A stretch of 62,098 nucleotides of DNA. Origin: Nitrospira sp. GTDB lineage: Bacteria; Nitrospirota; Nitrospiria; Nitrospirales; Nitrospiraceae. The number at the start of each line of letters is the position of its first letter. Positions within the stretch are counted from its first letter, which is position 1. The notes beneath the pieces are model-generated. The model was not told where the DNA came from, made no database searches, and worked only from the letters and a program-made list of their open reading frames with translations. A program made the position numbers and the translations under genes. Location of the stretch: the NCBI GenBank assembly GCA_013140455.1, contig JABFSU010000046.1:1-62098 (forward strand), read 5' to 3'. Positions 1 to 62,098 of this stretch are shown piece after piece.

Positions 1-2
1 TC

Positions 3-248
3 TTCAAGCAGGTTGGAATTTCGAAAAATGAGGCGGCCGATATCGTTGAACTTGTGCTCAATCTCCTCAAGTCGGTGCTGCAAAAAGGTGAGTCAGTCAA
101 GATTGCGGGGTTCGGCAATTTCGTCGTCCGCAGCAAAGGTTCTCGCAAGGGGCGCAATCCTCGCACAGGAGAAGAAATTGGGATTACCCCGCGTCGCGTT
201 GTCACATTCCGCCCAAGCCAAGTCTTTAAGAAGTACGTCAATTCGTAG
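3..248 (+). CDS. ihfA: Integration host factor alpha / HU-family DNA-binding protein (5' end outside window)
   Basis: The reading frame is open from the first bases and ends at 248, so the N-terminal residues lie upstream of the window. The visible part carries the IHF/HU core: a helix ending in LLKSVLQKGE, the GFGNF turn, the RNPRTGEEI beta-arm and the VTFRPSQ strand that precedes the last helix. IHF-alpha is a small dimeric protein that bends DNA by minor-groove insertion of a proline at the arm tip. The wording of the arm and the VVTFRP segment is closer to IHF-alpha than to HU. The next gene is a MerR-type regulator; an ihfA-merR pair is common in bacteria. A GTG at 54 could be mistaken for a start, but homology continues upstream of it. 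Confidence 0.9.
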   Translation, partial: FKQVGISKNEAADIVELVLNLLKSVLQKGESVKIAGFGNFVVRSKGSRKGRNPRTGEEIGITPRRVVTFRPSQVFKKYVNS

Positions 249-291
249 CCATTGCGAGACCCACGTCGCGACCACAGCATGAGGGCCGGTC

Positions 292-642
292 ATGGGGATT
301 GAACCCAGGCTGGGGAGTAAAGTTTTCTATAAAATCGGGGAGGTCAGTCAACTGACGAAGCTCCCTGCGTATGTGCTACGTTTTTGGGAGTCTGAGTTTA
401 AGTTCCTGAGTCCGAAGAAAAGTCGTGGAAATCAGCGTCTGTATATTCGTCGGGACATTGAAACTGTCCTTGAAATTAAGCGGATGCTGTATGAGGAAGG
501 TCACACGCTGGAGGGAGTGAAGCGGTATTGGGCCAGGCGTGGGCGGGCGGCTTCTCGTAAGCTCACCCCTCAAGAGCTGGCCAAGAAGCTGCGTGGGGAT
601 CTCCAGGCCATTGTGAAAATCATCGACGCGCATTCACGGTAA
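292..642 (+). CDS. MerR-family transcriptional regulator
   Basis: A 116-residue protein with a MerR-type winged helix-turn-helix at about residues 12-80. [21 protein letters not shown] is the recognition region, here cut into [10 protein letters not shown] followed by the RFWE helix. The wing [11 protein letters not shown] follows, then the [14 protein letters not shown] helix. The C-terminal 30 residues are basic and too short for an effector domain, so no ligand can be proposed. It lies 43 bases after ihfA and probably shares its transcript. Proteins of this short class are usually found beside ihfA and the phenylalanyl-tRNA synthetase genes. The target is unknown. Confidence 0.85.
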
Positions 643-661
643 GTCTTCCGTAACATCCCCA

Positions 662-691
662 TTGCCTTTCCGGGGTTGCACAAGCGACAAT
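662..691 (+). promoter_or_regulatory. Possible sigma-70-type promoter of tRNA-Pro
   Basis: TTGCCT at 662-667 and GACAAT at 686-691 each match four of six consensus positions and are 18 bases apart. Transcription would start near 698, about 20 bases before the tRNA. The match is modest and read by eye. Confidence 0.3.
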
Positions 692-718
692 AGAGATCGA
701 ATCATACAGAGAAGATGT

Positions 719-795
719 CGGGGCGTAGCGCAGCCCGGTAGCGTACTCGCTTGGGGTGCGAGTGGTCGTGGGTTCAAATCCCGCCGCCCCGACCA
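719..795 (+). tRNA. tRNA-Pro (anticodon GGG)
   Basis: The sequence folds into a complete cloverleaf. The acceptor stem CGGGGCG (719-725) pairs with CGCCCCG (785-791), followed by discriminator A and an encoded CCA at 793-795. The anticodon arm has stem CTCGC/GCGAG around the loop TTGGGGT, giving anticodon GGG for the proline codon CCC. The T arm contains GGTTCAAATCC. The gene stands alone between a MerR regulator and surE and is followed by its own terminator. Confidence 0.95.
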
Positions 796-877
796 ATCTT
801 TTCCGAGACCCTTGGCGGCTGAGCATGGGGCAGCGATTGTGGCGCGGCCTTGGGCTGGCCGGATACCGAGGGGGGAG

Positions 878-903
878 AAAAGCTGCCGCGTGCAGCTTTT
901 TTT
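878..903 (+). terminator. Rho-independent terminator after tRNA-Pro
   Basis: A perfect 9-bp stem AAAAGCTGC/GCAGCTTTT with a 5-base loop is followed directly by a run of seven T (897-903). It ends the tRNA transcript 15 bases before the surE start codon, so surE needs its own promoter or readthrough. Confidence 0.85.
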
Positions 904-917
904 ATGACTGGAATCAC

Positions 918-1721
918 ATGCGAATCTTGGTCACGAATGACGATGGGATCGACTCGCCAGGCCTGACGGTATTGGCCGAGGCCCTCAAGGCGATCGGCGA
1001 GGTGTGGGTGGTAGCGCCGGATCGAGAACGTACCGCTGTGGCTCATGCCGTGACATTGCATAAGCCTCTCCGTTTGCACCGTCTGGCTCCGCGCACATTT
1101 TCCGTGAACGGCACGCCGGTGGATTGTGTGAACTTGGCGCTGCTTAAAGTGATGCCGAAGCCTCCTGCCATTGTGGTGTCCGGAATCAACAAGGGCGTCA
1201 ATCTTGGAGATGACGTCCTCTATTCGGGAACTGTCTCTGCGGCGATGGAAGGGACGATTCTTGGCATTCCGTCGATTGCCGTATCACAGGAGGGGCGAGA
1301 GACCTTTCGGTTTCCTGTGGCCGCCGACTATGCGGCGCGCATCGTCCGGCTCGTGCTGGAGCAAGGACTGCCCGATGAAACATTGTTGAATGTGAATGTG
1401 CCGAACCTCGCGTTGCGCGCTATCAAAGGGGTGCGGGTCACATGTCTCAGTCGCCGGCGCTTTGATAATCCCATTATCGAGAAGCTCGATCCGCATGGCA
1501 GAAAGTACTACTGGATCGCCGGCACGCGGGTGTCCTGGAGCCGGAGCAAGAACGCCGATCATGAAGCGATCGAGCAGGGACGGGTGTCGGTGACACCGAT
1601 TCATCTGGACTGCACCAACTATGCAGTACTCGACCACTTTCGTGCCTGGGAGCCGATGATCCACGACAAGTCGGTGCGTCCCAAGCCACGCGCACGTTCA
1701 GCCTCACGGCGGAAGGGCTGA
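918..1721 (+). CDS. surE: 5'/3'-nucleotidase SurE
   Basis: A 267-residue protein beginning [15 protein letters not shown], the SurE signature with the two metal-binding aspartates at positions 8-9. The conserved [28 protein letters not shown] and [14 protein letters not shown] segments follow. SurE removes phosphate from nucleoside 5'- and 3'-monophosphates and short polyphosphates. The frame is open further upstream, through the tRNA and terminator, but family alignment fixes the start at the ATG at 918. The loop where many SurE proteins have RSGxS reads RTAVA here; variation at this site is common. It starts a tight run with dedA, cysS and rlmB. Confidence 0.95.
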
Positions 1722-1724
1722 TCG

Positions 1725-2363
1725 GTGATTGGAAGCATCATTGAAGCGATCATCAGCGAGCTAAGCCGGTTTGTCATTGCCTGCATTTCCCGATTCGGCT
1801 ATGCCGGAATTCTCTTCACCATGGCTGTGGAAAGTGCCTGCATTCCCTTGCCCAGCGAGATTATCATGCCGTTTTCCGGCTATCTAGTGCTGTCCGGGCA
1901 GTTCACGATGCTCGGAGTGACGCTGGCCGGGGCGGTGGGGAACGTCGTCGGATCCGTCGCTGCCTACTACGCCGGGATTTGGGGAGGGCGTCCGTTCGTC
2001 GAGCGCTATGGACCCTATTTCCTGGTCTCGCATCGAGACCTCGACGTCGCCGATCGCTGGTTTTTGAAATACGGTGAAGCTGCGGTGTTTTTCAGCCGGA
2101 TGCTTCCGGTGGTACGCACGTTCATTTCTTTACCGGCCGGCATCGCGCGGATGAATTTTCCGCGTTTTGTGCTGTTCACATTTCTCGGTGCCTTGCCCTG
2201 GTGTTATCTCCTCGCGTATATCGGGCTGAAGATGGGAGAGCGCTGGGAAGAACTGCGTGATTATTTCCATCGGTTTGATATTGTCATCGGCGTGATTCTG
2301 GCCATCATCATTGGGCTCTTTGTGTGGTCGCACTGGCCGAAGCGGCGCGCGACACTGCCATAG
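1725..2363 (+). CDS. DedA-family membrane protein (VTT/SNARE-associated domain)
   Basis: A 212-residue integral membrane protein that starts with GTG three bases after surE. It has the DedA pattern: the ESACIPLPSEIIMPFSGYL segment with its conserved acidic residues, the GNVVGSVAAYYAG helix, and the F.SRMLPVVRTFISLPAGIARM motif, with several hydrophobic helices throughout. Family members act in membrane homeostasis, and some flip undecaprenyl phosphate or phospholipids. Sequence alone does not tell the substrate. It is followed nine bases later by cysS and is probably co-transcribed with surE. Confidence 0.9.
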   Translation: MIGSIIEAIISELSRFVIACISRFGYAGILFTMAVESACIPLPSEIIMPFSGYLVLSGQFTMLGVTLAGAVGNVVGSVAAYYAGIWGGRPFVERYGPYFLVSHRDLDVADRWFLKYGEAAVFFSRMLPVVRTFISLPAGIARMNFPRFVLFTFLGALPWCYLLAYIGLKMGERWEELRDYFHRFDIVIGVILAIIIGLFVWSHWPKRRATLP

Positions 2364-2372
2364 GTAGTCCGT

Positions 2373-3806
2373 ATGCTCAAGATTTACAATACGCTGACAG
2401 GGAAGAAGGATGCGTTTGAGCCGCTCGTGCCCGGCACCGTGCGCATGTATGTGTGCGGGGTGACGGTCTATGATTATTGCCACATCGGGCATGCGCGCAG
2501 TGCCCTGGTGTTCGATGTGGTTCGGCGGTATCTGGAATATTCCGGCTTTCGTGTCGAGTTTGCCAAAAACTTCACCGACGTTGATGACAAGATTATCAAG
2601 CGCGCCAATGAGCAGGGTGTGAGCTGCGACGCCATTACGGCGAAATTTATTCAAGCCTATCACGATGATATGAGGCGATTGGGCGTGCGATCAGCGTCGA
2701 TTGAACCCAAAGCGACTGAACATATGGCCGACATCATCCGGCTGACTGAAACCCTGATCGTGAAAGGCTTGGCGTATCAAGTGGACGGAGATGTCTACTT
2801 CGAAGTTGCCAAATACGGAGATTACGGGCGATTGTCCAAGCGGAAGTTGGACGATCTGCAAGCTGGCGCTCGCGTGGATGTGGATGAGCGGAAGCGTCAC
2901 CCGATGGATTTTGCCGTGTGGAAAAGCGCCAAGCCTGGCGAGCCAGCCTGGCCGAGCCCGTGGGGCCAGGGACGGCCTGGTTGGCACATCGAATGTTCTG
3001 CCATGTCCATTCGACATTTAGGCGAGACGTTCGATATTCATGGCGGCGGGATGGATCTGATTTTCCCGCACCATGAAAACGAAATCGCGCAATCGTGCGG
3101 TGCGACGGGGAAAGAATTTTCCCGCTATTGGATGCACAACGGGTTTGTGCAGATCAACCAGGAGAAGATGTCCAAGTCGCTGGGGAACTTTTTCACGATC
3201 AGGGAGATCTTTGAAAAGTCGGAGTGGCCGGAAGCAGAAACCGGAGAGATGTTGCGGTATTTCTTGTTGGCGACGCAATACCGAGGTCCGTTGGATTTCT
3301 CCGATCAAGCGTTGAAAGAGGCGAAGAATGCGGTGAATGGGTTCTATGATCTCTTTGCACGATTGGCCGAGACGGGCGGGAATGCGTCAGGGGATGCAGG
3401 GCTGAATCCGGCGATTGAACGATGCACGGCCGCATTTCGGTCGGCGATGGACGATGATATCAATACGCCTGTGGCTATTGCGGCGTTGCAAGGGCTGCGC
3501 AGTGATCTGAATAAACTGCTTGCCGAGGGTTTGTCGACGGATGTGCGATACAGGGCCAGGGAGGCCTTTCGGTCGCTGGGCCGGGTATTGGCATTGTTCC
3601 AGTTGGATCATTGGGTGTTCAACGTCGAAGCCGGGGAACATCGTTCCCCCGCCAGTGAGGTCGAGATTGAGAGACAAATTGCCGAACGAACGCAAGCCAA
3701 GAAGCAGAAGGACTTCAAACGCGCCGACGCCATTCGAGCGGAACTGGCAGCCCAAGGCATCATCATTGAGGACAAGCCCGATGGCACCAGCCGATGGAAA
3801 CGATGA
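2373..3806 (+). CDS. cysS: Cysteinyl-tRNA synthetase
   Basis: A 477-residue class I aminoacyl-tRNA synthetase, the normal length for CysRS. Zinc ligand Cys28 sits in MYVCGVTVYD, the HIGH motif is at residues 37-40 (CHIGHARS), and KMSKS is at 265-269 before LGNF. The WHIECSAM segment and the HHENEIAQS segment provide the remaining zinc and cysteine-recognition residues. The enzyme charges tRNA-Cys in the cytoplasm. Its last 26 bases overlap the start of rlmB, which suggests translational coupling. Confidence 0.97.
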   Translation: MLKIYNTLTGKKDAFEPLVPGTVRMYVCGVTVYDYCHIGHARSALVFDVVRRYLEYSGFRVEFAKNFTDVDDKIIKRANEQGVSCDAITAKFIQAYHDDMRRLGVRSASIEPKATEHMADIIRLTETLIVKGLAYQVDGDVYFEVAKYGDYGRLSKRKLDDLQAGARVDVDERKRHPMDFAVWKSAKPGEPAWPSPWGQGRPGWHIECSAMSIRHLGETFDIHGGGMDLIFPHHENEIAQSCGATGKEFSRYWMHNGFVQINQEKMSKSLGNFFTIREIFEKSEWPEAETGEMLRYFLLATQYRGPLDFSDQALKEAKNAVNGFYDLFARLAETGGNASGDAGLNPAIERCTAAFRSAMDDDINTPVAIAALQGLRSDLNKLLAEGLSTDVRYRAREAFRSLGRVLALFQLDHWVFNVEAGEHRSPASEVEIERQIAERTQAKKQKDFKRADAIRAELAAQGIIIEDKPDGTSRWKR

Positions 3807-4560
3807 TAGTCAGGAGATTCTCTATGGTCTCCATGCAGTCCGGGAAGCACTGAAGGCCGGTAGCAGGCCGTTGCAGCGGCTGCACGTGATTCGCACTGAC
3901 AAACAGTTCGCGGAGTTGGTGCAGTTGGCTCGAGCGCTGCATGTGCCGGTCCATATTCAGCCGCTCGCGTCTCTCGATCGGCTGGCTCCCGGCGGCAGAC
4001 ACCAGGGTATCGTGGCCTTTGCCGCAGCGAAGGCTTACCAGACGGAAGAATCTATTCTTGCCGGCGCTGCCAAACGGAACGAGCCGCCGTTACTGGTGAT
4101 TCTCGATGGCGTGGAAGATCCGCATAATCTCGGTGCGGTGCTTCGGACTGCCGAAGGCGCCGGTGTGCATGGTGTATTTATTCCCGAGCGGCGGGCGGCC
4201 GGGCTGACGTCAGTTGTGGCGAAGGTGTCTGCAGGGGCGATCGACCATATTCCCGTTGCGCGGGTGACCAATACGAGCCGGCTGCTTGAGTCGCTCAAAG
4301 CGGCGGGTGTGTGGATCTATGGCCTAGAACCGACGGCGACGAAACTGTTCACCGAGGTGGATCTTCGAGGTCCTGTCGGGTTGGTCTTTGGGGGAGAAGG
4401 TACGGGGATTCGTCCCGGTGTATTGCAGCATTGCGATGAACGGATTCGCATTCCGATGAAGGGGCATGTGCAGTCGCTGAACGTATCGGCTTCTGCGGCG
4501 GTGACGCTTTTCGAGGCGGTACGGCAGCGCGGCTCGCCTGCCCCAACCCGCTCTCGTTAG
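3781..4560 (+). CDS. rlmB: 23S rRNA 2'-O-methyltransferase RlmB (SpoU/TrmH family)
   Basis: A 259-residue protein with an N-terminal L30e-like substrate-binding domain (ILYGLHAVREAL at the start) and a C-terminal SPOUT knot domain. The three SpoU motifs are visible: LDGVEDPHNLGAVLRTAEG, GLVFGGEGTGI and IPMKGHVQSLNVSASAA. E. coli RlmB methylates G2251 in the ribosomal P loop. The frame is open into cysS, but similarity begins at the ATG at 3781, which overlaps the end of cysS. The gene runs convergently into the LuxR-type gene, and their stop codons overlap by four bases. Confidence 0.93.
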   Translation: MAPADGNDDSQEILYGLHAVREALKAGSRPLQRLHVIRTDKQFAELVQLARALHVPVHIQPLASLDRLAPGGRHQGIVAFAAAKAYQTEESILAGAAKRNEPPLLVILDGVEDPHNLGAVLRTAEGAGVHGVFIPERRAAGLTSVVAKVSAGAIDHIPVARVTNTSRLLESLKAAGVWIYGLEPTATKLFTEVDLRGPVGLVFGGEGTGIRPGVLQHCDERIRIPMKGHVQSLNVSASAAVTLFEAVRQRGSPAPTRSR

Positions 4561-4835
4561 CGGATCTTCAGCACGCCGCTTTGAATGGCGTTCTTCAGGA
4601 GTTGTGCGGTGTTGGATACCCGCATTTTCTTCATCATGTTCGCGCGGTGGGCTTCCACCGTTTTCACGCTGATCTTGAGCTTGGTGCCGATTTCCTTATT
4701 CTTAAATCCGGCCCAGATCAATTCCAGAATTTCCTGCTCACGTGCGGTGAGCGACTCCGGCCGTTTCTTGCGAGGAGGGGGCTCAAGGTCTGCAAGGGAT
4801 TTGCGTACCCGAGGCTTGGTCGTTGCTTTGGCCAT
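4557..4835 (-). CDS. Small LuxR/NarL-type helix-turn-helix regulator without receiver domain
   Basis: A 92-residue protein consisting of a basic lysine- and arginine-rich N-terminus followed by one LuxR-type HTH. The motif begins SLTAREQEILELIWAG and continues through NKEIGTKLKISVKTVEAH to the MMKKMRVSNTAQLL helix. There is no receiver or autoinducer-binding domain. A longer reading frame exists upstream, but the ATG at 4835 has a clear AAGGAG site seven to ten bases before it. The gene is divergent from the prepilin peptidase gene, with a hairpin in the shared region, so control of the pilus genes is an attractive but untested idea. Confidence 0.85.
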   Translation of the reverse strand: MAKATTKPRVRKSLADLEPPPRKKRPESLTAREQEILELIWAGFKNKEIGTKLKISVKTVEAHRANMMKKMRVSNTAQLLKNAIQSGVLKIR

Positions 4836-4969
4836 AATCGTCGGTTCTCCTTTGAATCGCCGGAGCTTGAGGTATACTGGATTCGCGCGGCTGCGCCTCA
4901 GGCGCGCAGCGGGGAAAAGTATAGAGACGTTCTTCATGAGTGTAAATGCAAGCACAATGGCCCTAGTAG

Positions 4970-5004
4970 GGTTACTGAGTACGGAAACCAGAGTATTCGT
5001 AACC
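4970..5004 (+). promoter_or_regulatory. Hairpin in the luxR/prepilin-peptidase intergenic region
   Basis: GGTTAC (4970-4975) pairs with GTAACC (4999-5004), and GAGTAC (4977-4982) pairs with GTATTC (4993-4998) through one G-T pair. The result is a 12-bp stem with one bulged base and a 10-base loop. A short CCCTA-G-TAGGG palindrome at 4961-4971 partly overlaps it. There is no T run, so it is not a simple terminator. It could be an operator or an mRNA leader structure for the gene at 5057. Confidence 0.4.
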
Positions 5005-5056
5005 AGCTAGAGAGAAATTGGAATTAGTCTCGGTTTCAACAGGGGCCTGACGCGGT

Positions 5057-5827
5057 ATGTGGCAGCTGTATCTCGTAGTGGGACTCTTGGGCGCACTCAT
5101 TGGGAGTTTTCTCAACGTGTGCATTTACCGATTGCCTCGCCATGAATCCATTGTCTGGCCGGGATCCCACTGTCCTGCCTGCACCAAGCCGATTGCATGG
5201 TACGACAACGTACCGATTCTGGGCTATCTGATGCTGGCCGGTCGATGTCATGTCTGTTCCATCAGTATTCCGCTCCACTATCCAGTCGTAGAAGCCTTGA
5301 ATACGGTTGGGTATCTGGCCATGCTCTGGTTCTTCGGGCCTACGATGGTGGCGGCGGTCTATGCCATCCTTTTTTCTGCCTTGCTCGTGGTGGCGGGTAC
5401 TGACTTGTCCCATAAGATTATTCCCAATGCTGTCACCTTTCCCGGGATTGTTTTAGGACTGGTGAGTGCGGCAACCATCTTGCCATTGGGATTGCTGAAT
5501 AGCCTCATTGGCCTGCTCGTTGGTGGCGGGATTTTGTGGCTACTCGCCTGGGCCAGTCCCTATCTGTTCGGCAAGGAGGGGATGGGCGGTGGGGATATCA
5601 AATTACTGGCAATGATCGGGGCATTTCTGGGATGGAAGCTGGCATTGATGACGATCATGATTGGATCTCTAGTCGGGTCGGTCGTCGGCGTGTCGCTGCT
5701 CGCGGCGCAGGTGATCAAACGCGAGGAGTACATTCCATTTGGCCCCTTTCTGGTCCTGGGCGCAGTGAGCGCCCTTTTTTTTGGAACCCCCATTCTTGAG
5801 TGGTACCAGGGGTTGTTGGTGGGCTAA
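5057..5827 (+). CDS. pilD: Prepilin leader peptidase / N-methyltransferase (PilD/GspO, A24 family)
   Basis: A 256-residue polytopic membrane protein. Near the N-terminus GSFLNVCIYRLPR leads into the cytoplasmic zinc-binding segment with two CxxC pairs (CPAC and CHVC). The catalytic aspartates of the A24 family lie in GTDLSHKIIPN and in the GMGGGDIKLL motif. PilD cleaves class III signal peptides after glycine and methylates the new N-terminus of type IV pilins and pseudopilins. Its substrates are encoded just downstream: two sets of prepilin-like proteins whose leaders end in G followed by F or V and a glutamate at +5. A 245-base gap separates it from the first pilin gene. Confidence 0.95.
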   Translation: MWQLYLVVGLLGALIGSFLNVCIYRLPRHESIVWPGSHCPACTKPIAWYDNVPILGYLMLAGRCHVCSISIPLHYPVVEALNTVGYLAMLWFFGPTMVAAVYAILFSALLVVAGTDLSHKIIPNAVTFPGIVLGLVSAATILPLGLLNSLIGLLVGGGILWLLAWASPYLFGKEGMGGGDIKLLAMIGAFLGWKLALMTIMIGSLVGSVVGVSLLAAQVIKREEYIPFGPFLVLGAVSALFFGTPILEWYQGLLVG

Positions 5828-6072
5828 CCGCATTCCTTAAATTCACACTATTCGTCATCCTCTGTATCTAATCCTTTCTCGATTGTATCCGCCTCGTCAC
5901 GCTGTCATGCGCTGCGCGGGGCACGCCTCGATGTCTAGCTTTGTGACTATTCCCTCCAATTCCATCTGATTTCCCTGTGAGATTCAAGGAGATCGGACGC
6001 TTGTCTCTATCGGCACTTGCCAAAATGCAGAGTTGTGCGCTGCAGGTATGGCTCTTGATATGACAGCTGCGT

Positions 6073-6540
6073 ATGAACCGATGCGGTGCAAACAGAAGAT
6101 CAGTTGTGAAGAATGAAAGCGGGTTCAGCCTCACTGAGGCCCTGACTTCGATGGCCATCGTCGGACTCGTGTCGGCGTTGGCCATTCCCAATCTGATGAT
6201 GCTGAACGCACGCATGCAAGCCGACGTGTTTGCACAGCAGATCTCGTCTGAACTTCGTTGGGCGAGGCAATGGTCGATCTCGAAACGAGACCGTGTCCGG
6301 TTGGTATTCGACCAGGACCGCCAGGCGATCGTCGCTCAGGTCGGCAACGATCGCGTGCAGCACCATCAGTTGTCGTATCAGCACAAAGGGCTTGAGGTCG
6401 ATGAGCCGAGTGCGGGGCCGGATGTCGTGTTTCATCCGAGCGGTCGCTCTGCGACCGCCACCACGATCCAATTCCGCAACGGCCAGGGGCATGCCCGCAC
6501 CATCACCGTGAGTCTCACGGGACGGGTCTCGATTCGATGA
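6073..6540 (+). CDS. FimT/GspH-like minor pilin (first set)
   Basis: A 155-residue protein with a class III leader of 17 residues ending in ESG, then FSLTEALTSMAIVGLVSALAI with the glutamate at +5. The rest matches the GspH/FimT pattern: a SSELRWARQWSISKRDRVR helix followed by beta strands and a C-terminal GQGHARTITVSLTGRVSI strand. These proteins sit at or near the pilus tip and help prime assembly. The ATG at 6073 has no strong ribosome site, so the exact start is uncertain. The next gene overlaps this one by four bases (ATGA), marking an operon. Confidence 0.88.
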   Translation: MNRCGANRRSVVKNESGFSLTEALTSMAIVGLVSALAIPNLMMLNARMQADVFAQQISSELRWARQWSISKRDRVRLVFDQDRQAIVAQVGNDRVQHHQLSYQHKGLEVDEPSAGPDVVFHPSGRSATATTIQFRNGQGHARTITVSLTGRVSIR

Positions 6541-7016
6541 GGTGGTGGCACGACAAGGGCTTCAGTCTTGTGGAGGCGATGGTTGCCATGAGTATTTCAA
6601 CGATCGTCGTGATGGGAGGGATGGCGGCGCTGCAGGTGTCTGCCAGGCTGGTTCAACAGGGGACGATAAAGACCAGAGCTCTGGCGCTGGCACAGGGGCG
6701 CTTGGAAGCGAAGCGGTCCGTGCGGTGGGAGGCGCTTCTGCAGGATGATCTCGACCATGATGGCAGAACAGATGTGGTGATGGCGGATGATGGTCAGGGA
6801 GCCGATGTTTCGGCCGGAGATGGTATCTACTCGGCTCAGTGGGAGCATGACGGGGTGACCTTGAAGTGGACGGTGGCGATGGACCGTCTCGGGCCACTCA
6901 GCACAGCCGGATTGGTGACGATCCGGGCGGCGGCATCCTATCCGGCGCTCGGTGGCGTGCGGGTGGTGGAGGTGGGAACTGTGCGGGCCAACCCGACATT
7001 TACAGGAGCCCGATGA
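6537..7016 (+). CDS. PilV/GspI-like minor pilin (first set)
   Basis: A 159-residue prepilin-like protein. The leader MRWWHDKG is cut before FSLVEAMVAMSISTIVVMGG, which has Glu at +5 and a long hydrophobic helix. The globular part contains DLDHDGRTDVV, an acidic stretch that could bind calcium, and ends in beta strands. It matches PilV/GspI-type pilins in leader and size. ATGA overlaps at both ends couple it to the genes before and after. Sequence alone cannot separate a true type IV pilus role from a type II secretion-like pseudopilus. Confidence 0.82.
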   Translation: MRWWHDKGFSLVEAMVAMSISTIVVMGGMAALQVSARLVQQGTIKTRALALAQGRLEAKRSVRWEALLQDDLDHDGRTDVVMADDGQGADVSAGDGIYSAQWEHDGVTLKWTVAMDRLGPLSTAGLVTIRAAASYPALGGVRVVEVGTVRANPTFTGAR

Positions 7017-7753
7017 GCGGATGGAGTCGACAGCACGGGGGGCTGAAAATCCTGATCTCACCGTCCGGGGTGTGTTTGTCAGAATTAATGGTGGCCTTGG
7101 CGATCGGAACGCTGGTATTAGCGGGAAGCCTGGAGGCGTTCAACATCGTGCAGGCTCAGGCAGTTCGACAGCAACGCATCATGGCTGCCCAGCAAGAGAT
7201 GCGGTTAGGCCTGGAAGTCTTTGAGCAGGAAGTACGGATGGCTTCGTCGTCGACCATTGCCATTGCCAGGTCTGATCGCTTTGAGTTTTCCGCCAACATT
7301 CATGGGTTACGGACGGTGACAACAGGCCCTGTCGCGGCCGGTCAAACCGTCTTGCCGGTACAGAACGGCAGTGGGTGGGAAGCAGGGAAAACCGTGGTGT
7401 TTTGTGGAATGAGTGGGTGCGAATCCCACCGACTGGGGAGCCAAGGCCAACGCAGCCAACTCCTGCTGAGTGGTCCAGTTGGGGGAGCCTATCCGGCTGG
7501 TGCGTCGGTAGAGGTGCGCAATCGGGTCACATACTACACCCGGATTGATGACCGAGATCGCACGCAGCTGATGCGGCAGATTGATGGGGGCGCCGGGGTG
7601 TTGATTGGCGATCTGCAGTCGGCGCGTTTGTCGTACTGGGATGAGTGGGGGAAGGCTGGTGCAGGCATCGGTCGGATTATTCGTGTGGCAGTGGAACTAA
7701 TGCCGGTTATCGGTGACCTCAAGATTGTTCGAGACGTCACGGTGCGTTCCTAG
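7013..7753 (+). CDS. PilW/GspJ-like minor pilin (first set)
   Basis: A 246-residue protein. The start at 7013 overlaps the preceding stop (ATGA). A class III leader ends in PSG and is followed by VCLSELMVALAIGTLVLAG. The +1 residue is valine instead of the usual phenylalanine, but Glu is kept at +5. The following QQEMRLGLEVFEQEVRMA helix is typical of PilW/GspJ. The C-terminal half is predicted beta rich and ends in IVRDVTVRS. It is the third gene of the first minor-pilin set. Confidence 0.82.
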   Translation: MSGWSRQHGGLKILISPSGVCLSELMVALAIGTLVLAGSLEAFNIVQAQAVRQQRIMAAQQEMRLGLEVFEQEVRMASSSTIAIARSDRFEFSANIHGLRTVTTGPVAAGQTVLPVQNGSGWEAGKTVVFCGMSGCESHRLGSQGQRSQLLLSGPVGGAYPAGASVEVRNRVTYYTRIDDRDRTQLMRQIDGGAGVLIGDLQSARLSYWDEWGKAGAGIGRIIRVAVELMPVIGDLKIVRDVTVRS

Positions 7754-7780
7754 CGCATCGGAGGAAAGGAGTCAGGTGCC

Positions 7781-9253
7781 ATGAAGACAGTTCAACCACG
7801 CGCATCTCACGAACAGGGCATTGCGCTTCTGGGGGTCATCATCCTTGCTTTGGTGCTGGCGCTGGTCGGTGCTGCGCTGCTTGACCTGGCAGGCCAAGAG
7901 GCGTCGAGCGTCTCTGGAGCAACCGATGTCGCTGTGGCTCAGGCCGTTGCCGATGCAGCGCAGGATCTGGTCATTGCCTGGTTTCATAGTCCGCACACCA
8001 GCCCATCGGCATTGGCGGCGCTCCTGACCAAGCGGCAGTCGTCATCAGACGGAAGTCCCTCATTTTTCGACCAAGCTGGACGGTCTCAATTTATGGGAAC
8101 TATCGATCGTCCCGATGTGCTGCTCGACGCTTCACGGACTGCAGACCAACATCTGTTGAACGATGCAGGGACAGGAATGTTTCGATTCCTGGAGGATCTC
8201 GGCTCAGTACAAGAGCTGAAAGTCTATGCACCGGGCGCACCAGGTTTGCTCTGTACGGTCGACGCAACGGTCACGACGGCGAACTCTTCCGCGAGACATG
8301 CGGTTTCGATACAACTCAGTGCCCTGGAAATTCCGGCATTGCGGGCCGCGATCCAGGTTGGAGGAAATCTTGGCTTTCCGCAGGTCGCGCCTGAGTCCGG
8401 TGCGCTGGTGCATTGGGGAGATCTGACGATCGGCGGAGACCTGACTGTGCAGCGGGCGGAGGATCTCCCCTCGCAGAGTGACAGCGCACCGGTGACAAGC
8501 GTGAGTTATCGCGACATGTCCCATCGCGAAGACCGATGGTTGTCGATGTGGATAGGGGGACCGGTTCATCTCATGCAACTTTCACCGGGGCAGAGCAGTA
8601 ATGTCGCGTTTCCCTTCAATGTCCATGCGAATCGACATCCGACCCCTGGTGTACGGCGAGATCGCTGGGGGTATGAACAGCTCAAGCAACTGGCCAAACA
8701 ACATGGCACCTACTTGGCAATCGATCGGGATGGTCTGCTCTATCCGAGTGGGTCAGTAGAGCCGGGGCATGGTGTGACGCCCGACGACTATCTTCGCTCA
8801 CGCAGCGTTGGCGATACCCGAGGCTTAATCTTCGTTGACACTCTGGATCAGAAGGCTCCTCGGGCTGACAACCTTGGGGTGGTTCGGTTGAGTGGGGCCT
8901 ATCTTGAAGCGGTCCTTGTCGTGCAAGGCCATGTCATGGCGGGGCCTGCTGGGTCTGGGCAGTTCCTGTCGGTATTAAGCCCTCCTGCCGGAGGAAGCGG
9001 CGCCGCCGGGAGCCGGACCTCCGTTCAACTTTCGGACATTCATCTGAACGGGGCGCTCTATGCCGTCGGGAATATCACCCTTGATCGCTCAATGCGGGTG
9101 TTCGGGGCCGTCGCGGCTGAAGGTACGATTACGACTACTCACCCTGGGGCGACCATGGAGCTATGGTACGACCACGAGATGGGGCGAGGACTGTTTCGCG
9201 GGATTCCGGTTGTCATACGGGCGCCTGGGACCTGGATGGTCCGATATGAATGA
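7781..9253 (+). CDS. Large PilX-like minor pilin or pilus-associated protein (first set)
   Basis: A 490-residue protein with a short N-terminal basic segment, EQGIALLGVIILALVLALVG as a hydrophobic helix, and a following alanine-rich helix. This is the layout of PilX N-terminal domains, which lack the strict G|F cleavage motif. Typical PilX proteins are about 150-250 residues, so this one is roughly twice as long. The extra part contains repeated short beta-type segments such as GDLTIGGDLTVQ and LYAVGNITLDRSMRVFGAVAAEG, suggesting a stacked beta or polymer-like fold. The next gene, a PilB ATPase, starts just past its end, so the two are probably co-expressed. Confidence 0.7.
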   Translation: MKTVQPRASHEQGIALLGVIILALVLALVGAALLDLAGQEASSVSGATDVAVAQAVADAAQDLVIAWFHSPHTSPSALAALLTKRQSSSDGSPSFFDQAGRSQFMGTIDRPDVLLDASRTADQHLLNDAGTGMFRFLEDLGSVQELKVYAPGAPGLLCTVDATVTTANSSARHAVSIQLSALEIPALRAAIQVGGNLGFPQVAPESGALVHWGDLTIGGDLTVQRAEDLPSQSDSAPVTSVSYRDMSHREDRWLSMWIGGPVHLMQLSPGQSSNVAFPFNVHANRHPTPGVRRDRWGYEQLKQLAKQHGTYLAIDRDGLLYPSGSVEPGHGVTPDDYLRSRSVGDTRGLIFVDTLDQKAPRADNLGVVRLSGAYLEAVLVVQGHVMAGPAGSGQFLSVLSPPAGGSGAAGSRTSVQLSDIHLNGALYAVGNITLDRSMRVFGAVAAEGTITTTHPGATMELWYDHEMGRGLFRGIPVVIRAPGTWMVRYE

Positions 9254-9278
9254 CAACGACGTGGCAGAAAGGAGGAGA

Positions 9279-11093
9279 ATGGTGCAGAGTCCAAGCGAAA
9301 AAATCCCCGGCGCGATCCATCCCGACAACATTGAACGTCCAGCACGCAAGAGTCTGCCTGCCCGTATGGAGCGGGAGCGCCGTCTCCTTACGCTGCTGGT
9401 GACTCGTGGTACGCTCAGCCAGGATGAGATGGATGCCGCGTATCAAGCTGTGCAGGCACAAGGCGTTGACCTGGAGTCGCTTCTTCTCGACACCTATCAC
9501 GTAGCCAAGTCGGACTTTGGCGCCGCACTCAGCGAGTATTTTAGCTGTCCGTTTCTTGCGTACGATGAACGCGCCATTCTAGAGGTGGCGCTCCTCAAAA
9601 ATCTGCGCGTTGAGTATCTCCGGAAAAGCGCCTGGGTGCCGATCAAGCGGCAAGGAACGGTAGTGGAGATTCTGAGGACGGATCCACAGGATCTCGATAA
9701 AGATCCGGATATCCGGCGGGCGTTTCCACGGCTGACGATTCGAGTCGTGGTCGGGCTACGGCGCGATCTTGAAAAGTGGTTACTCCTGGCCACAGAGCAG
9801 TCGGCTCGCGGGGCGATCGCGGACATTCTCGGTGAGCTCGTACATGAGGTTTGGAGCGAGGCTGACGGGAAAGTGCAACAGATTACGGAGCACGATTCCG
9901 CCATTGTGCGACTAGCGAATCATTTGATTGCCGAGGCCGATCGGCTCGGGGCCTCGGATATTCATATTGAGCCGTACTCGACCGGACGAGACACCGCCGT
10001 GCGTTTCCGTGTTGACGGGACCTGTTTCCCCTATATGAAGATTCCCTCTAGTTACCGGCGTGCGGTGGTGTCACGTATCAAGATCATGGCCAATCTGGAT
10101 ATCGCAGAGCGGCGCAAACCGCAGGACGGCAAGATTCGCTATCGTCTCGGAAAAGATCGGGATCTTGAACTGCGTGTGGCAACGCTCCCTACAGCGGGAG
10201 AGAATGAAGATGTCACACTGCGACTCTTAACCGCCAAAGCGCCGATGCCGTTGGAGGCCATGGAGTTTATGCCGGGCGTCTTGCAGACTGTGAAAGAGTT
10301 GGCCGAACGTCCACAGGGCATTCTCCTTTGCGTGGGGCCGACCGGGTCCGGGAAAACGACGACCCTGCATGCCCTGTTGAAGCAGGTAAATACCGATGCC
10401 CGCAAGATCGTGACGGCAGAGGATCCGATCGAGCTGACCCAGGAGGGGCTCCGTCAAGTGCAGGTGCATCCTAAGATTGGCTTTACCTTCGCTGCGGCCA
10501 TGCGGGCGTTCCTGCGGGCCGATCCGGATATCATCATGATCGGGGAGATGCGTGATAAAGAAACAGCCGATATCGCGATTGAGGCGTCACTGACAGGTCA
10601 TTTGGTGATGAGTACGCTGCACACCAACAGTGCCGTCGAGACCGTGACGCGCCTGTTGGACATGGGGTGCGATGCCTTCAACTTTTCCGATGCAATGCTA
10701 GGCGTGTTGGCGCAACGCTTGTGCAAGCGCCTCTGTGTGCATTGCAAAGAGGCGTATCATCCGGATCGCCAGGAGTTTGACGACCTGGTTCAGGCCTATG
10801 GAGTGTGTGACTGGGATCGAGTCGAGGTGATGTATTCGCCCGATCTGAACCTCTATCGCGCGCGGGGGTGTGAGCGATGCAATCAGAGCGGATTCAAAGG
10901 CCGAATGGCACTGCATGAGTTGCTGGTCGGTTCCGACGAGGTCAAGCGGTGTATTCAGTCTCGGGCCCGGACGGCGGAGATGGCTGATATCGCGAGGCGT
11001 GAAGGCATGATGACGCTACTTCAACACGGGATTCAGAAAATCTTCGAAGGCGCCACGACCTATAGGCAAGTTCGTGCCGTGGCAGTGAAATAA
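9279..11093 (+). CDS. pilB: Type IV pilus assembly ATPase PilB / GspE family
   Basis: A 604-residue hexameric secretion ATPase. An N-terminal GspE/PilB N1E-type domain occupies about residues 30-170. The core holds the GASDIHIEPY segment (224-233), Walker A GPTGSGKTT (353-361), the Asp box around TAEDPIE, Walker B PDIIMIGE (416-423) and the HLVMSTLHTNSA His box. A four-cysteine zinc motif (Cys486, 489, 531, 534) is complete, as in extension ATPases. An ATG at 9246 overlaps the previous stop, but the ATG at 9279 follows a strong AGGAGG site and is preferred. No PilT, PilC or secretin gene lies in the window. Confidence 0.93.
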   Translation: MVQSPSEKIPGAIHPDNIERPARKSLPARMERERRLLTLLVTRGTLSQDEMDAAYQAVQAQGVDLESLLLDTYHVAKSDFGAALSEYFSCPFLAYDERAILEVALLKNLRVEYLRKSAWVPIKRQGTVVEILRTDPQDLDKDPDIRRAFPRLTIRVVVGLRRDLEKWLLLATEQSARGAIADILGELVHEVWSEADGKVQQITEHDSAIVRLANHLIAEADRLGASDIHIEPYSTGRDTAVRFRVDGTCFPYMKIPSSYRRAVVSRIKIMANLDIAERRKPQDGKIRYRLGKDRDLELRVATLPTAGENEDVTLRLLTAKAPMPLEAMEFMPGVLQTVKELAERPQGILLCVGPTGSGKTTTLHALLKQVNTDARKIVTAEDPIELTQEGLRQVQVHPKIGFTFAAAMRAFLRADPDIIMIGEMRDKETADIAIEASLTGHLVMSTLHTNSAVETVTRLLDMGCDAFNFSDAMLGVLAQRLCKRLCVHCKEAYHPDRQEFDDLVQAYGVCDWDRVEVMYSPDLNLYRARGCERCNQSGFKGRMALHELLVGSDEVKRCIQSRARTAEMADIARREGMMTLLQHGIQKIFEGATTYRQVRAVAVK

Positions 11094-11449
11094 GAGCGGG
11101 TCAGATCTTCTCGCGTCTTCTGTAGTGCCGACAGGCAACGTCCTTCACTAAGTAGTTCTTTCATCGCGGGTGGCTTCCCTTTGGCAGCCCGTCTGTGTCG
11201 CATCTCCAGTCTTCAAACAACCACCATAATATGTAGTGACCGGTTGGGCGTTCGTGTGTCTCTTTATCTCAAGCCCTAATGGGGAGCGCGAGACTGTGCA
11301 GGCTCCCGGCCAAAAATTGTCGGCACATTGCGCGAAAAGCGACCATCACACGCCCAGTCTTATTCTAGATAAACGATTATAAATCAAATGGTTAGTCAAT
11401 GGATAAAGAGCCTCGGTAACGGCATGCCCCTTGCTCGGTTGGGGGTGCC
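11094..11449 (+). other. 356-base non-coding gap between pilB and the second minor-pilin set
   Basis: No convincing gene is visible on either strand. At 11171-11186 the bases TGGCTTCCCTTTGGCA keep the GG-N10-GC spacing of a sigma-54 promoter, but several consensus positions differ. The last 100 bases are much richer in A and T than the surroundings and contain TATAAA near 11378-11383. The gap probably carries the promoter of the gene at 11450. Confidence 0.45.
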
Positions 11450-11965
11450 ATGATGCACTCTAGACCAAACAGGCTGAGCAAATTCCGTTCACGAGAAGGA
11501 GGTTTTACCCTTCTTGAGATCATGATCGTGGTCGTCATTGTTGGGATCGCTGCGGCGTTGGCTGTTCCGAATCTGACGTTTATGTATGCCAAGTACGAGC
11601 TGTATCAAACAACCACGACAGTCTATAACCGCCTCATCATGGCTCGCTCTGCTGCCATTAGCCGGAGCGCTATGATTGTGGCTACACCGGTCAATGTTCC
11701 ATTGGGCCAAGACCAGGTGACGTTTACGGCGCCTCTTGGAGCCGAGACGTTTCCTCTCACTGTGAAGCTTGTTCTTCCGTTGCCGGTCAATCCGATCGGG
11801 TATACGCCAAGAGGACTGAGTACCTCGCCTTTGGCGGCTCAGACGATTCAATTGCAAAGCGTACGCGCCCCCAGTTTGATCTATTCGATCTCACTCGCGC
11901 CTTCGGGGAAAGTGACGTGGTGTCGGCAGGCCATCAACCCTTGTGTGTTGAACACCACATCATGA
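11450..11965 (+). CDS. FimT/GspH-like minor pilin (second set)
   Basis: A 171-residue prepilin-like protein whose leader ends REGG before FTLLEIMIVVVIVGIAAALAV, with Glu at +5. The next helix, TVYNRLIMARSAAISRS, and the beta-rich C-terminus fit GspH/FimT. Two ATGs lie in tandem at 11450 and 11453; either may be used. The C-terminal cysteine pair (WCRQAINPC) could form a disulfide loop. It heads the second minor-pilin operon, which leads through PilV-, PilW- and PilX-like genes to PilY1. Confidence 0.87.
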   Translation: MMHSRPNRLSKFRSREGGFTLLEIMIVVVIVGIAAALAVPNLTFMYAKYELYQTTTTVYNRLIMARSAAISRSAMIVATPVNVPLGQDQVTFTAPLGAETFPLTVKLVLPLPVNPIGYTPRGLSTSPLAAQTIQLQSVRAPSLIYSISLAPSGKVTWCRQAINPCVLNTTS

Positions 11966-12513
11966 AAAGAGGAGCAGTCGAAACCACTATGAAGGTACGC
12001 AACGAAAAGGGTTTCACGCTTGTAGAGGTGCTCGTCTCGGCCGCTATTCTCGGTGTGGGTGTAATGGGTATGGCTGCCATGCAAGGCATCTCGTTTACGA
12101 AGAACGTCGATGCCAACGACCTTTCCGTCATGACAAATGTGGCGGCCGACATGATGGAGCGCATTCAAGGCAACCGGCAGTTTTCCTGGGCCTATAACAA
12201 TTTGGATACCACGGGGCCTGGAAATTGTCTGGCAGGCGGAATCCCCGCTCCTGCGCCGGCCTCGCCATTTTTCTGGGTCGCGCCCTCGATTGCCGCGACG
12301 AGAGCGATTCAGGGCGATTGTGTGCAGTGGCGAACGTTGGTCTTGGCCTCGAACTTATTGAACCCACGGGGCACCGTCCAAGTCGTACCGGTATTGCCGG
12401 CTCGGGCCGATTCAAGCGCTGTCCAAGTGACGGTGCGGCTTCAATGGACAGAACGCACCTCAACACAACGCACGCGCGTGGTGGCGTTTCAGACGGTGAT
12501 CGAACCGGAATAG
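11962..12513 (+). CDS. pilV: PilV-like minor pilin (second set)
   Basis: The prepilin leader ends RNEKG and is followed by FTLVEVLVSAAILGVGVMGM, then AAMQGISFTKNVDANDLSVM and the MMERIQGNRQFSWAYNN segment typical of PilV. The ATG at 11962 overlaps the previous stop, giving 183 residues. An alternative ATG at 11989 has a GAGGAG site 14 bases upstream and gives a shorter, more usual leader of eight residues, so the start is uncertain by 27 bases. PilV helps prime pilus assembly with FimU, PilW, PilX and PilY1, all of which have counterparts around it. Confidence 0.88.
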   Translation: MKRGAVETTMKVRNEKGFTLVEVLVSAAILGVGVMGMAAMQGISFTKNVDANDLSVMTNVAADMMERIQGNRQFSWAYNNLDTTGPGNCLAGGIPAPAPASPFFWVAPSIAATRAIQGDCVQWRTLVLASNLLNPRGTVQVVPVLPARADSSAVQVTVRLQWTERTSTQRTRVVAFQTVIEPE

Positions 12514-12558
12514 AGGCGCCAAGTGGGTACGTATAAAACGAGAGTGCAGGGGGTGCCC

Positions 12559-13785
12559 ATGAGACAATTGTTGGACGGGCAGGAGCAAGGCCAGAAGGGC
12601 TTTACGCTCGTAGAGGTCATGGTTGCAACGATGATGACCACCGCAATTGTGGCGGCGGGGTTCAGCGCGCTTGTTGTGAGCCAAAAGAGTGCGCGTATCA
12701 CCGGACAGGTTGGACAAACCCAGGCGACTGCGCGAACCGCCCTCGACATGATCACGGCGGATCTGAAACTGGCCGGATTCGGGATGCGAGGGCTAACAGC
12801 TGCTGTCGGCGGATGTCATGTGAATGGCACGCCATCGGCACTGATTCCAGGCGACAACAACCCTCTAGGAGCAGACTTCGGGTCAGATACCATCTCCATG
12901 GTCGTTCCGATGACGAATTCGATCACGGCAGTGGGACCGCTCTGGCAGGTTTCCCTTCCGCCTGGGGGAATTATCGGCGGGTTAGGCGGGTCGATTGCGA
13001 ATGTGCCGATGCCAGCCAACGCGACGACCGCGATGGCCAACGCGATTCCGGGTGGCGCAGCCGCTCTTCTCGGCATGTCTGTTTCTTTAGGAGGAGTGTC
13101 TGGTTCGGTCATTCAGGCAGTGAACGCCGGAGGGATGGTGCTGAATCCGGCTATTCCTGGACCCATAGCATTCGGTGGGGGTACGCAGGTCTATCTGCTT
13201 CAGTGCATCACCTATCAAGTGATTCCTCCTCCTGACGCGCTCAATCTCTGTCAGGGTGCTGCGCCTTGTCTGGTGCGGGGGGCTGTTCCGATTGCGATGG
13301 TGGGCCTGGGCGGACCGCCGAACTGTAACCAGATTAATTCGGGCTGCATTCCCATCATGGATGGGGTGGAAGACCTCCAACTAGCCTATGCCTGTGACGG
13401 CTGCGATCCTCGGGTGAATAACGGAATTCCCGACTTGCAGCCGGATGACCTGGATCTGTCCAATCAGTTTGACCAGGCCGATTTCATTACCAATCGGAAC
13501 TGGTTTGGCACGGCCGGCCCCTATGGCACCTACATGACTCCGAACAAAATACGATTGGTTCAAGTCAACATCGTGGCCCGCGAAACCCGAGCCGATCAAG
13601 GTATAGGGGAAGCCAACTCAACCCCGGTGCACAGCACCGTGATTCCTGTTGTCAGCGACCACAATCATGCGAACGGTGTCTTTGCTCTCGGGGATAATGC
13701 CTCTCCGGCACAGCAAGCGGCCTACTTCCAGTTTCGTCGGCGCATCCTGACCAGGACCATCGAACTCCGCAACCAAAGGCTGTAA
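12559..13785 (+). CDS. pilW: PilW-like minor pilin (second set)
   Basis: A 408-residue protein starting MRQLL, with a leader ending in GQKG before FTLVEVMVATMMTTAIVAAG. After the helix comes ATARTALDMITADLKLAGFGMRG, the hallmark start of PilW. The middle is glycine-, proline- and alanine-rich. A cysteine-rich stretch (CNQINSGC and CDGCDP) follows, and the protein ends in YFQFRRRILTRTIELRNQRL. A GTG at 12523 is an alternative start, but the ATG at 12559 gives a better leader. PilW is a minor pilin in the PilY1-containing tip complex. The next gene begins two bases after its stop. Confidence 0.88.
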   Translation: MRQLLDGQEQGQKGFTLVEVMVATMMTTAIVAAGFSALVVSQKSARITGQVGQTQATARTALDMITADLKLAGFGMRGLTAAVGGCHVNGTPSALIPGDNNPLGADFGSDTISMVVPMTNSITAVGPLWQVSLPPGGIIGGLGGSIANVPMPANATTAMANAIPGGAAALLGMSVSLGGVSGSVIQAVNAGGMVLNPAIPGPIAFGGGTQVYLLQCITYQVIPPPDALNLCQGAAPCLVRGAVPIAMVGLGGPPNCNQINSGCIPIMDGVEDLQLAYACDGCDPRVNNGIPDLQPDDLDLSNQFDQADFITNRNWFGTAGPYGTYMTPNKIRLVQVNIVARETRADQGIGEANSTPVHSTVIPVVSDHNHANGVFALGDNASPAQQAAYFQFRRRILTRTIELRNQRL

Positions 13786-13787
13786 TC

Positions 13788-14405
13788 ATGTTGACCTGTC
13801 ATGCGACATCGAGCAAAGACCGGCTGTGCTGTGATGAGCGAGGGACGTCGTTCATGACGGTCATGCTGTTGACGTTGATTACCGGCTCCTTGGGTGTTGC
13901 TGCGCTAACCATGAGCGGGCTTGAAAACTCGATGGCCGGCTCGATTCGCATGGTTGAGGAGGGTACCGATGCCGCGGAGTCCTGTGTGGGAACTGCGGTT
14001 CGCGCGATCCGATTGACGATCGACGACCCGCAAATGACCGGGCCAGCTGCGGTGCTCATTGCTCCGCTCGGCCCTGTGCCCGCCCTTAATCAAGCGGTGT
14101 TCACACAGGAAATAAACGGAACGCTTCGAAATAATTCGGACGTCGCAGTAGGAGCTGGCAACGCGCCGAATCTTACGATGAATGTGAACGGGTACATTGT
14201 GAACGGGGATATCGATTTCCTCTATTCCAAGCAACGGACTGGGAGTGACTTTGCTGATCCAGACAAGCCGACCTTCGATCAGTTCTATCGCGTAGACTGT
14301 GTGGCGGCAAATGCGGCGACAGGGGCTACCAGTCGGGTCATCGTAACCTTTGATTGCCTGAACACCACCGGTGAAGGCTGCGTAAAGCGGGGGAGTAATG
14401 GTTAA
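13788..14405 (+). CDS. pilX: PilX-like minor pilin (second set)
   Basis: A 205-residue protein with a short basic, cysteine-containing N-terminus, then RGTSFMTVMLLTLITGSLGV and AALTMSGLENSMAGS, matching the PilX N-terminal helix, which lacks the classical G|F site. The rest is beta rich with two or more cysteine pairs (CVGTAV early and FDCLNTTGEGC at the end). It is less than half the length of the PilX-like protein of the first set. Its stop overlaps the next gene by eight bases. Position between PilW and PilY1 supports the assignment. Confidence 0.83.
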   Translation: MLTCHATSSKDRLCCDERGTSFMTVMLLTLITGSLGVAALTMSGLENSMAGSIRMVEEGTDAAESCVGTAVRAIRLTIDDPQMTGPAAVLIAPLGPVPALNQAVFTQEINGTLRNNSDVAVGAGNAPNLTMNVNGYIVNGDIDFLYSKQRTGSDFADPDKPTFDQFYRVDCVAANAATGATSRVIVTFDCLNTTGEGCVKRGSNG

Positions 14406-14787
14406 GGGACAACATGGTACGAATGTTGAGATCCTGGATCTTGCAAAGCGCAGTGGTAGTACTTTAACGCTGCTGTGTGGCGTGGTGATTAGTTGTTTGG
14501 TTGCGGTTGTTCTTGTTGCCATAGCCACTCCCTCATCGAGTTATGCCGATGAGCCGCTACCAGCTGCTGCGGCGAGCTATCCGACCGGGAAAATAACGTC
14601 GATTTATGAGCGGACATTCCAGATCGATGGACGCACGGTCAGCCTCGCGCCGGAGGTAGTGCTTGTCGACCGACATGGAGATCCGTTGGCTGTAACAGAT
14701 CTCAGAGTCGATATCGATGTGAAGTATCACATCCAAAAAGGTACAACCGATAAGATCGATTGGATGCTGCTGATTTTGCCTGAATGA
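14398..14787 (+). CDS. Small exported protein between PilX and PilY1
   Basis: A 129-residue protein with one strong hydrophobic segment (about residues 24-43) followed by SSSYADEPL, consistent with a signal peptide or membrane anchor. The mature part, PTGKITSIYERTFQIDGRTV through VDIDVKYHIQKG, is a compact beta-rich domain; the GKITSI..FQIDG pattern is like small OB-type barrels seen in periplasmic proteins. A GGGGGAG ribosome site lies just before the ATG. I do not recognise a named family. Its place inside the operon suggests a role in minor-pilin or PilY1 handling. Confidence 0.7.
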   Translation: MVKGQHGTNVEILDLAKRSGSTLTLLCGVVISCLVAVVLVAIATPSSSYADEPLPAAAASYPTGKITSIYERTFQIDGRTVSLAPEVVLVDRHGDPLAVTDLRVDIDVKYHIQKGTTDKIDWMLLILPE

Positions 14788-14857
14788 CACCCGAATGATA
14801 AAGGTGGGAACAGAGATGCACGACTGCACGCGACTGGAGAGCAAGAGGGAGGGTGCC

Positions 14858-17800
14858 ATGAAACGCCGGAATGTTGCACTTCGTGGAGCCGTCATCGCTG
14901 CGTTGGCCTGTGTGCTCACGGGGCCGAGCATCGGTTCCGCGCAGACGATGGATCAGTATTATGCGGTCCCTCCATTTGTCAGTGATCAGGTACTCCCGAA
15001 CATTATCCTGGTGCTCGACAACTCCGGCAGCATGAGCGGACTGGCTTGTGATTTGTCTAACCCGGCGGATGGAGACTGCAGCGATGCCGGCGACAGGCCT
15101 TTCACAAGCGCGTCCTCTTTCGCAGGGTATTTCGATTCTCTCCTTTGTTACACCTACGATACCGGTGATGCTCGCTTCGAGCCCGCGACGGTAAAGGCGG
15201 CATTGGCGACAGCTTGTTCCGATACTGAATGGGATGGCAACTTCCTAAACTTTGCGACCTTCCGGCGGTTCGATGCCCTCAAGAAATCGATGATCGGGGG
15301 CGATTGTTTTATAGCGAGAGCTGCGGATGGAACCTGTCCAGCGTATGGTGCCCCCGCATTAAAGACAATTCGGGCGCAAGCCACAGGAGTAAATACAGAG
15401 CTAACGGATACGGAATATGCTGGAGGAGCAGGAGCCACTACATATGTTGGAAGAATTCCACTGGCCGACAGGTCTGGGAGTCCCGCAACACTCTGGATCG
15501 GTACCGCCGGGGCGTATTTCTGCATCGATAACGACAATACGTTTAATACTGACTGCGGAGACGGCTACAGCCAACGAAAGTATTGGCTGAAGATTGGCTA
15601 TAGCACCGAGCCAACAGGTGTCATCCAGCAGATCGGAGCGCAAGCTCGGTTTGGCCTCTTTGAATTCAAGCCGGCCGGAGATGGCGCGAGGATGCTGGTA
15701 GGTGTTGGGTCTCGCCAGTCGATTGACTTTTCAGGCTCCACGGTAGAGACGTTCACGACAAATACAGCGGCGATGGTGGATGCGGTTCAAGAGTCGTTTC
15801 CTTCGACATGGACGCCGTTGTCTGAGTCGATCTACGAAACGGTACGGTATATCGCACAAATCAATTCGACCTATCTCACGACGGCGTATGTTTATCCCAT
15901 TGCGTACTCTGGTGGAAACTCCAATGGTGTAGCGTTTGGAGGGGCAGGTGTGGGCTCTATTGGTGCATCAGAAATCACCGCCCTCACCGGGACGGAAACC
16001 TGTCCTGCCGGGTATATCGCGAATGCTTGCGGGCGCGACCCATTCTTCTTTGGCAGCAACCATACCCCGCCCTGGGCATCGACATCGACCCAGGTGACGT
16101 GCTGTAAGACGTTCGTCATTCTGGTCACGGATGGAGAACCAACCCAGGACACGAACATTCCCGCCGGGCTGCAGGATTATGCTCATGGGCAACATGGGCA
16201 ACATTGTGTTGGAGGAAACACCACCATCCATGCACCGAATGGAACCTGCAACACGAATACCTCGACGCCTGCTGCGACGCTCCTGGGCGAGCACAAAACC
16301 GATTATGCCAGCAGCGGAAATCATTACCTCGACGATGTGGCCTACTGGGCGCATACGAACGACATGAGGCCTTGTAGCGGTACGGCTGATGGTACGATCG
16401 CCGTGCTCGGCGTAACCGGCCATTGTTTGCAAGGTTATCAGAACGTCACGTTCTATACCTTCTTTGCTTTTGGAAATATTGCGGGTCGAGAAATCCTGAT
16501 GCACACGGCAAGGCTCGGAGGATTTGAAGATACTAACGGAAATAATCTTCCTGACTTGACCTCGGAGTGGGATAAGGTCATCAACGCGACAGGTGCGCCT
16601 GGAACCGACGGGATCCCTGATAACTACTTTGAGTCTTCCAACGTAGACGATCTGCAAGATCGCTTGATGGCTGCGATTACGGCGATTCTACGAAAGAGTG
16701 CGTCGGGTACGTCGATTTCAGTGTTGGCGACATCGTCCACCGGCGAAGGCTCCATCTACCAGGCCTATTTTTATACGACTGATGTAGGTCAGGGCGGCGC
16801 CAATATCAAGTGGACGGGGTATACCCATGCCTTGTTTGTCGATACCTTCGGGAACTTCCGCGAAGATACCAATCAGGACGGAGTACTGACCTATGACCTA
16901 GATCGGATCATCGTGAGCCGGTACGACAATGACCCGTCCAGTCCGAACTACCAAAAGGTGATGGTTGATAAGTTCGTGGACGTGAACTCGGACGGGGTCG
17001 CGGATAGTACCACACCGGTGTTTACCGGAGACCTTCGGACAGTAATACCAATATGGGAAGCGGGGAAAGAACTGGCGCTGGGTACGTCAGCCTCTCGAAA
17101 AATTTTGACGTGGGTTGATCCTGATAATGATGGCGTCGTCGACGCCGGCGAACAAATTGCATTCACGACGGCTAACTGTGCGGCGCTGCGGGACTATCTC
17201 CGGTACGCAGGCGATGCCTGTTCGGGATCGAGCAATGCCATGAATCTGATTAACTTCATTCGGGGAGATGAGGTGACGGGATTGCGGACGCGCATGATAG
17301 AAGTGCCTGTTGGAAGTGGGAACTTCAAAGTCTGGAGGCTTGGAGATCCCATCCATTCAACTCCCACGGTCGTTGCGGCGCCTAAAGCACGATATGATCT
17401 AGTTTACGGAGATCCCACGTACACCACATTCTATACGCAGTATCGTACGAGACGGCAGATCGTCTATGTGGGAGCCAACGACGGCATGCTCCACGCGTTC
17501 AACGGGGGCTTTTACCACAAGGGGGATAATCCAACGACAGGCGCGACGGTTGAGCATGGTTGGTATACGAAAAATCCGACAGACAATTCCAGCGGTTCTA
17601 ACTTAGGGGCTGAGTTGTGGTCGTTTATTCCGCACCAGCTCTTGCCGCAATTACAGTGGCTGGCCAGGACAGATTACACCCACGTGTACTATGTGGATCT
17701 AAAGCCGACAATCACGGAAGCGCGTGTCTTCACACCTGATGCCGACCATCCTGGGGGATGGGGCACGATTCTCATTGGGGGATTCCGGATGGGCGGCAGT

Positions 17801-19192
17801 TGCGGGCAATGTGCAGTGGGCTCCGGTGCGCCGCCGATGACTGCCACGATCGGTGGGGTTTCCCGAACATTCCACAGTGCCTACTTTGCGTTGGATGTGA
17901 CAAATCCCGAAGCGGATCCCAAGTTGCTCTGGGTGTTCACCGATAGTGGGTTGGGTTTGACGACGAGCTACCCGGCTGTGGCGCGTATGAATCCGACGAC
18001 GGATTCCTCAATCGATCCTTCCAATGAGAAATGGTATGTGCTCTTTGGGTCTGGCCCGAACGGGTATCAGGCCGATCTCCCTTCCGCTCCGGCGCAAACG
18101 GCCAGTCTCTATACCGTTGACTTGAAATTCGGGCCAAAGGTTGCGGCTGGAGGGAGTTTGACTACAATGCCTATCGGATCTTGGCGGTCGTTTATGGGCC
18201 ATGTCGTGGCTGTCGACAAAGATGGGGATTGGAGGACGGACGTCGCCTATGCTGCGCGGACGATCCATGATGGAGCATTGCCCTGGCGAGGGAAGATGTA
18301 TCGGCTGACCCTGAGGTGCTCTGCTGCGCCCTGTGCTCCGACCAGTTGGGGGATTGCCAATGGGGCCAATCGTGCGCCTACGGAAGTGTTGGATACATTT
18401 TGGGATGCGGCAAGTTCAACGACCAAGGAAATGGGACCATCTGCGGCCTCCCCGGCGGTGACGGTCGATGACACCAATAAGGTCTGGGTGTTCTTTGGTA
18501 CGGGTCGATACTTCGGCAATCCAGACAAAGTTGATAACACCATACAGCGATTATTCGGAATCAAGGATTCTGTGTTGAGCGGAACGTGTTCGGAAACCAG
18601 CATCGTCAGTTGTTACGATGATGACCTCGTGGATGTGACCAACGCGGTCATCTGCCTCATTTGCAGTGGGAGCACCAATCAAGTCACAGACCCCACGAAT
18701 CCAGGAGTGACTTCGTTGAACGGAACAGGCACGACCTCTATGATGGGTTTGGTGCAGAGCAAGGATGGATGGCGGGTGAATCTGCCGGGCCCTGTGACTC
18801 TGACCGATCCCGTGAGCGGGATTGCGACGAACTACGGCGCTGAGCGGTCTGTTGTCAACCCGACGTTAATTGCTGGGACAATCTTCTTTCCGACCTTTGC
18901 TCCGGCGAATAACTTCTGCGCTTCGAATGGGGTAAGCTATCTCTATGTACTGTTCTATAAGACGGGGACGGCCTCTACCGTACCAGTAATTGGAACGACC
19001 GTTTCTGGTGGAAATGCCAACGTGCAAGGCAAGGCTAGCAATGGAGTTGGGTTAGGATCGGGCGGAATCGTACATTGTGGTCAAGACTGTAGCTTCAAAA
19101 ACCAAAACGATACGGGGAACACCTCATCTATGGATGTGAACCTTGAGGGAAATTACAGTCGCTATGTGAATTGGGTGCATCAGCGGGACTAG
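14858..19192 (+). CDS. pilY1: PilY1-type pilus tip adhesin / assembly factor
   Basis: A 1444-residue exported protein. A signal peptide (about 1-28, ending GSAQT) is followed by a von Willebrand A domain with MIDAS motif DNSGS at 54-58 and the second MIDAS loop VTDGEPT near residue 420. The C-terminal third is the PilY1 propeller, including YVGANDGMLHAFNGG near residue 870. Calcium-loop-like motifs occur at DTNQDGVLTYD, DVNSDGVAD, DPDNDGVVD and DKDGDWRTD. PilY1 caps the pilus, aids extension and mediates adhesion, with calcium controlling the balance with retraction. The ATG at 14858 is preferred over upstream starts because of the GAGGGAGGG site and the signal peptide. Confidence 0.93.
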   Translation: MKRRNVALRGAVIAALACVLTGPSIGSAQTMDQYYAVPPFVSDQVLPNIILVLDNSGSMSGLACDLSNPADGDCSDAGDRPFTSASSFAGYFDSLLCYTYDTGDARFEPATVKAALATACSDTEWDGNFLNFATFRRFDALKKSMIGGDCFIARAADGTCPAYGAPALKTIRAQATGVNTELTDTEYAGGAGATTYVGRIPLADRSGSPATLWIGTAGAYFCIDNDNTFNTDCGDGYSQRKYWLKIGYSTEPTGVIQQIGAQARFGLFEFKPAGDGARMLVGVGSRQSIDFSGSTVETFTTNTAAMVDAVQESFPSTWTPLSESIYETVRYIAQINSTYLTTAYVYPIAYSGGNSNGVAFGGAGVGSIGASEITALTGTETCPAGYIANACGRDPFFFGSNHTPPWASTSTQVTCCKTFVILVTDGEPTQDTNIPAGLQDYAHGQHGQHCVGGNTTIHAPNGTCNTNTSTPAATLLGEHKTDYASSGNHYLDDVAYWAHTNDMRPCSGTADGTIAVLGVTGHCLQGYQNVTFYTFFAFGNIAGREILMHTARLGGFEDTNGNNLPDLTSEWDKVINATGAPGTDGIPDNYFESSNVDDLQDRLMAAITAILRKSASGTSISVLATSSTGEGSIYQAYFYTTDVGQGGANIKWTGYTHALFVDTFGNFREDTNQDGVLTYDLDRIIVSRYDNDPSSPNYQKVMVDKFVDVNSDGVADSTTPVFTGDLRTVIPIWEAGKELALGTSASRKILTWVDPDNDGVVDAGEQIAFTTANCAALRDYLRYAGDACSGSSNAMNLINFIRGDEVTGLRTRMIEVPVGSGNFKVWRLGDPIHSTPTVVAAPKARYDLVYGDPTYTTFYTQYRTRRQIVYVGANDGMLHAFNGGFYHKGDNPTTGATVEHGWYTKNPTDNSSGSNLGAELWSFIPHQLLPQLQWLARTDYTHVYYVDLKPTITEARVFTPDADHPGGWGTILIGGFRMGGSCGQCAVGSGAPPMTATIGGVSRTFHSAYFALDVTNPEADPKLLWVFTDSGLGLTTSYPAVARMNPTTDSSIDPSNEKWYVLFGSGPNGYQADLPSAPAQTASLYTVDLKFGPKVAAGGSLTTMPIGSWRSFMGHVVAVDKDGDWRTDVAYAARTIHDGALPWRGKMYRLTLRCSAAPCAPTSWGIANGANRAPTEVLDTFWDAASSTTKEMGPSAASPAVTVDDTNKVWVFFGTGRYFGNPDKVDNTIQRLFGIKDSVLSGTCSETSIVSCYDDDLVDVTNAVICLICSGSTNQVTDPTNPGVTSLNGTGTTSMMGLVQSKDGWRVNLPGPVTLTDPVSGIATNYGAERSVVNPTLIAGTIFFPTFAPANNFCASNGVSYLYVLFYKTGTASTVPVIGTTVSGGNANVQGKASNGVGLGSGGIVHCGQDCSFKNQNDTGNTSSMDVNLEGNYSRYVNWVHQRD

Positions 19193-19258
19193 AGTTATGT
19201 GATTCTGTTGCTCCGTGTGAATACAGGCATTGGTTTTGAGAGGAGAATTGAGAAGGTG

Positions 19259-20227
19259 ATGTTTCTTCGAAGCCGCCAGTTTCTTTCATTGGGGGCTGGC
19301 ACTCTCAGTATCGTTCTTGGCGTAGCTTGTAGCGGCGGTGGTACGAGCGATGTTTCTCCCCAAGCTACTCGATCAGGGGGGAATCGGCCTCCAGTTGTGA
19401 CCTCAGCGAAAATTCTTGACGCCCCGCTATCATTGGCTGTTCCTGTTTCGGTGCAGATCCAAGCCGAGGATCCAGAGCGGGAAGCAGTCACCTACCAATA
19501 TCAATGGTATGTGAACGAAGTTCCTATGGCGGGTCAAACGAATCCGACCCTGTCACCAGACGGTCTTCGGCGAGGCCAGCGGGTCAGTGTGGAAATTGTT
19601 CCTGCCGACTCTGTGCAGAAAGGTCAGGCTTACAGGACGGCAGGAGTGCTCGTTGGAAATACTCCTCCCGCGGTATCAGCTGCGGTCCTGCAGCTTGCAG
19701 ATAGCGGTGCAAGAGTTGAAGCGCAGGTTGAGGCCAGCGACCTTGATCATGATCGGATAGATCTCACCTATAGATGGCTTCAGGAGAATAAGGTCATCAA
19801 GGAAGGCGAAGAGGCATCGCTCTCCACCAAGGGCCTGAATCCACGGGTGCCCGTGGTTGTAGAGATTATTGCACGGGACCCAGAAGTGGTGGGGAAGCCA
19901 TTTCGCTCCACGCCTCTTCTGCTGATCAACCATCCTCCCCAAATCGTCTCTGCTCCTCCTGCTCCTGCAGGGACAGGAGTATACGAATATCTTGTCAGGG
20001 CTGTTGATGATGATGGTGATCCGATCACATTTCAGTTGGAGCAAGCGCCGGTAGGCATGACCATTGATGAAGCGACGGGTCATCTCATCTGGGCAGTATC
20101 GGCCGATCAAGTTGGCGCAGTTCACGTGAAGGTGCTTGCGAAAGACGGACAGGGCTTTGCCACCTATCAAGAATTTGATTTAACATTTTCAAGAGAAACC
20201 GCACCTGCCAAGCTTGCTGGCGTCTGA
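19259..20227 (+). CDS. Lipoprotein with tandem Ig/cadherin-like domains
   Basis: A 322-residue lipoprotein: a basic N-terminus, a hydrophobic stretch and the lipobox LGVAC. The mature part has three repeats that each begin with a proline-rich turn (NRPPVVTSA, NTPPAVSAA, NHPPQIVSA) and include polar strands such as DPEREAVTYQYQWYV, DLDHDRIDLTYRWL and DDDGDPITF. These are typical of Ig-like or cadherin-like folds that bind calcium between domains. It begins 66 bases after PilY1, on the same strand. A role in presenting the pilus at the outer membrane is plausible but inferred from position only. Confidence 0.78.
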   Translation: MFLRSRQFLSLGAGTLSIVLGVACSGGGTSDVSPQATRSGGNRPPVVTSAKILDAPLSLAVPVSVQIQAEDPEREAVTYQYQWYVNEVPMAGQTNPTLSPDGLRRGQRVSVEIVPADSVQKGQAYRTAGVLVGNTPPAVSAAVLQLADSGARVEAQVEASDLDHDRIDLTYRWLQENKVIKEGEEASLSTKGLNPRVPVVVEIIARDPEVVGKPFRSTPLLLINHPPQIVSAPPAPAGTGVYEYLVRAVDDDGDPITFQLEQAPVGMTIDEATGHLIWAVSADQVGAVHVKVLAKDGQGFATYQEFDLTFSRETAPAKLAGV

Positions 20228-20240
20228 TTCGTTGTTCTGC

Positions 20241-20270
20241 TTGTCTCGCCTTTTCTTCCTCTGCTAGAAT
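20241..20270 (+). promoter_or_regulatory. Probable sigma-70-type promoter of phoH
   Basis: TTGTCT at 20241-20246 (four of six matches) and TAGAAT at 20265-20270 (five of six) are separated by 18 bases. The predicted start near 20277 gives a short leader containing GGAGGGAG before the GTG at 20312. This would separate phoH-ybeY-ftsY from the pilus operon. Confidence 0.5.
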
Positions 20271-20311
20271 CAACGCAGTTGACGATCTAGGAGGGAGACT
20301 ATCCTGCATTC

Positions 20312-21376
20312 GTGCGTAAACTAAAACTACGAGAAGGCACGAACACTGCCGTCCTCTTCGGTCACCACGACCGGCACCTCAAACTTATTGAGGACGATCT
20401 CGGCGTGCGGCTGTCCGCGCGCGGTGAAGAAGTCACCCTCGATGGTCTTCCCGACGCGACTCGCCAAGCCGAACGGATCCTCTTCGAACTCGCGAACCTC
20501 ACCAACGAAGGTCTGGTGCTGCAAGCCGACGATGTGACGCACGCGTTGACCGCGTTGCGCCAGACACCGGATGCCTCCATTAAAGAGGTGTTGACCAACG
20601 CCACGACGATTGTCACGAAGAAGCGGTTCGTCGGTCCGAAATCTCCCACGCAGAAGTCCTACATTGAGGCGATTGAGAAACACGATATTGTGATTGCGAT
20701 CGGACCTGCCGGTACGGGCAAGACCTATTTGGCCATGGCGATGGCGGTTAGTGCTTTGATGAAGAAGGAAGTGAGTCGCATCATTCTGGCGCGGCCCGCA
20801 GTGGAAGCCGGCGAGAAGCTCGGCTTTCTCCCCGGTGACATGTATGCAAAGGTAAACCCGTATCTTCGCCCTCTGTATGATGCGCTGTTCGACATGATGG
20901 ATATGGAGCGGGCCAATCGCATGATTGAACGTGGGGATATCGAGATCGCGCCGTTGGCATTTATGCGCGGGCGTACGTTGAACGACTCGTTCGTGATTTT
21001 GGACGAAGCTCAGAATGCCACAGCTGAACAGATGAAAATGTTCCTCACCAGATTGGGATTTCATTCAAAGGTGGTCGTGACCGGAGATATCACACAGATC
21101 GATCTGCCGTCTGAGCGGGTGTCCGGCCTCATCGAAGTGAAAGAAATCTTGCGCGATATCGAAGGGATTGCCTTCGTGTATTTCGATGAGAAGGATGTGG
21201 TCCGTCATCGGCTGGTCCAGGACATCGTCAGAGCCTATGATCGACATCAGTCTGCAACTGGTGGTGATCCCAGGCTATCCAAGGGGCCGGCCGCGCCGCA
21301 ATTGTCGCCATCCGGGTCCAACAAGTGGTCTTCCTCTGGTTCTCCGCCCCGCGGTTCATCGGGCCAATCCCACTAG
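20312..21376 (+). CDS. PhoH-family ATPase
   Basis: A 354-residue protein with a short N-terminal KH-like segment and a PhoH AAA-type core. Walker A is GPAGTGKTYLA, the RPAVEAGEKLGFLPGD signature follows, and Walker B is FVILDEAQN before the GDITQIDLP sensor. The last 35 residues are low complexity, rich in serine and proline. PhoH-like proteins are thought to act on RNA, often with YbeY, whose gene comes next. The start codon is GTG and the ribosome site GGAGGGAG is rather far (about 13 bases). Confidence 0.92.
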   Translation: MRKLKLREGTNTAVLFGHHDRHLKLIEDDLGVRLSARGEEVTLDGLPDATRQAERILFELANLTNEGLVLQADDVTHALTALRQTPDASIKEVLTNATTIVTKKRFVGPKSPTQKSYIEAIEKHDIVIAIGPAGTGKTYLAMAMAVSALMKKEVSRIILARPAVEAGEKLGFLPGDMYAKVNPYLRPLYDALFDMMDMERANRMIERGDIEIAPLAFMRGRTLNDSFVILDEAQNATAEQMKMFLTRLGFHSKVVVTGDITQIDLPSERVSGLIEVKEILRDIEGIAFVYFDEKDVVRHRLVQDIVRAYDRHQSATGGDPRLSKGPAAPQLSPSGSNKWSSSGSPPRGSSGQSH

Positions 21377-21444
21377 TCGCGCGAATTCTTCATGCCTATC
21401 TGTTGCTACTATTTCACGTCGACATTCATGAAGAGTCTGCGCTA

Positions 21445-21927
21445 ATGGCTGTCTATTTGCATGTGCGGCTGACTCGCGTGAGGGTACGCCAGGCGGTACT
21501 GAGGCGTCTGGCAGAGCGTGTGCTTGTCGCGGTTGGGGAAAAGCAGTCAGAGCTCAGCATTGATCTGGTAGGCGACGGGCGAATGCGTCGATTGAATTGC
21601 CAGTATCGGAAGAAAGATCGTACCACCGACGTCCTGGCGTTTGCCATGCGAGAGTCGGCCAGCCCGGTGTCGGCGCTCCTGGGCGATGTGGTGATCTCGG
21701 TGCCGACGGCCCAGCGACAAGCAAAAGAGGGTGGACGATCTCTCAGTGAGGAGCTGGCCTGGTTACTGGTTCATGGAATACTGCATCTCTGCGGGTATGA
21801 CCACGAGCGGAGCGATGCGGAGGCGCGTCGCATGAAACGGCGGGAGCAAGCGGTGTTACGTGGGCTGCGGCCGATTCCGACATTGGCGACGGTGCCACGG
21901 GTGAGTCGGATTGGTACTGGACAATGA
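21445..21927 (+). CDS. ybeY: Endoribonuclease YbeY (16S rRNA 3' maturation)
   Basis: A 160-residue metalloprotein with the family motif HGILHLCGYDHE, whose three histidines bind zinc. Upstream lie YRKKDRTTDVLAFAM and LGDVVISVPTA, both conserved in YbeY. The enzyme takes part in 16S rRNA 3'-end processing and ribosome quality control. An earlier start exists in frame, but alignment of the N-terminus points to the ATG at 21445. The stop overlaps the extended frame of ftsY; the gene follows phoH by 68 bases, a very common pairing. Confidence 0.93.
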   Translation: MAVYLHVRLTRVRVRQAVLRRLAERVLVAVGEKQSELSIDLVGDGRMRRLNCQYRKKDRTTDVLAFAMRESASPVSALLGDVVISVPTAQRQAKEGGRSLSEELAWLLVHGILHLCGYDHERSDAEARRMKRREQAVLRGLRPIPTLATVPRVSRIGTGQ

Positions 21928-21946
21928 AGGCGAGGAGAGGGTAGCG

Positions 21947-22882
21947 ATGGGATGGTTTCAGCGGCTGAGCGATGGGCTCAGCAAGACGCGTCAGGTCGTT
22001 CGGCAGTCGCTGGATCGAGTTTTGGGGCGTACGCCCGATCCGGCGATGTTGGAGGAGTTGGAAGCCGCGTTGCTCACGGCAGACTTGGGTGTGCGGGTGG
22101 TCGACCGATTGATGACCCATGTGCGCGAACATGCCAGAGGGGCGGATGCAGCCAACCCTGAAGCGTTGCAGAATGTGCTGAGCCGGACCCTGTACGGTGT
22201 CTTGGCGCCGGTGCAAGGGCCGTCGCTGGAACAGTTGATCGAGAAGGGGCCGAAGCCCTTTGTGGTCCTGATGGTTGGAGTAAATGGCGTCGGGAAAACG
22301 ACGACCATCGCTAAGATGGCGCAACGGTTGGTGCAGGATGGTCGCCGCCCTCTGCTCGTAGCCGGCGATACCTTTCGCGCGGCGGCGATCGATCAGCTGC
22401 AAGTGTGGGCGGATCGAGTCGGAGTAGACATGATTCGGCATCGGCACGGTGCAGATCCAGCAGCCGTCGCGTTCGACGGCATCGTGGCTGCCAAGGCGCG
22501 CGCGGTCGATGTGGTGCTCATTGATACGGCCGGCCGGCTGCATACGAAGTCTAATTTGATGGAAGAATTGCGGAAGATCGTTCGGGTGATCGGCCAGGCG
22601 CTGCCAGGGGCGCCGCATGAAATTCTATTGGTGTTGGATGCGACGGTCGGACAGAACGCGTTGGCGCAAGCGCGACAGTTCAAGGACGTTGTCGGCGTCA
22701 CCGGATTAGCGCTCACCAAGCTTGATGGGACGGCGCGCGGTGGGATTGTGGTGGCCATCGCCGATGAACTGAAGCTGCCTGTCCGTTTGATCGGTGTGGG
22801 AGAGGCGGTCGAAGATCTGCAGGACTTCAATCAGGAAGCCTTCATTGCCGCGTTATTCGGCCAGCCAGCCGCTCGGTCATAA
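21947..22882 (+). CDS. ftsY: Signal recognition particle receptor FtsY
   Basis: A 311-residue SRP-type GTPase. The NG domain is complete: the N-domain helices, G1 GVNGVGKTTT, the AGDTFRAAAIDQL segment, G3 DTAGR, G4 TKLDGTARGG and the GVGEAVEDLQDF C-terminus. The acidic A domain of E. coli FtsY is absent, as in many bacteria; the short N-terminal MGWFQRLSDGLSKTR could bind the membrane. FtsY docks ribosome-SRP complexes at the Sec translocon. The ATG at 21947 has a GAGGAGAGG site. It closes the phoH-ybeY-ftsY group. Confidence 0.96.
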   Translation: MGWFQRLSDGLSKTRQVVRQSLDRVLGRTPDPAMLEELEAALLTADLGVRVVDRLMTHVREHARGADAANPEALQNVLSRTLYGVLAPVQGPSLEQLIEKGPKPFVVLMVGVNGVGKTTTIAKMAQRLVQDGRRPLLVAGDTFRAAAIDQLQVWADRVGVDMIRHRHGADPAAVAFDGIVAAKARAVDVVLIDTAGRLHTKSNLMEELRKIVRVIGQALPGAPHEILLVLDATVGQNALAQARQFKDVVGVTGLALTKLDGTARGGIVVAIADELKLPVRLIGVGEAVEDLQDFNQEAFIAALFGQPAARS

Positions 22883-22988
22883 CCCGCCATTTTCTTTTCG
22901 CTCCGAACCCCCTGTGCTATGGTGGTGACGTATCTCTTTGGAGATTGTTGGCAATAGCATTCACCCGATTCAGGGGCAGAGGTTTCGA

Positions 22989-23774
22989 ATGATCAAGATC
23001 TTAATCGTCGACGATGACCAGATGAACTGCGATCTCCTTCAGACTGTGTTCATGCGGCATGGGTATCAAGTGATCACCACGACCAGCGGTCGTGAAGGGC
23101 TGAATCTGTTTCGCAAGCACACCCCGCGCATTACGTTGCTCGATCTGCGCATGCCGGAGATGGACGGATTGACGGTCTTGAAAGAGATTCGGGCCATCGA
23201 TCCTGAGGCGCCGGTCATTATTCTAGGAGGCGGAGCCACAGAAGTGCAGGAAAACCAGGCCCGGTCCCTGCGAGTCACCGACTTCATCCGGCGCGGACTG
23301 TCGCTCGATATTTTGGTCGAAGCGGTGCACCGGGTGTCTCAGATGCCGGTCAAGGTCAATCCGACGCCGGTCTCCCCGATTCCCCCGTTCGCCGGGCAAG
23401 AGACGGCTGAGTCGGTGTTGGTCGTCGATGACGATCCGCTTGTGCGCGATTTGCTCGTGCAGTTCCTCAGCCTGCGCGGGTACCGGACGTTGGGTGTGAA
23501 GGATGGCTATGAAGCGTTGCGGGTGGTCGAAGAAGCCGCGCCGGATTTGTTGCTTCTCGACATGGTGATGCCCGGGTTGTCCGGGATCGACGTACTGAAA
23601 GCACTCCGGGAAAAAGAGTATCCCGGCGGCGTGATCATCATGACCGGGAGTCACAACGAAGAGATGTTGGAGGAAGCCTGGTCGTTGGGTCCGCAAGAAG
23701 TGTTGGGAAAGCCGATTGCTCTCGATCGCCTCTTGACCGCCATCCAGCTCGTGCTCGTCTGTCGCGAGTGCTAA
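22989..23774 (+). CDS. Response regulator with two receiver domains and no output domain
   Basis: A 261-residue protein of two CheY-like receivers joined by a proline-rich linker (about residues 120-140). The first begins ILIVDDDQ with phospho-acceptor in LLDLRMPEMDG. The second begins VLVVDDDP with LLLDMVMPGLSG. In receiver one the usual threonine/lysine switch region is unusual (ILGGGATEV and no clear KP). Receiver two keeps IIMTGS and GKPI. No DNA-binding or enzymatic domain is present, so it would relay phosphate or act by protein contact. No kinase gene is adjacent. Its 3' end is partly duplicated just downstream. Confidence 0.88.
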   Translation: MIKILIVDDDQMNCDLLQTVFMRHGYQVITTTSGREGLNLFRKHTPRITLLDLRMPEMDGLTVLKEIRAIDPEAPVIILGGGATEVQENQARSLRVTDFIRRGLSLDILVEAVHRVSQMPVKVNPTPVSPIPPFAGQETAESVLVVDDDPLVRDLLVQFLSLRGYRTLGVKDGYEALRVVEEAAPDLLLLDMVMPGLSGIDVLKALREKEYPGGVIIMTGSHNEEMLEEAWSLGPQEVLGKPIALDRLLTAIQLVLVCREC

Positions 23775-23862
23775 CCCCCGTTGTCGCTGCCGCTCGGAAA
23801 GCCGATCGGGCACGATCGGCTTTCCCCCCCATCCAGCTTGTGCTCGCCTGCCGCGAGTGTTA
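23706..23862 (+). repeat. Imperfect tandem duplication of the receiver gene 3' end with a 13-bp hairpin
   Basis: The bases from 23706 to 23774 (GGAAAGCCGAT, then ATCCAGCTCGTGCTCG through GCGAGTGCTAA) recur in diverged form at 23796-23862, about 90 bases further on. The second copy can still be read as IQLVLACREC followed by a stop. Within it, GGAAAGCCGATCG (23796-23808) and CGATCGGCTTTCC (23813-23825) form a perfect 13-bp stem with a 4-base loop. It is followed by C rather than T residues. Confidence 0.75.
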
Positions 23863-23873
23863 AAACCCTTCCG

Positions 23874-26096
23874 ATGCCAGTCGGAAGCACGCGCCTCGGT
23901 TTCATCACTCGTCTCATCGGATTCTCGCTGCTCCTGCCTCTGTCACAGGGCCAGGCCGGCGATCTTCCTGCGTCTCCTCCTGCCATTATCCGGCACGAGC
24001 TTCGTGCCAGTATCGATCCTGACCAGCATCAGCTGACCGTGATCGATCGGATGGTCGTGCGGGTTGGTGGCTCTCAGCCGACGCTGGATTTCACATTGGC
24101 CAAATCGTTGCTTCTCGATACGGTTGCGCTTGTGACATGGGTGGGAAACGTAGAGCGCCTGACACCGGTCTCGAAGTCGCTCGGCGACGACGCAATCGAT
24201 TCCAATCTCCGCTCCTTCCGTGTCTCGCTGCCCGATCATCAATCTGGAGATGTGACGCTGGAATGGCGGTATCGAGGCGTGATCGATGATCCACCCCGTG
24301 AACCACGGCATCTCCGATTCGTCACCCCGAGCGAAACGTCCGGGCACATCGGTCCGGAAGGTGTGTATTTGAGCAGTGAAACTGGCTGGTATCCCGATCT
24401 GGCAGGTTCGCTCGCATCCTATGCGCTGACGGTTGAGATGCCGGGTGGATGGACTACGGTGAGTCAGGGGCGTGGAGGTGCGGAGCAGGATTGCTCACGG
24501 CCTCGTTCAGATGGATCGTGCCTCAGCCTGCAAACCTGGACTTCAGGTGTGACAGAAGCACTTACCCTGGTGGCCAATCGATTCACGGTCACGACGCGGG
24601 ATTGGAAGGGTGCCAGTGGACAAGCGGTCCGTCTGGCGACCTATCTGTTTCCCGACGATGCCGCGCTGGCGGACGAATATCTGGATGCGACCGTAAAATA
24701 TCTCGACGCCTATGTCCCGCTGCTGGGGGCTTTCCCCTTCGAGCAGTTTGCCGTGGTGGAAAATTTCTTTGCGAGCGGCTTGGGGATGCCTTCTTTCACG
24801 CTCTTGGGGAGCGGCAGCATCAAGCGTCACTATACTCAACCGTATGCTCTAGGACATGAGATTGTCCATTCCTGGATCGGTAATTCAGTATGGAATCGCC
24901 CGGAGAGCGGCAATTGGGTCGAGGGGCTGACCACGTATCTGACGAACTATTACTGGCACGAGCTGATTCACGATGATCGGCAAGCGCGTGAACAGCGGCG
25001 ATTGATGTTGCAGGGCTACAGTCTTCATGTGACCCCGCAGCTGGACTATCCCATCGCGGCATTCCAGCGAAAGAGCGATGAAAAAGATAACGCCATCGGG
25101 TACCAAAAGGCAGCGATGGTGTTTCATCAGCTTCGGCTAGAGATCGGGGATGAGGCTTTCTGGCGTGGTGTGAAACAGTTAGTGGCCGATCTGTCCGGGC
25201 GGTATGCCGACTGGCAGGATCTCGAGCGGATCTTTACTCAGACCAGCGGACGGGAGTTGCGGTGGTTCTTTGCGCAATGGATCGAACGGCCTGGCGCGCC
25301 TGCCGTCGCCATTGCTGACGCGATGGCATCCCCTAGTCGGAATCAGCCGGGGGCCTATACGTTGCGCGTCAGACTCACCAGGGAAGGCGGGGCGTTTCGG
25401 TTCATCCTGCCTTTGGCCATTGCGATGAAAGGTTCAACAGCTTCGGTAGCGGTGGCTTTGGCTGCCGAGCAGCACGACGTCGAGCTGGTGGTTCCGGATG
25501 AGCCGCTGCATGTGGCGATCGATCCCGATTTCATGAGTCTGCAACGATTGAAGCGGGAGCAACTGGCCCCGGTGTTGAATCTGTTTGTGACCGACCAGCG
25601 AAAGGCGGTGCTGCCGCTGTTTGCTGACAGCGCAACGCCGTTCAAGGAACTCGTCGTGCGGATAGAGGCGCAAGATGCGCAGGCTCCAACCAAGCACAAG
25701 ACAACCATATTGCCGATGGACATCGTCGCCTTGCCTCCGTCAGGATCGGTGTTGATCGTGGCGACGGCAGACCGTCATGTACAGGTGCAATCGTTGCTTG
25801 CGAAAGCATGCGGGGATCTGGCGACGATGGGACCGGATGGATTTCGCATTGCCGGAACCGGCTACGAAGGCCGCCGTATGGCGGTACTGTTGTCCTGTCA
25901 TCGTCCTGATGCACCCGGTTCGGTGGTGACCGTGTTGTACGCGATGGATCCGGCAGCAGCGGCGAAGGTGGCACGGCTCCTCTTCTTTTATGGGTGGCAG
26001 AGCGCGGTGGTTTTCGACGAAGGCACCGTGATCAAGCGCGAAATGTGGCAGGAGTTTCAGGCAATGAAGGAGGTTCGACGTGATGAACAGCGGTAA
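23874..26096 (+). CDS. M1-family zinc metallopeptidase (gluzincin), exported
   Basis: A 740-residue protein with an N-terminal hydrophobic signal segment (FITRLIGFSLLLPLSQGQAG), an M1 N-terminal beta domain and a thermolysin-like catalytic domain. The zinc site is HEIVH, with the third ligand glutamate in NWVEGLTTY 18 residues later. The exopeptidase GAMEN motif is replaced by GLGMPSFTLLG, a known variant in this branch. A long C-terminal part lacks motifs I recognise. The ATG at 23874 is preferred because it gives a clean signal peptide and lies outside the duplicated 3' end of the previous gene. It overlaps the next gene by 14 bases. Confidence 0.85.
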   Translation: MPVGSTRLGFITRLIGFSLLLPLSQGQAGDLPASPPAIIRHELRASIDPDQHQLTVIDRMVVRVGGSQPTLDFTLAKSLLLDTVALVTWVGNVERLTPVSKSLGDDAIDSNLRSFRVSLPDHQSGDVTLEWRYRGVIDDPPREPRHLRFVTPSETSGHIGPEGVYLSSETGWYPDLAGSLASYALTVEMPGGWTTVSQGRGGAEQDCSRPRSDGSCLSLQTWTSGVTEALTLVANRFTVTTRDWKGASGQAVRLATYLFPDDAALADEYLDATVKYLDAYVPLLGAFPFEQFAVVENFFASGLGMPSFTLLGSGSIKRHYTQPYALGHEIVHSWIGNSVWNRPESGNWVEGLTTYLTNYYWHELIHDDRQAREQRRLMLQGYSLHVTPQLDYPIAAFQRKSDEKDNAIGYQKAAMVFHQLRLEIGDEAFWRGVKQLVADLSGRYADWQDLERIFTQTSGRELRWFFAQWIERPGAPAVAIADAMASPSRNQPGAYTLRVRLTREGGAFRFILPLAIAMKGSTASVAVALAAEQHDVELVVPDEPLHVAIDPDFMSLQRLKREQLAPVLNLFVTDQRKAVLPLFADSATPFKELVVRIEAQDAQAPTKHKTTILPMDIVALPPSGSVLIVATADRHVQVQSLLAKACGDLATMGPDGFRIAGTGYEGRRMAVLLSCHRPDAPGSVVTVLYAMDPAAAAKVARLLFFYGWQSAVVFDEGTVIKREMWQEFQAMKEVRRDEQR

Positions 26097-27213
26097 TCGA
26101 ATGCGCAGTCTGATCGTAGTTGCGATCGCCTTGGTCTTGTGGCCTCAGCTTGGACTGACTGCCGATCGAGCGAAGAGTGCATCAGCAGCCAAGGCACCGG
26201 CCAGTGCCGAGCGGCACTTCAAGAATGTGAAGCAGCTCACGTTCGGCCGGCAAAATGCCGAAGCCTATTTTTCCTTCACGGGGAATAAGCTCATCTTCCA
26301 GTCAACCAACAACTGGATGAAAGACACCTATGCGGCCACACTGAAACCAGACGATATCCCCCTCGGCTGCTATCAGATGTATGTGATGGATCTGGAGAGT
26401 GACAATGTTCGCCTGGTGAGCACCGGGTCCGGTGCCACGACCTGCGGCTATTTCTTTCCTGGCGATCGGCGGGTCCTCTATTCATCCACCCATCTTCACG
26501 GGCCGAACTGTCCCCCCAAACCGAAGCGAGAAGGTCCGTACCGCTGGGCTCTCGACGACTATGATCTGTTTGCCGCCCGCATCGACGGGCAGGAGATGCA
26601 GCGGTTGACCAATACGCCCGGCTACGACGCGGAAGCCACGGTTTCGCCGGACGGCAAAACCATCGTGTGGACCTCGGTCAGAGACGGCGATTTGGATATT
26701 TATGCGATGGACCTCGATGGGTCTCACCATCGCCGCTTGACCGACGATGTCGGCTACGATGGCGGGGCGTTCTTTTCTCCGGACAGCAAACGCATTGTCT
26801 ATCGGGCGTCCCATCCCACGGATCCGGCGGAGATCGCGCACTACAAAGAGTTATTGGGGCAGCGGCTGGTGGAGCCGGGCCAACTGGAACTGTTCATCAT
26901 GAATGCCGACGGCAGCGGAAAGCACCAGGTGACCTCGAACGGCGCATCAAATTTTTCACCCTTCTTTCACCCGGACGGGAAACGGATCGTGTTCTCTTCG
27001 AACGTGGAAACCCGCGGAGAGGGCGGACGGCCGAGCTTTCATCTGTATCTTGCGGGCGATGACGGCGCCGGGTTAGAACGTTTGACGTTTGACGGGCAGT
27101 TCAACAGCTTTCCGATGTTCTCGCCGGACGGCAAGCGCGTGGTCTGGGTGTCCGACCGCAACGCGAAGCAGCCGGGCGAGTTCAATGTCTTCCTGGCAGA
27201 TTGGGTGCCGTAA
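26083..27213 (+). CDS. TolB-like exported beta-propeller protein (PD40 repeats)
   Basis: A 376-residue protein with a signal peptide ending LGLTADRA and a WD40-like propeller. At least four PD40 repeats are visible: SPDGKTIVWTS, SPDSKRIVYRAS, HPDGKRIVFSSN and SPDGKRVVWVSD, each after a short LTDD or LTFDG type loop. Such periplasmic propellers resemble the TolB C-terminal domain but lack its N-terminal domain, so this is not TolB itself. A strong AAGGAGG site precedes the tandem GTG-ATG at 26080-26083. It is translationally coupled to the M1 peptidase; the pair may work on periplasmic peptides. Confidence 0.85.
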   Translation: MNSGNRMRSLIVVAIALVLWPQLGLTADRAKSASAAKAPASAERHFKNVKQLTFGRQNAEAYFSFTGNKLIFQSTNNWMKDTYAATLKPDDIPLGCYQMYVMDLESDNVRLVSTGSGATTCGYFFPGDRRVLYSSTHLHGPNCPPKPKREGPYRWALDDYDLFAARIDGQEMQRLTNTPGYDAEATVSPDGKTIVWTSVRDGDLDIYAMDLDGSHHRRLTDDVGYDGGAFFSPDSKRIVYRASHPTDPAEIAHYKELLGQRLVEPGQLELFIMNADGSGKHQVTSNGASNFSPFFHPDGKRIVFSSNVETRGEGGRPSFHLYLAGDDGAGLERLTFDGQFNSFPMFSPDGKRVVWVSDRNAKQPGEFNVFLADWVP

Positions 27214-27243
27214 GGCAGCGATACGTGGCGAGTGATCGGTCAC

Positions 27244-28341
27244 ATGGATAATTCTGATCCAGTTCCCTCCTCGGGTCAGGAGTCGCGAGCCTCGTCTCTC
27301 GTGTCTCTGGCCAGTCTCTGTGCGGCTTTGGTTTGTGTGTTCTGGGGGCTCCGCCAACTCGATGGTCCGACCGCGCGGTATCTGCGAACGATCACGACGC
27401 CGGAAGGCGGCGGGACGTTGACAGTTCCCTGGATGGCGTTCGTGAGTCATGCCGGGAACTGGATCGGCGACGGGAGGCAGTTGTTGATCGTCAGTGCGAT
27501 CCTGCTGGCCGTCGGGTGGATGCTGCCGGTTTCGCGCGGGCTTGTGATCGGCGTCCAAACCCTGTGGGCGCACGGGTTGGCCACGGTCCTCGTCCATACG
27601 GTGAAGCATCTCGTCGGCCGGCCGCGGCCGAAATTCTCTGCATCGGGCGAGTGGTCGATCGCGCCGTCGCTGGCCTCCGGGTTCGACTCCTTTCCGTCCG
27701 GCCATACCACGGCGACGTTTGCACTCGCGGTTGTTCTGAGCCGCCGCTTTCCCTTGCTGGCATCGCTGTTCATCGGCATCGCGGCATTCGTCGCGCTCAG
27801 TCGGGTATTGCGCGGATCGCACTTTCCCAGCGATGTCTTCGGCGGATGGGTATTGGGGACAGTAAGCGGGATGGTGGCGGCGGCTCCGTGGAAAGACTGG
27901 CGTTTGTCGATAGAATCCGCGCTGTATCAGACCGCAATCGGAACGGTGTGGGGCTTTGCGCTCTTGTGGGCATTGGCTGTTCCGGTCGAGGCCGGACCGG
28001 AAGGCCTCATTCTCACTGGGGTTGGTGCCTCGCTGGTGGTTGTCGGCGTTTGGAGTCGCATGCGCATGCGATGGTCGAGCCACGCAGCTGCTACGATGAG
28101 ATCGGCACAGGGGCCGATGATGGCGATGGCCATTGGGTTATCGCTGATGTCCACGGCACCGATAGTGATGGCGGCAGCCGGGTTACTCTGTGTGGCGTTC
28201 TGGTTTCGTGGAGATCCGGTCCAGAATATTGCAGAAGAGTCCTGCTGGATCCCTGTAGTAAGGGAGTGTGAGTTGGCGGCTGTGGTACTGCTTAGCCTGG
28301 CCGTTCTCGTGGCGGGTCGAGGTGTTCTGCCATGGTCTTGA
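27244..28341 (+). CDS. PAP2-family membrane phosphatase
   Basis: A 365-residue polytopic membrane protein. The three PAP2 signatures are in order: KHLVGRPRP, then FPSGHTT, then SRVLRGSHFPSDVFGG with the catalytic histidine. Family members dephosphorylate undecaprenyl pyrophosphate, phosphatidylglycerophosphate or lipid A. The C-terminal 130 residues add several more hydrophobic helices without known motifs. A GTG at 27232 is an alternative start. It converges on a cluster of glycosyltransferases on the other strand, suggesting a link to polyprenyl-phosphate recycling. Confidence 0.87.
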   Translation: MDNSDPVPSSGQESRASSLVSLASLCAALVCVFWGLRQLDGPTARYLRTITTPEGGGTLTVPWMAFVSHAGNWIGDGRQLLIVSAILLAVGWMLPVSRGLVIGVQTLWAHGLATVLVHTVKHLVGRPRPKFSASGEWSIAPSLASGFDSFPSGHTTATFALAVVLSRRFPLLASLFIGIAAFVALSRVLRGSHFPSDVFGGWVLGTVSGMVAAAPWKDWRLSIESALYQTAIGTVWGFALLWALAVPVEAGPEGLILTGVGASLVVVGVWSRMRMRWSSHAAATMRSAQGPMMAMAIGLSLMSTAPIVMAAAGLLCVAFWFRGDPVQNIAEESCWIPVVRECELAAVVLLSLAVLVAGRGVLPWS

Positions 28342-28381
28342 GGCGTGAAGACGATTGTCCGCCCCGCGCGGTTCACATGTG

Positions 28382-30205
28382 CTAGTGACCGAAGATTTTT
28401 GGTTCAAGAGCCGGTGGCGGCGGGAGTATTCCCTCTGGAATCTTCACCATCGGCTCACTGGCTAAGAGCAGATAGCCGTAGCGCTTTAAGATCGGCTGGT
28501 AATTCTTGAGATCCCCCGGCAGTTTGTCCACAAAGGATTCCGGTAATAGAATCATCGTGCGGCCAGGCTGGCTCAAGGCCGTGCGGAGATTCGCTTCTTC
28601 ACCCGATCCCACAAAGAGCACTTTTCGCCTGGCATAAAAGGCCGTTGAAGGTCGCGTCGCTCCGTAGGCGATCAGTTGTTCGCCCGGCGCCAGGTTCAAT
28701 CCTGCCGCGTAGGCCAGCTCTTGCTGCGGCGCGACGAAATAGCGATTCGCTGCCGGCAGAACGAAGATCATCAGCGCAAGCACCACGCCGAACAAGGATC
28801 CGCCGGCTGCCCAGAAAGCCCCGCCGCGCCTGGTTTCGGACAGACCGAACAATCCCACCAGTCCCATACCTACCAGCAAGACTGTGGCGGCCATATAGGG
28901 TCCGCTGCCCAGTGAGAGCTGCGTGGCCAACGGATATTCCTTCGTGAGCTTGCTTGCCAGCATCGTGTCGTAGATCCAGGGCAGACAGGCCATGGCTCCC
29001 GCCAGAAGAAATCCCAGCCACATGACCAGGTGAACAGACGCATTGGCACCTCTGGTCGAAGGCTCTCTCACGCAACGCGACCAATAGGAGGCGGTCAGGA
29101 TCGCGGCGGCGGGAAAGAGCGGTCCGATGTAATGGGGGAGCCTCGTCGAAGAGAGCGTGAAAAACACGAAGGTCGCGAAGACCCAGGCGGCGGCGAACCA
29201 GTCTAATTTGTCTGTAGGTGTGGGAACAGGGATGACGGTCGATGAGTCTGGTACCTCGCCGGACATTTCACGTGTCAGGGGTAAGGCCTTACGTTCTGCG
29301 CGCCAGCTCTTGTAGGTCTGCGGCCAGGCAAAGAGCAGCCAGCCGCTCCAGGGGAAAAAGCCGAGCAGCAACACCGGAATGTAGAACAAGAACCCGAAGC
29401 TGTGCCCTTCCATTGGCTTGAGAAAGCGCCCGACAGTGTTGGCCTGCGCGGAGGCAGTGTACTCGCTGCCGTGGAGCCACCACATGCCCGCGTACCAGGG
29501 CAGCGCGATCAGAATCGTCAATGCCGTGCCCGTGAAGGGGCGTCCTTCCTGCCAGAAGGACCGCCACTGTTTCGTGAGAGACAGGTAGAGCGCCACGACG
29601 ATCAGAGGAACAAGGAACCCCACCGGTCCCTTTGCCAGCGTCGCAATGCCCATGGCCACATAGCAGATCCACATCCAGGGGCGTCGCTCGCGCGTGGTCT
29701 GAAATCCCAGCCAGAAGGCGAAGAGCGAGAGCGTGGTGAAAAAGATCAGCACGCTGTCGGTCAGAGCCATGCGATTGAGCCCGATCATCTGAAGATTGAG
29801 CGCCAGCATCAGCGCGGCAAGCAGACCCGTATTCGCATCGCGCAGGCGCGCGAGAAACAGATAGAGCATCAGGACCAGGCCGAGTCCGAAGAGCGCCGAC
29901 GGGAATCGCGCGGCGAACTCGCTGACGCCGAAGGTCTTATACGACGCGCTCATCAGCCAGTAGACCAGTACGGGTTTCGCGTAGCGGGGTTCGTAGTTGA
30001 AGGTGGGGCTCATCCAGTCGCCGGTTTCGAGCATTTCTCGTCCGGCTTCGGCGTTGCGGCCTTCGTCGCGATCGGTCAGGCCAAGCGCGCCTAGATTCCA
30101 AAAGAACAGGATGCCGCAGAGGATCAGCAGCACTGCGATGTGACGAATGACCGGCGATGGATGTCCGGGCGAAAGCCCGGGCAGCTGCGAAGCGGACTCA
30201 CTCAT
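28382..30205 (-). CDS. ArnT/PMT-type (GT39/GT83) membrane glycosyltransferase
   Basis: A 607-residue protein with around a dozen hydrophobic helices. Near the N-terminus the periplasmic loop LTDRDEGRNAEAGREML carries the acidic pair conserved in dolichyl-phosphate-mannose and ArnT-type transferases, followed by YEPRYAKPVLVYWLM. The soluble C-terminal domain ends in the proline-rich LPPPPALEPK. These enzymes move a sugar from a polyprenyl phosphate donor to lipid A or another acceptor. The ATG at 30205 overlaps the previous stop. It is the last of three coupled genes with the LAB_N protein and GT2, which would make the lipid-linked donor. Confidence 0.87.
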   Translation of the reverse strand: MSESASQLPGLSPGHPSPVIRHIAVLLILCGILFFWNLGALGLTDRDEGRNAEAGREMLETGDWMSPTFNYEPRYAKPVLVYWLMSASYKTFGVSEFAARFPSALFGLGLVLMLYLFLARLRDANTGLLAALMLALNLQMIGLNRMALTDSVLIFFTTLSLFAFWLGFQTTRERRPWMWICYVAMGIATLAKGPVGFLVPLIVVALYLSLTKQWRSFWQEGRPFTGTALTILIALPWYAGMWWLHGSEYTASAQANTVGRFLKPMEGHSFGFLFYIPVLLLGFFPWSGWLLFAWPQTYKSWRAERKALPLTREMSGEVPDSSTVIPVPTPTDKLDWFAAAWVFATFVFFTLSSTRLPHYIGPLFPAAAILTASYWSRCVREPSTRGANASVHLVMWLGFLLAGAMACLPWIYDTMLASKLTKEYPLATQLSLGSGPYMAATVLLVGMGLVGLFGLSETRRGGAFWAAGGSLFGVVLALMIFVLPAANRYFVAPQQELAYAAGLNLAPGEQLIAYGATRPSTAFYARRKVLFVGSGEEANLRTALSQPGRTMILLPESFVDKLPGDLKNYQPILKRYGYLLLASEPMVKIPEGILPPPPALEPKIFGH

Positions 30206-30495
30206 CCCTGATCGCTCTTGACGGGGTTGGTGTGCTTCGGGCGGTAGATCAGCATGAGATTGCGCACGTAGACGACGGCGCCGATGCTCTGCCCGGCAAT
30301 GAAGACCGGATCTTTCCGATAGATGGCATAGGCCAGCGTGATGAGGCCTCCAACGAGGCTCAAGTACCAGAAAGAGATCGGCACTTTGCTGGACGCACTG
30401 CGTTCCGAGGCGAGCCATTGCACGATCCACCGGCCGAAGAACAGACCCTGGCCGAGAAATCCCGTGGCAATCCAGATAGTGTCAGTCGTGATCAT
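30202..30495 (-). CDS. Lipid-A-disaccharide synthase N-terminal domain (LAB_N) protein
   Basis: A 97-residue protein with three hydrophobic helices and the LAB_N pattern GLFFGRWIVQWLASER, then PISFWYLSLVGGLITLAYAIY and the conserved DPVFIAGQSIG. Stand-alone LAB_N proteins resemble small multidrug-type membrane subunits and are usually encoded between a DPM1-like GT2 and an ArnT-like GT39, exactly as here. They are proposed to help flip or use polyprenyl-linked sugars, but this has not been shown for this protein. It overlaps the GT39 gene by four bases (ATGA). Confidence 0.88.
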   Translation of the reverse strand: MITTDTIWIATGFLGQGLFFGRWIVQWLASERSASSKVPISFWYLSLVGGLITLAYAIYRKDPVFIAGQSIGAVVYVRNLMLIYRPKHTNPVKSDQG

Positions 30496-30512
30496 AGAAA
30501 GGGAGCCGCGAG

Positions 30513-31244
30513 TTAGTGACGTAGTGTGTACCGTAAACAGCGATGTTGCATCCAGCGCACGGCGATCAGATCGTAGAGGCTCTTGAAGAGCCGGTTGCCG
30601 ACGCCGTATTTGGAAGTCCCGTGCGCCCGGGGATGGTGGCTGACCGGAATTTCGGTGACGGTGAAGCCGTGCATGAGGGCTAAGGCCGGGAAAAACCGGT
30701 GCATGCCGGTAAAGAGCTGCAGCTTGTCCACGACGGCGCGCCGGAAAATTTTCAAGGAACAGCCGGTGTCGTGCACGCGGTCACCGGTCACGGCGCTACG
30801 CACCGCGTTGGCGATGCGCGAAGACAGCTTTCGGACGAGATTATCGTTGCGGCTGGTGCGCCACCCGCACACCAGATCGAATTGCCGTAGAAGGGGCAGC
30901 ATCTTGTCGATGTCGGCCGGATCGTTTTGCAGATCGCCGTCCAGTGTAATGACCAGTTCGCCGGTGGAATGTTTGAATCCGGCGTCGAAGGCGGAGGATT
31001 GTCCGTAGTTCCGGTCGAAGTGCAGGACGCGGACGGCCGGATAGGTTTGTTGGAGCCGGTCCAGCAATTCGCTGCTGCCGTCGCTGCTGCCGTCATCCAC
31101 GTACACGAGTTCGAACGGTGCCGTTTTGGATTCTTCGCGAGCCGACAGGACCTTGAGCACCCGTTCGGTCAGCGGCGTGAGATTGTCCCGTTCATCCTTG
31201 ATGGGAATGACGACGGAGGCCCATGGGCGAGGTGATGGGCTCAT
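30513..31244 (-). CDS. DPM1-like polyprenyl-phosphate glycosyltransferase (GT2)
   Basis: A 243-residue GT-A glycosyltransferase with VVIPIKDERDNL, the nucleotide loop YVDDGSSDGS, the DXD-type DGDLQNDP motif and GWRTSRNDN before the acceptor region. It lacks the C-terminal transmembrane pair of ArnC/GtrB, so it is probably cytosolic and membrane-associated. Its likely product is a polyprenyl-phosphate sugar used by the GT39 enzyme downstream. It lies 17 bases upstream of the LAB_N gene on the same strand. The sugar cannot be read from sequence. Confidence 0.9.
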   Translation of the reverse strand: MSPSPRPWASVVIPIKDERDNLTPLTERVLKVLSAREESKTAPFELVYVDDGSSDGSSELLDRLQQTYPAVRVLHFDRNYGQSSAFDAGFKHSTGELVITLDGDLQNDPADIDKMLPLLRQFDLVCGWRTSRNDNLVRKLSSRIANAVRSAVTGDRVHDTGCSLKIFRRAVVDKLQLFTGMHRFFPALALMHGFTVTEIPVSHHPRAHGTSKYGVGNRLFKSLYDLIAVRWMQHRCLRYTLRH

Positions 31245-31366
31245 GAGGCGTAGCGCGGTCTGGATGAGTGTAGCAATATTGTCACGTCGGCATTCTAACG
31301 AATGGTCCGGAGACCGTCAAACGCCGGATCGTTCGCTTTTGCGATGTTGCGCGGGCGGGTGTGCTG

Positions 31367-31789
31367 TTACTTGACCACCAGCACCGTGCAAGGGGACAAG
31401 CGCACGAGATTTTGCGACGTGCCGCCCCAGATGCGGCCGAAGATGTTGGAGTGCCCGGTGAAGCCGACGACCAGGAGATCGAAGTTCCCGTCTTTGGCAA
31501 ACGTTGTGATGGCCTCTACGGGATGTCCGGGCACGACATGGGACGTGAGTGTGACTCTCTGGGTGGCCGCCACCGCTTCCGCTTCCTGTATCACGCGGTG
31601 GAAAAACTCCCGGGCCTCCTCCTTCGCTTCGTCCAGTTCGCCCATCAGCGCGCCGTAGCGCGGCAAGTGCTCCTCGACGGAAATTTCATGCAACTCCGCT
31701 CCGTCGCGCTTCGCGAGAGCCAGCGCCGTTTGGAGCGCTTTCTTGGCGCCCTCGGATCCGTCGTTGCCCACCAGGATTTTTCGAAACAT
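31367..31789 (-). CDS. Universal stress protein (UspA family)
   Basis: A 140-residue single-domain Usp with start MFRKILVGNDGSEGAKKAL and the phosphate-binding signature GFTGHSNIFGRIWGGTSQN near the C-terminus, followed by SPCTVLVV. This indicates an ATP-binding type protein, though the final spacing differs by one residue from the G-2x-G-9x-G-S/T consensus. An upstream in-frame extension is ignored because a GGAGGGAGG ribosome site lies just before the ATG at 31789. It is the gene after the cation/proton antiporter, 59 bases away on the same strand. Confidence 0.9.
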   Translation of the reverse strand: MFRKILVGNDGSEGAKKALQTALALAKRDGAELHEISVEEHLPRYGALMGELDEAKEEAREFFHRVIQEAEAVAATQRVTLTSHVVPGHPVEAITTFAKDGNFDLLVVGFTGHSNIFGRIWGGTSQNLVRLSPCTVLVVK

Positions 31790-31848
31790 GGTCAGGCCTC
31801 CCTCCGTGAGATGCAATAGCGGCGTTATCGAACTGAACCAGACTGAGG

Positions 31849-33000
31849 CTATTTCGGCGGCTTGTTGTCCGTCCAGCGTTCTTCGGCAGGCTTGCCGCCG
31901 GGGTCGAACCATCGCTCAGCGATCAGCGTGGGGATAATCGCCGTCAGGATCACCACGGTCACCAGTGTCGCATACTGCTCGCGGGTGATCAGATGATGTT
32001 CCAGTCCGAAGAGCGACGAAATAGTCCCGAAGGTCAGGCCTGTCGCCATCAGCAGCGTGGTGTACATGCCTTCCTTCGGGTGGAATCGAAACAGTCTGGT
32101 CAAGGGCCAGACGCTCACCAGCTTTGCGGCCGTGTTGACGGTGAAGAACAGGCCGATCAATGCCGTGGTGACGAGCACGGCCTTGAGGCTGACCAGCACG
32201 CCGGCCTTGAGAAAATAGAAGGGCGTCAGAATCGTCAGGGCGATGGTTCGTAAGCGGTGGGCCAGGTTCTTGTTGGCGAGAAAAATCGGCGCCAGCACGA
32301 GGCCGACGAGGTAGGCGGGGAGCACCGCCTCGCTTTGAGCCGCGTTCGCCAGGGCGCCGAGGGCGAAGAGGATCAGCAGCACGAACTTGAGTTCAGGCTC
32401 ACTGATCCGCTTCCCGACCCGGTTGAAAAACCAGCGGGTGATGCCGGGCAGTTGCCAGAGGGTGACTGCCGTCACCGCAAGAAAGACGACCAGCCACCAG
32501 TCGTACCGCGCGAACAGCAGCCCCAACGCCAGCACCGATCCCAGATCGGTCACGAAGCAGGCAGCGAGGATGATTTTGCCCAGTTCGAGTTCATTGTGGC
32601 CGCGCTCGACGAGCACGGTATAGACCACGGCAACGGAGGTGGCGCAGAGGGCGATACCCGCCACCTGCGACGCCTCAAGCGACCAGCCAGCCCCCCAATA
32701 GGCCACGGCCGTCACGCTGAGGCAGGGCACCAGAAACGACGCCAGCCCGATCCCGATCGTCTCCTTCCACTTATTTTTCATGACGTCAAGATCGATTTCG
32801 GCACCGGCGAGAAACGTCAGGACGGCACTGCCGAACCCCGCCAGTGACAGGATCCACGAGGTGGGTTGAATGCCCAGCACATTGCCGCCGGCGATGCCGA
32901 CGCAGATTTCCACCAGCGCGACGGACACGCCGATGCGCACAGAGATGAGTGACGCCAGCAAGGCCATCCCCATCCAGATCGCGGCGGTCTCCCAGGTCAT
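31849..33000 (-). CDS. Cation:proton antiporter (CPA2 family, KefB/GerN type)
   Basis: A 383-residue membrane protein with about 11-12 hydrophobic helices. The CPA2 hallmarks are the LVEICVGIAGGNVLG segment, the FLAGAEIDLD motif and the ATSVAVVYTVL / CFVTDLGSVLALG region that holds the ion-binding aspartate. It has no TrkA-N or other regulatory domain at the C-terminus. It probably exchanges sodium or potassium for protons. It sits between a universal stress protein and the ABC-like gene on the same strand, which suggests a stress-response group. Confidence 0.88.
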   Translation of the reverse strand: MTWETAAIWMGMALLASLISVRIGVSVALVEICVGIAGGNVLGIQPTSWILSLAGFGSAVLTFLAGAEIDLDVMKNKWKETIGIGLASFLVPCLSVTAVAYWGAGWSLEASQVAGIALCATSVAVVYTVLVERGHNELELGKIILAACFVTDLGSVLALGLLFARYDWWLVVFLAVTAVTLWQLPGITRWFFNRVGKRISEPELKFVLLILFALGALANAAQSEAVLPAYLVGLVLAPIFLANKNLAHRLRTIALTILTPFYFLKAGVLVSLKAVLVTTALIGLFFTVNTAAKLVSVWPLTRLFRFHPKEGMYTTLLMATGLTFGTISSLFGLEHHLITREQYATLVTVVILTAIIPTLIAERWFDPGGKPAEERWTDNKPPK

Positions 33001-33020
33001 GCCCGTCGCTCCATCGTGAA

Positions 33021-34703
33021 TTACGCGACCGTCACGCGGCGGTCGACATAGGTGGCAAACGTCGGATCGTTGGTGACGAAGATGACCGACCAGGGTTCGT
33101 CCTTGGAGCAGAGCCGGCGCAAAATCGTTTCGCGTAGCGTGGGAATCATGTTGTGCAGGGTGCCGTCGATGATCAGGACATGCGGCCGGATCACAATGGC
33201 GCGGGCGAGCAGGAGGCGCAGTGTCTGACTCAACGTGAACTGATCGCGGTGGCCCGTCACCTGTGTCGCCAGGCCGTCCGGAAAGTGATCGATCTCATCG
33301 TCCAGCTCTACGAAATGGAGCGCCCACAGAATATCGTCATGGGAGATGGCAGGGCGGCCCAGTGTCAGATTGTCCTCGATCGTCCCTTCGAGCAGCGTGG
33401 GCTGTGAGTCGAGCATCAAGCCGCGATAGGGGTCAATCGACTCCAGGCTCACCTCGACCAGATTCATATCGTTGTAACGCACCACGCCGCCGGTGGGAGG
33501 GAGCAGGCCGGCCAAAACCTTGGTCACGGCGGTCTTTTGCACATTGGACTGGCAGAGCAGGGCGATTTTCTCCCCGGCGACGACGTTCAAATCGAGATGC
33601 TCGAACAGCGGAGTCGAGTTCGGATGGGCGAAGGAAAGATTGCGTGCGGCGATCGAGATCCCCTCCAATCCGAAATGTCCCATCGGCACAATCGCTTTGG
33701 CGCCATGGCTATCCTGGGGGAGTGAAAAAAACGCATTCATCTCACGGAAGGAGACGAATGCGAAAAACATGTGGACCATGCGGCGCGCCAGCGTGTCCAT
33801 GTTCAGGAGCAGCTGCCCCGCCAGCAGTTCTGCGGCGGCGAACTGGCCGACCGTGAGTTGGCCGGTTGAGACGAGCATGCCGGCTGTGGCGATCATGCCG
33901 GTATGGCCGACGACTTGCCAGAGCGCCGCCGCCTTATATTGGCGGCCGGTCAGCAGGTCAGAGCGGCGTTGCCGCACGCGGGCGTAGGCCTTCGTCAGCG
34001 TATCGGTTTTCTGCAAGAGATAGGGGCTGTGTCCGGCGGCGCGCAAGTGCGGGAGATTTGCCGCGATGTTTTGCATCCAGTGGTAGATCTCATAATTCAG
34101 TCGCGACATTTCCAGCGTAATCAGGAAGCCGCCCCGGCCGAACAGGGTCAGCAGGACCACGAAGCCGGTGATCAGCGTGACGTTGTAGAGCAGGAAATAG
34201 GGGTGGAACAAGACCAGCATGGTCATGCCGATGCTTCCGACCACGGCCACATTGAACAGATCGGCCACCATGGCGACGAGGGCGCGGGTCAGCAGGTCGG
34301 CTTCGGCAAAGCGGTGCGCATGCTGCGGGAGAAACGATTCTTCCTGAAGCCGCGGCAGCGTCTCGGTGAAGGCGATAGCAATGCGGGTGTAGATGCGTTG
34401 CTGCAAGGTTTCTACGGCCCGACCTTGCAAGATGCGGAAGGCGGCCACGCCCGTGAGGGCGCAGCCCACGACGAGGGCCAGCGTGAAGATCATGGCCGGC
34501 TGCACGGCAAAAGAAAAGGTGCTGACCAGTTCCTGCACGGCGATCGGGACGCAGAGCATGAACATTCCGATGGCCAGGGCATAGGACGCGATGATGCCGA
34601 GCATCTTCCGCTCAAGCCGGATCAGTAACCCCAATTGAGTCAGGATGTCGTCGAGGATGTTACGGAGCTGATACTGAGAGAATGCAGGATCCGGTGCGGC
34701 CAT
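33021..34703 (-). CDS. ABC exporter-like protein with degenerate nucleotide-binding domain
   Basis: A 560-residue fusion of a six-helix ABC exporter membrane domain (about 30-320) and a C-terminal ABC domain (about 345-560). Fold markers survive: AARNLSFAH, GEKIALL, VLAGLLPPTGG, LLEGTIEDNL and LLLARAIV. The catalytic motifs do not. Walker A reads CQSNVQKT at 384-391, with all glycines lost and only Lys-Thr kept. The signature LSGGQ has become LSQTL (491-495). Walker B ends IIDG at 511-514, so the catalytic glutamate is glycine. The switch histidine is Asn545. ATP hydrolysis by the usual route is unlikely. The frame is intact with a good GGAG site, so it is not an obvious pseudogene. Confidence 0.85.
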   Translation of the reverse strand: MAAPDPAFSQYQLRNILDDILTQLGLLIRLERKMLGIIASYALAIGMFMLCVPIAVQELVSTFSFAVQPAMIFTLALVVGCALTGVAAFRILQGRAVETLQQRIYTRIAIAFTETLPRLQEESFLPQHAHRFAEADLLTRALVAMVADLFNVAVVGSIGMTMLVLFHPYFLLYNVTLITGFVVLLTLFGRGGFLITLEMSRLNYEIYHWMQNIAANLPHLRAAGHSPYLLQKTDTLTKAYARVRQRRSDLLTGRQYKAAALWQVVGHTGMIATAGMLVSTGQLTVGQFAAAELLAGQLLLNMDTLARRMVHMFFAFVSFREMNAFFSLPQDSHGAKAIVPMGHFGLEGISIAARNLSFAHPNSTPLFEHLDLNVVAGEKIALLCQSNVQKTAVTKVLAGLLPPTGGVVRYNDMNLVEVSLESIDPYRGLMLDSQPTLLEGTIEDNLTLGRPAISHDDILWALHFVELDDEIDHFPDGLATQVTGHRDQFTLSQTLRLLLARAIVIRPHVLIIDGTLHNMIPTLRETILRRLCSKDEPWSVIFVTNDPTFATYVDRRVTVA

Positions 34704-34848
34704 GACGAAGCTCCTACCAGAGGGTGCGTAGGAGTTATCAGCCTGGGTAGAGACCGCAGGCGGTTCCGGTGAACCCCATCACCGTAAGGAATCTATCACT
34801 GCTTATATACGCCTGAGGCCTGGGCGTCAATGGAAGGGCGACTACGTG

Positions 34849-35397
34849 TCACTTCCCGGCGACAACCGTGAAGCGCATGGTACCGATCAGACTCATCTCG
34901 CTCACTTGTTCGCCGGCGTGGATTTCGACCTTGTAACGGCCCGGCGTCCACCGTTCTTTGGGCGGGAGCAGTTTCAAGTACCCGCTCTCATCTTCCAGGG
35001 CCATGTGCATGGCATCCTCACTAACGATCGTTTCCGGCTCGATGCCCGCGATCCCTTCGGGAAAGCATCTGCCGAATACTTTGAAGGCCTGGTAGTGTTG
35101 ATGGAGGGCGAAGACGATGAAGATGGCCGGTGTATCGGCGACAAATCGTTCGGTCGGTTTGACCGGCACAATTTCGTGGGTCTGGCGAAAGCCCAGTTCC
35201 TCCTCAAATCCTTCGGCCATGGTAATGGAGCGGAACATGCCCTGCGGAGGGGCATCGAAGTCGTAGGGTTTGGCATCTTCCGGCCGATTCTGAAACTCTG
35301 GGATAGGAAGATTTTTTGTGATTGGCAGTTCCCCGGCCCAGAGAGAGGCCGGCTCAACGATCAGCGCAGCAAGGGCAATGAGAAGGGGCCGGATCAT
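34849..35397 (-). CDS. Exported protein of unknown function
   Basis: A 182-residue protein with a signal peptide (MIRPLLIALAALIVEP through SLWAG). The mature part has a FVADTPAIFIVFALHQHYQ strand, an acidic central section and a C-terminal ERWTPGRYKVEIHAGEQV to MRFTVVAGK segment that reads like an Ig-type or DUF-type beta domain. A longer in-frame N-terminus exists, but the ATG at 35397 starts the signal peptide directly. It is 145 bases downstream of the ABC-like gene's start, on the same strand. I do not recognise the family. Confidence 0.7.
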   Translation of the reverse strand: MIRPLLIALAALIVEPASLWAGELPITKNLPIPEFQNRPEDAKPYDFDAPPQGMFRSITMAEGFEEELGFRQTHEIVPVKPTERFVADTPAIFIVFALHQHYQAFKVFGRCFPEGIAGIEPETIVSEDAMHMALEDESGYLKLLPPKERWTPGRYKVEIHAGEQVSEMSLIGTMRFTVVAGK

Positions 35398-35446
35398 ATG
35401 CCAGGTCTGGTACACCCCCTCAACAGTGAGAGTCAAGGTCAAGCCT

Positions 35447-35518
35447 GGGGAAAGGGCCATCAGTCCTTAGCTATCAGCTTCGGAGCGAAGGTTGAGAGCT
35501 AACGGCTCCTATTTCCCC
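35447..35518 (+). repeat. Long imperfect inverted repeat between divergent genes
   Basis: GGGGAAA (35447-35453) pairs with TTTCCCC (35512-35518). Inside, TTAGCT (35467-35472) pairs with AGCTAA (35497-35502), and CTTCG (35478-35482) pairs with CGAAG (35486-35490) around a 3-base loop. The whole element would fold as a hairpin of about 72 bases. It lies between the exported-protein gene (-) and the methyltransferase gene (+). It may be a repeat element of the REP/MITE kind or a structured regulatory region. Confidence 0.55.
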
Positions 35519-35580
35519 GATTGCGGCGCTTTCGAGCCGTCTGTTACAATCGCGATTCTTTACCAGGGAATTGGAACATC

Positions 35581-36996
35581 ATGAGCACGTTACAAGACGC
35601 CGACGCATTGCCGCAGTTGATCGGGGACTACAAGCCGCTGGATCAGTGGCAAGCCCATCTCAATACGCTGTTCTATCGCCTCCGGGGCGACCAGTTGCGG
35701 ACCTATTATCAGACTTTTGCGTCGGCAGATTATCGGTTGGCGCATGCGCTGGCCGCGGATTACTTCGAGAAGGTGATGAAACGGGAGAAGGCCAAAGGGG
35801 CCGCGACCACTCCGCTCATCGTGCATGAATGGGGACCGGGGAACGGCAATCTTGCGGCCTGCTTCCTAAGTCATCTGAAAGCGATCGACACAGCCGGGCA
35901 GGTCTACCCGCGCGTCACGTATGTGCTGGTGGATTGGGAGCAGTCGATTCTGGATCGTGCGCTGGCGTATCCGGACCTTGCGCCGCACAAAGATCGGGTT
36001 GCGGCTCAGTTAGCCACCGTCGATCATGTGTCAGGCGCGGCGGACCACTCCGTCGATCGGATTATCTGCAACGAGTTGTGGAACGATCTGCCCACCAAGC
36101 TCATGGCGAAGAATGCCGGCGAGATCGAAGAAGAATTTCTCCGTCCCAACTTAAGCGAGTCGCTCCATGCCACCATTCAGGATTGGTCGGGCTTTGTGCG
36201 GGCCTTCGAAGCGAAGGACGTCGACACGCTCAAGACCTTTCCTCCCTTCCTCGACGATTTGGTCTGGGAGAAGGAATACCGGAAGGTGGAGTGGAAAGAT
36301 GTGCCCTACCGCAAGACCATCACCGAATTTCTGAAGACCATCGATGAGCAAGTGCTCGTGCCGATCAACCTGGGTGCCTTTGCGACATTGAAGGAAGCCA
36401 AGCGATTGCTGGCTCCCGGCGCGATCGGCTTCAGCGCGTTCGATGCCGGCACGGCGGATATGCAGGTGCTCAACGATCCGGACAAACCCTGCTATGGCCA
36501 GTTCGGCGGGCAGTATAGTTTCATGATCAATTTTGCGTTGGTTGAGGTAATCGCCAAACATGTGGGACTGGGCGGGATTGTCATTGAGCCGCAGCGGGAA
36601 TTTATCGGCCGGTCGCTGAATACCAATGTTATTACGCTTATGGACCTGTTGGCGACCCATCCGTCCGCAGGACCGAAGTTGCAGCCGTGGGAGCAGGATC
36701 GTCTGGTGCTGAAAACCATCAAGGCGTTGAACGAGGCTTACGAAAGCCCCTACAGCCGCATGCTGGAGTTCCCGTTGCAGAAGAACATGCCGATGGAAGA
36801 GCGGGAAACGTTGAGCGGCATGCTGCTCTCGCTCAAGCGCACCGGGGTGCCGGATACGGTGGCCTATCTGACTGAGGAAGAATTAACCGCGACGTCACGC
36901 GATCTGGAGGCAGTTGGGTACGACCCCGACACGCTGAATGTGGCGCTCACTGCGCCGCCCAGCCCGATTGAATATCATCACTTCCACTGCCGATAA
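35581..36996 (+). CDS. MidA-like SAM-dependent methyltransferase
   Basis: A 471-residue protein with a class I methyltransferase core. Motif I is HEWGPGNGNLAACFL, followed by YVLVDWEQSILDRAL and an ICNELWNDLP segment in the position of the family's acidic post-motif. This arrangement resembles the MidA/NDUFAF7 family, whose eukaryotic member methylates an arginine of complex I. The bacterial substrate is not established, and the C-terminal 150 residues are specific to this branch. The ATG at 35581 is chosen because similarity begins there. No operon partner is evident. Confidence 0.75.
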   Translation: MSTLQDADALPQLIGDYKPLDQWQAHLNTLFYRLRGDQLRTYYQTFASADYRLAHALAADYFEKVMKREKAKGAATTPLIVHEWGPGNGNLAACFLSHLKAIDTAGQVYPRVTYVLVDWEQSILDRALAYPDLAPHKDRVAAQLATVDHVSGAADHSVDRIICNELWNDLPTKLMAKNAGEIEEEFLRPNLSESLHATIQDWSGFVRAFEAKDVDTLKTFPPFLDDLVWEKEYRKVEWKDVPYRKTITEFLKTIDEQVLVPINLGAFATLKEAKRLLAPGAIGFSAFDAGTADMQVLNDPDKPCYGQFGGQYSFMINFALVEVIAKHVGLGGIVIEPQREFIGRSLNTNVITLMDLLATHPSAGPKLQPWEQDRLVLKTIKALNEAYESPYSRMLEFPLQKNMPMEERETLSGMLLSLKRTGVPDTVAYLTEEELTATSRDLEAVGYDPDTLNVALTAPPSPIEYHHFHCR

Positions 36997-37016
36997 TGGC
37001 AATCCGCATCAGGTCT

Positions 37017-37053
37017 TTCCCTAGCCCCTCTTTCATAAGGAGGGGCTAGGGGA
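37017..37053 (+). terminator. Strong hairpin after the methyltransferase gene
   Basis: CCCTAGCCCCTC (37019-37030) and GAGGGGCTAGGG (37040-37051) form a perfect 12-bp stem, extended by one G-T and one T-A pair, with a 9-base loop. No T run follows, so it may stop transcription only weakly or be an intergenic repeat. Confidence 0.5.
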
Positions 37054-37278
37054 GGTCGAGAGCATCGGGTAGAAAATCAGCCGGTAAGAACGTTCCTCAT
37101 CTGCCTTCTTCGTACTTCGCGTCTCTCTCCCAGAGCCCGTTCCCTGAGTTTTTCCTTGACTTGTCCTTGAGTTTTCTATAGCCTTCCCCGCGATTTAGGT
37201 ATCTCTCCCATCTTTCGTAGTGGATCGGGGGAGTGCAGACGAAACTAGACAGACGGCGCACGCTACACGAGGTCATAC

Positions 37279-37560
37279 ATGTTTGGCTCCTTCGGCTGGA
37301 TGGAATTGATGCTGATTTTGATCATCGTGTTGATCATTTTCGGCGCGGGCAAATTGCCGCAACTGGGCGAGGGGCTGGGTAAAGCGATCAAGGGATTTAA
37401 AAAGTCGGTCCATGAGGCCGATGCCATTGATGTCACGCCGGGCGATCAGCCGCAGGCCGCGCCGCCGCAAGTGCAGGCGCAAGTGATGGGTCAGCCGGAA
37501 GCGGTGCCGCCGCCTCAGGCTGCGCCGGTTGCGCAGCCGGGACAGACGAAGCAGGGATAA
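37279..37560 (+). CDS. tatA: Twin-arginine translocase subunit TatA
   Basis: A 93-residue protein with the TatA layout: short periplasmic N-terminus, one membrane helix MELMLILIIVLIIFG, the hinge KLPQLG, and an amphipathic helix EGLGKAIKGFKKSV. A long alanine/proline/glutamine-rich tail follows. TatA forms the pore that moves folded proteins across the inner membrane. It is followed by tatB. No tatC is in the window. Either protein could be labelled TatA/E; this one is assigned TatA because the conserved F-G motif FGAGKLP is canonical. Confidence 0.9.
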   Translation: MFGSFGWMELMLILIIVLIIFGAGKLPQLGEGLGKAIKGFKKSVHEADAIDVTPGDQPQAAPPQVQAQVMGQPEAVPPPQAAPVAQPGQTKQG

Positions 37561-37573
37561 CGCAGACGGAACG

Positions 37574-37652
37574 GGTGACGAGTCACGCGTGACGGGCATG
37601 GTGAGAAAAAACGGATTAACCAGAAATAGACGCGTCACCGGTCACGCGTCAC
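37574..37652 (+). repeat. Clustered ACGCGT-centred repeats between tatA and tatB
   Basis: The perfect 12-base palindrome GTCACGCGTGAC lies at 37582-37593, after GTGACGAGT. GACGCGTCAC at 37629-37638 and GTCACGCGTCAC at 37641-37652 repeat the theme. The two clusters can pair with each other in several registers. The meaning is unknown: protein-binding sites, an RNA hairpin or a dispersed repeat family are all possible. Confidence 0.6.
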
Positions 37653-37663
37653 AGGTTTCCCAG

Positions 37664-37963
37664 ATGTTTGGATTAGGCGCCGGCGAAGTCTTAATTATCC
37701 TGGTGATCGCGTTTCTGTTATTCGGGCCCAAACAGTTGCCTGAAGTCGGTCGGCAGGTCGGGAAGGCTGTCAAAGGGTTCAAAGAGACGGCGGAAGACCT
37801 GCGGAAGTCGGTAGAGCCAGAGATCAACATGATCCAGCAGGAAGTCAAGATGGTTGAGCAGGACTTCCAGGCGTCGATGAAAGAGGCGGAAGAGGAAATC
37901 AACGCGGCCGGCAAACAGGCGGAGGATGGGACCAAGTCCATCAGCCAGTCCGGGCAGGCGTAA
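37664..37963 (+). CDS. tatB: Twin-arginine translocase subunit TatB (or second TatA)
   Basis: A 99-residue protein with MFGLGAGEVLIILVIAFLLFG as N-terminus and helix, PKQLPEVGRQVGKAVKGFKETA as hinge and amphipathic helix, and a charged coiled C-terminal tail. The FGPKQLPE turn with its conserved glutamate near the hinge and the long acidic tail fit TatB; the short spacing to tatA supports that. A longer open frame runs through the repeat cluster upstream, but similarity starts at the ATG at 37664. The ribosome site is weak. Confidence 0.82.
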   Translation: MFGLGAGEVLIILVIAFLLFGPKQLPEVGRQVGKAVKGFKETAEDLRKSVEPEINMIQQEVKMVEQDFQASMKEAEEEINAAGKQAEDGTKSISQSGQA

Positions 37964-38227
37964 ATCCGAGGGAACGGAGCTCTTTCAGGGAAGGAGGTGG
38001 CGGAAAGCGCTGCGCCGGACTGAAAGTGAGTTTTTTGAAGGCAGAATTCCCAATTTTTGCTAGAAACAGACTGAGCGGAATCGAAAAATACGAAGCGCAA
38101 TGGTTGTGAAGAAGCAGAGTCGGGTCAAGGACGTCGTTGTAGTGGAAGTAGTTGGATCTCAAGTCGGCAGCCTGTCTGTGGGAGTGGAGCCAACAGGGGC
38201 TGTTATCCAATTCACAGGAGGAACGCT

Positions 38228-39928
38228 ATGAGAAGCATCCAAGGACGGACAAGGTTGGCCGGTATGGCCACCTTCTTCAGCGCGGCCGTAATGGCAGCGG
38301 GTATGTCGTTCACGGCAGCCCCGGCCCAAGCGGCATTTGAGCTGCCGGAAGGTCAGAAGATCACGAATCTTCCCGCCATCCCCCGTGCGATTCCGCAGAA
38401 GGAAGCGTACGAACTCTATGATCCGAAGATCGGGAAGAACTTCGATCTTAAGAATTTCTGGTTACGCGCGGATGTCCGTGTGCGGCCGGAAATGCGTAAC
38501 AATGCCTGCTTCGGCAGCGCATTTGCTAGCACGGCAGGGAATTGTAATACTCTTGCGACCGCGGGGACTGCGGCCAGAGGCAAGTCGAATGATTCGTTTG
38601 TGCAGCAGTGGGTGCGTCTCGGCATCGGCTATGACCTCTCGCCGGACGTGAATTTCTACATGGAAATCATCGATTCAGCGGTGTGGGGCGGTAATGGAAC
38701 TGCCGGCGGTGCGAATGGAGCCGGTGGTGTCGATGCGCTGAACCATAACGGATCAACTGGCAGCGGCGGAGGTAACAACGGTCGCCTGGGCGTTCGGGCT
38801 GCCTACATGTTGATCAGGAATTTTGCCGGAGTCCAAGGCCTCAGCTTGAAGGCCGGTCGGCAATACGTGATCTTCGGTAACCATTCATTGTTCGGCCACT
38901 TCGATTGGGCGAATACTGGTTTTTCCCATGACGGCGTCATGCTGCAATACAGCACGAAGTCGATTGACTCCTACCTGGGCTGGTTCCGGACGGCTGAATC
39001 AGATTTGGGCCAGGCTGCGCCGGTGGGGAGTTTGAGCAACAACATCGCCGGGACTCAGACGGGCGATGGCGATGCCGACGGCGATATGATCATTTTCTAC
39101 AACCAGATCAAGTCGGTGCCGGGGTTCTTGATTGAACCGTACTATGTGTTCTACCGGAACGGTCAAAACTCGGCGCTTTTCTCAGGCCAGGGTCAGGGCA
39201 CTGCGAAGCATTCCAATCAGGTCCGCCACACGATTGGTAACCGGATCGAAATGCGCAAAGGCAACTTTGACGCGATTAACGAGACGGTCTTTCAGTTCGG
39301 GTCGATGGGCGATAACGGTGCGGGCAGTGCGTTGGCCGGCGGAGCTGGCGGTTGTACGAATAACGGCCGCTGCTTGAGCATCAATGCCTGGGCCACCAGA
39401 AACTGGATCGGTTACACAGCCTATGAGACGGCTTGGAAGCCGCGCTTGGCCTTTAACTTCGACTATGCCTCAGGCGATGGTCGAAACAATTGCGGCGTCG
39501 GCGTCGCTGCTGGCATGGCTTGCGGAACGGCTAATACCTTTGAAAACTTCTTCCCGACGAACCACATCCACATGGGTTATATGGACGTGCAAGCCTGGAA
39601 GAACATGATGAGCCCCTCGGTGAACTTCCAAGCTCGTCCGAGCAAGGATGACCATGTGGAAATCTGGTACACGAACCTGAACCTCGCGAATGCTCAGGAC
39701 AACTGGTATCGCGGTGCGCAGGGAGCGTATGTGTTCTCACGAGTAGGGAACACCAAGACGCACATCGGAGACGAACTGGACTTCTCCTGGACCCACATGA
39801 TGATGGATGGCAAGCTGTCCTTCCAAGCCACCTATGGGTACATGTTTGCCGGTTCGTACATCGAGCAGAACCTGGGCACCAGCACCAATCAACAGTGGGG
39901 CTACGTCCAGCTCTGGATGAACTTCTAA
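38228..39928 (+). CDS. Outer-membrane porin, alginate-export-like family
   Basis: A 566-residue protein with a signal peptide ending APAQAAFE. The mature chain is a beta-barrel of alternating aromatic and glycine-rich strands, with the alginate-export domain wording FWLRADVRVRPEMR near the start and VRLGIGYDLSPDVNFYMEI after it. It ends with YVQLWMNF, a terminal phenylalanine for outer-membrane insertion. Glycine/asparagine-rich loops (for example around residues 160-180) are predicted external. Substrate is unknown. A clean AGGAGG site precedes the ATG, and a strong terminator follows, so it is a single-gene unit and probably highly expressed. Confidence 0.87.
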   Translation: MRSIQGRTRLAGMATFFSAAVMAAGMSFTAAPAQAAFELPEGQKITNLPAIPRAIPQKEAYELYDPKIGKNFDLKNFWLRADVRVRPEMRNNACFGSAFASTAGNCNTLATAGTAARGKSNDSFVQQWVRLGIGYDLSPDVNFYMEIIDSAVWGGNGTAGGANGAGGVDALNHNGSTGSGGGNNGRLGVRAAYMLIRNFAGVQGLSLKAGRQYVIFGNHSLFGHFDWANTGFSHDGVMLQYSTKSIDSYLGWFRTAESDLGQAAPVGSLSNNIAGTQTGDGDADGDMIIFYNQIKSVPGFLIEPYYVFYRNGQNSALFSGQGQGTAKHSNQVRHTIGNRIEMRKGNFDAINETVFQFGSMGDNGAGSALAGGAGGCTNNGRCLSINAWATRNWIGYTAYETAWKPRLAFNFDYASGDGRNNCGVGVAAGMACGTANTFENFFPTNHIHMGYMDVQAWKNMMSPSVNFQARPSKDDHVEIWYTNLNLANAQDNWYRGAQGAYVFSRVGNTKTHIGDELDFSWTHMMMDGKLSFQATYGYMFAGSYIEQNLGTSTNQQWGYVQLWMNF

Positions 39929-39985
39929 GAGACGTTGTCGAAACCTTGCTCGTGACGCGCTGATCCGCGCCACGTAGTCAATCCA

Positions 39986-40020
39986 AGAAACCCCGCGGGG
40001 AGATCCCCCGCGGGGTTTCT
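39986..40020 (+). terminator. Terminator after the porin gene
   Basis: AGAAACCCCGCGGGG (39986-40000) and CCCCGCGGGGTTTCT (40006-40020) form a perfect 15-bp stem with a 5-base loop. The very GC-rich base of the stem and the flanking AAA/TTT make it a strong stop, usable in both directions. Confidence 0.85.
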
Positions 40021-40077
40021 GCTTTCCGGGGACAGACTCCACGTGTCGTGGTGCCTGTCCCCTTCGTAACGCCGTGC

Positions 40078-40106
40078 TTGTTCAAGTCCAACCGCTCGTC
40101 TATACT
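40078..40106 (+). promoter_or_regulatory. Probable promoter of recQ
   Basis: TTGTTC at 40078-40083 and TATACT at 40101-40106 (five of six matches) are spaced by 17 bases. Transcription would start near 40112, leaving a leader of about 44 bases before the TTG start codon. Confidence 0.5.
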
Positions 40107-40155
40107 TCGCCCGTACCAATATCCAACTCGTTGATCCATTTTCACCACGCACACC

Positions 40156-42012
40156 TTGTACGATTTACAGAAGCAGCTTCGACAGCAGTTCGGTCTCGCC
40201 CAGTTTCGGCCCGGTCAAGAAGACGTGATGCGGGCCGTCCTGGCTCGTCGCGATGCGATGGTGGTCATGCCGACCGGCCAGGGAAAATCGCTCTGCTATC
40301 AACTCCCTGCGACGTTCTTGCCCGGGTTGACCCTCGTGGTGTCTCCGCTCATCGCTTTGATGCAGGATCAAGTCGAGAGTCTGAAACAGCGCAAGATATC
40401 CGCTGCCGCTTTTCACTCAGGTCTGACCGAGCAACAACGAGACAAAGTTATTCAGGGGCTTCATCTTCAAAGTCTCAAGCTTCTGTATGTGGCGCCGGAA
40501 CGGATTCAGCACGAAGGGTTTCTACGCCTGGTGAGGAAATGTCTCGTCTCACTCCTGGTCGTCGACGAAGCCCATTGTATTTCTCAGTGGGGCCACGATT
40601 TCAGGCCGGACTATATGAAGCTCGGGCGTCTGCGCCAGGAGCTCAACAATCCGCCCTGTTTGGCGTTGACGGCGACGGCCACGACGCGGGTACAGGCCGA
40701 CATCTGTGAACGGTTGACCCTGCGCGATCCGTTGGCGATGGTGACGGGATTCCGTCGTGAAAATCTGGCCTTGTCCGTTCGTCTTTGTCCATCGATGGGA
40801 GACAAGCTGACTGAGTTGGATCGACTCGTCAGGCGATGCGAAACCGGGACGATCGTCGTCTATGGTGCGACCAGGCGGACGGTCGAAGAGGTCGCGAGCT
40901 GGCTCGGGCAAACCCATCCATCCGTGGGCTATTACCATGCCGGGCTCTCCGATGAGGAACGGCGACTCGTCCATGATGATTTTCGCCAGGGGCAGCTCCG
41001 TATTCTCGTGGCCACCAACGCCTTCGGCATGGGCATCGATAAGTCGGATGTGCGCTTAGTCGTCCATATCGATATTCCGGGAAGCATCGAAGCGTACTAT
41101 CAGGAGGCGGGCCGCGCCGGGCGTGACGGGTTGCCGGCTGCTTGTGTGTTGTTGTTTCACGAGCGGGATCTCAGCACGCAGGAATATTTCATTCAGCAGG
41201 CGGCGAAAGATCCGGCGAGCGGCGAGCGTGCGGCTCGTATGCGGACGTTGCTTCGCGAGATGCTGGCCTATGTGTCTGTCCGCACCTGCCGCCAGCTGGC
41301 GATTCTTGATTACTTCAGCGATGCCGCAGAGCGGGCCATGGGACCCTGCGGCCTTTGTGATCGCTGCGTGAGCGAGGTCCATGAGACGTCCGCATCCCTT
41401 CCGGATGATGCGGCCTGTGCCAAGGCCGTGCTGCAGACGGTGGCCTGGTGTGATGGGCGATTCGGTGTGACTCGTGTCGTGGAGATTCTTCGCGGCAGCC
41501 AAGCGAAGGCGATTTTGTCGCAAGGAGCCGAGCGCTGTGAGAGTTATGGTGTGTGTCGGGACTCTTCAAAAACGACCGTCACGCATGCGGTGAAAGATCT
41601 GATTGATTCGGGCTATCTCGCGGTGATCGGTCAGGAGTATCCCCTGCTCGATCTGACTCGTCCGGGCCGCGAGGTGCTGAATGGGACCCGGGTCCTCGAC
41701 GTACGGCAGGTGGACAAGGGAGCGATCGGTGCACGAGCGGCAAAGCCAGTGGCTGAACGGCGACCGTCTCGCGCGATCGAACTCTCCGCTCCTGGTGATC
41801 CGCAGCTGTATGAGCGGCTCCGCCGGCTCAGAACGGCACTGGCGGAAGAAGAGGGGGTGGCGCCGTTTGTCATTTTTCATGACAAAACCTTGCGCACGAT
41901 TGCCAGCCATAAACCCGTGACCCAGGCGGCCTTGCTGGAAATCCCCGGCATCGGCGACGCGAAAGTCGAGCGCTACGGCCGTCGCGTGCTGGAAATTGTG
42001 AACGGAGAGTAG
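40156..42012 (+). CDS. recQ: ATP-dependent DNA helicase RecQ
   Basis: A 618-residue superfamily 2 helicase with the RecQ order: FRPGQEDVM, Walker A PTGQGKS (39-45), the DEAH box VVDEAHCISQWGHDF, motif III LALTATAT, motif V and VI (NAFGMGIDK and YYQEAGRAGRDG). A zinc-binding RQC segment (CGLCDRC), a winged-helix region and a C-terminal HRDC domain ending EIPGIGDAKVERYG follow. RecQ works in recombination and fork repair. The start codon appears to be TTG at 40156, with no clear ribosome site. Length and domain set are normal. Confidence 0.95.
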   Translation: MYDLQKQLRQQFGLAQFRPGQEDVMRAVLARRDAMVVMPTGQGKSLCYQLPATFLPGLTLVVSPLIALMQDQVESLKQRKISAAAFHSGLTEQQRDKVIQGLHLQSLKLLYVAPERIQHEGFLRLVRKCLVSLLVVDEAHCISQWGHDFRPDYMKLGRLRQELNNPPCLALTATATTRVQADICERLTLRDPLAMVTGFRRENLALSVRLCPSMGDKLTELDRLVRRCETGTIVVYGATRRTVEEVASWLGQTHPSVGYYHAGLSDEERRLVHDDFRQGQLRILVATNAFGMGIDKSDVRLVVHIDIPGSIEAYYQEAGRAGRDGLPAACVLLFHERDLSTQEYFIQQAAKDPASGERAARMRTLLREMLAYVSVRTCRQLAILDYFSDAAERAMGPCGLCDRCVSEVHETSASLPDDAACAKAVLQTVAWCDGRFGVTRVVEILRGSQAKAILSQGAERCESYGVCRDSSKTTVTHAVKDLIDSGYLAVIGQEYPLLDLTRPGREVLNGTRVLDVRQVDKGAIGARAAKPVAERRPSRAIELSAPGDPQLYERLRRLRTALAEEEGVAPFVIFHDKTLRTIASHKPVTQAALLEIPGIGDAKVERYGRRVLEIVNGE

Positions 42013-42028
42013 CGCGGATGGGCCGGTC

Positions 42029-42064
42029 AACTCTCCTTCCTCTCAGGCAAAAGGAAGGAGAGTT
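42029..42064. terminator. Bidirectional terminator between recQ and thrH
   Basis: AACTCTCCTTCC (42029-42040) and GGAAGGAGAGTT (42053-42064) form a perfect 12-bp stem with a 12-base loop. The genes on either side converge on it. Confidence 0.65.
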
Positions 42065-42074
42065 CGTGCGTGGG

Positions 42075-42692
42075 TTACCGCAAATTTCCCGCCTGGGCGA
42101 AACGGGCCTGCAACTCCTGATACGTCTGGGTTACCGGAAACTGCGGAAATTCTTTGGGCAGATGATCGGGTGGACGGAAGAAGAATCCGGCGTCGGCTTC
42201 GCCGAGCATGGCGGTGTCGTTGTAGGCGTCCCCGGCGGCCATGGTAAAGAAGTTCAACGACTTGAAGGCGGCGACGGAATGCTTCTTCTGATTCGGCATC
42301 CGCATATGGTGCGCCACGATGCGGCCGCTTCCGTCGATTTCAAGCTGGTTGCAGAACAATGTGGGATAGCCCAACTGGCGCATGAGCGGCAGCGCGAATT
42401 GATAGAACGTATCCGAGAGAATAATCACTTGGCAGCGTTCGCGTAACCAGGTGACGAATGCCGGTGCTCCTTCCAGCGGTCCCATCTTGTCGATGACGCT
42501 CTGGATATCGGCGATAGTCAGCTTGTGCTCGTCGAGGATGGCGAGCCGCCGCTTCATCAGCTTATCGTAGTCCGGCATCTCTCTTGTCGTGATCTTGAGT
42601 TCTTCGATTCCGGTCTTGATCGCGACATTGATCCAAATTTCCGGCACGAGTACGCCTTCCAAATCCAAACAGGCAATCACAGGCTTCTGCAT
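42075..42692 (-). CDS. thrH: ThrH-type phosphoserine phosphatase / homoserine phosphotransferase
   Basis: A 205-residue HAD-superfamily enzyme starting MQKPVIACLDLEGVLVPE, where DLEG is the variant HAD nucleophile motif of ThrH. The IILSDTFYQFA motif II and the AAGDAYNDTAML motif IV follow. ThrH of Pseudomonas dephosphorylates phosphoserine and can pass the phosphate to homoserine, linking serine and threonine synthesis. A longer frame exists, but AAAGGAG lies just before the ATG at 42692. It faces recQ across a terminator. Confidence 0.92.
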   Translation of the reverse strand: MQKPVIACLDLEGVLVPEIWINVAIKTGIEELKITTREMPDYDKLMKRRLAILDEHKLTIADIQSVIDKMGPLEGAPAFVTWLRERCQVIILSDTFYQFALPLMRQLGYPTLFCNQLEIDGSGRIVAHHMRMPNQKKHSVAAFKSLNFFTMAAGDAYNDTAMLGEADAGFFFRPPDHLPKEFPQFPVTQTYQELQARFAQAGNLR

Positions 42693-42726
42693 TCGAGATT
42701 CTCCTTTACCGTGTTGTGTCATGTCA

Positions 42727-43497
42727 TCACGTCTGTTGAAATGCCTGGCTGAGGAATCGCCAGACTTTATCGAGAGCACGATCGAGGATGTGGGTGCCCT
42801 GCCAGCGCGGCCGATTCTCCCGCTCGTGGCGGGCGGCCCAATCCAGCGCAGTCGCGAGGGGAATCAGTTTCGGGGGTTGTTCGGTCAGCTCCCCCCACAA
42901 GAGGCTCAGGACCGGCCCGATCCGTACCGGAACGGGTAAGGCGTTAACCGGATGTTCCACCGGGTCCTGGCACCACTCGGCCGGTGAGGTCACCAGCAAT
43001 TCGCGGCAGGCTGCCGGCCGGTGCTCATAGACCGTGCAGACCTCCTGGTCCAGAAAGGCGCACGGGAGGCGAAGCGCAAAATAGGCGCGATTGATCGGCT
43101 CCAGCGCGGTGTCGTCCGGCGGGTTCGTCGATTCACCCATCTCGATTAAATTATTCCAAAGTCCGCGGGCCAGCAGGGCCGTCCGCGTGACGGCAAACCG
43201 CTGCGCCAGGCGGGTCTGTTCGGCTTCCGGCAAGGTCTGCACGTAGTCGCGCAGGGCAAAAGCTTCAGGGGCTGAGACCGGGACGAGCATGCGGCAACAG
43301 GCGGCGCAACCTTTTTGGCATGAGATGGCGCGTCCCGCCTCAATGCTTCGGCGTTCTTCCAGGGCCTGGGCTTCTTCTCCCAGTCTCCGCATCATCGGGA
43401 CAATCGCCGAGACCGGTACAAAGCCGGTGGGCACTTCTACCGCACTGGTGAGTTGCCCTGCGGGGGTGTTCAGAGAGATGTCGTATCGTTCGGTCAT
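42727..43497 (-). CDS. YkgJ-family cysteine-cluster protein
   Basis: A 256-residue protein with the YkgJ/CxxCxxCC signature CQKGCAACCRM (about residues 60-70) and a second cysteine set PCAFLDQEVCTVYEHRPAACR. These cysteines probably bind zinc or an Fe-S cluster; the family is uncharacterised. The C-terminus is helical and aromatic-rich. It lies just upstream of thrH on the same strand, 34 bases apart. A second, shorter member of the family is encoded at 49474-50091. Confidence 0.85.
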   Translation of the reverse strand: MTERYDISLNTPAGQLTSAVEVPTGFVPVSAIVPMMRRLGEEAQALEERRSIEAGRAISCQKGCAACCRMLVPVSAPEAFALRDYVQTLPEAEQTRLAQRFAVTRTALLARGLWNNLIEMGESTNPPDDTALEPINRAYFALRLPCAFLDQEVCTVYEHRPAACRELLVTSPAEWCQDPVEHPVNALPVPVRIGPVLSLLWGELTEQPPKLIPLATALDWAARHERENRPRWQGTHILDRALDKVWRFLSQAFQQT

Positions 43498-43568
43498 CGG
43501 ATCTCTACGCGATCAAGTGTTTCGCATCATAGAGAAGCCTTTGACGCAGGGTCAACCGTAAGGCTCTC

Positions 43569-43976
43569 TTGCTCCCCTTCCGTGGAATGCCGATAATGGC
43601 GATTATGCTGTCTGGTCATGTGATCGGTCTGTTGAAAGAGTACATGCAGGATCTGGTGGAGCAGGCCCGGCAGGAGGCGTCGGCGCAGGAACGATTTGGT
43701 TTTGCCGCGACCGCCTATCGTCCGGACCATGCCATCTCGGATCTGTTGGCCCTCCTCGATGACCGCATCGAATCCGAAGGTGTGCAGGTCGGGTTGCCTG
43801 AAGGCTTTCTCCACGACATGTGGAGTCTCTGCAATGACGCGAGCGTGTCGGTGACCGATCGAGTCTATGTCGAGACCAATGTGGGAACTGAAGCAGGGAG
43901 TAAAGCGAGGACTAGGGAGCTGACATATCGGGCGTTGTTGGCATTTATTGAGGCTCGGGGGCGGGCGTTGTCGTAG
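43569..43976 (+). CDS. Hypothetical protein, helical
   Basis: A 135-residue protein with no motif I recognise. It is largely helical (HVIGLLKEYMQDLVEQARQE) with an acidic middle and a basic C-terminus ending LLAFIEARGRALS. Codon use is GC-rich at third positions like its neighbours, which supports a real gene. Two further ATGs downstream of 43569 (43578, 43587) are alternatives. It is convergent with the YdcF-like gene. Confidence 0.5.
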   Translation: MLPFRGMPIMAIMLSGHVIGLLKEYMQDLVEQARQEASAQERFGFAATAYRPDHAISDLLALLDDRIESEGVQVGLPEGFLHDMWSLCNDASVSVTDRVYVETNVGTEAGSKARTRELTYRALLAFIEARGRALS

Positions 43977-44058
43977 GGTGAGGGTAAGACTGAGCCATGA
44001 GGCAACCTCTTAAGTGCGGCTAGTACAGTGATTGTTTGTCGAGTGGTGGTCGCGGCGT

Positions 44059-44874
44059 TCACAGTTTTCCCGCGAGCTGATAAACGGCGATGCCGGCAAG
44101 TTCTTCGATCGCTTCTGATATTTCTCGAAAGGCCCATGTGGCGGGCAGCACATCGAAAATTGAAATGGTATCCCAGCCTTCCATGGCCCGGTCTCTCTCA
44201 TGAAATCCGCAGGGGTAGGGACGTACGTCGAATCCGTGTGCGTGGAATAGCGCTGCAGCTCTTGGCATGTGGGTCGCAGAGGTGACCAGGATAATCGATG
44301 TGCGGTTCCCGAGCAGATCTTTGGTTCGTACGGCATTTTCGTAGGTCGTGCGGGCTTGGTCTTCGGTGATAATGGACGCTGCGGGGATCCCGAGGTGTCC
44401 GGCAAATTCTTTCATGATGGTTGCCTCAGCCGGTCCCGAGCCAAATATGCGGGCGTCTCCGCCGGTCATCAGGAGCGAGGGAGCGATGCCGTGATGGTAC
44501 AGATCCGCGCCGCAGGCCGTTTGCCGCATGGATTCTTCCGTCAGTTCGATACTGGGACGTAGCGAGCCGGAGTCGCGAAGTCCGCCACCCAACACGACGA
44601 TGGTGCCGTTCGCGATTGGTCCTGGAAGGCCTGACGGAAGGTGTTTTCCTTCCAGTGCGGCCACAAGCACGTGCGCAACCAGTGGGGACGTGAGGATGAG
44701 TAGCAGCGCAACGAGAGCGATGGAGCTCATTCGGATCCAGCGCTGTCGTGCGGGGGAGACAGGCAGCCAGGCGAGGAGCAGGACTACGCCCGAGAGACCG
44801 ACGATCCAGGTCAGGGGGTACACGCCGTACTTGACGAGCTTATAGAGGCCGAAGAAAAATGGAGTCAGTTCCAT
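44059..44874 (-). CDS. YdcF-like membrane protein (DUF218)
   Basis: A 271-residue protein with two or three N-terminal hydrophobic helices and a DUF218 domain. Motifs are IVVLGGGLRDSG, LLMTGGDARIFG, then the ITEDQARTTYENAVRTK helix and LVTSATHMPRAAALF. E. coli SanA/YdcF-type proteins have this fold; ElyC, a relative, affects peptidoglycan precursor or lipid carrier metabolism. The exact role here is unknown. Confidence 0.85.
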   Translation of the reverse strand: MELTPFFFGLYKLVKYGVYPLTWIVGLSGVVLLLAWLPVSPARQRWIRMSSIALVALLLILTSPLVAHVLVAALEGKHLPSGLPGPIANGTIVVLGGGLRDSGSLRPSIELTEESMRQTACGADLYHHGIAPSLLMTGGDARIFGSGPAEATIMKEFAGHLGIPAASIITEDQARTTYENAVRTKDLLGNRTSIILVTSATHMPRAAALFHAHGFDVRPYPCGFHERDRAMEGWDTISIFDVLPATWAFREISEAIEELAGIAVYQLAGKL

Positions 44875-44956
44875 CGCAGCTCCTTATCGTGATCGTGGGC
44901 ACGGGGGCTTGCAGCATAGCAGGAGTGGGATAACCGACCAAGAGAGGATCCGTGGC

Positions 44957-45424
44957 ATGTCGCAATCAAGGCAGTATTGGCTCATGAAATCAGAACCGCT
45001 GGTGTTCTCGATTGAGGACCTGGCGCGGGCGCCGAAGCGTACGACCTGTTGGGATGGCGTGCGAAACTACCAGGCCAGAAATTTCATGCGGGCGATGAAG
45101 CCGGGTGACCAGGTGCTCTTCTATCACAGTAACGCGAATCCTCCGGCCATCGTGGGCATCGCGGAAGTCGCAGCCACAGCCTATCCCGACCCGACCCAGT
45201 TCGAGCGGAACCATAAGCATTTCGATTCTGCCAGTGATCCCAAGGCGCCCCGTTGGGACATGGTCGACATCCGCTATGTCCGGACCTTTGCTGTTCCGAT
45301 TTCGCTCGATTCCCTGCGGACGGAGAAGGCGCTCGCGGGGATGGCGCTGTTGCAGAAGGGGTCACGTCTGTCGGTTCAGCCGGTGACGAAAGGGGAATGG
45401 GAACACATACTGAAATTGGCCTGA
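44957..45424 (+). CDS. EVE-domain protein
   Basis: A 155-residue protein with the EVE/PUA-like pattern: YWLMKSEPLVFSIEDL, TCWDGVRNYQARNFMR, GDQVLFYHSNANPPAIVGIAEV and the WDMVDIRYV strand. EVE domains bind modified bases in DNA or RNA. The start is the ATG at 44957 after AGAGAGGA. The preceding frame extension is discarded because homology begins at YWLMKSEP. Confidence 0.92.
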   Translation: MSQSRQYWLMKSEPLVFSIEDLARAPKRTTCWDGVRNYQARNFMRAMKPGDQVLFYHSNANPPAIVGIAEVAATAYPDPTQFERNHKHFDSASDPKAPRWDMVDIRYVRTFAVPISLDSLRTEKALAGMALLQKGSRLSVQPVTKGEWEHILKLA

Positions 45425-45442
45425 GGGTGATTCTCTAGAGCT

Positions 45443-45691
45443 TCAGGTACTGGCTTTGCCTTCGTCGAGGTGACGATGTTGCCAGTCCAGCCAGGCGTGC
45501 CCGAGTTCATGGGCGAGAATATAACGGCGTCTGGTCATCGGGAGGCGCTTCCGGATATAGATCGTCCTGGTGTCGTCGTCCCAGATGCCATCGGCATTGG
45601 CATCGCGCTTATCCATTTCAGTGTCCGTCAACTGGCGGATCGAAATCTGATAGCCGAATGGGAGGACGACTCTGGTCGGGATTCGTATCAT
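45443..45691 (-). CDS. Small ImmA/IrrE-like HExxH protein
   Basis: An 82-residue protein that contains RRYILAHELGHAWLDWQHRH, with the zinc-protease HExxH (HELGH) and a second possible ligand region. It has an acidic DANADGIWDDD insertion just before. It has the M78/ImmA core but is far shorter than typical family members (about 130-250 residues). AAAGGAG precedes the ATG at 45691. It is divergent from the RicT gene and converges on the EVE gene, leaving 18 bases between their stops. Confidence 0.7.
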   Translation of the reverse strand: MIRIPTRVVLPFGYQISIRQLTDTEMDKRDANADGIWDDDTRTIYIRKRLPMTRRRYILAHELGHAWLDWQHRHLDEGKAST

Positions 45692-45910
45692 ACGAGCACG
45701 GCTCCTTTATCTAAACGACCATCCTATTCGGAGGGTCGTGATATGTTCTCTCGGTCCATCAGCCTGACAGGCACCAGTACAATACCACAAAGCGGAAGGG
45801 CTCAGATCGCACGATAGCCTATGAGTTTCAATAGCTTATGCAGTGCTGACTGTGCTGGTCGTCGCAGTGGTAACCCAGAGAGACAGCCTCATAGTCGGTT
45901 TCCCTTCAGG

Positions 45911-46690
45911 ATGAACTCGTGTATCATGCCGATTATGAATCAGATCACAATCGACGAGATGGTCAAGGCCTACCCCCAATCGGTCCGGCTGACTGAAGTA
46001 AAGATCCGGGATCGTGGGGAAGTCAAAAAGCTTGATGCCGGAGATTTGCTTTTGCGGACCGGTGACCGGGTCTTGCTTGAAGTTGACGGCGAAGTGACCT
46101 ACGGGGTGGTCTACATCGCGCCGTATGAAACTCCGTTTATTCCGCCCATGCGTGTGCTGAAGCCGATTCTCCGTAAGGCGAATGGGGAGGATGCTGCGCT
46201 GGTGTCGCGGCTTGAGCGGCTGTCTCAAGAGGCGATGGCCTATTGCCGGACAAAGGCCGGTGAGATGAAGCTGAGGCTGAAGCTGGTGGAGGTCTACGGC
46301 GCGCTCCAGCGCCGGCAACTTACGTTTGTGTATACAGCTGATGATCGCATTGATTTTCGTGAGCTTGTGCGTGATCTGGCCAGGCGCTTCGGCGGCCGGA
46401 TCGAAATGCGGCAAGTTGGTGTCCGGGAGGAAGCCCGGCGACTCGGCGGACTCGATACCTGCGGCCTGGTGCTCTGTTGCACCAGCTTTCTGACGGAAGT
46501 GAAACCGGTGACCGTGAAGCAAGCCAGAACGATGGGGCTGCAGGTCGAAGATCCCCGGTTGCTTGGCGTCTGTGGACGATTGAAGTGTTGTCTCATGTTC
46601 GAAATGATGGACGCGCAGGGTGCTGTTTCTGTACCGGCTCAGAAACTCATCACACCTTCACGACCGACTCCACCAGCCCGATCTTCCTAG
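45911..46690 (+). CDS. ricT: PSP1/RicT-like protein
   Basis: A 259-residue protein with a PSP1 C-terminal domain. Landmarks are VTYGVVYIAPYETPF, LKLVEVYGALQRRQL, FVYTADDRIDFRELVRDLA and RIEMRQVGVREEARRLGGLDTCG. The Cys-rich end, VCGRLKCCLMFE, matches the cysteine ligands of B. subtilis YaaT (RicT), part of an Fe-S-containing complex. ATG at 45911 is used; 45926 and 45935 are equally plausible, because no clear ribosome site marks any of them. The region upstream is divergent. Confidence 0.85.
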   Translation: MNSCIMPIMNQITIDEMVKAYPQSVRLTEVKIRDRGEVKKLDAGDLLLRTGDRVLLEVDGEVTYGVVYIAPYETPFIPPMRVLKPILRKANGEDAALVSRLERLSQEAMAYCRTKAGEMKLRLKLVEVYGALQRRQLTFVYTADDRIDFRELVRDLARRFGGRIEMRQVGVREEARRLGGLDTCGLVLCCTSFLTEVKPVTVKQARTMGLQVEDPRLLGVCGRLKCCLMFEMMDAQGAVSVPAQKLITPSRPTPPARSS

Positions 46691-46990
46691 AGTCGATTCT
46701 CTCACGCCGTCCCATCGCTCGTTCCCTCATTGCTGCGACAGCCCATCCAGCGTGCTCTATCTGAGACCGGCCAGGTGTGATAGGTCATGCCTCCGTGACG
46801 GTCGGAGCACCGCCAAGAATTGAGTGATTTCAGGCCGTGATCGATGCCAAACGGATTGAAATACCAGGCGGAAGTTTTCTGAATCCTTTTCTGTCCATCC
46901 CGCTCTCAGTAGGGTGAATGCTCAAGGAGGATCAGTCGGTCGTGTCTGTGTTGTGCCGTATTCCAACCCTAAATCAGGAGGTCGTAAGTG
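46691..46990 (+). other. 300-base gap before the DUF1264 gene
   Basis: No gene is evident. The last 70 bases hold AAGGAGG near 46924 and a second AGGAGG near 46977, the latter being the ribosome site of the next gene. A weak CTCCG/CGGAG hairpin lies near 46792-46808. I see no clear promoter. Confidence 0.4.
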
Positions 46991-47509
46991 ATGAAAAAAG
47001 GATTATTGGTCATGATTGCCGTGGCGGCTATCGGTTGTGCCGGTGTCGCCCCTCAGAAGGCGATGAGCGGGGAGCCGAAATCGCCGGTTGAAGGGTTTGA
47101 TATTCATGTGCAGGCTCCGCATTTGATGCCGAACGGAGAGCCGGGGGGGCCGTACCATCATTATTGCAAGGGAATTTCCGATAAGATTCTGCAATGTCTC
47201 CTGTTCGACTCCACCGATCCCAAGGCCAAGCTTGTCGCGATTGAGTATTTCGTGTCAAAAGATTTGACCAGAAAGCTTCCGGCCATTCAGTGGCACCGCC
47301 ATTTCCATGATCACAAGGTGGAGATTGCAACGGGCCGCGTGCAGATTCTCGACATGCCGGCTGATCAGGCCGCGAAGGTGGCCGAAGTGGCCGCCGGAAC
47401 CGATGGCGTGATCTATCACCTGTGGCAGCATGGGCAGGAATTCCCGGACGGCACGGTGAGCTTCCCGCAGTCGCTCGGACACAAGTTCCCCGGCCATTCT
47501 GACAAGTAG
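46991..47509 (+). CDS. DUF1264-family lipoprotein
   Basis: A 172-residue protein with lipobox AAIGC and the DUF1264 signature: HHYCKGISDKILQCLLFDS near the middle, LVAIEYFVSKDLTRKLP, and WHRHFHDHKVEIATGRVQIL. The many histidines (HHYC, HRHFHDH) could bind a metal. Family members have been named oil body-associated in plants but have no agreed function in bacteria. The tandem GTG-ATG at 46988-46991 follows AGGAGG. It is followed by a hairpin terminator and then a cytochrome c gene. Confidence 0.85.
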   Translation: MKKGLLVMIAVAAIGCAGVAPQKAMSGEPKSPVEGFDIHVQAPHLMPNGEPGGPYHHYCKGISDKILQCLLFDSTDPKAKLVAIEYFVSKDLTRKLPAIQWHRHFHDHKVEIATGRVQILDMPADQAAKVAEVAAGTDGVIYHLWQHGQEFPDGTVSFPQSLGHKFPGHSDK

Positions 47510-47521
47510 ACCGTAGGTGAT

Positions 47522-47556
47522 GGGCCAGCTCCGTCTTTGTTGACGCGGGCTGGCCC
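47522..47556 (+). terminator. Hairpin terminator after the DUF1264 gene
   Basis: GGGCCAGC (47522-47529) pairs with GCTGGCCC (47549-47556), with an inner CGTC/GACG pair, giving a two-step stem. TTCCCATGTTTT follows. It may end or attenuate transcription before the cytochrome gene 50 bases later. Confidence 0.55.
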
Positions 47557-47605
47557 TTCCCATGTTTTCACTGCACAGACCGGATTCCATCGCTGAAGGA
47601 GTGTC

Positions 47606-48064
47606 ATGATGGCGCAGTGTTGTCGATATTGGGTGTTGTCGGGCCTGTTTATCATGGTCATGATCGGGCAAGGACCCACGGTGGTGTCAGCCACTGAGGC
47701 GGCCGTACTCAAGCCTCGAGTGCCGGCCGACAAAATTGATGAGGCCAGAACATGGACCAACCCGTTTGACGCGACGCCCGAGAATATCGACAAAGGACGG
47801 GCTCTGTTCCACAGCAAGGCGTTTTGTGTGACCTGTCACGGGAAAGAGGGGAAGGGTTTGGGTGATATTCCTGGCCTTGTCGGAAAACTCCCGCGCAATT
47901 TCACCGACAAGATCTGGCAGGCCGCCCGCACAGACGGCGAACTCATCTGGATTCTCAAGAATGGGAGCCCGGGGACCGATATGGCTTCATTTATCCCACT
48001 CGTTCTCACCGAAGAAGAAGCCTGGCATGTCCTGCTTTATGTGCGATCATTCGGGCAGCCATAA
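47606..48064 (+). CDS. Exported mono-heme c-type cytochrome
   Basis: A 152-residue protein with an N-terminal signal segment (LSGLFIMVMIGQGPTVVSA) and one heme c site CVTCH (Cys74, Cys77, His78) followed by GKEGKGLGDIPG. Met126 in GTDMASF is the likely distal ligand. It matches class I cytochromes c. Its periplasmic role is unknown, but its position between a DUF1264 lipoprotein and an outer-membrane barrel gene suggests an envelope redox or transport function. The tandem ATG at 47606 has GAAGGAG in front. Confidence 0.9.
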   Translation: MMAQCCRYWVLSGLFIMVMIGQGPTVVSATEAAVLKPRVPADKIDEARTWTNPFDATPENIDKGRALFHSKAFCVTCHGKEGKGLGDIPGLVGKLPRNFTDKIWQAARTDGELIWILKNGSPGTDMASFIPLVLTEEEAWHVLLYVRSFGQP

Positions 48065-48074
48065 TCGGGCGTGC

Positions 48075-49082
48075 ATGGCTCCGTCCCGCTCACCCATTGC
48101 TATTTTCTTTGTCATTGTTCTCCTGCTTCTCCTCGGTCTTCCCCCTCGCGCCAGCGCGGAATGGTCGGCTATTGCGGAAAGCCGCATGACGTATACGGAT
48201 GACGTGGCTCAGTTTTCCGCCTCACGCCGGCAGAAATTCAACGAGGATCCGAGCCAGCCGACCGTTGTGCCGACCGAAAAGCAATCCGATCTCGTCTGGG
48301 ACCCTTCTCTTGAACTGGTTCGTTCGTCTACGTCCTCATTCGGCGCCACCGAAGTGTCCGCCAAGGCGCATGGATTTCTCTATACCGACAATCCGCTGTT
48401 CAACCACGCCGACTATCGTTTGCAGGTCAAACAGGGACTTTCGCCTGACACCGCTGTCCTTGTTCGGTATCGATATGTGCCGAACATGTTTCTGGGACCG
48501 AACTTCGAACGGAGAACCGGCACCCGATTGATCGAAGATGAGCGAGTCACTTCGCACACCGGGCGTGTGGAAGTGGAGCAGAAAATCGGGCCCACGTGGG
48601 TCGTCAACCTGATCGGTCGCGGCGGTCTCCGGCTTTACAACGAGGCGTTTGCCGAGCGGGATACCACATTCTGGACGGTCGGTCCCCATGTGTCCTATGC
48701 GCTCTCGGACCGCGTGACAGCCTCGCTGGGCTATCTATTTGAACGAGGCTATGCAGACGGGGCAGGAGATACCCGTTTCAATGACGATGTGTCCTATCGG
48801 CAGCATATTATGTCGGCTGGCCTCGATGCAGGATTCACGGAACAACTTTCTCTCCATCTTCTGTACCTATACCGCCGCAAGGATTTTACCAGCGAGTTGA
48901 TCGGGGACACCCACCTCAATCGACATGACGATACGCATCAGGGCGCGGCGGAGATGCGCTATCGTGTGAGTCAGGCAGTCATGCTCACGCTCGGGTTTCA
49001 GCGCACGCAACGCAATTCAACGAGCGAGACGCGGAGTTTTCAGGACACGCAGGTGTCGATCGGCGGACAGTACCGCTTCTAG
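48075..49082 (+). CDS. Outer-membrane beta-barrel protein
   Basis: A 335-residue protein with a strongly hydrophobic signal peptide (SPIAIFFVIVLLLLLGLPP, then RASAE). The mature chain alternates polar and aromatic strands, such as YRLQVKQGLSPDTAVLVRY and VGPHVSYALSDRVTASLGY, and ends QVSIGGQYRF. The C-terminal phenylalanine is the usual outer-membrane signal. It starts 11 bases after the cytochrome stop, so the two are probably co-transcribed. I do not recognise a named barrel family. Confidence 0.8.
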   Translation: MAPSRSPIAIFFVIVLLLLLGLPPRASAEWSAIAESRMTYTDDVAQFSASRRQKFNEDPSQPTVVPTEKQSDLVWDPSLELVRSSTSSFGATEVSAKAHGFLYTDNPLFNHADYRLQVKQGLSPDTAVLVRYRYVPNMFLGPNFERRTGTRLIEDERVTSHTGRVEVEQKIGPTWVVNLIGRGGLRLYNEAFAERDTTFWTVGPHVSYALSDRVTASLGYLFERGYADGAGDTRFNDDVSYRQHIMSAGLDAGFTEQLSLHLLYLYRRKDFTSELIGDTHLNRHDDTHQGAAEMRYRVSQAVMLTLGFQRTQRNSTSETRSFQDTQVSIGGQYRF

Positions 49083-49181
49083 CGATACAAACGGACAAAG
49101 CGTGCCTGCGTGGATCGGATACCCATTCGTCCTGATACGGAGCCGTATGGAATGATATGCAAGCTTGTTTGGGGAAAGTTT

Positions 49182-49257
<76 letters not shown>

Positions 49258-49319
49258 ACCTAGGTATGTACGATGTGGAGGTCTTTGTGCAGTCGTGATC
49301 CTTGTCTATTGCTTGCTGA

Positions 49320-49396
49320 TGGTGCGCCTGACAGGATTTGAACCTGTGGCCCTCAGCTCCGGAGGCTGATGCTCTATCCAGCTGAGCTACAGGCGC
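49320..49396 (-). tRNA. tRNA-Arg (anticodon CCG)
   Basis: On the minus strand the acceptor GCGCCTG pairs with CAGGCGC, followed by A and an encoded CCA at 49320-49322. The anticodon loop CTCCGGA in stem TCAGC/GCTGA gives CCG for codon CGG. It lies 62 bases upstream of tRNA-Lys in the same direction, so the pair is likely one transcript. Confidence 0.95.
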
Positions 49397-49473
49397 TCCC
49401 GCAAGCAAGGACTGGCACCTTACCATAGGGCGAAAGTCTCTGTCTAGGCAGAGAGAGGAGGGAGAAGAAGGTC

Positions 49474-50091
49474 TTATTGCGGGAGGAATGCATAGGGGAG
49501 CAGGAGCTCTTCCCCCTGGCATTGCCGTTTTTGGCGAAGCGTCGTCAGTTGTTGAGACTCTTCTCCCGCCAGCCGGTCTTCCTCTTCTCGAAATGGAAGG
49601 GAAAGGCGAATGATCGGGACGGCCGTTTGGATGTCGCAGGCGCCTTCGACGCATCCATCCTGGTCCGGGGGGATGCCCATGGAACGACAGGTGAGTGGGC
49701 GAAAGGCATAGACGGCGCAGTGCCCGTTTGAGGTGAGTGCGGGGCAAGGCATATCCTGGAATTCTTCAGCCAGTTGCTCGGTGAGATGGTCGGGCCAATC
49801 GTCCAGCATTGGTGAACCGGCCAGGCGCGGGAATTTGCCTTCGATGGACGCCACCTGAGTGTGAGCCTTCTGTTGGATGGCCTGGCGTTGCGCGTCCGGA
49901 AGCTGGGCGAGTCCTTCCTGGAGATGCTGCTGGTCGAGGATCGTGACGGGAAAGGTGCCGATGCAGCAATGGCAACAACCCTGACGGCAGGGCAGCTGTT
50001 CTAAGAGGGCTGCCGCGGCTCGCTCGAACCATCGTGAGGTTTTCTCAGGAAGTGAGGAGAGACTGGTTGTCGGTGTCGGTCGGTTCGACAC
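49474..50091 (-). CDS. YkgJ-family cysteine-cluster protein (second copy)
   Basis: A 205-residue protein with CRQGCCHCCIGTFPV near the N-terminus and the second cysteine group PCPALTSNGHCAVYAFRPLTCR, the YkgJ pattern. A further CVEGACD pair lies beyond. It starts with GTG at 50091 with AGGAAGAG upstream. The previous gene ends six bases before it, so they are coupled. It is a paralogue of the 256-residue protein at 42727. Confidence 0.85.
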   Translation of the reverse strand: MSNRPTPTTSLSSLPEKTSRWFERAAAALLEQLPCRQGCCHCCIGTFPVTILDQQHLQEGLAQLPDAQRQAIQQKAHTQVASIEGKFPRLAGSPMLDDWPDHLTEQLAEEFQDMPCPALTSNGHCAVYAFRPLTCRSMGIPPDQDGCVEGACDIQTAVPIIRLSLPFREEEDRLAGEESQQLTTLRQKRQCQGEELLLPYAFLPQ

Positions 50092-50097
50092 AACGGG

Positions 50098-50655
50098 TTA
50101 CTCTTCCTGTGGAGCCATATCGACAATGAGGTCGCCCTTGGGTGAGTAAAAGCCCTGGTCGTCGATCTGGACGATTCCGTTGCACTGTTCCTGGTAGAAC
50201 TCCAGAATCCAGCCGTTGAAATCGTAGCCCTCGTCGGTCATGTCGTCTTTTGAAAAACGGGTGGTGAGAATAAATTGCGCGCGATTGACGAATTCGAGGG
50301 CGAGTTGGGCTTCAATGTCTTCATAGGCCGTGAGCAGATCACGGAATTGCGTTTGTTCCTGCCCGAACACGTCCTGATAGGTGCCGCGATCGCGTACGCA
50401 AAATAATTGGACCGGCTTCCGGTCACGGTGATAGCCCAAGGAAATTTGCACCCAGGCCCACTCATCGAGAGCGGTGTCATCGATGTTAGTCGGGACAATG
50501 GGCGTTTGGCCGCGGGCTTTGAGGAAATCGATCAACAGCCGGATCGGCGGTGAGTTCTCTTTCTGACAAAATACGCGAGAATATACAAAGTTTTCAGTCT
50601 GTTCCGTTGAGTCTGCTTGCGCAGATGCGGGAAGAATTGGAAGTTCCCTGCCCAT
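50098..50655 (-). CDS. Hypothetical protein
   Basis: A 185-residue acidic protein with no motif I recognise. A possible structural pattern is EWAWVQISLGYHRDRKPVQLF followed by a helical middle (QFRDLLTAYEDIEAQLALEF) and acidic C-terminal strands ending MAPQEE. No membrane segment or signal peptide is visible. Codon use fits the neighbours, and AGGAT precedes its ATG. Its coupling to the YkgJ-type gene is the only functional hint. Confidence 0.7.
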   Translation of the reverse strand: MGRELPILPASAQADSTEQTENFVYSRVFCQKENSPPIRLLIDFLKARGQTPIVPTNIDDTALDEWAWVQISLGYHRDRKPVQLFCVRDRGTYQDVFGQEQTQFRDLLTAYEDIEAQLALEFVNRAQFILTTRFSKDDMTDEGYDFNGWILEFYQEQCNGIVQIDDQGFYSPKGDLIVDMAPQEE

Positions 50656-50961
50656 GATGATCCTTTCACTGGAGCCTGTGTTTCTGAGCTGTCCGGCATC
50701 TCCGACCCGAGGCGTTTTGCTACTTTACGCCGGGGTCTCTGGGAACTGCAAGAGGGCACTGTAGGCATTTCCCCACGCCTGGCGTGTGTTTTTCTCGTTG
50801 ACAGCCTGGGGACTCTTGGCTACACTCTCGCGGGTTTTCATGGTGGGAGTGTTGTTGAAGGGCCTTTCGCCATACGATTCTAAATTCAGCGTGTTTGAAG
50901 AGAGGCGAGTCAACATTCGATTTGTGGTTTTTCTTCTTCTCACTTTCAAGGAGGTTCCCGA
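50656..50961 (+). other. 306-base intergenic region upstream of HU
   Basis: No protein gene is convincing here. It separates a minus-strand operon from HU and holds the probable HU promoter at 50798-50826. The leader between that promoter and the HU start would be about 130 bases, with AAGGAGG just before the start codon. Confidence 0.5.
50798..50826 (+). promoter_or_regulatory. Probable sigma-70 promoter of the HU gene
   Basis: A perfect -35 box TTGACA (50798-50803), a 17-base spacer and TACACT (50821-50826, four of six) are present. Expected start is near 50833. Confidence 0.65.
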
Positions 50962-51249
50962 ATGGCAAAATCAATGACGAAGTCGCAGATCGCCGACTAC
51001 ATGGCCCAAAAGGCCGGTTTGACCAAGAAGGCCGCCGTCCAGATGATGGACGATTTCGCCGCCTTGGCCTATCGTGAAGCGAAGAACGTCTTCACGGTGC
51101 CCGGTATCGGCAAGTTGGTGTTGGCGAACCGTAAAGCCCGGATGGGTCGGAATCCGCAGACCGGTGAGCCGATCAAGATCCCAGCCAAGCGGGTGGTGAA
51201 GTTCCGTGTCGCGAAGGTGGCCAAGGACGCAATCCTCGGAAAGAAGTAA
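50962..51249 (+). CDS. HU-family DNA-binding protein
   Basis: A 95-residue protein with the HU/IHF fold: TKSQIADYMAQKAGLTKKAA helix, VPGIGKLVLANRKAR strand pair, the RMGRNPQTGEP arm and VVKFRVAKVAKDAI end. The N-terminus is basic. It is related to but distinct from the ihfA protein at the start of the window. A strong promoter and a long perfect terminator flank it, so it is a single-gene unit, probably abundant. Confidence 0.92.
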   Translation: MAKSMTKSQIADYMAQKAGLTKKAAVQMMDDFAALAYREAKNVFTVPGIGKLVLANRKARMGRNPQTGEPIKIPAKRVVKFRVAKVAKDAILGKK

Positions 51250-51325
51250 TCCGGAGTATTTCCGTCCGGCATCGGTGCAGCGCCATGAATTCTCTGGGGC
51301 TTCATCCGCTGCAGGTGATGACATC

Positions 51326-51365
51326 ATAAAGGGCTGGTTCCCCGTCTGGGGAACCAGCCCTTTAT
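51326..51365. terminator. Strong bidirectional terminator after HU
   Basis: ATAAAGGGCTGGTTCCCC (51326-51343) and GGGGAACCAGCCCTTTAT (51348-51365) form a perfect 18-bp stem with a GTCT loop. A and T tracts lie on both sides, so it can serve HU and the convergent MoaD-like gene. Confidence 0.9.
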
Positions 51366-51388
51366 ATTTGTGCAGCCTAAAAATCTTT

Positions 51389-51664
51389 TCAGGAATGCGA
51401 GGGCGCCAGGCCGGTCCCGCCCATGCCGTCGTGGCCGACCAGCCTGATCGCGTCGCCGTCTTGCACGAGAGAGTCCTCGCTCGCGATTCGCTTGTTGATC
51501 GTGACCAGCACTTTCTTTTCCCTCAGCAGTTGCAGTAAGTGGCGGAGTTGAAAGCCTTGGCGCTGAATCACCTGGCGGACGGTGAGAGAAGTCGGAATTT
51601 CGCAGGCCAGATCCCGCTCACCGTCGGCTGTTTGCAGTTGACCGGTCAGGGTAATTGTCACCAT
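51389..51664 (-). CDS. MoaD/ThiS-like ubiquitin-fold protein
   Basis: A 91-residue beta-grasp protein: VTITLTGQLQT, TSLTVRQVIQRQGF, VLVTINKRIASEDSLVQDGDAIRLV. MoaD and ThiS carry sulfur on a C-terminal Gly-Gly. Here the GMGG is followed by TGLAPSHS, eight extra residues, so the Gly-Gly is not terminal. Either the tail is removed, or the protein is not a sulfur carrier. GGAG precedes the ATG at 51664. No E1-like or molybdopterin gene lies nearby. Confidence 0.75.
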   Translation of the reverse strand: MVTITLTGQLQTADGERDLACEIPTSLTVRQVIQRQGFQLRHLLQLLREKKVLVTINKRIASEDSLVQDGDAIRLVGHDGMGGTGLAPSHS

Positions 51665-51722
51665 AGGTACCGCTCCTTCGTTTGCGTGTGTTCAGGTATT
51701 CTTTTCTGAGTAGCAGCAGGCG

Positions 51723-51751
51723 TTGACTCAGTCGCGCCGTGCCCCGATAAT
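51723..51751 (+). promoter_or_regulatory. Near-consensus promoter immediately before the gene at 51761
   Basis: TTGACT (51723-51728, five of six), a 17-base spacer, and GATAAT (51746-51751, five of six) form one of the best promoters in the window. The expected start (51757-51760) is essentially the ATG at 51761, implying a leaderless mRNA. Confidence 0.65.
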
Positions 51752-51760
51752 AGCGCCATC

Positions 51761-52168
51761 ATGCAATCGTTGGATATCTACAATCCCGGTATGCCGGATC
51801 TGCAGTTTGTGCTGTTCGTGTCGGCGCTCTGCACGTCCGATCTGCCGACGTTGAATATTCCTCAGCCTGTCAGAGACGAGCTCTTCGAGCGCTGTTGGGC
51901 GCTGGTTCATACCGGCCCGCCGCCGGTCTCAAAGCGCGAGCGCGTGCTCGATCTTCGCCACGGAAACGAACTGACCCTGGATGCCTGTATGGAGGCGATC
52001 CAATCGATCCTGGGCGATGCCGGAATCACCACGATTACGTGGGACCATCCGCCGAGCCCTCCCACAAGGTCCAGTACCCCGGAGGCCCAGCCGCTGATCG
52101 ACCGTCTCCAGCAACTGTACCCTGACGCGCCTGATATTGTCGATCCGGATGGCGGGCATGCAAGTTAG
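51761..52168 (+). CDS. Hypothetical protein
   Basis: A 135-residue protein of unknown family. It begins MQSLDIYNPGMPDLQFVLFVSAL and contains a central LDLRHGNELTLDACMEAIQSIL segment that looks helical, then a proline-rich linker PPSPPTRSSTPE and an acidic tail. No ribosome site is present before the ATG, matching the promoter position. Its end overlaps the rfbC start by 11 bases, suggesting coupling. Confidence 0.65.
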   Translation: MQSLDIYNPGMPDLQFVLFVSALCTSDLPTLNIPQPVRDELFERCWALVHTGPPPVSKRERVLDLRHGNELTLDACMEAIQSILGDAGITTITWDHPPSPPTRSSTPEAQPLIDRLQQLYPDAPDIVDPDGGHAS

Positions 52169-52718
52169 TGCGGCGCCGCTGGAAGGCCTGCTGGTGATCG
52201 AAACGAAGCTCTGGCGCGATGTGCGCGGAGCCTTTGTGGAGACCTATCATCAGGAGCGCTATCGAGACGCAGGCATCAGCGCCACCTTTGTCCAGGACAA
52301 TTTCTCCTGGTCTCAGGCCAATGTGTTGCGGGGTTTGCACTACCAGCTCAGTCGTCCCCAGGGGAAGCTGGTGATGGTGGTGGAGGGGCGGGTGTTTGAT
52401 GTGGCGGTCGATATTCGGAAGGGATCGCCGACGTTTGGACAATGGCATGGCGTTGAACTGTCGGCCGAGAACGGCCGTCAGCTCTATATCCCTCCAGGCT
52501 ATGCGCATGGGTTTTGTGTGTTAAGTGAGCGGGCCGGATTCATGTATCGGTGCACGGACTACTATCACCCTTCGGATGAGTGGGGCATTCGATGGAATGA
52601 TCCGCAGCTGGCCATCGACTGGCCGTCCGTGAATCCTCTGGTCTCCCAGAAAGATCAAGCCTACAAGACGCTGGTCGAGATGCAGGCCGAGCTTCCGCAG
52701 TGGACGGCTCGGCGATAA
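52158..52718 (+). CDS. rfbC: dTDP-4-dehydrorhamnose 3,5-epimerase
   Basis: A 186-residue RmlC-type cupin: LEGLLVIETKLWRDVRGAFVETY at the start, ANVLRGLHYQ with the catalytic His, GKLVMVVEGRVFDVAVDIR, and YIPPGYAHGFCVLSE. The enzyme makes dTDP-4-keto-L-rhamnose for surface polysaccharides. ATGs at 52149 and 52158 are both possible; the second fits the family N-terminus. rmlA, rmlB and rmlD are not in the window, so it is a stand-alone copy. Confidence 0.93.
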   Translation: MQVSAAPLEGLLVIETKLWRDVRGAFVETYHQERYRDAGISATFVQDNFSWSQANVLRGLHYQLSRPQGKLVMVVEGRVFDVAVDIRKGSPTFGQWHGVELSAENGRQLYIPPGYAHGFCVLSERAGFMYRCTDYYHPSDEWGIRWNDPQLAIDWPSVNPLVSQKDQAYKTLVEMQAELPQWTARR

Positions 52719-52731
52719 GTCAGGTCAACCA

Positions 52732-52761
52732 TTGAACCCCACGCGCGAGCTATGTTATACG
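52732..52761 (+). promoter_or_regulatory. Possible promoter of the rubrerythrin gene
   Basis: TTGAAC (52732-52737) and TATACG (52756-52761) are 18 bases apart, each four of six. The match is only moderate. No Fur or PerR-type box is evident nearby. Confidence 0.35.
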
Positions 52762-52829
52762 CCGTACCGTCAATGCAGCGGGTGATCATTACGAACCATC
52801 GTGATTCGTCGTCATAGAAGGAGGACTCC

Positions 52830-53258
52830 ATGGGGAAAAGCTTGAAGGGAACCAAGAGCCACGATAATTTGAAGGGCGCATTTGCCGGCGAATCGCAGGC
52901 CAATCGTCGCTATCTCTATTTTGCGCGCCGCGCCGATATCGAAGGCTATCCGGATGTGGGCGGACTGTTCCGCGATACGTCTGAGGCCGAGACCGGTCAT
53001 GCCTTCGGCCATCTCGATTTTTTGAAGGAAGTCGGAGATCCGGCCACCGGGGTGCCGATCGGCAATACCGAAGCCAACCTCAAGTCGGCGATCGAAGGGG
53101 AAACGTACGAATATACCCAGATGTATCCCGGTATGGCCAAGACCGCGCGGGATGAAGGATTCGCCGAACTGGCCGAGTGGTTCGAGACGCTGGCCAAGGC
53201 TGAGCGTTCGCATGCGAACCGGTTCCAGAAGGGCCTCGACAGCTTGAAGCCGGTTTAA
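52830..53258 (+). CDS. Rubrerythrin-family diiron protein (no rubredoxin domain)
   Basis: A 142-residue four-helix ferritin-like protein. Ligands are visible as GESQANRRY (Glu21), EAETGHA (Glu54, His57), EGETYEY and [10 protein letters not shown]. It lacks the C-terminal rubredoxin iron domain of classical rubrerythrin, so it needs an external reductant. Rubrerythrins reduce peroxide under low oxygen. GGAGG lies before the ATG. A hairpin terminator at 53282-53315 separates it partly from the Fe-S gene, but the four-gene group below recurs with it in other genomes. Confidence 0.92.
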
Positions 53259-53281
53259 TCGGGCAATAGGCAATTAGAAGG

Positions 53282-53315
53282 AAGGGTGGGTCGGGCTCAG
53301 GCCTGATCCACCCTT
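53282..53315 (+). terminator. Terminator after rubrerythrin
   Basis: AAGGGTGGGTC (53282-53292) pairs with GATCCACCCTT (53305-53315) through one G-T pair. CGTCTTTT follows. Confidence 0.7.
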
Positions 53316-53365
53316 CGTCTTTTCCGCCTTGTGTTCCGTCCGATTAACAGGAGACAATACCAGCC

Positions 53366-54640
53366 GTGAAAGGCTTAAGTCTGATTCAGCCGGTCGATCC
53401 CGCTCAGCTTGCGAAAGATACGTTGCGCATCTATGAGATTTGCGACGGGTGTCGTCGCTGTTTCAATCTGTGCCCGTCATTTAACACCCTCCTCGACGGG
53501 ATCGATCGGCACGACGGCCATGTTGAGAAGGTGATGTCGGCCGAGCACCAGCAGCTGGTGGACGAGTGCTACTACTGCAAGCTCTGTTACAACCACTGTC
53601 CCTACACGCCGCCGCATCAGTACGCATTGGATTTCCCCAAGCTCATGGTCTTGTGGAAGCAACGGTATGCCGCCGAGCGGGGTGTGCGCTGGCGGGATTG
53701 GTTGCTGATCCAGACTGATTTCCTCGGGCGGTTCTCGACAATTTCAGCCCGGCTTTCGAATTGGGCGTTGGGACTGGGTGGCGTGCGCCGTGTGATGGAG
53801 CGGGTTATAGGAGTCCATCGTGACCGGAAGATCATGCATTTCTCAACCGAGACGTTTTCTCGATGGTTTCAGCGGCGTCCGATACCGGCTCCGTCGAAAG
53901 CGCCCCAGAAGAAAGTGGCGTTGTTTGCCAGTTGTCTGGTGAACTACCAGGCGTCCGATGTCGGGAAGGCGACCGTGCAGGTCTTAGAAAAGAACGGTGT
54001 GCGGGTCGTGGTGCCGGAGCAGCAATGCTGCGGGATGCCGTCGTTCGATATCGGGGATACCGTCGCCATGCAGAAAGCTGCCCAGGCAAATCTCCGTTCA
54101 CTGTTGCCCTGGGTCGAACAGGGGTACGATGTCGTGGTGCCTGTGCCCAGTTGCAGCCTGATGCTCAAGCGCGAGTATCCTGAATTGCTCGGCGGTGAAG
54201 AACCCAAGCGAGTCAGCGAGCGGACGTTCGATGTCTGCGAGTACCTCATGAAGCTCAAGCGGGAAGGCAGGCTCGCCACTGATTTTGTGAACAAGCCCGG
54301 CCGGGTGGCCTATCAGATTCCTTGCCATCTCCGCGATCAGAATATCGGATTCAAATCAAAAGAGTTGATGGAATGTGCCGGGGCGCAGGTGGAGGTGATT
54401 GAGAAATGCTCCGGCCACGACGGATCCTGGTCGGCCAAAACGGAATTTTTCCCGTTGTCGATGACCATTGCGAGAAAAGCCGTGCGGGCCATTGAGCAGG
54501 CGCCGGCCGATCTCGTGGCGTCCGACTGCCCGTTAGCTGGGCTCCAGCTGGATCAAGCCGGAGTGACGTCGCATGTGGGAGGAAAAGCGACGAAGCACCC
54601 GATTCAGATCGTCCGCGATGCGTATGGACTGTCGTCATGA
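53366..54640 (+). CDS. Fe-S heterodisulfide-reductase/GlpC-like protein (CCG domains)
   Basis: A 424-residue protein with two [4Fe-4S] motifs, CDGCRRCFNLCP (Cys26, 29, 32, 36) and CYYCKLCYNHCP (Cys68, 71, 74, 78). Two CCG-type cysteine-rich domains follow: FASCLVNYQASDVG ... EQQCCGMPSFDIG ... PVPSCSLMLKREYP, and IPCHLRDQNIG ... KCSGHDGSW. This is the GlpC/HdrD arrangement that carries electrons to a quinone or disulfide. The start is GTG at 53366. It is encoded between rubrerythrin and DUF3501, a gene trio seen in many bacteria, so it may feed electrons to rubrerythrin. Confidence 0.9.
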   Translation: MKGLSLIQPVDPAQLAKDTLRIYEICDGCRRCFNLCPSFNTLLDGIDRHDGHVEKVMSAEHQQLVDECYYCKLCYNHCPYTPPHQYALDFPKLMVLWKQRYAAERGVRWRDWLLIQTDFLGRFSTISARLSNWALGLGGVRRVMERVIGVHRDRKIMHFSTETFSRWFQRRPIPAPSKAPQKKVALFASCLVNYQASDVGKATVQVLEKNGVRVVVPEQQCCGMPSFDIGDTVAMQKAAQANLRSLLPWVEQGYDVVVPVPSCSLMLKREYPELLGGEEPKRVSERTFDVCEYLMKLKREGRLATDFVNKPGRVAYQIPCHLRDQNIGFKSKELMECAGAQVEVIEKCSGHDGSWSAKTEFFPLSMTIARKAVRAIEQAPADLVASDCPLAGLQLDQAGVTSHVGGKATKHPIQIVRDAYGLSS

Positions 54641-55221
54641 ATGCGCTGTTTCCCAGCGACATCATTCCCTATGCCGACTATGAGCGGCAACGTGAAGGGT
54701 TTCGTGCCCGCATCATTGCGTTGAAGCAGCGCCGGCGGATCTCAGTCGGCCCGCTGGTCACCCTGGTGTTTGAAAATCGGGAGACGCTCCTGTTTCAGAT
54801 TCAGGAGATGGTCCGTGTCGAGCAGATTTTTGACCAGGCCAAGGTGCAAGAAGAGCTTGATGTGTACAATGCTTTGCTTCCGGCAACGGGTGAGTTGAGC
54901 GCCACCTTGTTGATCGAAATCACCGACGACGCCAGAATGAAAGAATGGCTCGATGCGTTCATGGGGCTGGATCATGGACAGAAGGTGGCCATCACTGTCG
55001 GGGGTGAGCGCCTCTACGCCGAATTCGAAGGCGGCCATAGTCACGAGACGAAAATCAGCGCCGTGCATTTTGTCCGGTTCCAGGTGCCGCCTGCGACGAA
55101 GGACTTGCTGGCCGATCTGCGCGTGCCGGTGACGCTATCCGTGCACCATGGCGTGTATCAGGCGGATGCGCCGGTTCCCGGCAGCATGCGTGAAGAATGG
55201 CTGAGGGATCTGGAGGGATGA
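54637..55221 (+). CDS. DUF3501-family protein
   Basis: A 194-residue protein starting FPSDIIPYADYERQREGFRA, then RRRISVGPLVTLVFENRETLLFQIQEM, wording I associate with DUF3501. It has no cofactor motif. The ATG overlaps the previous stop (ATGA). DUF3501 genes are usually found next to rubrerythrin and this Fe-S protein. Biochemical function is unknown; a partner in peroxide or redox sensing is plausible from context only. Confidence 0.85.
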   Translation: MNALFPSDIIPYADYERQREGFRARIIALKQRRRISVGPLVTLVFENRETLLFQIQEMVRVEQIFDQAKVQEELDVYNALLPATGELSATLLIEITDDARMKEWLDAFMGLDHGQKVAITVGGERLYAEFEGGHSHETKISAVHFVRFQVPPATKDLLADLRVPVTLSVHHGVYQADAPVPGSMREEWLRDLEG

Positions 55222-55973
55222 TGCCATCAGTTCTGCTGACCAAACGAATCGAGTTTGCCGCGGCGCATCGCTATATCAAGCCCGAGTGGGATGAGGCGAA
55301 GAATCGTGCCGTCTTCGGCCCCTGCTATAACGCACCCGCGCACGGACACAATTACATGCTGGAAGTTACGGTGTCGGGTGAGGTGGATGCCAAGACCGGT
55401 ATGGTCATCAACTTGTTCGACCTCAAACAGGTGCTGCTCGCGGTGATCGAAGAATTCGATCACATGAATTTCAATCTCGACCTGCCCTATTTTCGTGACA
55501 GGATTCCGACATCGGAAAACATTGCGCGCGTCCTCTGGACCAAACTGGCCGCTCAATCGGGTATCGGCACGTTGGACACGATCCGTCTCTACGAAGACGA
55601 GGATCTCTACGCGGAAATCACGGCGGCCGGCGGGCTCGATGTGGCCGGCGTCATTCGGCGGTACTCCTTCACGGCGCTGCTCGACGGCCGTCAGGGACAT
55701 GCGTGGGACTGTTTCGTGACGGTGCACGGTTCCATCGATCCGGTTACCGGCATGGTGACGGACATCGGGGCGCTGGATCGCCTGGTTCAGGAGCGGGTGG
55801 TGCGGGTACTCGACCGGCAGGATCTCCGCGAGGTCCTCAAGGCGCCTCCTGTCAGCGGGGCGCACCTGGCTGAGTACATCTGGAACACACTCGTGTCCCG
55901 TCTCTCATCCGGGGCATTGAAGAATATCCGTGTCGTGCAGTCGCGTGATCTTGCCTTCGACTACAACGGGTAG
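55218..55973 (+). CDS. Two-domain 6-pyruvoyl/6-carboxytetrahydropterin synthase (QueD-like)
   Basis: A 251-residue protein containing two PTPS-like domains. The first has the complete set: zinc ligands His17, His42 and His44 (AAAHRY and HGHNY), catalytic Cys36, and the MVINLFDLKQ strand. The second, from about residue 145, repeats the pattern (RYSFTALLDG, GHAWDCFVTVHGSIDPVTGMV) but keeps only one histidine, so it is probably not catalytic. QueD makes carboxytetrahydropterin for queuosine or related deazapurines. It begins at the end of the DUF3501 gene (ATGATG). Confidence 0.82.
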   Translation: MMPSVLLTKRIEFAAAHRYIKPEWDEAKNRAVFGPCYNAPAHGHNYMLEVTVSGEVDAKTGMVINLFDLKQVLLAVIEEFDHMNFNLDLPYFRDRIPTSENIARVLWTKLAAQSGIGTLDTIRLYEDEDLYAEITAAGGLDVAGVIRRYSFTALLDGRQGHAWDCFVTVHGSIDPVTGMVTDIGALDRLVQERVVRVLDRQDLREVLKAPPVSGAHLAEYIWNTLVSRLSSGALKNIRVVQSRDLAFDYNG

Positions 55974-56459
55974 ATGCGTATGAGATTCCAGTCGCTGCGG
56001 ATCATTCTGCTTGCCGGCTCTTTCGGGTGGAGTCTGTCCGCATGGGCCGGGCAGGATGAAGAGGCTGTTCATCGTACGATCACGCAGGCAGTCGCCGGTA
56101 CTGCCGCCTTTTCAGAAACGCGGGACAAGCAGGCGGTGCTGACGTTGTATACGGATGATTATGTGGGGAGCCAGGATGGCCAGACAGAAACCAAAGCGGC
56201 GATCGACCAATGGTTGAGTGACTATGAGTCGGAGCTGAAGCAGGGCAATCGATTGCGGTTCATCGGGGCGGTGTCGAATCTCAAGACAGGCCTTGACGGG
56301 GCGACGGCCTGGGCGATCTACGACTATGTCTTCCAAGCCATCAGGGATGGCGAGATCGAGGGGCAAGATTCCGGCATCTGCACCAGTCTCCTGCGAAAGG
56401 AGCAATCAGTCTGGCGTATTTTTCATGATCATTGTTCGAAGTCGAAGGCCACGAAGTAG
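55974..56459 (+). CDS. Exported NTF2/SnoaL-like protein
   Basis: A 161-residue protein with signal peptide FQSLRIILLAGSFGWSLSAWAG. The mature part matches the SnoaL/DUF4440 fold: FSETRDKQAVLTLYTDDYVG, TKAAIDQWLSDYESEL, and a final SLLRKEQSVWRIFHDH strand. NTF2-like domains bind small ligands or act as cyclases; a specific function is not visible. It begins directly after the QueD-like stop, so it is probably in the same operon. Confidence 0.75.
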   Translation: MRMRFQSLRIILLAGSFGWSLSAWAGQDEEAVHRTITQAVAGTAAFSETRDKQAVLTLYTDDYVGSQDGQTETKAAIDQWLSDYESELKQGNRLRFIGAVSNLKTGLDGATAWAIYDYVFQAIRDGEIEGQDSGICTSLLRKEQSVWRIFHDHCSKSKATK

Positions 56460-56520
56460 CGGCTTCAAGGGTTCGTGGCTGCCAAGCAGAAGATCGTAGA
56501 GTCGTGGGCGCTCTATCTGA

Positions 56521-58032
56521 TCACTTGTTTGATTTCAGGAGCTCCTGCACCTTCTCGAGCAGCGTGCTGGGCAGAAAGGGTTTCTGGAGGAAGGGAGTAT
56601 TCTCATGAATCCCGTTGGCCTCCAGCGTCTCTCCTGCGTAGCCTGACATATAGAGGATTCGAGCCGCCGGTTGCATCACCTTCATTCCTTCTACCAGCAC
56701 CGTACTCTTCATGCGGGGCATGATCACGTCCGTCACCAGTAGGTGGCAGAGGCCTTTGTGCAGTTGGAGTTGCTGCAGGGCTTGAATGCCGTCGCTGGCG
56801 ACAAGCACCTGATATCCCTGGTCTTGAAGAACCGTGGCCATCAGTGTGCGAATGCTGTCATCGTCTTCGACGAGGAGAATGGTTTCTCGTGCGGCCACTG
56901 GTGCCATGGCTGTTTGGACGACGGGTAGCGCCGCTCCCGGTTGTCCGATGCGAGGGAGGTACACGGTAAATCGGGTGCCTTGCCCTGGCTGGCTGATGAC
57001 ATCGATGTAGCCCTGGCTTTGTTTGAGGATTCCATAGACTGTCGCCAACCCCAGGCCGGTCCCTTTATCCGGTCCCTTGGTTGTGAAAAATGGTTCGAAA
57101 ATATGCGACAGCGTCTCGGGGTCCATTCCGCATCCGGCGTCTTGGACGAGAATCTTGACGAAGGAACCCGTCATGGCTCCCGGGTGCAGCCGGACGAATT
57201 GTTCGTCGAGGTCAATGCGGTCGGTCTCGATATTGAGTAATCCCCCGTCCGGCATAGCATCGCGGGCATTCACGACCAGATTCATAAGGATTTGTTGGAA
57301 CTGGACCGGATCCATCATGGCGTGCCCGGCTTCAGGATGGAGCACCACGACCATCTGGACATGCTCACCGATCATCCGCTGCAACAGATCTTCCATGTCT
57401 CTGACGGAGGCATTGATGTCCAATTCCTTGGGTTCGAACACCTGGCGCCGGCTGAACGTCAAGAGCTTCTTGGTGAGGGCGGCGGCGCGCAAGCCGGCCT
57501 GGCTGATCAACTCGATTTCTCGTTTCGCCGGGTGCGTGGCTAATTGCTGCAGCAGCCGGTGGGCATGGCCGATGACTACCATCATCAGATTATTGAAGTC
57601 GTGGGCGATGCCGCCGGCGAGTCGCCCGACGGCCTCCATTTTTTGCGACTGCTGGAGCGCCTGTGCGGTGCGTTTGTATTCGGTGATATCGGTGATCGTT
57701 TCAACGATGTGGGTTCGGCCGTCGACGGTTGAAGCTTTGGCCCAGTGTACGAGGAGAAATTGGTTTCCAGGCAGGGGGACTTCGCTGGAGACGACGGTGT
57801 CGCTCGCCATCGCTTCGGACATCCGACAAAAGTCGCAGGGAGACGGGTATCCGGCAATCTTGTCGTAGCAGGTCTGTCCGGTAATATCGCCGAATTTCTT
57901 GAGCCCGGTCTGGTTCTGGAATTGGATCTTGTGTGTGGACGGATCGATGACCGTCACGATGACGGGCTGCGAATTGAGGAGTACCTGCGCATCATAGTGC
58001 GGATACTCTGAGGCGTGGGATGGAGAAGCCAT
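56521..58032 (-). CDS. Hybrid histidine kinase (PAS-HisKA-HATPase-REC)
   Basis: A 503-residue protein with a PAS domain (about 15-115) that carries [15 protein letters not shown], a cysteine-rich loop possible for metal or redox sensing. The H-box is [11 protein letters not shown] with His144, the ATP-binding domain follows ([37 protein letters not shown]), and a C-terminal receiver ([22 protein letters not shown]). No transmembrane segment is visible, so it senses a cytosolic signal. No partner regulator is adjacent. Confidence 0.9.
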
Positions 58033-58170
58033 CGACCGGTCTCCAAAAGTGCATAAGGCTGTTCTGATCGCTTACGCGACAGGACCCTCTCGACAGTACA
58101 CCATGGAGTAGGTGAGTCAAGAATATCGTCGGTTCTGTCTGACGGTGAGGACGACTCGAATTCCTGGGGA

Positions 58171-58503
58171 CTACTTCACGAGGTGGTCTGAAATCAGCGC
58201 CGCGAGTTCAGCCGGCTCTACCACGCCTTCGCGGGTCAGGAGGAGCTTGCCGTTCGCGAAGAAGTGCGTCGTGGGGTAGGTTTCAAATGTGTGGGTCTTT
58301 TTGATCTCTCGACAGCGGCCGGGGACATGCATCTTGGCCTTGCCGACCTTGATGCCGGGAAACTTTGCGGCGGTTTCTTCGAGAATGGGGTCGTAGGTTT
58401 TGCAGGGTTCACACGTGGCGAGTCCATAGGCGACGACGGCACCGGGACTGTCGGTGAACTCTTTGTAGTTCTCATCTCGGACGTCTTCGACGGTTCCTGC
58501 CAT
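58171..58503 (-). CDS. Thioredoxin-fold protein
   Basis: A 110-residue protein with a CEPC active site in GLATCEPCKTYDP, the cis-proline region ETYPTTHFF and the start AGTVEDVRDENYKEF. CxxC sequence CEPC differs from the CGPC of housekeeping thioredoxin. GGGAG precedes the ATG at 58503; a TTG further up is an unlikely start. It lies 65 bases after the peroxiredoxin, probably as its reductant. Confidence 0.88.
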   Translation of the reverse strand: MAGTVEDVRDENYKEFTDSPGAVVAYGLATCEPCKTYDPILEETAAKFPGIKVGKAKMHVPGRCREIKKTHTFETYPTTHFFANGKLLLTREGVVEPAELAALISDHLVK

Positions 58504-58522
58504 GAGCGTGTCTCCCAATGTG

Positions 58523-58555
58523 AAAGGGGAGGGTTCTCTCGAACGCCTCCCCCTT
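58523..58555 (-). terminator. Weak hairpin between peroxiredoxin and thioredoxin genes
   Basis: AAAGGGGAGG and CCTCCCCCTT (58523-58532 and 58546-58555, + strand) form a 10-bp stem with one G-T pair. It lacks a T run, so it may only tune expression between the two genes. Confidence 0.4.
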
Positions 58556-58568
58556 CTCAGTCTGATGC

Positions 58569-59039
58569 TTAACCGAGTTTCGCCAGTGCTTCGAGGATGT
58601 CTTTATCCTCGCGGGCAACCTTGATTTCCTGCACTTTTGCGTAGGCCACCTTGCCGTTCTTGTCAACAATGACGGTGGCGCGCTTGGAGCAGTTCAACGG
58701 CTCAAAGTAGAGGCCGTAGGCTTTTGCCGTTGTCCGATGCACGTCGGACAACAACCGGTGCTTGAGATCCATGGAATCCGCCCAAGCCTTGTGCGAGAAG
58801 AAGCTGTCGCAGCTGATGCCGAAGAGTTCGGCATTGGCGTTCTGGAACTTGGGGAAGTCATCGGTCAAGCACTTGTTCTCTCCTTGGCAAACCGGGCTCC
58901 AATCGAGCGGGTAGAAGGCGAGCACGACGTTTTTCTTGCCGCGATAATCGCTCAGCTTTACATCCTTCTGGTCCTGGTCCTTCAGATTAAAATCCGGGGC
59001 GGTATCGCCGACCTTAATTTCTGCGGCTACATCACTCAT
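58569..59039 (-). CDS. Peroxiredoxin (AhpC/TSA family)
   Basis: A 156-residue protein with [14 protein letters not shown] and the peroxidatic cysteine in [15 protein letters not shown], followed by [12 protein letters not shown]. It resembles BCP/AhpE-type enzymes. The PVCQGENKC segment has a second cysteine five residues after the peroxidatic one, which could serve as a resolving cysteine. Role: reduces hydrogen or organic peroxides. AGGAGG precedes the ATG. It is upstream of the thioredoxin gene on the same strand. Confidence 0.92.
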
Positions 59040-59219
59040 TGCTATGCCTCCTTATGAGAATATCGCTACCTGTGGGCGTATTTGAGGTCTCAGATTGAGA
59101 GAACCCCCCTATGGAAACCTTGAACTTTGTACCTTGTGGTTTGAAAGGTTGTCAACGGGCCTGAAGGCCTACAGCCATAGGCCGATGGGCTGCAACATGC
59201 TGAATTTCAAGAGCTTTGC

Positions 59220-59969
59220 CTATCCCTGGAGCTCGCGGAACCCGATCATTCGGCCGGTAGGGGCTGCGGTGCGGTAATTGACGATTCGAATCGTCCGCCC
59301 CAGCAGCGGGAGGCGGAAGGCCGTGCCGACTTTGGGGGATTGCGCGATGCGGAGCAACTCTGTGGCGGACTCGGTCAGTAAGTCTTTGGCAGCGCTTTCC
59401 GGGAGTCCTTTGCCGTAAAACGTTTCGATCTCGTCGAGGCCGAACTTGGTCAGCCCCATCGTATGACACCAGATATAATCCGGTTTGGTTTGGTTGTCGT
59501 GCACGATGGTGACATGGTCGTCGGCCAGAAAGCTAGCCATGGTCCGATTCTGCCAGTCCGAGGGGTTCACGTACGCTTGCGTGGTAACGTCATAGGCCGT
59601 GCCCTGAGTCAGCAGCGTGAGGCCGCGCGCGAGGCGGGCTGCGAATAAGACCAAGTCGGGCATGTCTCGGTTGGGCATGAGTGTGGGGGCGATGGCTCCC
59701 ATCTGATCGTGTTCCCAGGCCAGGTTCTTCATGATATCGCCGGTGTGTGTTGCCGGCAGCGGCATCACCACGTGGGCGGACCAGGGGCCATGGCTGGCTT
59801 GCCAGGACTCCGGTGCTCCAGCCTCCGGTTGAATCGTGAGCGGGCCGCCGTATTCGCGATCGTACCAGATCGCGATTTCATCGAGTCCTGGCGCGGTGCC
59901 TCGATAACCGATAAAGTAGAGCGGGGGGCGTTTGGCTGACGGCTTGGGGATTTTCTTCTTGATACGCAT
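59220..59969 (-). CDS. Conserved-looking protein of unknown function
   Basis: A 249-residue protein with a basic N-terminus (MRIKKKIPKPSAKRPPLYFIGY) and no motif I know. It is rich in tryptophan and histidine (ASHGPWSAHVVM, WEHDQMG, YIWCHTMGL). Three strand-helix units may form an alpha/beta fold. Translation from 59969 leaves 13 bases after typA, so the two are likely co-transcribed. An upstream in-frame extension overlaps typA and is judged unlikely. Confidence 0.7.
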   Translation of the reverse strand: MRIKKKIPKPSAKRPPLYFIGYRGTAPGLDEIAIWYDREYGGPLTIQPEAGAPESWQASHGPWSAHVVMPLPATHTGDIMKNLAWEHDQMGAIAPTLMPNRDMPDLVLFAARLARGLTLLTQGTAYDVTTQAYVNPSDWQNRTMASFLADDHVTIVHDNQTKPDYIWCHTMGLTKFGLDEIETFYGKGLPESAAKDLLTESATELLRIAQSPKVGTAFRLPLLGRTIRIVNYRTAAPTGRMIGFRELQG

Positions 59970-59982
59970 CGTCAACGACCCG

Positions 59983-61842
<1,860 letters not shown>

Positions 61843-61862
61843 GGTGTTGTGATCTCGTGGTC

Positions 61863-61890
61863 AAAAAAAGACGCCTCGACAGTGAGGCGC
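61863..61890 (-). terminator. Terminator between the partial glycosyltransferase gene and typA
   Basis: On the minus strand, CGCCTC and GAGGCG form a 6-bp stem with a 6-base loop, followed by TC and seven T. It ends transcription from the gene to the right, 20 bases before typA. Confidence 0.85.
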
Positions 61891-61964
61891 AATCGCGCAG
61901 TATAGCCGAAGTCTCGTCTCCTGCACAAGCCACGATTGCCGGGTGGGTGGTTTTTCCTTCCCGG

Positions 61965-62098
61965 CTACCCACTGTGCCAGGACGCGTTCCTTGTCATGGC
62001 TCCCCAGGTCGCTTTCTTGCCGACCATCCAACGATACAACCCGATCAATTTCCAGAGGGAATTCAATTGTCGGTAGCCGAAATTCTCCAAAATGGCTC
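61965..62098 (-). CDS. 3' end of a probable glycosyltransferase (5' end outside window)
   Basis: Reading from the right edge, 44 codons are open to a TAG at 61965-61967. The encoded end, ILENFGYRQLNSLWKLIGLY then RWMVGKKATWGAMTR, resembles the C-terminal helices of bacterial GT2 family transferases (YRQL and W.R motifs). The start lies beyond the window, so the assignment rests on a short segment. It is followed by the terminator at 61863-61890. Confidence 0.45.
   Translation of the reverse strand, partial: AILENFGYRQLNSLWKLIGLYRWMVGKKATWGAMTRNASWHSG

Follow-up and report, generated by a model that had tools for sequence, protein, structure and literature searches.

The window, a stretch of 62,098 nucleotides of Nitrospira sp. 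(contig JABFSU010000046.1), carries a gene whose product belongs to a family of ABC exporter homologues, here called pseudo-ABC proteins. Judged from sequence comparison, this family is old, actively maintained in three bacterial phyla and degenerate in all of its members, and an HlyD-type adaptor and a TolC-type channel of its own are inherited along with it. The chances appear about even that the window protein is an ATPase-dead inner-membrane subunit of a tripartite conduit resembling the type I secretion system (T1SS), probably working with a paralogue named alpha or derived from it.

An exporter fold with an eroded ABC cassette

As originally predicted the gene is intact, a single open reading frame of 560 codons, but it lies on the minus strand. 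Details of the gene, its motifs and its neighbours are presented in Table 1.

Table 1. Location of the features described in the text, in window coordinates
Feature	Position	Strand	Evidence
Pseudo-ABC exporter, beta-type paralogue (subfamily A), 560 aa	33021..34703	-	Open reading frame, family, tree
Exporter transmembrane domain, residues about 15-345	33669..34661	-	Full-length profile match to ComA and HlyB; helix pattern in low-confidence model; tree of the transmembrane domain only
Degenerate nucleotide-binding domain, residues 346-560	33024..33668	-	Pfam ABC_tran, 32 bits; AF2 model; Foldseek
Eroded Walker A CQSNVQKT, residues 384-391; Lys and Thr retained, Gly positions lost	33531..33554	-	Alignment
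Q-loop column, Asp (D432) and not Gln	33408..33410	-	Alignment
Eroded signature FTLSQ, residues 489-493, opposite LSGGQ	33225..33239	-	Alignment
Walker B LIIDG, residues 510-514; Asp retained, catalytic Glu is Gly	33162..33176	-	Alignment
H-loop Asn (N545), not the switch His	33069..33071	-	Alignment
CPA2-type cation/proton antiporter, 20 bp downstream; optional neighbour	31849..33000	-	Pfam Na_H_Exchanger
Universal stress protein; optional neighbour	31367..31816	-	Pfam Usp
Conserved protein of 203 aa, without family match, upstream	34849..35460	-	Not specific to pseudo-ABC
Family-2 glycosyltransferase (GT2), downstream	30513..31244	-	Pfam and neighbourhood
LAB_N-domain protein, downstream	30202..30495	-	Pfam
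PMT/ArnT-like glycosyltransferase, downstream	28382..30133	-	Pfam; start from home-made gene caller

ABC_tran (32 bits) is the sole Pfam match of the window protein. The claim that the exporter membrane domain has been kept is supported by phmmer, which aligns residues 24–555 to ComA, and by distant homologues from Bacteroidota and sphingomonads, which do match PF00664, but not by Pfam ABC_membrane, which stays below threshold for the window protein itself. Profile alignments to ComA (18–553) and HlyB (28–553) span nearly the full protein, and the best NCBIfam matches are CydC, LssB, NHLM and other exporter models, all scoring far under their cut-offs. The AF2 model of residues 341–560 (pLDDT 80.6) was matched by Foldseek to the nucleotide-binding domains (NBDs) of TM287/288, ComA and HlyB with TM scores of 0.85–0.88. 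AlphaFold2 modelling of the full-length protein with 11 orthologues was poor (pLDDT 47.5), and this model was kept out of the fold searches. Profile alignment and NBD fold together give the architecture of an ABC exporter (type IV fold), consisting of a six-helix membrane domain and an ABC cassette, and the fold markers named earlier (LAGLLPPTGG, LLEGTIEDNL and LLLARAIV) are all found in the protein.

The canonical set of ATPase motifs, that is Walker A GxxGxGK[ST], the LSGGQ signature, the Asp-Glu pair of Walker B and the H-loop His, is not present in the window protein. Alignment confirmed the predicted Walker A (CQSNVQKT) and the replacement of the catalytic Glu by Gly (G514) and of the switch His by Asn (N545). 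The signature is eroded as proposed, but the proposed reading LSQTL is off register by two; the true column is FTLSQ (489–493), which retains the final Gln. In addition to these losses, Asp occupies the Q-loop column, His (H360) stands where the A-loop aromatic is expected and the D-loop Asp has given way to Ile. The view that every catalytic element had been lost is overstated, as Lys390 and Thr391 of Walker A, Asp513 of Walker B and Gln493 of the signature are still present. The motif columns are nevertheless not those of the ATPase-competent ABC energiser of a T1SS. Five canonical exporters from the same genome, used as controls, keep all of the motifs, with a single signature variant (LSVGQ), which argues that the erosion in the window protein is neither chance nor an artefact of the reading frame.

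Degeneracy is shared by a family that is maintained by selection

The alignment of the motif columns covered 72 members from Nitrospirota, 4 from Bacteroidota and 6 from sphingomonads, with 12 canonical exporters as controls. In all 72 Nitrospirota members, which are Nitrospirales, Gly stands in place of the catalytic Glu, and the switch His is missing, as are the first and third glycines of Walker A. A canonical signature, Asp-Glu pair or His was found in none of the 10 Bacteroidota and sphingomonad members, where the degree of erosion varies, Riemerella retaining a Walker A and the sphingomonads none. Lys or Arg at position 140 and His at position 167 of the membrane domain occur without exception in the members of the three groups and seldom in the canonical set.

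Loss of the catalytic motifs could also mark a decaying pseudogene of an ordinary exporter. To this explanation we assign next to no probability, and relaxed selection or a broken frame can be rejected: the frame is intact, orthologues of 68–97% identity occur in many genomes, the same losses are found family-wide and dN/dS lies far below 1. Compared with orthologues, dN/dS is 0.03–0.26 in the membrane domain and the cassette alike, the cassette being somewhat looser; values for distant pairs are rough because of high synonymous divergence, while close pairs give 0.03–0.13 over the whole gene. The alignment of homologues excludes a lone decayed copy among canonical relatives, and the original suggestion of selection for a non-hydrolytic role gains support from the shared losses and from the low dN/dS in both domains.

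One such role would be the binding of ATP or another nucleotide without hydrolysis, so that the cassette acts as a nucleotide-sensing gate or regulator, comparable to the degenerate sites known from exporters that are heterodimers. Such sites can keep ATP bound for minutes (PMC7756269), and the residues retained in the window protein (Lys390, Thr391 and Asp513) would suit such a role, as would the retention of the Walker A Lys in 61 of 72 and of the Walker B Asp in 62 of 72 Nitrospirota members, of the Lys in 4/4 Bacteroidota members and of the GKT of Walker A in some of the tandem copies described below. We nevertheless consider this explanation unlikely. Neither the A-loop aromatic nor the Walker A glycines nor the Q-loop Gln survive, and since the sphingomonads have no Walker A and several Nitrospirales members have Arg or Gly instead of the Lys, binding is not a requirement of the family as a whole. 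By these residues, a role for bound nucleotide seems unlikely in the sphingomonads and possible in Nitrospirota and Bacteroidota.

Distribution and phylogeny

The window gene is one of three family members in its genome. Another, on contig C117, is full-length (47% identity), and the third, on contig C43, is cut by the contig end. Orthologues of the window gene occur in N. moscoviensis and N. defluvii. Members were found in 39 of 59 related genomes and, in a sample of the phylum, in 111 of 395 genomes from 18 genera, all within two families of the order. The spread beyond Nitrospirota is based on plasmid records only, in which tblastn identified homologues from Persicobacter and Sphingomonadales covering most of the length at about 23–25% identity; homologues from Aureibacter and Riemerella were reached via Persicobacter. 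The Persicobacter reading frames (L102:7512-9686 and L103:7512-9686) carry about 150 additional residues at the N-terminus, which might be what is left of a C39-like domain.

In a maximum-likelihood tree of full-length sequences including 12 canonical exporters, all 29 sampled pseudo-ABC proteins fall on one side of a single branch (100/100). The tree built from the membrane domain only gives the same grouping (SH-aLRT 100), and the grouping is therefore not produced by the shared loss of motif letters. The program gave a warning of long branches that meet, and the root of the split could still shift with canonical neighbours from more phyla.

Adaptor and channel partners

The commonest neighbours of the family are an HlyD-type adaptor and a TolC-type outer membrane channel (OEP). 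The gene order is HlyD-OEP-pseudoABC in Nitrospirales, with three successive OEP genes in some lineages, and pseudoABC-HlyD-TolC in Bacteroidota and sphingomonads. Between phyla, the adaptors of the family match one another with E values of about 1e-30 to 1e-70, whereas the canonical T1SS HlyD tested is matched at about 1e-7 at best. Of 59 genomes, the 39 with a pseudo-ABC gene are also the 39 with an adaptor gene, and at the thresholds used no genome has one of the two alone. Shared ancestry inflates this co-occurrence, but among the genomes that lack both genes are two members of the genus and several of the order. The three genes of a T1SS (ABC, HlyD and TolC) stand together in the family operons, whereas at the window locus HlyD and TolC are absent and the partners are on contig C117. 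Since HlyD and TolC lie on another contig in this genome, they were invisible to the original prediction, which had suggested as an example a role coupled to the antiporter and the universal stress protein (Usp). Conservation of these two as neighbours is not supported; the conserved partners of the family are the HlyD-type and TolC-type proteins.

In the alpha operons L061, L062, L063, L065, L068 and L069 of other Nitrospira, three tandem and different TolC-type genes precede the pseudo-ABC gene. TolC channels are trimers, and a heterotrimeric channel made from the three products is therefore conceivable. No gene for a secreted substrate, whether of RTX type, with another C-terminal signal or with a leader peptide, was noticed in the neighbourhoods read. 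LysR regulators are located near many pseudo-ABC operons (L063:3032-3931, and similarly in L058, L062, L065 and L067-L069), and that of L063 scores 239 bits, above the NhaR equivalog cut-off of 219. On a Sphingobium plasmid, the inorganic carbon transporter subunit DabA (L109:1141-3693) is encoded 44 bp upstream of a pseudo-ABC-adaptor-TolC operon. In one subgroup, the alpha pseudo-ABC gene is followed by that of a 262-aa membrane protein (L053:520-1308, also L056, L060 and L070) with a four-helix MCP sensory domain and without a signalling domain.

Alpha and beta paralogues and the position of the window gene

In several genera, two tandem pseudo-ABC genes follow HlyD-OEP. A tree rooted on the other family of the Nitrospirales reveals an old split within Nitrospiraceae into two clades, named alpha and beta, of which one has support of 100/100 and the other of 93/89, and each of the seven tandem pairs consists of one alpha and one beta. 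Definition of beta as the second gene of the tandem was rejected, as either of the two can come first. The window gene and its orthologues (subfamily A) lie inside the beta clade (100/100); the C43 copy (subfamily C) is also beta and the C117 operon copy is alpha. A PAS histidine kinase comes after the C-type beta copy (L003:1397-2782), and in L071 a gene of the response-regulator-like cluster c17 does.

The genome of the window has three pseudo-ABC genes against one family HlyD and one operon OEP, which form with alpha the HlyD-TolC-alpha operon on C117. Among the sampled genomes, with fragmented assemblies set aside, pseudo-ABC genes outnumber adaptors only where A- or C-type copies are present. 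Beta copies are found only together with alpha; since alpha is near-universal in the genus, this pattern is weak evidence for pairing. No HlyD or TolC gene adjoins the window copy, nor the remaining copies of subfamily A, and assembly of the window protein with the products of the C117 operon is therefore inferred. On the simplest view, the window protein would be a beta subunit that has moved away from the operon and shares the adaptor and channel of C117, or else a derivative that has ceased to need them.

Antiporter, universal stress protein and other local neighbours

According to the original prediction, the window protein could be a regulator or receptor acting with the adjacent antiporter and Usp, and might mark an antiporter-associated pseudo-ABC system. 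The 20 bp gap to the antiporter on the same strand favours such a link, and hints at ion or pH physiology come from the NhaR-like regulator found next to several of the alpha operons and from DabA next to one copy in a sphingomonad. However, the antiporter adjoins 6 and the Usp 5 of the subfamily-A copies examined and neither is found beside any other family member examined; both appear as optional inserts between the pseudo-ABC gene and the GT2 block. Moreover, an antiporter of 70% identity is present in two genomes that lack the family at the threshold used. An antiporter-associated system is thus not borne out, and we give the regulator or receptor role little credence. The NhaR-like regulator, the antiporter beside some beta copies and DabA hint at ion physiology and prove nothing.

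The 203-aa protein is found upstream in every subfamily-A locus showing that side, except the truncated L044. It was rejected as a specific partner, being present in 55 of 59 genomes including some without pseudo-ABC. Loci of the N. defluvii type (L045, L047 and L051) encode, between the 203-aa gene and the pseudo-ABC gene, a membrane protein some 245 aa long without Pfam or NCBIfam match.

Absence of an intact catalytic site

The catalytic site of ABC proteins is composite, with Walker A, Walker B and His contributed by one half and the signature by the other (PMC7756269). As both sides have been lost in the window protein, it could form no canonical site either as a homodimer or with a canonical partner. 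Complementary degeneracy, in which one half would supply Walker A/B and the other the signature, was tested in the tandem pairs and not found: both members are degenerate in signature, Glu and His in 7/7 alpha/beta pairs. Composite sites that cannot be built, together with pairs that are not complementary, make ATP hydrolysis by the family very unlikely as far as its motifs can tell.

Among exporters, heterodimers in which one site is dead are common (PMC7756269), and several canonical exporters are encoded in the genome, so the window protein might be the inactive half of a heteromer whose ATPase is supplied by a canonical ABC subunit encoded elsewhere. We regard this arrangement as quite improbable. 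With Walker A/B/His and signature both lost, a dimer with a canonical half would still be without an intact site; no canonical exporter gene recurs beside the family, and in the tandem pairs both genes are degenerate. A canonical T1SS-type ABC as obligatory partner was rejected, its gene being missing from 14 of 39 genomes with pseudo-ABC.

We return to the ATPase-dead subunit of a tripartite conduit as our preferred reading. On this reading the window gene codes for an intact half-exporter, made up of a membrane domain and an ABC cassette, in which the cassette has given up ATP hydrolysis. The membrane domains may form the inner-membrane base of a conduit across both membranes, with the dead cassettes holding the dimer and the adaptor in place. 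Transport would be driven by something other than ATP hydrolysis, such as an ion gradient, the gradient of the substrate itself or a separate protein. For the window copy, the likeliest roles are those of a partner or substitute of alpha on the shared adaptor and channel, or of an independent derivative of the base.

Relation to known systems and significance

Among the closest known systems is the T1SS (HlyB/LssB/PrtD-type ABC, HlyD and TolC), which has the same fold in each of its three parts and the same gene neighbourhood, gives full-length profile matches and includes in HlyB an NBD fold like that of the window protein. The pseudo-ABC proteins differ from it in having no complete catalytic motif, in scoring 128 bits against NCBIfam cut-offs of 329 or more, and in that the family adaptor and ABC each form their own clades. 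Fold and T1SS-like partners are known, and the one thing lacking is the energising step; the system can therefore be regarded as a variant of the T1SS-like tripartite type.

Heterodimeric ABC exporters (TM287/288, TAP and Pdr5) have likewise lost catalytic Glu, His and signature, and the alpha/beta tandem resembles a heterodimer. However, they keep one intact composite site, whereas in pseudo-ABC both halves are dead in Walker A/B/His and signature, and no canonical composite site is found in the seven tandem pairs. The ABC subunits of NHLM/NHLP bacteriocin export are among the best profile matches, aligned over the full length, but the pseudo-ABC proteins are far under the cut-off and no microcin maturation genes were noticed nearby. 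SecA_DEAD-HlyD loci, the nearest case in print, of which one Nitrospirae example is described, also have HlyD, and sometimes OEP, without a normal ABC energiser; there a SecA-like ATPase is present and an ABC homologue is not, whereas pseudo-ABC loci have an ABC-fold protein and no linked ATPase (PMC4452313). A literature search that covered few subscription papers or preprints found no published description of the family.

Plasmid records label genes of the family as 'ABC transporter ATP-binding protein' or similar, and its members match generic ABC profiles. Automatic annotation therefore hides the family, and counts of T1SS in Nitrospira, some Bacteroidota and sphingomonads may be inflated. 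It is possible, and we suggest it tentatively, that the family represents widespread envelope-spanning tripartite transporters with an ABC-fold subunit that does not hydrolyse ATP, energised, if at all, by other means, the cassettes serving a structural or sensing role. Export driven by ATP is what defines type I secretion and ABC efflux. A family under strong selection in three phyla, with architecture, adaptor and channel retained but the hydrolytic machinery lost, would provide a natural test of which functions of an exporter need ATP and which need only the fold.
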